A stretch of 30,103 bases of DNA from a virus. This document shows positions 1 to 30,103 of this stretch, in pieces. Under the pieces are notes generated by a model that did not search any database, had not been told where the DNA came from, and saw nothing but the letters and a program-made list of their open reading frames with translations. Numbering within the stretch: the stretch's first letter is position 1; each line of letters starts with the position of its first letter. Both the position numbers and the translations under genes were made by a program. The stretch covers positions 1 to 30,103 of IMG/VR virus record IMGVR_UViG_3300020190_002862. One strand, given 5' to 3'.

Positions 1-768
1 GTTGTATTACATATTGCGGGGCTTGTTGGTGGAATTTCAATAAACAAAGATAAACCCGCTGAATTTTTTTATAAAAATGCGATGATGAGTCTTTTAGTAA
101 ATCATTATTCATTTATAAATAATGTAGAAAAATTAGTTTCATTAGCGGCGGGTTGTGGTTATCCTAAAAATATACCAGTGCCTTTTTCTGAAAATGACTT
201 TTGGAATGGTTTACCTGATATGAATTCTTATGGATATTCTTTAGCAAAAAAAAATTTAGTGATTGGTTCTTGGGCATATAATGAACAATATAATTTTAAT
301 CACACGGTTTTAATTCCTGCTAATCTTTATGGTCCTTATGACAATTTTAATTTAGAAAGATCACATGTTATACCCGCACTTATTAGAAAATTTTTAGAAG
401 CAAAAGAAAATAACTTAAAAGAAGTTATTGTTTGGGGAACAGGTTCAGTAACAAGGGAATTTCTTTATGTTGATGACACCGTTCAAGCAATCATAGACGC
501 AATGTCTTGTAATGAAACAGGACCTTTTAATTTAGGAACAGGTAAAGAAACATCTATAAAAGAATTAAACGAAACGATTTCTAACATAATTGGCTTTAAT
601 GGTAATATTGTTTGGGACTCAACAAAACCAGACGGGCAACCTAAAAGATTTTATAATATGGAAAAATTTAAAAATTCTTTTGGATACGTACCAAGTACTT
701 CATTATACGATGGTTTATATCAAACAATTGAGTGGTACAAACAAAATAAAAATATCGTTAGATTATGA
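1..768 (+). CDS. GDP-L-fucose synthase-like SDR, 5' end missing
   Basis: The reading frame is open from base 1, so the N-terminus with the Rossmann GxxGxxG lies outside the window; 255 residues remain of a family that is usually about 310-320. Visible are an HIAGLVGGI segment like the AAxVGGI stretch of GDP-L-fucose synthases, a CGYPKN segment matching their CxYPK loop, and the catalytic YSLAK (YxxxK), followed by the LYGPYDNF substrate loop. Family members convert GDP-4-keto-6-deoxymannose to GDP-L-fucose with NADPH in the cytoplasm. Its stop overlaps the next start (ATGA at 765-768), which makes it the first visible member of a coupled nucleotide-sugar operon. Membership of the extended SDR family is firm; the exact product is inferred, and another GDP-sugar epimerase/reductase is possible. 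Confidence 0.8.
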   Translation, partial: VVLHIAGLVGGISINKDKPAEFFYKNAMMSLLVNHYSFINNVEKLVSLAAGCGYPKNIPVPFSENDFWNGLPDMNSYGYSLAKKNLVIGSWAYNEQYNFNHTVLIPANLYGPYDNFNLERSHVIPALIRKFLEAKENNLKEVIVWGTGSVTREFLYVDDTVQAIIDAMSCNETGPFNLGTGKETSIKELNETISNIIGFNGNIVWDSTKPDGQPKRFYNMEKFKNSFGYVPSTSLYDGLYQTIEWYKQNKNIVRL

Positions 769-1483
769 TAACAATTGAGGACATATTAAATAAAAAAAAT
801 TTAAATATACCTAACCATATAAAAAAAATAAGGTTTGATATTGGTTTAAGTTATTGTGCACCAAATTCAACAATATGGTTAGACAATGATAATGAAACAT
901 TTGTTATAGGCATAGAAGCAAATAAATATGCAGTAGAAAGAATAAAAAATAATGGGTTTATTGCTAGACAAAGAAACCTATCATTTCCATATCCTCATAA
1001 TAATTTTCATTATTAAATTTAGCAATTGATAACGTAGAATCACCATCAAAAATGAATTTTTATCACATGTCATCAGATGTTGGGGTGTCTTCTCTTTTAA
1101 AACCAACAGAATTTTTAGGTCATCAGTTTGGGGAAATGATTGAGGTTGATGTAATACCATTACATATGATAATGGATTTAATTGATTGGGGTAGATTTGA
1201 TTATATAGAATTAGTTAAGATAGACACTCAAGGGAAAGATTTAGACATAATAAAAAGTATGGGTCATTATTTAAAAAAAATTGTTTATTTAAACTGTGAA
1301 GTTAACACTTTTAATCACTACGAAAATGCACCAAACCCTTATGATTATGATAATTTTTTGTTTGAGAATGGGTTTGATTTTGTTTTAAATAATTCTTTTG
1401 TTAATGGGGAGGTTGTTGATAAAACTTATTTAAATAAGGAATTTATTAGTTTAAAAGATAAAATAGATTATTTTGTATTATGA
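765..1483 (+). pseudogene. FkbM-type methyltransferase broken by a frameshift
   Basis: Two consecutive frames read as one FkbM-like protein. The first (765-1016) carries RFDIGLSYCAPNS and VIGIEANKYAVERI, the SAM-binding part; the second continues with LNLAIDNVESPSKMNFYH and LVKIDTQGKDLDIIKSMG, typical of the FkbM C-terminal half. The first frame stops at TAA 1014-1016 and the second is open from 1004, so the break falls at about 1004-1016. One extra T in the TATTAAATTT stretch would restore HYLNLAID. FkbM enzymes O-methylate sugars or similar groups. Both ends keep ATGA overlaps with their neighbours, so the locus was built as one gene. A true indel and a sequencing or assembly error cannot be told apart here. 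An ATG at 1052 could allow a C-terminal fragment to be made. Confidence 0.75.
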
Positions 1484-2457
1484 TAAAAAATGTGTTAGTT
1501 ACCGGTGGGGCTGGATTTATAGGTTCGCATTTAATAAAAAAATTAGTTAGTGAGGGACATAACGTAACTGTTATAGATAATTTAGAAAGGGGTAAAAAAA
1601 AATTTATTAAAGATTATTTAGATAAAATTAATTTTATTAATTGTGATTTAACAAAATATAAAAAAATAAAAAATCATTTTAAAAATATAGACGTAGTCTA
1701 TCATTTAGCATCTAAAGTCGGAGGTATTGGTACATACATTAATAATCCATATGATGTAATTAGTACAAACATAAAAATGGATTTAAACGTTCTAAAATGC
1801 GTTTTAAAAAACAAAATAACAAAATATTTTTACGCATCTTCTGCACACGTTTACCCAAAAAATTTACAAAATACAATAAACTCACCATTAATAAAAGAAG
1901 AAGACGCCTACCCTTCAGATCCTGAGTTAACTTACGGTTGGGGTAAATTAATTGGTGAAAAAATAATAGAATCAGCAATAATTGAAAATCCTTGGTTAAG
2001 TGCTGGAATTGCAAGATTTATTGGGATATATGGTCCTAATCAAGATTATAATTTAGAAACCGGTTCAGTTATACCTGTTTTTTCTCACAGAGCAATAAAG
2101 TACCCCGATTTACCATTTAATGTTTGGGGTACAGGTAAAGAAACCAGATCTTATTGTTTTATTGATGACGCTATCGAATGTATTAATAAAATTGTGTCAT
2201 CCATGGAAAAAAATAAAATTGTAGGACCATATAATGTTGGTAGTTCGTCTAAAGTGACTATTGAAGAGATAGCAAAAACTATTATTGATATAAGTGGTAA
2301 AGACATTAATATAGAATGGGATAATACTAAAAAAACAATTATATGGGGTCAGTGGTGTGATGTTTCTAAAATTGAACATGATTTAGGTTGGACATCAAAA
2401 ACCTCACTTAAAGAGGGTTTACAAATAGTGTATAATGACATAAAATTTAGAGTATGA
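1480..2457 (+). CDS. NAD-dependent epimerase, GDP-mannose 3,5-epimerase-like
   Basis: Full-length extended SDR of 325 residues. The N-terminal Rossmann motif TGGAGFIG sits at residues 8-15, the HLASKVGGIGTY segment at about 75-86, the ASSAHVYP active-site strand at 119-126 and catalytic YGWGK at 152-156. The VGGIG loop and the DAYPSDPELTYGWGK context resemble GDP-mannose 3,5-epimerases more than UDP-glucose 4-epimerases, but substrate cannot be read from sequence alone. It probably acts on a GDP- or similar nucleotide-sugar in the cytoplasm. ATGA overlaps on both sides (1480-1483 and 2454-2457) imply translational coupling with the methyltransferase and the next SDR. Confidence 0.85.
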   Translation: MIKNVLVTGGAGFIGSHLIKKLVSEGHNVTVIDNLERGKKKFIKDYLDKINFINCDLTKYKKIKNHFKNIDVVYHLASKVGGIGTYINNPYDVISTNIKMDLNVLKCVLKNKITKYFYASSAHVYPKNLQNTINSPLIKEEDAYPSDPELTYGWGKLIGEKIIESAIIENPWLSAGIARFIGIYGPNQDYNLETGSVIPVFSHRAIKYPDLPFNVWGTGKETRSYCFIDDAIECINKIVSSMEKNKIVGPYNVGSSSKVTIEEIAKTIIDISGKDINIEWDNTKKTIIWGQWCDVSKIEHDLGWTSKTSLKEGLQIVYNDIKFRV

Positions 2458-3392
2458 AAAAAGTGTTAATAACAGGAGGAGCAGGTTATTTGGGATCAAC
2501 TTTAACTGAATATCTTTTAAATTTAAATTATGAAGTAACAGTATTAGATAATCTAATGTATAAACAATTATCTTTACTACATCTTTTTAAAAAAGATAAC
2601 TTTAAATTTGTTTTAGGTGACGTTAGAGATAAAAATTTACTACAAAGTTTAGTATCTAAAAATGATATAATTATACCACTAGCCGCTATTGTTGGTATGC
2701 CGGCATGTAAAGCAAATCCTGAATTAACAGTTGAGGTTAATTATAAACAAATATTAAATATATTAGAAGTTTTAAACGGAAACCAAAAGTTAATACTACC
2801 TAACACAAACTCACAATACGGTTCATCTGAAAGTATAATAACCGAGGAATCTCCATTTAAACCATTATCCTTATACGCAAAAACTAAATGTGATGCGGAA
2901 GATGCAATGTTATTAAATGGTAACGGTGTTTCGTTAAGATTAGCAACGGTTTTTGGGGTGTCTCCAAGAATGAGAACCGATCTTTTAGTGAACGATTTCA
3001 CATATAAAAGTTTGGTTGACGGGTATCTTGTTTTATTTGAATCAAGTTTTAAACGAAATTATATACATGTTCAGGATATCGCAAATACTTTTATTTTTAT
3101 AATAGAAAATTATGAAAAATGTAAGGGTCAAGCATTTAATGTGGGACTCTCAAGTGCAAATCTTTCTAAAATGGAATTAGCCCAAAAAATAAAAGAATAT
3201 ATACCTAGTTTAGTTATTAAAGAAGATAATTTTAAAGAAGATTTTGATAAACGTAATTACATAGTTTCTAATCAAAAATTAGAATCTTTAGGATGGAAAC
3301 CAAAACATAATTTAGATTACGGTATTAAACAATTAATCGAGACTTACCAATTAATAATAAATAAAAACAATTCAAACTTTACAAACTTATGA
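2454..3392 (+). CDS. NAD-dependent epimerase/dehydratase (extended SDR)
   Basis: A second complete SDR, 312 residues. It has TGGAGYLG at residues 7-14, an acidic VLDNL after the second strand, the GDVRD adenine-ring motif at about 55-59, PNTNSQYG at 116-123 as active-site strand and YAKTK (YxxxK) at 141-145. The order and length match a functional oxidoreductase/epimerase. It is too diverged from its neighbour at 1480 to be a recent duplicate. The NSQYG...ESPFKPLSLYAKTK context recalls UDP-/CDP-hexose epimerases, but the substrate is unknown. It starts inside the stop of the preceding gene and ends inside the start of the next, so all are likely made from one message. Confidence 0.83.
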   Translation: MKKVLITGGAGYLGSTLTEYLLNLNYEVTVLDNLMYKQLSLLHLFKKDNFKFVLGDVRDKNLLQSLVSKNDIIIPLAAIVGMPACKANPELTVEVNYKQILNILEVLNGNQKLILPNTNSQYGSSESIITEESPFKPLSLYAKTKCDAEDAMLLNGNGVSLRLATVFGVSPRMRTDLLVNDFTYKSLVDGYLVLFESSFKRNYIHVQDIANTFIFIIENYEKCKGQAFNVGLSSANLSKMELAQKIKEYIPSLVIKEDNFKEDFDKRNYIVSNQKLESLGWKPKHNLDYGIKQLIETYQLIINKNNSNFTNL

Positions 3393-3790
3393 ATAGAAAA
3401 TATTTACCAACACTTAGTGAACTTATAGATAGATTAAGTATTGCTCAACTAAAAGAAGTTTTTATATCTGAACATAAAAAAGAGTATTCAGATGAAATTA
3501 AAGATATTGTACATGATATACAAGAACATATTAATGAAAATAAAACAGTAATTAACGCCGAAACAATAAGGGCAATTGTTGTTTTAAGTCAAATGAATCT
3601 TCACATATGGCATAACGAGTCTAATTATCGAAAAGGTATTAAAGACGGTAATAATTTAGAATTAACTCATGGGTTAAACGGTATTAGAAATACTTCAAAA
3701 AATAAAATTCAAGAAGTTGTTGATGGTAGAAAAGATTATAAAATCGATTGTTTAGCTGCCGACTTTAAAGATTGGGAAATTAGTTGGTAA
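3389..3790 (+). CDS. Small conserved protein of the sugar operon, unknown function
   Basis: 133 residues, charged and probably mostly helical, with no signal peptide or membrane segment. The N-terminus LPTLSELIDRLSIAQLKE is of a kind I recall from small uncharacterised proteins beside nucleotide-sugar genes in marine phages, but I cannot name a family. The C-terminus is Trp-rich (FKDWEISW). Start and stop overlap both neighbours (ATGA at 3389-3392, TAATG at 3788-3792), so it is locked into the operon and is likely to work with the sugar enzymes. No catalytic motif is evident. Confidence 0.7.
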   Translation: MNRKYLPTLSELIDRLSIAQLKEVFISEHKKEYSDEIKDIVHDIQEHINENKTVINAETIRAIVVLSQMNLHIWHNESNYRKGIKDGNNLELTHGLNGIRNTSKNKIQEVVDGRKDYKIDCLAADFKDWEISW

Positions 3791-4518
3791 TGAGGGTTTT
3801 AGTAATTGGTGATGGATGTGATGACGTTTATGTTTATGGTGATTGTGATAGACTTTGCCCTGACGCTCCAGTTCCTGTTTTTATACCAAAACATTCAACA
3901 GTAGTTGGTGGAATGGCTATAAATGTTTTTAATAATTTAAAATCATTAGGGGTTGATTGTGATTTAATGACTAATAATAAAAAAATTTCAAAAACTAGAT
4001 ATGTTGACGACAAAACAAATCAAATGATAGTAAGGATTGATGTCGGAGAAGAAAATGTCGATAGGATTAATATAAGTGATATTAATTTTAAAAAATACGA
4101 TTTTATTGTTATTTCAGATTATTGTAAAGGTTTTGTGACGGAATCCGACATTATGGAAATATGTTCTAAATTTAAAAATGTAATAATAGACACTAAAAAA
4201 ATATTGGGTGATTTTTGTAAAAATGCCAAATTTATAAAAGTGAATGAATCTGAATTTATTAAATCTAAAGATTATATTAATTTAAATGATTTTAAAGAAA
4301 ATCTAATTATCACTTTAGGTTCTAAAGGATGTCAATATAAAAATAAAATTTATCCAGTAAGTAAAGTTGAGGTTAAAGATCAGACAGGTGCTGGCGACAC
4401 ATTTGTCGCGTCATTTGTTGATAAATTTTTATTAACAAATGACGTTGAGGAATCATTAATATATGCCAATGAATGTGCAACAGTAGTTGTACAAAAAAGG
4501 GGTGTTTGTACAATATAA
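3790..4518 (+). CDS. HldE/RfaE-type PfkB sugar kinase
   Basis: 242 residues from ATG 3790, which overlaps the previous stop (TAATG); an in-frame TTG at 3784 is less attractive. The N-terminus LVIGDGCDDVYVYGD and then CPDAPVPVF match the heptose-7-phosphate kinase domain of HldE/RfaE, and VVGGMAINV is the substrate-binding GG segment. The PfkB signature DQTGAGDTF at 197-205 supplies the catalytic Asp203 and anion hole. HldE kinase domains are about 310-320 residues, so this one is compact, with its middle shortened, and it has no cytidylyltransferase domain. The reaction is probably ATP-dependent phosphorylation of a heptose or related sugar phosphate. It closes the nucleotide-sugar operon. 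Confidence 0.8.
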   Translation: MRVLVIGDGCDDVYVYGDCDRLCPDAPVPVFIPKHSTVVGGMAINVFNNLKSLGVDCDLMTNNKKISKTRYVDDKTNQMIVRIDVGEENVDRINISDINFKKYDFIVISDYCKGFVTESDIMEICSKFKNVIIDTKKILGDFCKNAKFIKVNESEFIKSKDYINLNDFKENLIITLGSKGCQYKNKIYPVSKVEVKDQTGAGDTFVASFVDKFLLTNDVEESLIYANECATVVVQKRGVCTI

Positions 4519-4527
4519 AATAAAAAT

Positions 4528-5268
4528 ATGACAAGAAGAAAAACAAACCAATCACAAACCGAAGAACAAGGTTCAAAACCTTTTACAAAAAAAGATTTTA
4601 TTAACTCGGTAATCAAAAGAAAACAAAAAAGTAAATTTTTATCCGACAACCAAAAAGATTACTACGACATATTAGTAAGTAGTCAAATTACAATTTGTTC
4701 AGGACCTGCAGGTGTTGGTAAAAGTTACATAGCAATGAAAGCGGCTGTTGATTTACTTATGGACCCAACTAACACTTACGAAAAAATTATTATTGTAAGA
4801 CCGGCTGTTGAAGCAGAAGAAAAGTTAGGTAGTCTTCCTGGTAATTTAGAAGAAAAATTAGACCCATATATTTTTCCATCATATTATCTATTAAATAAAA
4901 TAATTGGAAAAGACGCTCGTGAAAAATTAAAAGATGCTGAAATTATTGAAGTATTTGCATTGGCATATATGCGAGGAATGAATATAGACAATTCTATTTT
5001 AATTTTTGAAGAAGCCCAAAATGCTACCCCAAACCAAATCAAATTACTATTGACAAGGATTGGTTATAATAGTAAATTTTTTATATCGGGGGATTTAGAA
5101 CAAACTGACCGATATAAAGATAAAAAACAATCAGGGCTATACGACGCACTTCAAAGGTTTCAAAATGTCAATGACATTGGTATTTACGACTTCAGAAATG
5201 CTAAAAATGTAAGAAATCCACTTATTGTAAAAATATTAGAAAGGTATGACGAAGAAAATTGGGATTGA
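4528..5268 (+). CDS. phoH: PhoH-like ATPase
   Basis: 246 residues. Walker A GPAGVGKS lies at 59-66 and Walker B SILIFEEAQN at 156-165, followed by a helix with TPNQIKLLLTRIG and the SGDLEQTDR sensor segment, all in the order of the PhoH family. The first ~40 residues are basic and polar and look like a flexible tail. PhoH proteins are RNA/DNA-associated ATPases that are widespread in T4-like marine phages; their phage role is unsettled. The gene starts 9 bases after the sugar kinase and its end overlaps the start of the HAD-like gene by 23 bases. The leader is A-rich without a Shine-Dalgarno sequence. Confidence 0.93.
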   Translation: MTRRKTNQSQTEEQGSKPFTKKDFINSVIKRKQKSKFLSDNQKDYYDILVSSQITICSGPAGVGKSYIAMKAAVDLLMDPTNTYEKIIIVRPAVEAEEKLGSLPGNLEEKLDPYIFPSYYLLNKIIGKDAREKLKDAEIIEVFALAYMRGMNIDNSILIFEEAQNATPNQIKLLLTRIGYNSKFFISGDLEQTDRYKDKKQSGLYDALQRFQNVNDIGIYDFRNAKNVRNPLIVKILERYDEENWD

Positions 5269-5896
5269 AGTCAATGGTGTTTTAAGAAATACTTTAGGTA
5301 AAATACGCCAAATTTACGAAAAATTTATGATTTCAAACAACTCTGAAGAAAAAACATTTATGTTGGATTCATCAGGAAATACTGAATCTATTGTTCAAAA
5401 TGAACCCTTTGAATACAAGTTGCTAAAAAATGTGAATAGTTTAAATTTAATGTCCCATTTTGCTTTTAAATCGGAAGACGAACTATATAATTTTTTATAT
5501 CAAGAATTTACAATGCAAATTTTTGGTCACGCAGAATCTACAGAAATGCATACTTTTCACACATTAAATGATGTATATCTCAAATATAGAAATAACAATG
5601 ACTTTTTAATATTGTCAGATGAAATAGGTAAATCAAAACCTGCAACCCTTTTCTTTCTATCAAAGTTTGGTTGCCAATTAGAAAAAGTAAAATTTTATTC
5701 AGATACAACTAAAAATTCAATATGGGATGAGGTTGATATTTTAGTAACCTCAAATCCAAACTTAATTGATGAACACCCATTAGATAAAGTCATAATTAAA
5801 TTCAAAACTGATTATAATAAAAAAAATAAATCAAAACACGAAATCAGTTCACTTAGTAAGTTAGATGAATGTTTACAAAAATTAGGAATATGTTAG
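5246..5896 (+). CDS. HAD-like protein lacking the usual catalytic Asp pair
   Basis: 216 residues. The N-terminus KIGIEVNGVLRNT sits where HAD phosphatases have hhDxDGVhxDT: the nucleophile position is Glu8 and the acid/base position Asn10. Later LILSDEIGKSKPATLFFLSKFG looks like HAD motifs II and III (Ser124 and Lys129 or Lys131), and WDEVDILVTSNPNLI resembles motif IV. The fold assignment is therefore reasonable while ordinary phosphatase chemistry looks lost. It begins inside phoH and overlaps the next small gene, so it belongs to the same transcript. It may be a binding or regulatory protein; the assignment rests on motif spacing only. Confidence 0.6.
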   Translation: MTKKIGIEVNGVLRNTLGKIRQIYEKFMISNNSEEKTFMLDSSGNTESIVQNEPFEYKLLKNVNSLNLMSHFAFKSEDELYNFLYQEFTMQIFGHAESTEMHTFHTLNDVYLKYRNNNDFLILSDEIGKSKPATLFFLSKFGCQLEKVKFYSDTTKNSIWDEVDILVTSNPNLIDEHPLDKVIIKFKTDYNKKNKSKHEISSLSKLDECLQKLGIC

Positions 5897-6171
5897 AATT
5901 TTTAGGAGAACAGTATTATATTGACATACAAGAAATTGATAATAAAATTGCAATCCAATCTACTTTAGAATCAATGGAGGTTGATGGTAAAAATGAACCA
6001 CAAATTAGTGTTTCTAAATGGGAAGTATATAAAAATTTAATAGATGTGGTTCTTTCAGAAAGAGAAGAACTTGATGAAAATTTAGGTATTCATAGCTCTA
6101 AAAATTTATCAATCCCTTTCAAATTCGCATTCAACACACTATTAATAAACAACATAATTAAAAAATTATAA
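5890..6171 (+). CDS. Small unknown protein
   Basis: About 93 residues from ATG 5890, which has AGGA a few bases upstream; an in-frame ATG at 5869 would add seven residues and overlap the HAD-like gene further. It is acidic in the first half (YYIDIQEIDNKIAIQ, then ESMEVDGKNEPQ) and hydrophobic/helical at the end. There is no recognisable domain, signal peptide or clear membrane helix. Its position between a HAD-like gene and a glycosyltransferase, with overlaps on the left and only 3 bases to the right-hand gene, indicates co-expression. I do not recognise it. Confidence 0.6.
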   Translation: MLEFLGEQYYIDIQEIDNKIAIQSTLESMEVDGKNEPQISVSKWEVYKNLIDVVLSEREELDENLGIHSSKNLSIPFKFAFNTLLINNIIKKL

Positions 6172-6174
6172 AAA

Positions 6175-7239
6175 ATGGAATTAGAAAAAATTAAAAAAAT
6201 TGAAGCGTCGGTTGAAAAATTAGAAAACAAAACCGCAAGAATTTATTTCTTGGTGCAAGACACAAAAGGAACCCCAAAGGCCGGTATTGCCTACATTTAC
6301 CAAATGGCTATGTCATTAATCAATAAAGGATTCAATGTTAAAATGATTCATGAGACTGCAGAATACCAAGGAGTGTCAGAATGGTTGGGTAAAGAATATA
6401 TGGAAATTGAACATTTACCAATCGAAGGACAAAATTTACCTATTTCGCCTGAAGATTTTGTTGTAATTCCTGAATTATATGGTCATGTAATGGAACAATT
6501 AAAAAATTATCCTTGTGGTAAATTGGTATTGTGCCAAGCATATGATTATATGATGGAAACTTTACCTCCAGGAATTTCTTGGACAAACTATGGATTTTTA
6601 AAATGTATTACAACTTCTGAATTTCAAAAAGAATATATTCGTTCTGTTTTCAAAAGTGTTAATGTTGATGTTATTGAACCTGTTGTTTCTGAAATTTTTA
6701 CAAAAAAAGAAAAACCATCAAAACCAATCATTTCTATTCATTGTAGAGAACCAAGAGAAACCGCTAAAATTATTAAAAGTTTTTATATGAAATACCCGCA
6801 GTATAGATGGTTTACTTTTCGTGATATGAAAAATATTAACCTAACTGATTTTTCTAAATTTTTGAAAGAATCTTTTGTTTCAGTTTGGGTCGATAGAGAA
6901 TCAGGATTTGGAACTTTCCCAATCGAAAGTATGATTTCGAATACACCTGTAATTGGTTTGGTTCCTAACTTAAAACCAGAATGGATGGAAGAAAATAATG
7001 GTATTTGGACTTACTCATTTAATGAAATTATCGATATTTTAGCGAACTTTGCACAAAATTGGTTGGAAGATAACATCAACGAGGACTTGTATAACAAGAT
7101 GACCGAAATAGGTAAAAAGTATCAAAATAAACCATCATTTGACCAAAAAGTTGAATCTCTTTTTACTGAATTTTTTGAAGTAAGAAAAAATATGTTTAGT
7201 CAACAATTGGAAAAATTAAAAATAACTGAAGAAAATTAA
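6175..7239 (+). CDS. GT-B fold glycosyltransferase (GT4-like)
   Basis: 354 residues. After a short charged helix, RIYFLVQDTKGTPKAGIAYIY begins the N-terminal Rossmann domain. The C-terminal half contains PIISIHCREPRETAKII and the GT4-type ESGFGTFPIE (Glu242 and Glu251, an E-x8-E arrangement close to the E-x7-E donor-binding motif), then SNTPVIGLVPN. This pattern fits retaining glycosyltransferases that use nucleotide-sugar donors. It sits directly before a GT-A type transferase and downstream of nucleotide-sugar genes, so it may transfer a phage-made sugar to a virion or host acceptor. Donor and acceptor are unknown. Confidence 0.72.
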   Translation: MELEKIKKIEASVEKLENKTARIYFLVQDTKGTPKAGIAYIYQMAMSLINKGFNVKMIHETAEYQGVSEWLGKEYMEIEHLPIEGQNLPISPEDFVVIPELYGHVMEQLKNYPCGKLVLCQAYDYMMETLPPGISWTNYGFLKCITTSEFQKEYIRSVFKSVNVDVIEPVVSEIFTKKEKPSKPIISIHCREPRETAKIIKSFYMKYPQYRWFTFRDMKNINLTDFSKFLKESFVSVWVDRESGFGTFPIESMISNTPVIGLVPNLKPEWMEENNGIWTYSFNEIIDILANFAQNWLEDNINEDLYNKMTEIGKKYQNKPSFDQKVESLFTEFFEVRKNMFSQQLEKLKITEEN

Positions 7240-7243
7240 AAAC

Positions 7244-8056
7244 ATGGAAAATTTAGAAAAATTAGACGTATCCGTAATCTTACCAATAGATTCAGCAAAA
7301 AACGTTATGTTCGATGAATTGTTTACAAGAGCAATTACATCAATCAACACTCAAATGAAACCAATTAATGAATTGGTTATTGTGCATACCGATGAAGAGT
7401 TACTAAAAAATACTTTAGACAACTTTGATTTTAGTGGTCTGACTGTTACGTTAGTGGAAAACAAAAATGAATTTGACTTTCCAACACAAGTAAATATTGG
7501 AGTTAAACATGCAAAAAGTAAGTGGGTATCAATTTTGGAGTTCGATGATGAATACTCAACAATTTGGTTTAAAAACTTTAGCCGTTTTCAAAAAGCGTAC
7601 CCTGAAGTTGATGCATTTTTACCTATTGTTATTGATACAGATGAAAAGGGCGTTTTTGTTGGTTTCACAAATGAAGCAACTTTTGCGGTAAGTATGAACT
7701 CTGAAATTGGATATTTGAATAACGACACTTTATTGAACTATCAAAATTTTCAATCGAGTGGTATGGTAATTAAAAAATCAACATTCGAAGATAATGGTGG
7801 GTTTAAATCAAGTATGAAACTAACTTTTGTTTATGAATACCTTTTGAGACTTACCTACAACTCTACTAAAATAATAACAATACCTCGGATTGGTTACAAA
7901 CATATGAATTTGAGACCAGGTTCTATTTTTTGGAATTACAAAAATGGTGATAAAAAAATTACTGATGATGAGGTTAGTTTTTGGATTGAGTTGGCGAAAA
8001 AAGAACATTTTTTTACTTCAGACAGAAACATAAAATTTGAACCACAAAGTGTATAA
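7244..8056 (+). CDS. GT-A fold glycosyltransferase (GT2-like)
   Basis: 270 residues. DVSVILPIDSAKN opens like the GT2 first strand, ELVIVHTDEE is the second nucleotide-binding strand, and WVSILEFDDEYSTIW carries the DxD-like metal site (Asp101-Asp102-Glu103). GMVIKKSTFEDNGGF and VYEYLLRLTYN match the acceptor side of GT2 enzymes. No membrane anchor is seen, so it is probably cytoplasmic. It starts 4 bases after the preceding glycosyltransferase, and its stop TAA overlaps the next ATG (TAATG at 8054-8058), suggesting the pair act together. Confidence 0.72.
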   Translation: MENLEKLDVSVILPIDSAKNVMFDELFTRAITSINTQMKPINELVIVHTDEELLKNTLDNFDFSGLTVTLVENKNEFDFPTQVNIGVKHAKSKWVSILEFDDEYSTIWFKNFSRFQKAYPEVDAFLPIVIDTDEKGVFVGFTNEATFAVSMNSEIGYLNNDTLLNYQNFQSSGMVIKKSTFEDNGGFKSSMKLTFVYEYLLRLTYNSTKIITIPRIGYKHMNLRPGSIFWNYKNGDKKITDDEVSFWIELAKKEHFFTSDRNIKFEPQSV

Positions 8057-8799
8057 TGTTTTTGGATGGCCAAAATCCCAAAGAATTAGACGAAAAGCAA
8101 AAGACAAAAAAAAAAGGTAAAAATTACTTTGATGTAAGAGAGGAAGAAGCGGTGAAAGATTATATCACCGCCAAAACTAAATCAGAAAAAGAAGAAATAT
8201 ATAATAAATTTCTTAAAGAGCCGTTAGATAAAATGATTGATTCAATTATCAGACGTTACAAACTATATCGTAAAGATATGGAATATTCAGATTTGCACAC
8301 CGACACTCATTCATTTTTAATGACAAAAGTCGATAAGTTCAAACCGGCAAAAAACAAAAAAGCATATTCATATTTTGGAACTATATGTAAAAATTACCTA
8401 ATGGGACAAATACAAAAAGACCAAAAGGAAATGAACAGAAAAGTATCTTATCAAGATATTTCTGCGACTTTGGAAAATAGACCCGACATGGTTTATTATT
8501 TGGAGTTTGAAAAAATTGACGCAGAAAAAATTATAGACATTTTTATGGTTGATTTAAAAAATCATGTCAACAATACAACAATGGTCGAGGAAGAGTTTAA
8601 GTTAGGAAATGCCCTTATTGAATTATTCGACAACCACGGAAACATTTTCATTGGAAACAACAATAACAAGTTTAATAAAAACATTGTTTTGTTATCTTTA
8701 AGAGAAATGACAAATTTATCAACAAAAGAAATTAGGATTTACTTAAAAAAATATAAAATTTTATATATAAACACAATTAATAGAATAAATAATAACTAA
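8056..8799 (+). CDS. Late-transcription sigma factor, T4 gp55-like
   Basis: 247 residues. A basic N-terminal tail is followed by helices at about 50-135 that read like sigma region 2: DKMIDSIIRRYKLYRKDMEY, then TKVDKFKPAKNKKAYSYFGT and YLMGQIQKDQKEMNRK, similar to the KAYAYF...A segment of T4 gp55. Regions 1.1 and 3.2 are not evident. The C-terminus LSTKEIRIYLKKYKILYINTI has a helix-turn-helix look and could be a reduced region 4 or a clamp/promoter contact. gp55-type sigmas direct host RNA polymerase to late promoters. The gene lies immediately before the structural genes, and TATTTATW elements occur upstream of many of them. Confidence 0.72.
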   Translation: MFLDGQNPKELDEKQKTKKKGKNYFDVREEEAVKDYITAKTKSEKEEIYNKFLKEPLDKMIDSIIRRYKLYRKDMEYSDLHTDTHSFLMTKVDKFKPAKNKKAYSYFGTICKNYLMGQIQKDQKEMNRKVSYQDISATLENRPDMVYYLEFEKIDAEKIIDIFMVDLKNHVNNTTMVEEEFKLGNALIELFDNHGNIFIGNNNNKFNKNIVLLSLREMTNLSTKEIRIYLKKYKILYINTINRINNN

Positions 8800-8807
8800 G
8801 ATTTATC

Positions 8808-8815
8808 TATTTATT
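8808..8815 (+). promoter_or_regulatory. TATTTATT motif before first structural gene (weak promoter candidate)
   Basis: TATTTATT occurs twice in overlap (8808 and 8812) in the 20-base gap. It ends within five bases of ATG 8820, so a promoter here would give an almost leaderless message; the weakest of the motif set. Confidence 0.2.
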
Positions 8816-8819
8816 TATT

Positions 8820-9188
8820 ATGGACAGAAAAAGAAAAAAAGAAATTGCCCTTAACAAAGACTCAGTATTAGGGTTGATGCAAGAAATCTATAATGAACTT
8901 GTTGAACAGAGAGCAACTGCAATTAGAATACAAAATAAAATGTTAGGTCTATTGAAAGACTCAGAAGACATGACAGTTATTGGTCCTGTTATTAAAGAAC
9001 AACAAAAAATTATTAACGATACAATAGAAAAAAAACTTAGTCTTTCTAAACTTCAATCAACTATATGGGAAAAATCTAACAATTCCAAGGAAGAAAACTT
9101 TTATTTATCCGATATGGACGAAAGTCTTTTGCAAAATTTAATACAAAAAGATATTAAACAAAATAACGATACAAATTTTAGTCTTTGA
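8820..9188 (+). CDS. Small helical protein, unknown
   Basis: 122 residues, strongly charged and predicted mainly helical. The stretch VLGLMQEIYNELVEQRATAIRIQ continuing to KEQQKIINDTIEKKLSL looks like a long amphipathic or coiled-coil helix pair. No enzymatic motif, signal or membrane helix is present. It lies between the sigma factor and a large structural protein with a 1-base gap to the latter, so it may be a structural or assembly partner such as a baseplate accessory. I do not recognise the family. Confidence 0.65.
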   Translation: MDRKRKKEIALNKDSVLGLMQEIYNELVEQRATAIRIQNKMLGLLKDSEDMTVIGPVIKEQQKIINDTIEKKLSLSKLQSTIWEKSNNSKEENFYLSDMDESLLQNLIQKDIKQNNDTNFSL

Positions 9189-9189
9189 T

Positions 9190-11172
9190 ATGGCAAATTT
9201 AGACATCAATAAAGGATACGCGGACGCTAAAAGTAAAATTAGTGCTTATCAAACTGTTAAACAAAGTAAAATAGACGAACTAAAACAACAAAAAGAAAAG
9301 ACCAAAGCAAGTCTTGATAAGAAAAAAAGCGAGGTTCAAAAAACAATTAATGACTTAAAAAAAGGAGTGGCGGACAAAAAAAAAGAAATCAAAAATGAAA
9401 TCAAAAATCAATTAGAACAACTTTTAGATTTATTCAAATCGACTCTACCAAGTGGCGGCGGGCCTTCTTTGAAAATTTTAACTAATATTTTTTTAGAAGC
9501 CGCAATTAACACAAAATCTAGAATTCAAGAAGCCCTTGTAAGTGAAATAGTTTCAACAATAGGATGTTCAGAAGAACAATCTTATACCCCGAATCAACCA
9601 ATTTATATAAAAGTCAATCAAGTTGATTTATTTAATATTTTAAAAAATTCGCCAACAGAAGAAGAGTATAAATTTTATTACGAAAAAAACACAACAAATA
9701 ATGGGTCGGTACCCTATTCTATGAATAGAGAGTTATATAAAAGACTTCAAAACCCATCCCAATCTTTTTTGCAAGATACCACAGGCGGTAATGGTCAAAC
9801 ATATAAAGGAGCGTCTGCAGCACAAATTTTTGACATACAATATGTTCAAAATTACTTGGGCCAAAACAACCTACAGGTTACAGGTGATTTTTTCAAAGTT
9901 ACTTTAAACAATCAAGTTAACAATAGAACAAGTGTTACTGATTTTTTACAGGATTACTACACAAGTATTGACATAATGCCATTTGATAATTTGGCGACAA
10001 ATTTAAAAAACTTATTAAGCGGTTCATTTGATTTTTCAGCTGGTTTATCAAGTGACCAATTAAGAGAAGAAAGTAAATTTGAAAAAGTTTTAAAAAGAAT
10101 AATGGGTATTTGCGAAGACCCAAATAAAAAAATTGATGTTGCTGGAACTTCAAAACTGAGTGACATTGATGAAATTGATGATTCATTTTTCGATGTCACA
10201 AATCAAGAGTTGATGTCTATTGAGCAGAAAATAAATAATACAGTTGCGGGTGTTATTGAATATGAGGGTTGTGAGGGAATCAAGTTACCTATCAATGTAC
10301 TTGCAGATAGAAAATCACAAGAAGAAATTGTAAATGAAAACGTTGCTAGTAAAAAAATTGCTAAATTTCAAAAATCATTGGAAGATATGGCAAATGACCC
10401 AAAATGGAAATCCTTGATTCCAGGGCTTGGGTTGGATTTGAATATTTTATCTTTGTTACAAAGTAACATCATTTTAGGTTTACCACTTATGGTAATGAAA
10501 ACAGTATTATCACCAAAAGTAATGTTGGGGTTTTTAATTATGGTAAAGGCGATTAAAAATGAAATATCATCTAAATTAGATAGTTTATATGATGACTTAA
10601 CTAATTTTATGAAAACATTCAAAAAGTTTATTTTGAACTTTATGAAAAAAATTACAGCTATATTTGTTGAGGAGTTATTCAAAATTTTAAAAAAACAAAT
10701 TAAATTATTAGTTGAAACAATACTTTTGGAAATAATCAAAGAGGCTAAAAATAAACAAATCAATATGTATGCAAATATTGTGTATATACTTTTAGTTATC
10801 GGTCAGGCGGTTGTTGATTTTAGAAACTGTAAAAGTGTAATCGATGAAATATTAAAATTATTGAATCTTGGTCTTTCACAATTAAATTTAGGGTTACCTC
10901 AGTTTATTTTAGCAGGTGCATCTTTGTTGGGTGGGGTATCAGACACGAGAGCTTTTTCTAACGTTTTGGAAGGCTTACAAGAAAAAGGGTTACCAACAGG
11001 AGGGGCTCCCGACGGTGGTCCAAATTTTATGAATTTATCTATGCTATCGATGATAAAAGGAATGAATCAAGAACAGGCGGCAAATGGTAAAACAGAAATT
11101 TTTATTCCACCATTGACAATGACACCAGCCGGTATAACTTTACCATCAAAAGGTCATGGAAAATCATACTAA
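9190..11172 (+). CDS. Large virion structural protein, probably baseplate/tail
   Basis: 660 residues. Residues 1-85 are a highly charged Lys/Glu/Gln coiled coil (for example KIDELKQQKEKTKASLDKKK). The middle is polar, then 410-560 is rich in long hydrophobic or amphipathic helices (IILGLPLMVMKTVLS, then AIFVEELFKILKKQIKLLVE). The end is Gly/Pro-rich (LPTGGAPDGGPNF) and finishes with PPLTMTPAGITLPSKGHGKSY. No enzyme motif is seen. It is the first large gene after the late sigma factor and is followed by the gp5-like hub, so a baseplate or tail role is likely by context. Its end overlaps the next start by 17 bases. Membrane interaction of the hydrophobic part during infection is possible but unproven. 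Confidence 0.6.
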   Translation: MANLDINKGYADAKSKISAYQTVKQSKIDELKQQKEKTKASLDKKKSEVQKTINDLKKGVADKKKEIKNEIKNQLEQLLDLFKSTLPSGGGPSLKILTNIFLEAAINTKSRIQEALVSEIVSTIGCSEEQSYTPNQPIYIKVNQVDLFNILKNSPTEEEYKFYYEKNTTNNGSVPYSMNRELYKRLQNPSQSFLQDTTGGNGQTYKGASAAQIFDIQYVQNYLGQNNLQVTGDFFKVTLNNQVNNRTSVTDFLQDYYTSIDIMPFDNLATNLKNLLSGSFDFSAGLSSDQLREESKFEKVLKRIMGICEDPNKKIDVAGTSKLSDIDEIDDSFFDVTNQELMSIEQKINNTVAGVIEYEGCEGIKLPINVLADRKSQEEIVNENVASKKIAKFQKSLEDMANDPKWKSLIPGLGLDLNILSLLQSNIILGLPLMVMKTVLSPKVMLGFLIMVKAIKNEISSKLDSLYDDLTNFMKTFKKFILNFMKKITAIFVEELFKILKKQIKLLVETILLEIIKEAKNKQINMYANIVYILLVIGQAVVDFRNCKSVIDEILKLLNLGLSQLNLGLPQFILAGASLLGGVSDTRAFSNVLEGLQEKGLPTGGAPDGGPNFMNLSMLSMIKGMNQEQAANGKTEIFIPPLTMTPAGITLPSKGHGKSY

Positions 11173-11377
11173 AGTATCAATAGAGCAAGTGTTAGAAATA
11201 TTGTCTAACTATAAAAATAGCCCCAACAAAGACTTGATATTAGTTTTAGATTTTTTATATGAAGATTTTGAAAAAACAAAAGATTTAATTTTAAAATTGA
11301 CTCATCATTTAGACACAACGGAAACTAGTTACAACAAAATTTTGGAGGAAATAAACAAAAGAACAAATAATAGATAA
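11156..11377 (+). CDS. Small helical protein between tail genes, unknown
   Basis: 73 residues beginning MENHTKVSIEQVLEIL, acidic and helical throughout. It overlaps the end of the large structural gene, and its stop overlaps the start of the hub gene (TAATG at 11375-11379), so it is translated with them. The size and placement suggest a tail or baseplate assembly helper. No motif is recognised. Confidence 0.6.
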   Translation: MENHTKVSIEQVLEILSNYKNSPNKDLILVLDFLYEDFEKTKDLILKLTHHLDTTETSYNKILEEINKRTNNR

Positions 11378-12969
11378 TGTCAAACCAAATTCCTTTAGAA
11401 AGTAGTCAAATAATTTTTTTTGGTATCTGTATAGATAATCAAGACCCACTTATGCTTGGTAGAATTAGATGTTTTCCAACCCAAGAAAATATCAAAGCCA
11501 TGGAAGGAACCAAACAAGGGTTTAATGAAAAAAGCAAAAGCACATTAAATGGACCTTGGGGAGAGAAAGACCCGTTTATATTTTTACCTTTTTTACCGTA
11601 TTTTGTAAACCAAGTTCCAAAAAAGGGTGAGGCAGTAATGATAATTTATTTTAACAATCAATTAACAAAAGGTAGAAATAGATTTTATTTAATTGGGCCT
11701 TATTCTTCACCAACTATGATTGAAAATGAAGACCACAGGTCTTCGAGAACACATACTGATGCAGGACATACTAATTCAAGAGATAAGTTACCAAATATCA
11801 AAGACCCATATTCAAAAGAATATCCAAATAATAAAAATGCGGGAGTTTTTCCTGAACCTGAGGATATATCAATAAATGGTAGAGGGACCGCCGATTTAGT
11901 TCTAAAAAACAATGATTTATTATTAAGAGCAGGAAAACACAAACCTTTTAAAACCGGAGAAATTCCAGAGTATGATGATAATAGAGCCTTTATTCAACTA
12001 TCTAAATTAACAAATAAATTGTCATACGGCACACCTGAATCTTACACTAGATTAGAAAGACAAGAAAAACAATTAAAATATTTGGTTGAGTATGATGTAT
12101 ATAATCCCGAGAGTGCCCCTCAAGTTTTTCAAGGAGATGTGACAATTTATCAATTACCTGATAAAGAATCGAGGGAAACAAAAACAAGTCAATTTGAGTG
12201 GGACACAGATATTACAGGAGTAACATTATCTAAAGTAAGAATAATTAAAATAGATCAACCATTGGGTATTGATGATTTTTCAAAATTTGTATCAGACCAA
12301 ATAATAACATTGAAAGATAACCCAAGTTTGATTATTTCAACTTTATCATCAAGTGCCACTGTAAATCAAAATAACGACATATCAAATGAGTTACAGTTTC
12401 CATTTTATTATAGACCTTCAAAAAGAATTAGAAATATTATAAAAACATTACCAAGTCAAAATACCATAACTGATTTTACAAACATGAATCAGTTAATGTC
12501 AAAAGTACTAATTACAACAACTGATATTTCCCCAGGTTATGGTTTAGTTTTGGATAGAAAAGTAAGTCCCGAAATACCATTTTTACCAAAAAAAGAAGTT
12601 TTTACACCAATTAATTCAGAACAAGTTGATAACACCGTTGGGTTAATTGGGGCATCCCAACTTTATTTATTATCACATGACACAGAAAAGCCAGGAAAAG
12701 GTAAGATAACTCTGACTGGAACAGTTTTGGGAATTACATCAACACAAATTTTTGATGAAATAGAACCAAAAACATCATCTGTTGTTAGAGGTGAAGAGTT
12801 ATTAGAATTATTAGAATCAATAGTTGGGTTCTTAGTTAGTCATGTTCACCCTTACCCATTATTACCACCATCCGGTGTTTCATATGATGGAACAAGTATA
12901 GACGATTTAACAAAAAAAATGTTAGAAGCATATCAAAAAGTTTTAAACAGCAATATTCGAATTAACTAA
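11377..12969 (+). CDS. Baseplate hub protein, gp5-like OB-fold
   Basis: 530 residues. IFFGICIDNQDPLMLGRIRCF (split here at residues 13-33) matches the start of the T4 gp5 OB-fold domain, where a V/I-E-D-x-x-DPL-x-x-GRVRV strand pair is typical. KDPFIFLPFLPYF, PKKGEAVMIIYF and RFYLIGPY continue the OB barrel. The C-terminus contains HVHP at 489-492 followed by LLPPSG, as in spike and baseplate assembly proteins. T4 gp5 carries a lysozyme domain in the middle; no lysozyme catalytic pattern is visible here. The protein probably joins the tail tube to the spike. It is followed after 23 bases by another structural gene that has its own promoter-like element. Confidence 0.72.
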   Translation: MSNQIPLESSQIIFFGICIDNQDPLMLGRIRCFPTQENIKAMEGTKQGFNEKSKSTLNGPWGEKDPFIFLPFLPYFVNQVPKKGEAVMIIYFNNQLTKGRNRFYLIGPYSSPTMIENEDHRSSRTHTDAGHTNSRDKLPNIKDPYSKEYPNNKNAGVFPEPEDISINGRGTADLVLKNNDLLLRAGKHKPFKTGEIPEYDDNRAFIQLSKLTNKLSYGTPESYTRLERQEKQLKYLVEYDVYNPESAPQVFQGDVTIYQLPDKESRETKTSQFEWDTDITGVTLSKVRIIKIDQPLGIDDFSKFVSDQIITLKDNPSLIISTLSSSATVNQNNDISNELQFPFYYRPSKRIRNIIKTLPSQNTITDFTNMNQLMSKVLITTTDISPGYGLVLDRKVSPEIPFLPKKEVFTPINSEQVDNTVGLIGASQLYLLSHDTEKPGKGKITLTGTVLGITSTQIFDEIEPKTSSVVRGEELLELLESIVGFLVSHVHPYPLLPPSGVSYDGTSIDDLTKKMLEAYQKVLNSNIRIN

Positions 12970-12990
12970 CTATTTATATATAAAATAGTT
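12968..12990 (+). promoter_or_regulatory. Palindrome with TATTTATA promoter-like motif
   Basis: AACTATTT and AAATAGTT form an 8-base inverted repeat around ATATATA. TATTTATA lies at 12971-12978, 14 bases before ATG 12993. This could be a late promoter or a weak hairpin; there is no T-run, so a terminator is unlikely. Confidence 0.35.
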
Positions 12991-12992
12991 TA

Positions 12993-14474
12993 ATGTCAAT
13001 TTACAGGTCATATTTCGATAAAAGCAACACAATAATTCAAAATAGTTATACAAATACCGGTAGAAACCCAATTGTGGAGTTATTTTACGGGCGTGTAGAT
13101 AATTTAAGCGCACCAATAGGATTTAGTCGTTTTATTTTCAATTTAAATACGAACAACCTTGAATCAAGAATTTCAGATAAAATTATTACTTCAGGTTGTG
13201 GTACAAACTTCACACACACTCTTCGTATGACAAATACATCATACTTTGATGAAAGTCTAATTAATGATAAAACATCACAAGGTAGAAGAAGAGCCACTTC
13301 TTTTGATTTAGTATTATTTAGAATACCTAAAACATCAGGCACCACAGGACTTCCTCAAAATTGGGATAGTGGTGTTGGTTATGATTACTTTGATTACCAA
13401 GTAACAAATCTTAATGATAGGTCATTTTCACAAAGACCGTCAAATTGGTACGAAGCAACAATTATAAGTGGGTGGAGTCTTAATGGTATTTACGATAATA
13501 CAAATTCGCAAATTGGTGGTTTTAGTGGTTTAAATTATTCAGCATTAACAATAGTTGACACCCAACATTTTGAATTTGGAAATGAAGACATTGAATTTGA
13601 CATGACAAATGAAATAAACAACATTTTAAACGGGTCATTAACAGGTGTCACGGGTTGGGGTATAGCATTTTACCCTGAAGTTGAAAACATAAGTGGTATG
13701 ACTGAAAATTATTCTGTTGGATTCTTTTCTCCACACACTCAAACATTTTACGAACCTTTTTTGGAAACTAATTACAATGATTTAATTATTGATGATAGAA
13801 ATAAATTTTATTCAGGAAATAATAACGAACTTTATTTATATGTTTATGAAAACGGAATTGCGATTAATTTAGACGCACTTCCAACGGTAGACATATTAGA
13901 TTCAAACCAAAACCCACTCTCTGGATTTACAGGGATATCAACATGTCAAGTAACAAAGGGTGTTTATAAGTGTGATATAAATAATTTAACAGCATCTACA
14001 ACTCCTTGTTTATTTTATGATGTTTGGAAGGGATTAACGGCAAATACCACATCAATATCAGATGTAACTTTAGAATTTGCACTACTACCTAAAAATGCTA
14101 ATTTTCAAATAGGGTCAGTTACACAACAACCAAAAATATACGGGTTTGACTTCAACGGAATTAGACAGAACGAAAAAGTAATTAATACTGATATAAGAAA
14201 AGTTAACGTAATAATAAAACAGGCATACTCATCTAATACGCCACTCACAACTGTCGAGGCGTACTATAGAATTTATGTTAGGGAAGGTACAAGTACCGAA
14301 GTACAAGTACAAGATTGGACAAGAGTCAATGAGGTTCCTGATGGATTTTATTTCATTTTTGATACCACAGATAAAATACCAAATGAGTATTTTGTTGATA
14401 TTAAAGTTGTTAGCGATAGAAATGTTGATACATATAAAAGAGAATTACAATTTCAAATAGTAAATAAAAAATAA
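12993..14474 (+). CDS. Virion structural protein, beta-rich, probably tail/baseplate
   Basis: 493 residues, rich in Asn, Thr, Ser and aromatic residues with alternating beta-strand patterns and no signal peptide. The first ~270 residues (VDNLSAPIGFSRFIFNLNTN, then WYEATIISGWSLNGIYD) resemble jelly-roll or DNRLRE-like beta domains of surface structural proteins. Residues ~280-380 look like an Ig-like domain (LPTVDILDSNQNPLSGFTG). The C-terminal ~100 residues form another beta domain (TVEAYYRIYVREGTSTEVQV). There is no enzymatic motif. The position after the hub gene argues for a tail, fibre or baseplate part. I cannot name a T4 counterpart. Confidence 0.6.
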   Translation: MSIYRSYFDKSNTIIQNSYTNTGRNPIVELFYGRVDNLSAPIGFSRFIFNLNTNNLESRISDKIITSGCGTNFTHTLRMTNTSYFDESLINDKTSQGRRRATSFDLVLFRIPKTSGTTGLPQNWDSGVGYDYFDYQVTNLNDRSFSQRPSNWYEATIISGWSLNGIYDNTNSQIGGFSGLNYSALTIVDTQHFEFGNEDIEFDMTNEINNILNGSLTGVTGWGIAFYPEVENISGMTENYSVGFFSPHTQTFYEPFLETNYNDLIIDDRNKFYSGNNNELYLYVYENGIAINLDALPTVDILDSNQNPLSGFTGISTCQVTKGVYKCDINNLTASTTPCLFYDVWKGLTANTTSISDVTLEFALLPKNANFQIGSVTQQPKIYGFDFNGIRQNEKVINTDIRKVNVIIKQAYSSNTPLTTVEAYYRIYVREGTSTEVQVQDWTRVNEVPDGFYFIFDTTDKIPNEYFVDIKVVSDRNVDTYKRELQFQIVNKK

Positions 14475-14481
14475 ATCAATA

Positions 14482-14489
14482 TATTTATA
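14482..14489 (+). promoter_or_regulatory. TATTTATA promoter-like motif, upstream copy
   Basis: First of two motif copies spaced 28 bases apart in the 54-base gap before the small gene at 14529. This copy ends 39 bases before the ATG, a reasonable leader length. Confidence 0.4.
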
Positions 14490-14509
14490 TATAAAAAAAT
14501 AAATCGAGA

Positions 14510-14517
14510 TATTTATA
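14510..14517 (+). promoter_or_regulatory. TATTTATA promoter-like motif, downstream copy
   Basis: Second copy, within the palindrome TATTTATAAATA. That palindrome also contains TATAAATA, the T4 late promoter consensus, on the plus strand at 14514-14521. It ends only 11 bases before ATG 14529. Confidence 0.35.
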
Positions 14518-14528
14518 AATAAAAAATT

Positions 14529-14720
14529 ATGCCGACAACAGCCTGTACCAATAATTATTATAACACGGTAGTTACCGGTTATCTTCCCGGCACAGGGAGC
14601 ACCGTGGGAAGTATTGTTACTTTTAATACTCCTAAACCTGAATGGACAGATGGTGATTCACAAAGAACAATACAGTGTAATGCGGTTTCTGTTGGTGGGT
14701 TTAATGGACTTAATTCTTAA
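14529..14720 (+). CDS. Small Thr/Asn/Gly-rich protein, possible virion component
   Basis: 63 residues, beginning MPTTACTNNYYNTVVTGYLP and ending GGFNGLNS. Composition (Thr, Asn, Gly, Ser) and probable beta strands resemble small structural or decoration proteins, but no family is recognised. Two Cys residues (6 and 50) are present. It is preceded by duplicated promoter-like elements and followed after 5 bases by the next gene, so it may be strongly expressed late. GC content is a little higher than in its neighbours. Confidence 0.55.
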   Translation: MPTTACTNNYYNTVVTGYLPGTGSTVGSIVTFNTPKPEWTDGDSQRTIQCNAVSVGGFNGLNS

Positions 14721-14725
14721 TTAAT

Positions 14726-15178
14726 ATGAATTTAAATAGAATTATTAAAAAAGTTTTGATGGAAGAAAGTGATAATCATTCTTCTCGTTATATGTTTTTT
14801 TCAAACTTAGAACAAATGAAACGTCAATGTGAGATGTTATTAGATATGGATAAAGAAAAAATTGAAAATATCTTAGAACATGGACATGATTGGGCTCAGG
14901 ACCATATTGCAGAAGCAAAAAATAATATGGACCAAGTATTCGATTTTATTATGAATGAAACAGATGCTGATGATAACGACTATGAAGAAGAAGACGATAC
15001 GTTAGAAGAAGGTAGGAAAAAAACGGGAACTAAGTTATGTGCTAGAGGTAAAGCTGCCGCCAAATCTAAATTTGACGTGTACCCAAGCGCATATGCAAAC
15101 GGATATGCAGTTCAAGTGTGTAAAGGAAGAATGCCAGGTTTAGATGGTAAAAAAAGGTGTTCAGGTGCGTATTGTTAG
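14726..15178 (+). CDS. Small protein with putative capsid-targeting peptide and Cys-containing basic C-terminal domain
   Basis: 150 residues. The first 13 residues, MNLNRIIKKVLME, end in L-x-E, like a T4 prohead-protease site and its capsid-targeting peptide. The middle is acidic (TDADDNDYEEEDDTLEEG). The end is a basic Cys-containing domain (GTKLCARGKAAAKSKFDVYP, then ANGYAVQVCKG and KKRCSGAYC) of a type I remember from marine phage proteins; the family name is uncertain. Four Cys could bind metal. It ends the plus-strand gene run and its stop overlaps the stop of the convergent gene by 4 bases. That gene has a matching N-terminus. Packaging as an internal head protein is an inference. Confidence 0.65.
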   Translation: MNLNRIIKKVLMEESDNHSSRYMFFSNLEQMKRQCEMLLDMDKEKIENILEHGHDWAQDHIAEAKNNMDQVFDFIMNETDADDNDYEEEDDTLEEGRKKTGTKLCARGKAAAKSKFDVYPSAYANGYAVQVCKGRMPGLDGKKRCSGAYC

Positions 15179-15891
15179 ATAGACCTTAATATTCTATTTA
15201 TAATATTTTCTAAGGACTCATTTTGGGTCCTTTTCTTTTTTGGTTTGTATGAAGTCATTATTGGTTTTTGACCTTTACCAGTTTGTGTATCTTGTTTTTC
15301 AGCCATTCTTTTTTGTTGACATGCCGCTCTTTTTTCAGAGGTACTCATTTTACCCGCAACTCCGACCGCTCTACATTTTGGATAAGAACCTTTGGAAGTA
15401 TCACTTCGTCCACAGGGAGGATGTTTGCCATCTACTTTTCTACAAATATCAACCCAAGGGCCTTTTGGTTGTGAAGAGCCTTTAGGTTTCTTTTTTTTCC
15501 CAAACCAAACGGCTAAATCTTCATTTAAAACGATATTGTCAAGTTCAATCCATTCGTTTATTGGTACTATTTTTTTATTTTTACCTAAAGTTTGATTTAT
15601 TATTCCTCCATCCTCATCATTTGGTTGGTGGTGTGACTTATTATATTTTGAGATTTTACGTGATTTTGCTTCCAATTTTTTAACATTTTTTTTATGCGAG
15701 TTCAAAGTTCCGTCATAACTATCGTATTCTAAATCCGCATTAAAAAAATCTGAGACTTTTTTAGTAAATGGACCCAAAGAAGTATTATCCCAATCTACTT
15801 CACCCATAGTTAAAGGGCCATTATAATAACCAACATACCTTGATGACGTTAATTCATTTATTATGCCCTTGACTATTCTACTGATGTTCAT
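15175..15891 (-). CDS. Small protein with putative capsid-targeting peptide and Cys-containing C-terminal domain
   Basis: 238 residues from ATG 15891, preferred over ATG 15963 because the promoter-like motif lies between them and GGAG directly precedes the ATG. The N-terminus MNISRIVKGIINE ends in I-x-E after 13 residues, like the gene on the other strand. The C-terminal part contains GPWVDICRKVDGKHPPCGRS, then KGSYPKCRAVGVAGKMS and a basic tail with GQKPIMTSYKPKKKR. This resembles a small Cys-containing phage domain, possibly DUF5872 (name from memory). It may be an internal head protein; no enzyme motif is visible. It is the last minus-strand gene, after the capsid terminator. Confidence 0.65.
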   Translation of the reverse strand: MNISRIVKGIINELTSSRYVGYYNGPLTMGEVDWDNTSLGPFTKKVSDFFNADLEYDSYDGTLNSHKKNVKKLEAKSRKISKYNKSHHQPNDEDGGIINQTLGKNKKIVPINEWIELDNIVLNEDLAVWFGKKKKPKGSSQPKGPWVDICRKVDGKHPPCGRSDTSKGSYPKCRAVGVAGKMSTSEKRAACQQKRMAEKQDTQTGKGQKPIMTSYKPKKKRTQNESLENIINRILRSI

Positions 15892-15903
15892 CTCCTTTTT
15901 TCT

Positions 15904-15911
15904 AATAAATA
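15904..15911 (-). promoter_or_regulatory. TATTTATT promoter-like motif
   Basis: Read on the minus strand, CAGATATTTATTAG lies 12 bases before ATG 15891. Because a terminator separates this gene from the capsid gene, it should need its own promoter. Confidence 0.45.
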
Positions 15912-15993
15912 TCTGTATATTGTTAAATGTATGTGATAACCAACCAAAGTTAGAATTCCACATGTCTCAGCCCAAAATAATCCATCAAATAAA

Positions 15994-16019
15994 AAAGGAG
16001 ACAATCACTTGTCTCCTTT
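15994..16019 (-). terminator. Rho-independent terminator after major capsid gene
   Basis: A perfect 11-base inverted repeat, AAAGGAGACAA and TTGTCTCCTTT, with a 4-base loop. On the minus strand the stem is followed by a T-rich run (TTTTTTATTTG). It lies 23 bases beyond the capsid gene stop. Confidence 0.9.
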
Positions 16020-16041
16020 GTAGGTTATTTTGAGGTTTTGA

Positions 16042-17868
16042 TTATCTCAATTCTCTTAAATCGAATGTTCTAACCCCGTCTACAGTAATTCTACCATAGA
16101 ACCTGTTGTTCACCATCTTCTTCGCATATCTGGTCATAATACCTTTGATTGGTGTGAAGTTGAATGGGTTGTACATTGTAGGTGTCAATTGTAGAGGAAC
16201 ATACGGTGCGTAAACGTACCCTGTGTCTAACAATGAAGAACCTTTGTGACCCAACAATACTGTATTTGGTGGGAAGTAAGGATCTCTATACACTTGGTAT
16301 CTTCCTGCTAATGTACCAACTCTTTCAATACCCATATTGTATTGGTCTTGCTCAGGAGAAGCGTTTGATACGTGGAAGTACTCAAGGTCATCAAAGATTG
16401 CAGAAATCTCAGAAGAAACAACAATCCAGTTAGCTCCACCTCTTAATGTAGACTTGTGGATTTGTGCTGAAATTTGGTTGATTGCTGTAATCAAAGTCTG
16501 ATTCCAATCTTTTTGTGTGTATTGAGTTAATGGATTTGCAGAAGTACCTCTTTTCCATCCGTTGTAATCCCATCTTAGGTTCCAAGCCGCACCTTTTCTA
16601 AGGTCTCTCAAGATTTCTCTATCAATTTCAGCCGCCACTTGCTCAGACAATAAAGCCGTAAGTTCAGCTTCAGCGTCGATGTTATGGAATGCTGAAACGT
16701 CTTGTGCCAATTCAGGTGACCATTGTGCTCTTAATTTTCTTTCAGTTACAGAAACAGTTACTGATTCTAAATCAAAAGAAACCTCACCAATTTTATCTTC
16801 AAATTCCAATTCTTCGTATACTCTAAAAGTACACGTGAACTCACTACCAGCAAGTGCAGTACCTGCAACACCTAATGTTAAACCTGAATAGCCGTCAAGT
16901 GATGCCGCTCCAATTGAACAAGGTTGTTGAAGGTCAACTTCTAGGTAAATATCACCAGTAGAGTCGCATATATCATCGTATGCGCCACCGTTTCCTGGGT
17001 ATGTACCACTGTAAAACGTTGTTGATTGTTGTGAACCATATTCTACAATCCCTTTACCGTATTTTTGAGTAACAACTCTGAATAGTAAATCACCAGTACC
17101 CATACCTGAGAATGCTCCAGTAGAAACTGCGTTTACTCTTAAATCAGAAAGGAATGACTCATTGTCCATTTCTTGTCCATCGGGACCGATTAATTTTCCA
17201 GCGCCTGCTGAAGAAAAACCTGACATAACGATTAAGGCTTTTCTAAAAACAGGACCACCATCGGCTCCCGTAGCAGCAACTGTACCACCAGTTAAGGTGT
17301 AAGCGGCTGGTACTAAGTTACCATTAGACCATGAAACTGTAGTTGCGCTCTTAGTTATACCAGAATATCTACCTTTTGAATAGTCAAAAAGACCTGCAGG
17401 GTCTAATCCTGGTTCAGTTCCTTCATAAAATCTATCATAAAGATTTTTACTTCCATCATTATAACCAGCATTTGCGTTTTGACCTGTATTATTTGGTGAA
17501 CCAATTGGTGCGTAATGCTCATTACCTGTATAAGATTGGATTTTAGGTACAAAGTAGAACAATTTACCAATTGGTAAGTTCATAGCCTGTACAGAAACTA
17601 AGTCATTAGCTAATAATTTAGAGAATACTCTTCTTACTATAGGAAATACTACAGTTTCGAAAGAACCTGAACTATCTGTTGATGCTGCTTCATTGATTAG
17701 GTTAGACGCTTGGTTTTCATATAACTGTGCCATGTTCTCTTTAACGTGTCCTCTAAGACCGTCTAGGAATCCTAATCTATCCCATTTGTTAATTGTATCT
17801 TCTTTGATAACTTTAAGGTGCTTAAGACCAATATTACCAACAAGACCTGATTCTAATAATGCTCCCAT
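16042..17868 (-). CDS. Major capsid protein, T4 gp23-like
   Basis: 608 residues. The N-terminal ~60 residues form a helical delta-type region (GALLESGLVGNIGLKHLKVI). NLINE60-AASTD then fits the prohead protease rule [L/I]-x-E, at nearly the same place as the T4 gp23 cut after residue 65. After it, FPIVRRVFSKLLANDLVSVQ and AMNLPIGKLFYF match the strongly conserved gp23 segment that ends QPMNSPTGQVFAL in T4. LLSEQVAAEIDREILRDLRK and the C-terminal ITVDGVRTFDLREL also fit. It forms the hexameric capsid shell. It follows the scaffold gene with a 35-base gap and no promoter-like motif, so the two are probably co-transcribed and end at the hairpin at 15994-16019. Codon use is GC-richer than in its neighbours, as expected for a highly expressed gene. 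Confidence 0.95.
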   Translation of the reverse strand: MGALLESGLVGNIGLKHLKVIKEDTINKWDRLGFLDGLRGHVKENMAQLYENQASNLINEAASTDSSGSFETVVFPIVRRVFSKLLANDLVSVQAMNLPIGKLFYFVPKIQSYTGNEHYAPIGSPNNTGQNANAGYNDGSKNLYDRFYEGTEPGLDPAGLFDYSKGRYSGITKSATTVSWSNGNLVPAAYTLTGGTVAATGADGGPVFRKALIVMSGFSSAGAGKLIGPDGQEMDNESFLSDLRVNAVSTGAFSGMGTGDLLFRVVTQKYGKGIVEYGSQQSTTFYSGTYPGNGGAYDDICDSTGDIYLEVDLQQPCSIGAASLDGYSGLTLGVAGTALAGSEFTCTFRVYEELEFEDKIGEVSFDLESVTVSVTERKLRAQWSPELAQDVSAFHNIDAEAELTALLSEQVAAEIDREILRDLRKGAAWNLRWDYNGWKRGTSANPLTQYTQKDWNQTLITAINQISAQIHKSTLRGGANWIVVSSEISAIFDDLEYFHVSNASPEQDQYNMGIERVGTLAGRYQVYRDPYFPPNTVLLGHKGSSLLDTGYVYAPYVPLQLTPTMYNPFNFTPIKGIMTRYAKKMVNNRFYGRITVDGVRTFDLRELR

Positions 17869-17903
17869 TTTTTAATTTTTTTTAGAGTTTATTTTTATTT
17901 TTT

Positions 17904-19316
17904 TTATTTTATTTTATTCATTAAATCCTTCATTCTCATAAATTGAGGATTTTCATAAGCTTTAGATTCAATCAAATTAGTCGCTGAACCATTACTTGGG
18001 GTTTTAATAACTTTTTTAGTAATTGATTCAGTCATCACTGAACTTGGTGTGTCACCTAATTCTTCTTTGATTGATTTATAAAGTGATTTTGATTCTTTCA
18101 AAGAGTCTACATTGTCGAATCTTCTAAGAATATTGATTTTTTCTTGTTTTGTTGTTGAGTGTTCGGTAAACAAACGTGTGGCGTATGCTAAGTTTGAATT
18201 AAAAATCGCAACTTCATTTAATTTATTTCTAAAAAAGTCTAAAGCTTTTCTATACTCTTCATTTTTTTCTTTCAGAGTTTCAAATTCATAAGACTCGTAA
18301 GTTAAATTTCTGTTTGGAGTAATCGCCTTTCTTAACCCTCTACCTTTTTTCGAACCATTTCCATAAGTTCTAGCGGCTTCAGCAGTTTCTGCATCATCAT
18401 CCTTTTCTTCACCCATCCAACCGTCTGAGATTTCATCCTTACCTGTTTCAGTGACTCCATATTTTAATTTTTTAGGGTAAATGTTAGATTTTAATTTACC
18501 AATTTTACCTTTTGCTTTAAAAGCCTCAACAACATTCTCGTATGATTCTTGGTCGATTTCATAAACTTGGTCATCCATTTCGTACACATCTTCGTCCATA
18601 TGACCCATACCTTCGTACACATCTTCGTCCATATGACCCATACCTTCGTACACATCTTCGTCCATATGACCCATACCTTCGTACACATCTTCGTCCATAT
18701 GACCCATACCTTCGTTATAGTCAAGTTCTGACATACCTCCCATCATTGAATCATCTTCAAAAACCAATTCGTATATTGTATTTTCTGCCATTGGTTCAGT
18801 TTGTTGTTCAACTGGTTGTTCAGTTGGTTGTGGTGTTGGTTCTTCTGCCGCAATACTAATCAGATATTCTGTATTAGCTTTACCATCTTTCAAATGAATA
18901 AAGTCACCATCTTTTTTGATAATAAATCCATCTTCGTCACCCATTGCCGCAAAAACTTTCATAAGTTCTGGCATTGGTGCTGATGTCATATCAAGTGGTG
19001 GTAATTCTTGTTCTGCTGGTGGCATTTCACCTTCACCGTTATCGGCACCTGCTTTAGGTTGTTGTGTTACAACTTCTTCTTCAGCAGACACTTCTTCTTC
19101 GCCTTCTTGTTCTGGTTCTTGTGGTTGTTCACCACCTTGTGCTTGTTCTTTCAAAGACCTTTTGGAACCTAAAATTGATTCCCTTACTAATTCGCCGATT
19201 TCTTCCTTCATTGTAGAAGCAAGTATTCCTTTTGCATTTTCACTAATCGCATCTTCGATAGACTTCATTTGTAAAAAAGCCTCTTCTACTAACGACTCTG
19301 ATTTTCTATTACTCAT
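17904..19316 (-). CDS. Prohead core scaffold, gp22-like, with internal tandem repeat
   Basis: 470 residues, highly acidic. The N-terminal helix SLVEEAFLQMKSIEDAI contains L-V-E, and is followed by a Gln/Glu/Pro-rich stretch (QGGEQPQEPEQEGEEE). Four identical copies of an 11-residue unit EGMGHMDEDVY follow at about 199-243. Charged helices (ETLKEKNEEYRKALDFFRNK) then resemble the gp22 helical core, and the C-terminus is basic (FMRMKDLMNKIK), suited to shell binding. Assignment rests on position (protease, this gene, capsid protein, as in T4 21-22-23), composition and helix pattern; sequence identity to gp22 is not obvious. Scaffold proteins shape the prohead and are degraded by the gp21 protease. 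Confidence 0.75.
   Translation of the reverse strand: MSNRKSESLVEEAFLQMKSIEDAISENAKGILASTMKEEIGELVRESILGSKRSLKEQAQGGEQPQEPEQEGEEEVSAEEEVVTQQPKAGADNGEGEMPPAEQELPPLDMTSAPMPELMKVFAAMGDEDGFIIKKDGDFIHLKDGKANTEYLISIAAEEPTPQPTEQPVEQQTEPMAENTIYELVFEDDSMMGGMSELDYNEGMGHMDEDVYEGMGHMDEDVYEGMGHMDEDVYEGMGHMDEDVYEMDDQVYEIDQESYENVVEAFKAKGKIGKLKSNIYPKKLKYGVTETGKDEISDGWMGEEKDDDAETAEAARTYGNGSKKGRGLRKAITPNRNLTYESYEFETLKEKNEEYRKALDFFRNKLNEVAIFNSNLAYATRLFTEHSTTKQEKINILRRFDNVDSLKESKSLYKSIKEELGDTPSSVMTESITKKVIKTPSNGSATNLIESKAYENPQFMRMKDLMNKIK
18581..18712 (-). repeat. Four tandem 33-base repeats in the scaffold gene
   Basis: The unit starting CGTACACATCTTCGTCCATA (plus strand) begins at 18581, 18614, 18647 and 18680 and appears identical each time. 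It encodes an 11-residue acidic unit in frame. Confidence 0.95.
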
Positions 19317-19348
19317 TAAAAAGCATTTGTATTTGCGTTTATTTATCT

Positions 19349-19356
19349 AATAAATA
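19349..19356 (-). promoter_or_regulatory. TATTTATT promoter-like motif of the scaffold-capsid unit
   Basis: On the minus strand CTATATATTTATTAG lies 32 bases before the scaffold ATG and just after the terminator of the upstream unit. That makes it the natural promoter for scaffold plus major capsid protein. Confidence 0.5.
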
Positions 19357-19407
19357 TATAGACTTTGTAAAAAATTTAATTTTATCTTAAAAAAGATGTA
19401 AAAACAA

Positions 19408-19432
19408 AAAAGGTCCCTTGTGGGGACCTTTT
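19408..19432 (-). terminator. Rho-independent terminator after the DUF4494-like gene
   Basis: Inverted repeat AAAAGGTCCC / GGGACCTTTT with a 5-base loop. On the minus strand it is followed by TTTTGTTTTT. It lies 17 bases beyond the stop of the gene at 19450. Confidence 0.88.
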
Positions 19433-19449
19433 ATAAAATCAAATAAAAG

Positions 19450-19659
19450 TTACTCAATTACTTCGTCAATTTTACTTTCAACAATAGCAGTTATTCGCCA
19501 ATTCAATGTATAAGTCTCATAAACTTTTGAAACTTTAGCTTCCACATCTGTTGGTGAAAAACCTTTAACAAGTTTTTCTTCTCTCATTTTTTTAATTTTA
19601 CCTGTGTTGTCATCAATCATGTCGGTTGTGATTTTTGCTACAAAATACTTCTCATTCAT
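19450..19659 (-). CDS. DUF4494-like small protein
   Basis: 69 residues. The pattern KYFVAKITTDMIDDNTGKIK, then KMREEKLVKGFSPTDVEAKV and a final beta strand (WRITAIVESKIDEVI) matches my recollection of DUF4494, a family of small proteins largely from Bacteroidota and their phages. Function is unknown. It starts 10 bases after the protease stop and is followed by a terminator, so it is the last gene of the protease transcript. The family assignment is from memory and moderate. Confidence 0.65.
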   Translation of the reverse strand: MNEKYFVAKITTDMIDDNTGKIKKMREEKLVKGFSPTDVEAKVSKVYETYTLNWRITAIVESKIDEVIE

Positions 19660-19669
19660 TTTATTAATA

Positions 19670-20380
19670 TTATTTACCTAAATAATTAGATAATCTTTTC
19701 ATTAAGTCAACAGTTTTATCTAATCCTCCCATATTTGAATTAATATTTTCAGATTCAGATAATTTTTCTTCGTAATTTGGTCTATCTTCTTTGTTTAAGT
19801 AAAGATATGCACCAGGTGTAGATGGTGAAGAAACTAAGTCAAAACAAATTAACTCAAAATCCTCTTGAACTTCATTTTCGTCTCCTTTTTTTACTAAAGA
19901 CCCGACTCCACGAGACGATACGCCCATTGTGACACCTTGTCTCATGAGGTTTGCAGCTACATCACCCTTTGATGTAACTATTCCTCTTTCGTGAAAACCT
20001 GGACTTGTTAATAATTTTATCTTACCCATTAAAATATTTCCTTCCCACCAAGTTTCAGTAATTAAATGTGATACCCTATCCAAATCAACTAAAGATGACT
20101 CAGGGTGATTCAATTCTGAAATAGACATTCCTCGTTTGATTACGTCTTGGTATTTTTCAGCCTCCCTTTTTAATATTTTTTCTGGATAAATTCTACCATT
20201 TCTATTTGGAACGCCGTGTTTTTGAAGTGTTGCGTAAAACACGAAAGGTTTTGAATGGTCGAGTTGACCATATGATTCTCTAATAATACTTTGGTTTCTT
20301 GGCTCGTTGGGATTGATGATTCCTGCATCCCACTCAACAAGAATTCCTTTACCTGTGTCGTTAGGTCCTAAAATTCTCAT
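19670..20380 (-). CDS. Prohead core protease, gp21-like
   Basis: 236 residues, close to the length of T4 gp21 (212). FVFYATLQKHGVPNRNGRIY (47-66) leads to SELNHPESS with His92 and to MGVSSRGVGSL with Ser155/156. With ICFDLVSSPSTPGA these are the His and Ser elements expected of a capsid maturation serine protease. In T4 this enzyme cuts scaffold, core and capsid proteins after [L/I]-x-E inside the prohead. Here it sits upstream of the scaffold and capsid genes as in T4, and the capsid protein has I-N-E at residue 60. A TATTTATA motif lies 13 bases upstream of the start. Confidence 0.88.
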   Translation of the reverse strand: MRILGPNDTGKGILVEWDAGIINPNEPRNQSIIRESYGQLDHSKPFVFYATLQKHGVPNRNGRIYPEKILKREAEKYQDVIKRGMSISELNHPESSLVDLDRVSHLITETWWEGNILMGKIKLLTSPGFHERGIVTSKGDVAANLMRQGVTMGVSSRGVGSLVKKGDENEVQEDFELICFDLVSSPSTPGAYLYLNKEDRPNYEEKLSESENINSNMGGLDKTVDLMKRLSNYLGK

Positions 20381-20393
20381 AATATTTTTTTAT

Positions 20394-20401
20394 TATAAAT
20401 A
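20394..20401 (-). promoter_or_regulatory. TATTTATA promoter-like motif before the protease
   Basis: The minus-strand AATATTTATAATAAA lies in the 21-base gap between the unknown gene at 20402 and the protease start, ending 13 bases before the ATG. Confidence 0.35.
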
Positions 20402-20851
20402 TTATATTTCTTGTGTTTCTGCCAATTTTGTTTTACTTAATGTAAAATAAATTGAATTTTTTAAATCATCTTTATAGATCGAAGATAAAATATTTTTAAT
20501 TTTTGACCTTAAAATAATTGATTTAAAATCGTAAATATCGTTGTGAATAAAAAGTGTTATTTCTAAATTTAAAAAACTTTTTTTGTTTTTTTGAAGTCCA
20601 CTTGTTCTTAAATCCAAATCTACAATATATTTTTTTTCGAAAATTTTGTGGTCAACAACTTCTAATAAGGTGTGTAAAATTTGTCTTTTTATGCTTCCTG
20701 TGATGGAAACCCAATTTGTGTAGTCTTCATTTGGTTTAACCCATGTTTGAAAAATTAGATAAATTGATTTTAAATTTTTAGAATCAACTGTTCCATATTG
20801 ACATTTTGCATCATCAAAAATGTTTAATTTTGATGTTTTTCCTTTCTTCAT
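20402..20851 (-). CDS. Unknown protein between bS21 and protease genes
   Basis: 149 residues, basic at the start (MKKGKTSKLNIF) with alternating strands and helices. Distinct segments are SIYLIFQTWVKPNEDYTNW and YIVDLDLRTSGLQKNKKSF. No catalytic motif, signal or membrane helix is visible. It is transcribed divergently from the bS21 gene across a 105-base gap and precedes the protease by 21 bases. Among T4 head genes a prohead core or neck role would fit the place, but the sequence gives no proof. Confidence 0.62.
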   Translation of the reverse strand: MKKGKTSKLNIFDDAKCQYGTVDSKNLKSIYLIFQTWVKPNEDYTNWVSITGSIKRQILHTLLEVVDHKIFEKKYIVDLDLRTSGLQKNKKSFLNLEITLFIHNDIYDFKSIILRSKIKNILSSIYKDDLKNSIYFTLSKTKLAETQEI

Positions 20852-20928
20852 TTTTCATATGTAAGATGTTTATTTTTATAAAATATAATAATTAGAATTA
20901 AATTTGTCAAAGCTCGAAAAAATTCATA

Positions 20929-20936
20929 TATTTATA
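20929..20936 (+). promoter_or_regulatory. TATTTATA promoter-like motif of the bS21 gene
   Basis: CATATATTTATATAAC lies 20 bases before the bS21 start, with the Shine-Dalgarno-like AAAAGGA in between. A TTTG at 20903-20906 could be a Bacteroidota-type -33 element, and TATATTTA partly fits the TAnnTTTG -7 element, so host sigma recognition is also possible. Confidence 0.45.
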
Positions 20937-20941
20937 TAACT

Positions 20942-20948
20942 AAAAGGA
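20942..20948 (+). promoter_or_regulatory. Strong Shine-Dalgarno sequence of the bS21 gene
   Basis: AAAAGGA ends 8 bases before ATG 20957, a textbook spacing. Most other genes in the window have only A-rich leaders, so this site stands out and supports the chosen start. Confidence 0.7.
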
Positions 20949-20956
20949 AAAAATTT

Positions 20957-21148
20957 ATGATTATTATTGAAGTGAAGAAAGGAAATATTGAACAGGCCTT
21001 AAAACAATATAAATTTAAAATTTATAAAACAAAACAATTAGAATTTTTAAGAGATAGACAAGAGTTTGAAAAAAAATCTATTAAAAATAGAAAACAACAA
21101 AAAAAAGCAATTTTTATTCAAAAAAAACAAAATCAATTCTTGTCTTGA
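20957..21148 (+). CDS. rpsU: Phage-encoded ribosomal protein bS21
   Basis: 63 residues, the usual bS21 length in Bacteroidota. MIIIEVKKGNIEQALKQYKF matches the N-terminal strand and first helix (the I-x-V-K-x-G-x-I-x-x-ALK-x-Y pattern). KTKQLEFLRDRQEFEKKSIK and the basic helix KNRKQQKKAIFIQKKQ match the rest. Phe53 aligns with the Tyr (about position 54) of flavobacterial bS21. bS21 sits on the 30S platform near the 16S 3' end and takes part in initiation. The gene is the only plus-strand gene within the head block, has its own promoter-like motif and the clearest Shine-Dalgarno here. Its 3' end overlaps the convergent membrane-protein gene by 16 bases. Confidence 0.9.
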   Translation: MIIIEVKKGNIEQALKQYKFKIYKTKQLEFLRDRQEFEKKSIKNRKQQKKAIFIQKKQNQFLS

Positions 21149-21384
21149 TTTTCTTCTGTCTTTTTTTTGTGAGTAAAAAAATCAACGGATGTAAGTCCTA
21201 ATGTTCCAAATGATAACAACCCAATAGTTTGTATAAGTATTACAGGTGCTACATATTTTCCGCAGCTAAATAGCGATACAAATAAAGCAACAATCAAAGA
21301 AATACTACACAAAAGACCTATAAATCTTTTGGATGAAATTTCACCATTAGCTCCTTCCATCATATTTTTAAAAAATTTTATCAT
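21133..21384 (-). CDS. Small two-helix membrane protein, possible holin
   Basis: 83 residues with two hydrophobic helices at about 21-40 (FIGLLCSISLIVALFVSLF) and 45-67, a short turn with Cys-Gly-Lys between them, and a charged C-terminal tail (THKKKTEENQDKN). The N-terminus ISSKRFIGLLC resembles phage two-helix proteins that I have seen called holins or left unnamed. Size, topology and tail fit a class II holin, but no endolysin is seen next to it, so this is a guess. Its ATG overlaps the stop of the upstream gene (ATGA at 21381-21384). Confidence 0.6.
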   Translation of the reverse strand: MIKFFKNMMEGANGEISSKRFIGLLCSISLIVALFVSLFSCGKYVAPVILIQTIGLLSFGTLGLTSVDFFTHKKKTEENQDKN

Positions 21385-22118
21385 AATCCTTCTTGAAGTT
21401 GTTTCAACTTGTAATAGTTATAAAAATCTATAGGTGAGTTTTGTATTTTATCTACGGTTTTTTCTATTGTGTCTTTGAAATCTTTTTCGTTTGATTCATT
21501 CAATTTTATTTTCAAACTACCAACTATAGACTCTTTTAATCTTTCCATTCTTAATTCTAATTCATCTTTAGGAATAGAAACAATTTCTGTTATTTCATTT
21601 CTTTCACTTTCAGATAAAGTAGAAATTTCATCGTTCAATTTTAAATTTGCAACTTTAATCATAGTTTCTAAAGGTAAATTAATTGATTTAGAAACTATTT
21701 TTTCTTTTTTAGCCGAAGTAAGGATTTTAGAAATTTGTTTTTTTGATTCTAAAATAGATTCTAAATTTTTGATAGATTTGTTATATATAACCGTATCAAT
21801 TGTTTCGTATTTATTGTTTGGGTTATTATGTAAATCAATCGCATCAATCCAAGAACCAACTTTACTTAGGACTTTTGAATTATTTTCAATTAAAATTTGT
21901 GAATATTCTATAGATTCATTTACATAGTCGTTTACTAAATCCACAGACATCCCTTTATTTTTATTTAAATCGTCATATATATAATACAATTCTGCAATAT
22001 CTTTATTTTCTAATACTATAGTTCTGAATTGATTAGAAAAATATTTGAACTCTTTTTTACCATATAAGTTGATAAAAGTCTCTTCAATTTTAGTTTTTAT
22101 TTCACCAAAAGCCGCCAT
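21381..22118 (-). CDS. Helical protein between portal and protease, unknown
   Basis: 245 residues, almost entirely helical and charged (ELRMERLKESIVGSLKIKLN, then DFKDTIEKTVDKIQNS). No catalytic motif, signal or membrane helix is visible. In T4 the interval between genes 20 and 21 holds the prohead core proteins gp67 and gp68, so a core or neck role is plausible by synteny only; gp67/68 are smaller. It starts 23 bases after the portal stop with a TATTTATT motif in that gap, and ends in an ATGA overlap with the membrane-protein gene. Confidence 0.6.
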   Translation of the reverse strand: MAAFGEIKTKIEETFINLYGKKEFKYFSNQFRTIVLENKDIAELYYIYDDLNKNKGMSVDLVNDYVNESIEYSQILIENNSKVLSKVGSWIDAIDLHNNPNNKYETIDTVIYNKSIKNLESILESKKQISKILTSAKKEKIVSKSINLPLETMIKVANLKLNDEISTLSESERNEITEIVSIPKDELELRMERLKESIVGSLKIKLNESNEKDFKDTIEKTVDKIQNSPIDFYNYYKLKQLQEGL

Positions 22119-22132
22119 AATAATTTTTTTAT

Positions 22133-22140
22133 AATAAATA
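22133..22140 (-). promoter_or_regulatory. TATTTATT promoter-like motif after the portal gene
   Basis: The minus-strand AAGTATTTATTATAAAA lies in the 23-base gap between the portal stop and ATG 22118, ending 14 bases before the ATG. Confidence 0.35.
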
Positions 22141-22141
22141 C

Positions 22142-24925
22142 TTACTTATTTAATAAGTTTTTTATTTTATCATCTATTTCATTCAAAGACACTCTACCTT
22201 TTGATAAGTCTAATGTGTTATCTTTATCAAAAAGTGTATTTTCTAAAATTAAATTCAAATCATTTTTGTTAAAACTTTCAGGGGTAACTCCCCCTCCAGC
22301 ATCAGGTGGTGGCGGCGGTGCCCCTCCCGCATCAGGTGGTGGTGGCGGTGCCCCTCCTCCTTCTTCTTCAGGTGCCCCTCCTCCCTCAGGAGCAGCTCCC
22401 CCTCCTGCGGCCGCTTCATCTTTTTTACCATATAGGGAATCAAGTGTATCAAACAATCCTGTTTTTGTGATTACTTCAGCGGTTTTACCTAACTCGGCTG
22501 ATACTGCCCTTTCAATTCTTTGTTGTTGTAAATCAAGTCTAATTTCATCATCAGAAAATCCTAAAATGTGTTTTTTGGCCCAAGATGCTGATACTGGTGC
22601 AACACTATCTTGAATTGGTGCAACGGCATCTTTGAATAGTGTAATTTTTTCTTTCCACAATTCAATTCCAAGAAGGTCTGATTGTTTTGATGGATTTGTA
22701 AGGCCAATAGTAAAGTTTGTTAATTCATCTTCAAACCCTAATAAAAATAAATGAATGATGGCAATTTTATTCATTTCTGCAATCATAGATTTTTGAATTC
22801 TATTAATTGTTCTTGCAAATCTAATATCAAGAAGTGACAAATTCTTACCATCACCTACAGCGTCCTCAAATCCAAGATAAGCCTTAGGAATACGAAGAGC
22901 CGTAACTAATTTCTTTTGGATATATTCAATATCTGCAATTTCCGCTAAGTTTGTACCACCTGGTAAAGTCTCTATTGGATTTGTGGTGGTGGTATCTCTT
23001 ACAGGGATAAAGTAATCTTGGTCTACTGCCATTTGATTGTATCTCATATCGACATTTCCTGTTTTTTGGTCAACAATTTGGTCTCTTTTAAATTTGTTTG
23101 CAACCCTTTGAACGTAACCATCAACATCTTTATCGTCCATGTTACCAACAAATACTTTAAAAACCCTTCTTTCAGGTGCTCTTGAAACGCGATATATTAA
23201 CATCGCATCTTCAGATAATAAAAGTTGTTTCCAAATACGACGAGCTTTTTCTAACATTGAAGTTCCGTATGGAAGTTTTCTATCATCTCCTAAAATTCTA
23301 AAATGAGCAATTTCCCATGTATTAAATTCCATGTTTTTTTCTTTCCATGTGAATTTTAACGCATCATTTTCAATCTCTGCTGAATACTTTTCAGGTTGAA
23401 ATTTCATACCCTTTTCTAAACGCTCAATTTGAATGTTTGGTAATTGCTGACAACCAACAACACCTCTTTCTGGGTCCAATTTTAAATAAACAAAATTATC
23501 ACCAAACTTACAAGTATTTCTAACCCACATTGGTAGATTGGTGTTAATATCCAACTTATTGTTAAATAAATCTGTTAATACCGATTTAATTCTTTTTGAT
23601 TCTGAATAAATTTTAAGAATATGTCCATCTTTATCGGGAGTTGTTGATTCTTCAGCATAAATGTCTAATGCTGCAGAAATTTCTGGCGTATTATGTGAAA
23701 AAATAGAATCTGTTGCAAAATTTTTATATCCTGGAACCGTTAAATCATAAACAGGAACAACACCGTAAGGTTCAATTGATAATATTTTGTGGTTTAGATT
23801 AATTACACTATTTTTTGCTCTTGCGGTTGAATATGGAGATTTTTTAATTCCATAAGCCATTAAAAAAGTATTCCAATCATTATATCCATTCGATACAATT
23901 TCTCTTTGTAATTTTCGATAAGATATATTTAATTCTTTAGACGTTCCTTTTAAAGTTTTAATTTTTCTTGCCGTTTCAATAATATTATCCCAACCAATTT
24001 TTATATATGTCGGATTTTTGTCACCACTACGTCTTCCACCCCAAACTAATTTTCCTTTCCTTTTTGCAACTTCTGACATTTTTTTTCTGTAATCAGGGTT
24101 AGACCACAATTTTTCGTTATTTATTTTTGCATGATATGCTCTGTGTTCTGACACTTTCATTACTTGTAAATTTTCAGGTAAGTTATTTTTACCATTAAAA
24201 TCTATATGATGAACTTCTTCGTCTTTATTTATTTTTTTATCATAAAACCATTCAGCGATTAAATTATGTTCGGAAATCCATCCATTGTGTCCTTCATCTG
24301 AATTACAGGTATAAACCCAATTATATTTTTGATTATTGAAGAATGATTTACGATAAAATGGCATCATTGAATCTCCAGGTTTTAAGTTCATAACTCTTTC
24401 AAATGAACCATCTCTTTTCATAAATTGGTGCTCCCAAGTTGCAATAATAAAACTTTCATCGTCAAAAGTAATCTTATAAGTCATTTCATCTCTAGTGTAG
24501 TGGGCATTTCTTGCAATTGCGGGAACCACTTTTTTAAGATTGTAATCGTAAGCATAAGTAATAAATTCATAATCTCTACCTTTTTCCGCTAACTCTTTAA
24601 TTGTTATAAACCCGTTTGGAGTTGCAATTTTAGTGTCACCGGCTAAACAATATTCCATCGATTCGTAATCATAATATGACGCCATTCTTGTTGGTTCATA
24701 ATATACTGCCTGTTGATATAGATTACTTTCAACTTTTTGCCATTGTTGACCAATATACATGGTCTGCTGAGCTTGTAATTTTTCTCTTTCGTAATCTTGT
24801 TTGTTTGGTGTTTTTAAAAGTTCTTTTTTATCAAACTTAAAAACAGGTGACTGCTGGTCAACCGTTGAATTTGGACCAAAAACTTTACCTAATCTTTGCC
24901 AAACTGTATATTTTTCTTCTGCCAT
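22142..24925 (-). CDS. Portal protein (gp20-like) interrupted by an intein
   Basis: 927 residues, of which 93-412 are an intein, leaving a portal of about 607. The N-terminal extein (MAEEKYTVWQRLGKVFG) runs to YESMEY92 and continues after splicing with TPEISAALDIYAEES, the conserved start of the gp20 core. Further portal segments are WVRNTCKFGDNFVYLKLD, YGTSMLEKARRIWKQLLLSE and GGTNLAEIADIEYIQKKLVT. Twelve portal subunits should form the DNA entry vertex and docking site for terminase and neck. The C-terminal ~90 residues are unusual: Gly/Ala/Pro-rich with a repeated PPPPPDAGG unit before a charged tail. It lies between terminase and protease as in T4. Confidence 0.9.
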   Translation of the reverse strand: MAEEKYTVWQRLGKVFGPNSTVDQQSPVFKFDKKELLKTPNKQDYEREKLQAQQTMYIGQQWQKVESNLYQQAVYYEPTRMASYYDYESMEYCLAGDTKIATPNGFITIKELAEKGRDYEFITYAYDYNLKKVVPAIARNAHYTRDEMTYKITFDDESFIIATWEHQFMKRDGSFERVMNLKPGDSMMPFYRKSFFNNQKYNWVYTCNSDEGHNGWISEHNLIAEWFYDKKINKDEEVHHIDFNGKNNLPENLQVMKVSEHRAYHAKINNEKLWSNPDYRKKMSEVAKRKGKLVWGGRRSGDKNPTYIKIGWDNIIETARKIKTLKGTSKELNISYRKLQREIVSNGYNDWNTFLMAYGIKKSPYSTARAKNSVINLNHKILSIEPYGVVPVYDLTVPGYKNFATDSIFSHNTPEISAALDIYAEESTTPDKDGHILKIYSESKRIKSVLTDLFNNKLDINTNLPMWVRNTCKFGDNFVYLKLDPERGVVGCQQLPNIQIERLEKGMKFQPEKYSAEIENDALKFTWKEKNMEFNTWEIAHFRILGDDRKLPYGTSMLEKARRIWKQLLLSEDAMLIYRVSRAPERRVFKVFVGNMDDKDVDGYVQRVANKFKRDQIVDQKTGNVDMRYNQMAVDQDYFIPVRDTTTTNPIETLPGGTNLAEIADIEYIQKKLVTALRIPKAYLGFEDAVGDGKNLSLLDIRFARTINRIQKSMIAEMNKIAIIHLFLLGFEDELTNFTIGLTNPSKQSDLLGIELWKEKITLFKDAVAPIQDSVAPVSASWAKKHILGFSDDEIRLDLQQQRIERAVSAELGKTAEVITKTGLFDTLDSLYGKKDEAAAGGGAAPEGGGAPEEEGGGAPPPPPDAGGAPPPPPDAGGGVTPESFNKNDLNLILENTLFDKDNTLDLSKGRVSLNEIDDKIKNLLNK
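22299..22358 (-). repeat. Two 30-base repeats coding the portal Pro/Gly tail
   Basis: Near-identical 30-base units encode a repeated 10-residue Pro/Asp/Ala/Gly unit. The flanking sequence is also GC-rich, in contrast to the AT-rich surroundings. Confidence 0.8.
23690..24649 (-). mobile_element. Intein with HNH homing endonuclease in the portal gene
   Basis: 320 residues. Cys93 starts block A (CLAGDTKIATPNGFITIKEL); TWEHQFM at 163-169 is block B (T-x-x-H). VYDLTVPGYKNFATDSIFSH (392-411) plus Asn412 form the C-terminal blocks F and G, and Thr413 is the +1 residue. Between the splicing blocks, EEVHHIDFNGKNNLPENLQV (237-256) with SEHRAYH is an HNH nuclease, followed by a helix-turn-helix-like segment (ARKIKTLKGTSKELNISYRK) that may bind DNA. 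All key splicing residues are present, so splicing and homing both look possible. Excision joins Tyr92 to Thr413 and restores a normal gp20 core. Confidence 0.93.
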
Positions 24926-24958
24926 TTTATTTTTTAAAATAGTTAATTTTATAATATT

Positions 24959-26734
24959 TTAAACTCTTCTGTTACCAAACAACCAAGAATAATTTTCGTA
25001 ATCACTTTTTGTTGGTCCTGAATATGCTCTACTATTATACATATCAGTTTGTGCTGGTATTGAAGGATTAAAATTTTGTGAAGACTCTCTAAACATATTT
25101 TTATCAGTCGTCCAAGAGTCAATCATTGCTTTTGCCTGTTCTGTGGCCTTTTCGAGTTGAGCAAAAGATGACTCACCAACATAAATTGCCATAGCCATCG
25201 CCATAATCAAGTCATCGTGTTGCCCTTTTTGGTGGTCAGGTCTACCATTAACATAAACAAAAGTGTTAAGTTCATTAAATAACCTCTGAGACCTTACGGC
25301 AAACCCAAATCTCAAAGCCTCCTCAAACGCCTGAACAATAAGAACCCTTTTTGAATTAAAATTAATTCCTGGTATTTTTTCATTTTGTTTTGGGTCCCAT
25401 TTCCATTTATCTGCTGGGTTTATTCCATCTATATATAAATTTTTATATCCCAACTCTTGTAACTTTCGTGACGTTGCAACACCCATTCCACCTGTAATGT
25501 CTGTAACAATGAATGCATTATATATTGTTGCCCATTTATAGCTTATTTCTGCAACAATATCAGGTGGAACTTTTGCAATATACTCTAAAACTTGCTCTCT
25601 CTCGTCAAAATCAATAATAATAAATGTTGTAAAGTCTTCACTATCACCTCTCGAAACATCCATTCCCATTATGTATTTGTGGCCAGCAATCGGTTCTTTC
25701 CACTGCCACAATGCACCACCCAGAAATTTGTTTTCTGGTTCTTTAATAAAGTTTTCTTTTATTTTTTTCATTGTTTCACGAGGTATTACGTTATCTCCTG
25801 AACCTAAAAAATTACACTCCAACTCTTGTGATATTTTACGTTTGTCGAACTTTAATTTTTTTGACATCGATTCGAACCAAGAAGAATAAGCTTTATAACC
25901 TTGTTCTAATTTTTCTTTTATTTCCTCGAAATTCCTATCGGACACTTTTATTTTTGAGTAATCTAGTGTAATTTCATTATCTTTATAGTCACTTCTGTTT
26001 AACATATAATGAATTATATCATCACATTTAATTAACTTTAAATCTTTAGAATATCTTGGGTCACGAAACCAAAACATTTCAGTGATTTTGAAGTCATTCA
26101 TTCCTTTTACGGCCTGAGCATAAATTGAATAGTAAATTCGGTCAAACCCGTTTGGAGTAGAAATTACAATAACTTTACCACCTGTAGATAGAGACGCCAT
26201 ACAAGCAGACCAAAAATCTTCGTCGGCATCAATATAAGCAGCCTCATCAAAAATAAGAATTGTTGGGGTATATCCACGTAAAGCATCTTTTGATGTTGCA
26301 ACAGCCTTTACTTCACAACCATTACTTAATTTGAAATGTCTTGCCGCATTTTTTTCAACTGAAAATCCAACTCCTAACCAAGAAGGCCACTGTTCGACAA
26401 AAGCTCTAACTTTATTTGCCATTTCAACAGCGGTGTCAAGTTTGTTTGCAATAATTAGAATTTTTTCAGGTTTTGATTTTTTAGCAAAAACCAATCTTTT
26501 AGAAGCCCAAGCCGATGTAACGGTTGACACACCGGCCTGACGATATTTTAGTGCTATATTTTCTTCAGCAGAATCGTAGTCTTTTACAAGAGTAACTTGG
26601 TCGTTAAATAATTCTAATGGGACGTATTTAGATTGTGTGTTGTCGTAAGTTTGCAAATATGTTTTAAGTGCGTATGGAGTATCATTTACACACTTAGCAT
26701 ACTCTAATAATATTTGTTCTTTCGATAACAACAT
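24959..26734 (-). CDS. terL: Terminase large subunit, gp17-like
   Basis: 591 residues. The ATPase domain has a variant Walker A, KYRQAGVST (63-71), Walker B TILIFDEAAYID (158-169) and the coupling motif STPNGF (192-197). The C-terminal nuclease domain has GMDVSRGDSEDFTTF (Asp359), IVTDITGGMG (Asp412) and GQHDDLIMAMAMA (Asp507/508), the acidic RNase H-like triad. The canonical Walker A Lys is absent; an R-Q-x-G-x-ST form occurs in other terminases. The enzyme packages and cuts concatemeric DNA at the portal, which is the next gene downstream after 33 bases. The start lies 6 bases after the stop of the upstream gene. Confidence 0.95.
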   Translation of the reverse strand: MLLSKEQILLEYAKCVNDTPYALKTYLQTYDNTQSKYVPLELFNDQVTLVKDYDSAEENIALKYRQAGVSTVTSAWASKRLVFAKKSKPEKILIIANKLDTAVEMANKVRAFVEQWPSWLGVGFSVEKNAARHFKLSNGCEVKAVATSKDALRGYTPTILIFDEAAYIDADEDFWSACMASLSTGGKVIVISTPNGFDRIYYSIYAQAVKGMNDFKITEMFWFRDPRYSKDLKLIKCDDIIHYMLNRSDYKDNEITLDYSKIKVSDRNFEEIKEKLEQGYKAYSSWFESMSKKLKFDKRKISQELECNFLGSGDNVIPRETMKKIKENFIKEPENKFLGGALWQWKEPIAGHKYIMGMDVSRGDSEDFTTFIIIDFDEREQVLEYIAKVPPDIVAEISYKWATIYNAFIVTDITGGMGVATSRKLQELGYKNLYIDGINPADKWKWDPKQNEKIPGINFNSKRVLIVQAFEEALRFGFAVRSQRLFNELNTFVYVNGRPDHQKGQHDDLIMAMAMAIYVGESSFAQLEKATEQAKAMIDSWTTDKNMFRESSQNFNPSIPAQTDMYNSRAYSGPTKSDYENYSWLFGNRRV

Positions 26735-26740
26735 CCATTT

Positions 26741-27541
26741 TTAAATTCTGTTTCTATAGTTTCTTAAAAGTTCTTTTTTTGTAAAGTGTGGTGGAATATG
26801 TTTTTGAATAATGTTTAAAATACTTTCTTCCAAATTACCTACTTCTTCTTCACAAGTGCCATAAATAACTTGTTCTTCATTGGATGGCATTTTATTTGAA
26901 ACAAACTTTCCCCAACTACCATCAACAACATAATGACATTCACCAGTTTCTTCATATTTAGCATCAGCGTCCATCATCATACTTTCGATTTCTCTTTTTT
27001 GTTTCTTAAAAAAAATATCTCCAAACCCTTCTTTTAGTTCATCATCAGATGTGCTTGCAAAATCTTTAATTTGTTTTTTTGTCATAGACTTAACAACATC
27101 TTTAACTTTACCTCTATAACTTTTTGGTATATCGGACATTTTTTTATAACCTTTTTCGACTGAATAAGCGGCACCCATTAAACCTCTTTGTTTTTTTGAT
27201 ACGGCTTTTTCATATATTTCAGATTCTGTAGGCATTCCATCACCATAACTACCTTGACCATCGTCGGTTCCTGGACCAACTTGTTTAGGGCTTTGTGTTC
27301 TTTTTCCCAATTCGAAGTTCATAGGGTCTTCTAAATCCTCACCCATCTCAACATTTATACCTTGGTCAGTTAAAGATTTAATTTTAGCCGGGTCTGCATC
27401 TTGAGGAATACGAACACTTCCTTTTTGTTCCATAATCTTACCATATAGTAAGTTCAATTGTTCATTCGAAAACTTTTCTAAAGTTCCCATTGAAAACCCT
27501 TCATGGAGTAATCTTTGAAGTTTATAATTCATATGTTTCAT
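26741..27541 (-). CDS. Structural-type protein with DUF3008-like motif and possible capsid-targeting peptide
   Basis: 266 residues. Starting at the second Met (27532) the N-terminus is MNYKLQRLLHEG, ending in L-x-E before Gly, a candidate prohead-protease site. Residues 112-165, with KAVSKKQRGLMGAAYSVEKG and MTKKQIKDFAST, match the small DUF3008-like motif (xKxQQRFMGMVYAxKKG...DFAST) found in phage and bacterial proteins of unknown role. The C-terminal part has CHYVVDGSWGKFVSNKMPS and a basic end. It overlaps the upstream gene by 20 bases and lies directly before the terminase; a small terminase role is possible by position but nothing in the sequence shows it. Confidence 0.62.
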   Translation of the reverse strand: MKHMNYKLQRLLHEGFSMGTLEKFSNEQLNLLYGKIMEQKGSVRIPQDADPAKIKSLTDQGINVEMGEDLEDPMNFELGKRTQSPKQVGPGTDDGQGSYGDGMPTESEIYEKAVSKKQRGLMGAAYSVEKGYKKMSDIPKSYRGKVKDVVKSMTKKQIKDFASTSDDELKEGFGDIFFKKQKREIESMMMDADAKYEETGECHYVVDGSWGKFVSNKMPSNEEQVIYGTCEEEVGNLEESILNIIQKHIPPHFTKKELLRNYRNRI

Positions 27542-27941
27542 TTGACACTAAATTTTTTTCCCAATTTAATACGACATCTCTTTCGTATAATTTATTTTCA
27601 ACATTTTCGATACTTTCTCCAAATTGAAAAACTAATCGTTTCTTTTTAAAAACAGTTATTTCATCTGAGTCTGATTTTTCCCAACCCAAAGAAATAACCC
27701 CATCAACCGCATCATACACACAAAAAAAGTCTGAATTTTGAACCAAATCTAATTGTATGTCTGAATTTTTTAAAATCCCAACTTTTTTTATAAAATCAAT
27801 TTTAGGGGGTGATGGCCTTCCTGATGCTGGTTCAACATCCCAATCTTCACCATAAACGTCATCAACATCAGAAAAAATAAATTCATAGATATTATCACCT
27901 CTGAAGTTTGGACCCAATTCATTTATATAAATTAAATTCAT
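27522..27941 (-). CDS. Small acidic protein, unknown
   Basis: 139 residues. The start NLIYINELGPNFRGDNIYEF and the next segment DVDDVYGEDWDVEPASGRPS are distinctive and followed by beta-like strands (DIQLDLVQNSDFFCVYDAVD, then GVISLGWEKS). I recall similar small proteins near terminase genes of related uncultured phages but cannot name a family. There is no enzyme motif. It overlaps both neighbours (ATGA with the upstream gene at 27938-27941, 20 bases with the downstream gene), so it is translationally coupled with the head genes. Confidence 0.62.
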   Translation of the reverse strand: MNLIYINELGPNFRGDNIYEFIFSDVDDVYGEDWDVEPASGRPSPPKIDFIKKVGILKNSDIQLDLVQNSDFFCVYDAVDGVISLGWEKSDSDEITVFKKKRLVFQFGESIENVENKLYERDVVLNWEKNLVSNETYEL

Positions 27942-29293
27942 ACAAATCTTCCCAAAATATCAACTTTTATTTGTTTTCCATTTTTATTGAAAATTAAATT
28001 ATTTTTGTTTGTTTTACCAATAAATTTGGAACCTTCTTGAAGTAATCTAAGACCAATTTCTTTTTGGTTAAAACTTTCACTCAAATTGTCAAGCTCTTGT
28101 TTTGATTTTAATTTTGTTAATTTATTTTTAAGATAATCTTTTTGTTTTTTTTCTTCTAAAATTGGTAACTCATCTTCAGTAATATGAAAATATCTTTTTA
28201 ACACATTTTCAACTCTTGATTCACCAAATATATTTTCTTTTGGTTCTTGTGGCATTCCTCCTTCCATTGGTGGCATTTCTTCACCTGGCATAGGTTCTTC
28301 ACCACCCATCATACCTTCGTCTTCCATTGGTGGCATTTCACCACCCATCATATCTTCATCGTCACCAAAATCCAAACTTTCAGGACCTTCATCACCGTAC
28401 ATATCAACTTCTTCAAATTTTGATAAAATATCTTCTTTATCATCTTCATCCAATTTCTCTAAATCTAATGCTGATAATACCATATTGATAACATATTTGA
28501 TATCTTGAGAGTCCAAACCATCTTCATCTTGGTTATTAAATGCTCTTAACTTTTGTGATAACTTACCTGTTAATCTTTGAATGGTTTTGAATGAACCCCC
28601 TTCTTCACCTTCTCCACCCATTTCAGGCATTCCACCCATTGGTTCTTCTCCACCCATTTCAGGCATTCCACCCATCGGCTCTTCTTCACCACCCATTGGC
28701 GGCATTTCACCTTCCATTCCTGTAGGTTCTTCACCTCCCATCGGTGGCATCTCACCACCCATTTCAGGGCCACCTTCCGCTGGTGGCATTTCACCTTCCA
28801 TACCTGTAGGTTCAGGTGCAGGAGGAGCTGACGCTTCAGGTGCAGGTGGTGGAGGAGCGGCCGCAGGTGTAGGTTCTTCCGCTGCCGGTTCAGTTGCGGG
28901 TTTAGGAGTTTTTAATACGAATTTTTTTTTTGAAGCCGCTTGTTCGCCAATTAAAGGAATTTCTTCTTCATTTTCGTAAATGCGATTCATTTCTTTAGCG
29001 TGAAGATTTAATTTCTTCATGGCTTGTGAATAAGAATCAAAATATTTTCTTTGTCTTATTGGGTCAGAATAATCAAGTAACGACTCATTAATTCCTTTTT
29101 TAATAATATACCCCAATTTTTCTTTAACAATACCATAAGTATAACCATCGGCCAATGTAATAGTATAGTTTAAAGTTTCATTTTCGTTAATGTATTCTTT
29201 TGGTTTTTCATTATAATGCGCAATTTCTAAGATACGTCTAATTTTGTCCATACCTTGTAATTTTTCACTTCCAAGTGCTTTTAAATCTGCCAT
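27938..29293 (-). CDS. Acidic Gly/Pro/Met-rich protein, probable virion or core protein
   Basis: 451 residues. A helical N-terminal region (KLQGMDKIRRILEIAHYNEK) runs to about residue 127. Residues 128-233 are low complexity: Pro/Ala-rich, then repeated MPPMGGEE and GGMPEMGGEEPM units. A helical acidic domain (DSQDIKYVINMVLSALDLEK) and a second M/G/P/E-rich stretch (about 305-345) follow. The C-terminal domain is basic with strands (KTNKNNLIFNKNGKQIKVDI). The alternation of folded blocks and flexible acidic linkers recalls scaffold or core proteins, but no family is recognised. Two promoter-like motifs lie upstream, so it may head the terminase-portal transcript. Confidence 0.65.
   Translation of the reverse strand: MADLKALGSEKLQGMDKIRRILEIAHYNEKPKEYINENETLNYTITLADGYTYGIVKEKLGYIIKKGINESLLDYSDPIRQRKYFDSYSQAMKKLNLHAKEMNRIYENEEEIPLIGEQAASKKKFVLKTPKPATEPAAEEPTPAAAPPPPAPEASAPPAPEPTGMEGEMPPAEGGPEMGGEMPPMGGEEPTGMEGEMPPMGGEEEPMGGMPEMGGEEPMGGMPEMGGEGEEGGSFKTIQRLTGKLSQKLRAFNNQDEDGLDSQDIKYVINMVLSALDLEKLDEDDKEDILSKFEEVDMYGDEGPESLDFGDDEDMMGGEMPPMEDEGMMGGEEPMPGEEMPPMEGGMPQEPKENIFGESRVENVLKRYFHITEDELPILEEKKQKDYLKNKLTKLKSKQELDNLSESFNQKEIGLRLLQEGSKFIGKTNKNNLIFNKNGKQIKVDILGRFV
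28595..28912 (-). repeat. Low-complexity Pro/Ala then Met/Gly/Pro/Glu repeats
   Basis: Degenerate in-frame repeats coding P-A-rich and then M-P-P-M-G-G-E-E and P-M-G-G-M-P-E-M-G-G-E-E units. Copies vary, unlike the identical units of the scaffold gene. Confidence 0.8.
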
Positions 29294-29322
29294 TTTGTTT
29301 TTTTCTTAAAAAGTTATTTTTG

Positions 29323-29330
29323 TATAAATA
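29323..29330 (-). promoter_or_regulatory. TATTTATA promoter-like motif, head operon
   Basis: The minus-strand GGATATTTATACAAAA ends 29 bases before ATG 29293, a good promoter-leader distance for the operon that leads into terminase and portal. Confidence 0.45.
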
Positions 29331-29355
29331 TCCAATAGGGATAGTTTACCTCATT

Positions 29356-29363
29356 AATAAATA
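29356..29363 (-). promoter_or_regulatory. TATTTATT promoter-like motif, second copy
   Basis: The minus-strand AATATATTTATTAATGAGG lies 33 bases upstream of the first copy in the same 95-base gap, a tandem arrangement like that at 14482/14510. Confidence 0.35.
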
Positions 29364-29388
29364 TATTGTTAATATATAAATTGATGAA

Positions 29389-30103
29389 TTATTCTATATT
29401 TAAATGTTCTAATGATAATTTTTTGTCTGTAATTTTGTTTTTGAAGTCTTCTAACTTTTTAATATACCCTGACCTTCTTAAGAATTTGAACACCAAATTT
29501 TCATATGAAAACTCACCTTCTTTTGATAAACCACATATTCTATATTTTCTTAATTTCTCTTTGTACTTCTTAACCAAGGCAATTGCTTCATCTAAATCTT
29601 CGTCTTTTGCATTTTCTAAAACACCATCAATAATATCCATCCATTGTTGTGTTTTTTGTTTGATTTTATTTTCGTCTATTTCAAATTTTTCTTTTTCAGG
29701 AACTCTAATCCATTTATCCGACACTAATGAATATGACCCCATACTTTTTTCTTTTTCATTTGAATCTTGAATAAAAACTTCAACTTCAAATCCTCTGATT
29801 CGAATGTCGTGAGACGCATTAAATAAAGTTTTTCTAAGTCTGAATAATTCTTCATATAATTCTTTATTTTCACCAGCCTCATTAAAGTCGTATAATAAAT
29901 GAACATCGAAGTCAGAAAATTCAGACCAATTATAACCTGTAAGTGAACCAATTAAAATTATGTCTTGAATGAAAATGTCTTGGTCAATTGTTTTTAAAAA
30001 AACATCAGCAACTTGCAAAAGTTTTTTTCTAATTTCAGGTTTTAATTTATAATTTTGAACGTCATTACTTTTATCTTTTTCCCAAACGTCCGGATTTAAA
30101 TCA
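29389..30103 (-). CDS. Nucleotidyltransferase, 5' end beyond the window
   Basis: The frame stays open to the right edge; the first possible internal start is a TTG at 30018, and upstream codons read DLNPDVWEKDKSNDVQNYKL, so the true start lies outside. About 238 residues are visible. DIILIGSLTGYNWSEFSDFD carries the pol-beta superfamily signature: Gly-Ser, then the metal-binding Asp-x-Asp in SDFDVH. The rest is helical and charged. Such small nucleotidyltransferases are common in T4-like marine phages with unknown substrate; a toxin-antitoxin role is not indicated because no HEPN partner is visible. It is followed after 95 bases by the head operon. Confidence 0.8.
   Translation of the reverse strand, partial: DLNPDVWEKDKSNDVQNYKLKPEIRKKLLQVADVFLKTIDQDIFIQDIILIGSLTGYNWSEFSDFDVHLLYDFNEAGENKELYEELFRLRKTLFNASHDIRIRGFEVEVFIQDSNEKEKSMGSYSLVSDKWIRVPEKEKFEIDENKIKQKTQQWMDIIDGVLENAKDEDLDEAIALVKKYKEKLRKYRICGLSKEGEFSYENLVFKFLRRSGYIKKLEDFKNKITDKKLSLEHLNIE

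Follow-up and report, generated by a model that had tools for sequence, protein, structure and literature searches.

The window analyzed here, a 30,103-base IMG/VR virus record of 30.6% G+C, contains a gene for the ribosomal protein bS21. In the reading we favor, with a probability of roughly 0.6, its product is a late-expressed substitute for host bS21 that would keep the anti-Shine-Dalgarno (anti-SD) sequence closed and would escape the feedback that governs host bS21. Among ribosomal proteins encoded by viruses, bS21 is the commonest. The part of the gene that deserves experiment is its missing extended SD, not the Phe that it encodes at the position of F. johnsoniae Tyr54.

The bS21 gene and its head-gene neighbors

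The gene occupies positions 20957..21148 on the + strand, starts with ATG, ends with TGA and encodes 63 amino acids. The protein matched Pfam Ribosomal_S21 (PF01165) with E 4.1e-9 and 36.5 bits, above the curated cut-off of 27, and PHROG 21469 'ribosomal protein S21' with E 2.9e-4. Its top PDB sequence matches were bS21 chains (9i5v, E 2.8e-10; 7jil, E 1.8e-7), 7jil being the F. johnsoniae ribosome as named by Chen et al. (PMC9723584). In the 7jil alignment the phage protein is one residue short near position 10, which places its Phe53 on F. johnsoniae Tyr54 (KAIFIQ and KAAYIQ, respectively); in F. johnsoniae numbering, it reads KTKQ at 25-28. A search of an annotated phage collection for close bS21 relatives returned a single weak match.

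bS21 lies antisense within a T4-like head block. On the - strand, strong Pfam matches identified the terminase large subunit (24959..26734), the portal protein gp20 (22142..24925), the prohead protease (Peptidase_S77; 19670..20380) and the major capsid protein gp23 (16042..17868), and a scaffold-like protein with tandem MGHMDEDVYEG repeats is encoded at 17904-19316 on the same strand. An earlier sequence-only reading had described a 63-residue bS21 within a T4-like head cluster, with Phe53 in register with Tyr54; the Pfam, PHROG, PDB and neighbor matches agree on the former, and the alignment to 7jil confirms the latter. An HNH-containing intein interrupts the gp20 gene in frame; this insert of roughly 960 bases is missing from relatives L004-L008. 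On one side, bS21 has a 16-base tail-to-tail overlap with the gene for an 83-amino-acid predicted protein with hydrophobic stretches (21133..21384, - strand), found in 35 of 80 close relatives. The divergent neighbor on the other side, N149 (20402..20851, - strand), is conserved in freshwater and marine relatives.

Origin and distribution of the Phe residue

For a residue census, viral relatives, 80 Flavobacterium genes and about 70 phylum-wide genes were aligned to one profile. The viral counts at the Tyr54 position exclude L311, which is host DNA. Among the 74 distinct viral bS21 proteins reaching this position, 71 have Tyr, 2 have His and 1 has Phe; an aromatic residue is retained in every one. 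Whether Phe is common in host bS21 was also checked, and the distinct Bacteroidota host sequences sampled that had an aligned residue gave 64 Tyr, 12 Arg, 1 His and 0 Phe, the 12 Arg cases coming from genomes whose bS21 is without the Bacteroidia-type C terminus.

In a phylogenetic tree, the viral bS21 proteins formed one clade (100/95) amid Bacteroidota bS21, apart from L311 and an uncertain entry, L332. The window protein paired with that of the sister phage L004 (100/90), which is 90% identical and has Tyr; the codons differ by one base, TTT in the window (21113..21115, + strand) and TAT in L004. Phe is therefore a recent single tip change, with the ring kept, in a clade that otherwise has Tyr and rarely His. 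An assembly error was ruled out by three assemblies, because L002 and L003, which belong to the same phage species as the window and whose DNA is 99.4-99.9% identical but not fully so, encode the same protein with Phe. As a single tip change inside a Tyr clade, Phe was likewise rejected as a mark of altered function. It is a harmless-looking variant on which the emphasis had been misplaced. As a natural Y54F variant, it could nonetheless help to show whether anti-SD sequestration needs more than the ring.

L311, a contig from the viral collection, was considered as an independent viral capture of bS21 and rejected, as it is bacterial chromosome. In it, a host-like bS21 gene with His at the Tyr54 position is followed by a XerC-like recombinase gene and a small ribosome-hibernation-like gene.

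Promoter-like motifs and a sigma-factor-like gene

A phage promoter-like motif, TATATTTATAT, lies ahead of bS21 at 20927..20937 on the + strand. In 55 of the 78 distinct viral bS21 genes, the heptamer TATTTAT ends 15-21 nt ahead of the ATG. Within the window, sense-oriented copies of TATTTAT or ATATTTAT stand a short distance ahead of bS21, the scaffold-like gene (17904), the protease gene (19670) and other genes. Across 220 kb from two relatives, ATATTTAT preceded genes 47 times in sense and 5 times in antisense orientation; for the 7-mer ATATTTA at 33 bS21-region loci the counts were 80 and 4, although these sequences are related and the counts not independent. We regard ATATTTAT as a promoter-like element and a candidate late promoter common to bS21 and structural genes. 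The host-type TTTG/TAnnTTTG promoter class was in no clear excess in the relatives.

The window also encodes a sigma-factor-like protein (8056..8799, + strand), a candidate late sigma on the basis of region 2 sequence and fold matches. Of 17 homologues, 15 matched Sigma70_r2 (best E 1.4e-3), the window protein itself scoring below the curated cut-off. Fold matches to its predicted structure, a model of moderate confidence (pLDDT 72.6), were mostly sigma factors, with region 2 aligning at a Z of about 9.5 and 2.7 A. Such a protein would fit a phage-specific late promoter. The gene is conserved in 43 viral loci.

The intergenic region contains a second promoter-like site, TTGACA-N17-TATATT (20885..20913, - strand), which faces N149. 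The form TTGACN-N17-TAnnnT is present in 71 of 78 distinct intergenic regions, and TTGACA-N17-TAnnnT seldom precedes other genes in these phages. N149 is strongly conserved, in at least 589 viral stretches, and is nearly always divergent from bS21; bS21 is also present in 73 of the 76 N149 loci with room for it and is absent from 3. The site was assigned to N149 rather than to bS21 because it is kept in the three loci without bS21. An AlphaFold model of N149 (pLDDT 88.7) gave no match at E 0.001, the best Z being 7.5 to unrelated proteins.

Shine-Dalgarno pairing of host and phage genes

SD pairing was calculated for the 25 bases before each start against the Flavobacterium 16S tail. All 51 distinct Flavobacterium rpsU leaders have an extended SD (-18.4 to -22.8 kcal/mol, median -19.8), as also described by McNutt et al. 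(2023), whereas the 84 distinct viral bS21 leaders have a median of -1.1 kcal/mol, the strongest reaching -12.2. Taking pairing below -13 kcal/mol as the criterion for the extended SD of autoregulated Bacteroidota rpsU, none was found before the window bS21 gene (-6.2) or any of the 84 viral genes. The viral bS21 genes have thus lost the extended SD, which is the host autoregulation signal. The loss is not uniform, because in the subclade of L070, L073 and L074 bS21 is preceded by AAAAGGAGG (-12.2 kcal/mol), unlike in all other viral relatives. No published report of this extended-SD contrast between host rpsU and phage bS21 was found in the open-access literature. Present in every Flavobacterium rpsU sampled and in no viral bS21 gene, the extended SD ties the phage gene to an experimentally known circuit.

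More widely, the 34 window genes have a median SD pairing of -1.75, compared with -2.9 at mock sites, and there was no SD excess over mock sites in the window or in 220 kb from two large relatives. Pairing is weakest in genes bearing the late-type motif (median 0.8 versus -1.5). Phage leaders are A-rich and SD-less, like those of the hosts, and the phage thus follows the SD-less mode of initiation of its host. A superoxide-dismutase-like gene in phage G205 (IMGVR_UViG_3300028553_001580, 68745-69464), identified by sequence motifs only, was considered as another phage gene with an extended SD (-17.1). This pairing was taken as chance because its AGGAGG closes the reading frame that comes before the gene, and the G201 homologue does not retain it.

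In a strong form of the sequence-only reading, Phe would loosen anti-SD sequestration and admit SD-bearing phage messages. In F. johnsoniae, Y54A does have such an effect: it raises the translation of strong-SD reporters only, as do removal of the C terminus and bS21 depletion (McNutt et al. 2023; PMC9976891). A weak SD-like hexamer, AAAGGA (20944..20949, + strand; -6.2 kcal/mol), also precedes the window gene and is absent from its sister L004 (-2.5). However, Phe keeps the ring, the Tyr of the sister and the His of two phages serve the same position, and SDs are absent from phage genes; we consider this loosening very unlikely. The proposal that Phe alters the hold on the anti-SD and directs initiation toward phage messages is unsupported: the change is private and of one codon, an aromatic is always kept at the position, and an SD-driven preference for phage messages was ruled out by the lack of SD excess. 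Altered anti-SD handling in favor of phage messages thus finds no support, given the retained aromatic residue and the lack of SDs in phage genes, most of all in late ones.

Family-specific substitutions

The near-fixed substitutions of viral bS21 cluster at positions 21-37 (K27 in 99%, Q28 in 97%, V/I23 in 97% and E37 in 89%). Relative to hosts, R21 is changed to F/S/Y/L, F23 to V/I, G27 to K, T28 to Q, R30 to acidic (E) or Q, and A37 to E, and D24 is altered; positions 40, 46, 51, 52, 54 and 56 are host-like. These many fixed differences from hosts count against the substitute that we favor. They would suit specialized ribosomes, as Chen et al. (2022) also infer (PMC9723584): the substituted N-terminal half (21-37) would reshape the path of the mRNA in favor of phage messages, and position 54 would serve as an anchor only. 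Both the clustering at 21-37 and the host-like residues elsewhere favor such ribosomes, but no sequence element marking phage messages was found, and the leaders are of the same type as in hosts. We judge specialization a serious but unlikely alternative.

Because the viral family departs from hosts at many fixed sites, phage bS21 is not a neutral copy. That it is leftover or neutral cargo with no ribosomal role could be argued from its variable C terminus and from the three loci that keep N149 without it. Freshwater and marine relatives, however, conserve its reading frame, its genomic place, the promoter-like site and the residues facing rRNA, and viral ribosomal protein genes in general are reported to be under purifying selection (PMC6375957). 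We consider neutral cargo very unlikely.

Proposed mechanism

In the favored mechanism, phage bS21 would be made late, together with the head proteins, and would occupy the bS21 site of host 30S subunits. Phe at the Tyr54 position should stack on A1534 in much the way that Tyr does, leaving the 16S 3′ tail sequestered, and the ribosome would go on translating SD-less messages, as host and phage genes both are. Synthesis would follow the phage promoter rather than host bS21 feedback; because its message needs no bS21-free ribosomes, phage bS21 should accumulate whatever the level of host bS21. That host bS21 would be replaced is made plausible by an analogous case, the bS21 of pelagiphage HTVC008M, which enters E. 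coli 70S ribosomes. Against the favored mechanism stand the near inactivity of those ribosomes in vitro (Mizuno et al. 2019; PMC6375957), a late promoter recognized solely from its sequence motif, and the uneven SD loss among viral relatives.

Loss of the extended SD may itself be adaptive: phage bS21 would fill bS21-free 30S subunits, host feedback would then silence rpsU, and the SD-less message from the late promoter would escape. We offer this tentatively, the odds being somewhat against it. If true, control of the bS21 pool would pass to the phage with no protease needed. Because the extended-SD contrast links the phage gene to a worked-out host circuit, reporters and strains already available for F. 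johnsoniae would allow the take-over idea to be tested.

Comparison with known systems

The window bS21, from a phage of Bacteroidota-type bacteria, is of an already known kind, that of Bacteroidetes jumbo phages from lakes. Chen et al. (2022) described such phages, with hosts predicted to be Bacteroidetes, as carrying a reverse-strand bS21 gene inside the head block, found phage bS21 transcripts alongside those of late genes in lake RNA, and proposed that phage bS21 replaces that of the host and favors phage transcripts (PMC9723584). Their clades a-e share with the window PhoH, sugar genes, an aromatic residue aligned with Tyr54, and an antisense bS21 between two hypothetical genes inside the terminase/portal/protease/capsid block. 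Of their 61 phage proteins, 54 had Tyr54 and the remaining 7 a different aromatic, and the full set of sequences analyzed included a single Phe54 (PMC9723584); the window bS21 has Phe, and that single case is possibly the window phage or a sister phage. Their main text is without discussion of phage-gene SDs, promoters or autoregulation (PMC9723584).

HTVC008M resembles the window phage as a large aquatic myovirus with a bS21 gene and differs in having an alphaproteobacterial host and a bS21 that is not of the Tyr54 type by origin. The closest counterpart with a worked-out circuit is host Flavobacterium rpsU, whose autoregulation in F. johnsoniae works through an extended SD that bS21-free ribosomes recognize (McNutt et al. 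2023; PMC9976891). The host and phage proteins belong to one family and share their C-terminal anti-SD contacts. An extended SD precedes the host gene, which encodes Tyr, G27 and T28, whereas the phage gene is without the extended SD and encodes Phe, K and Q at these positions.
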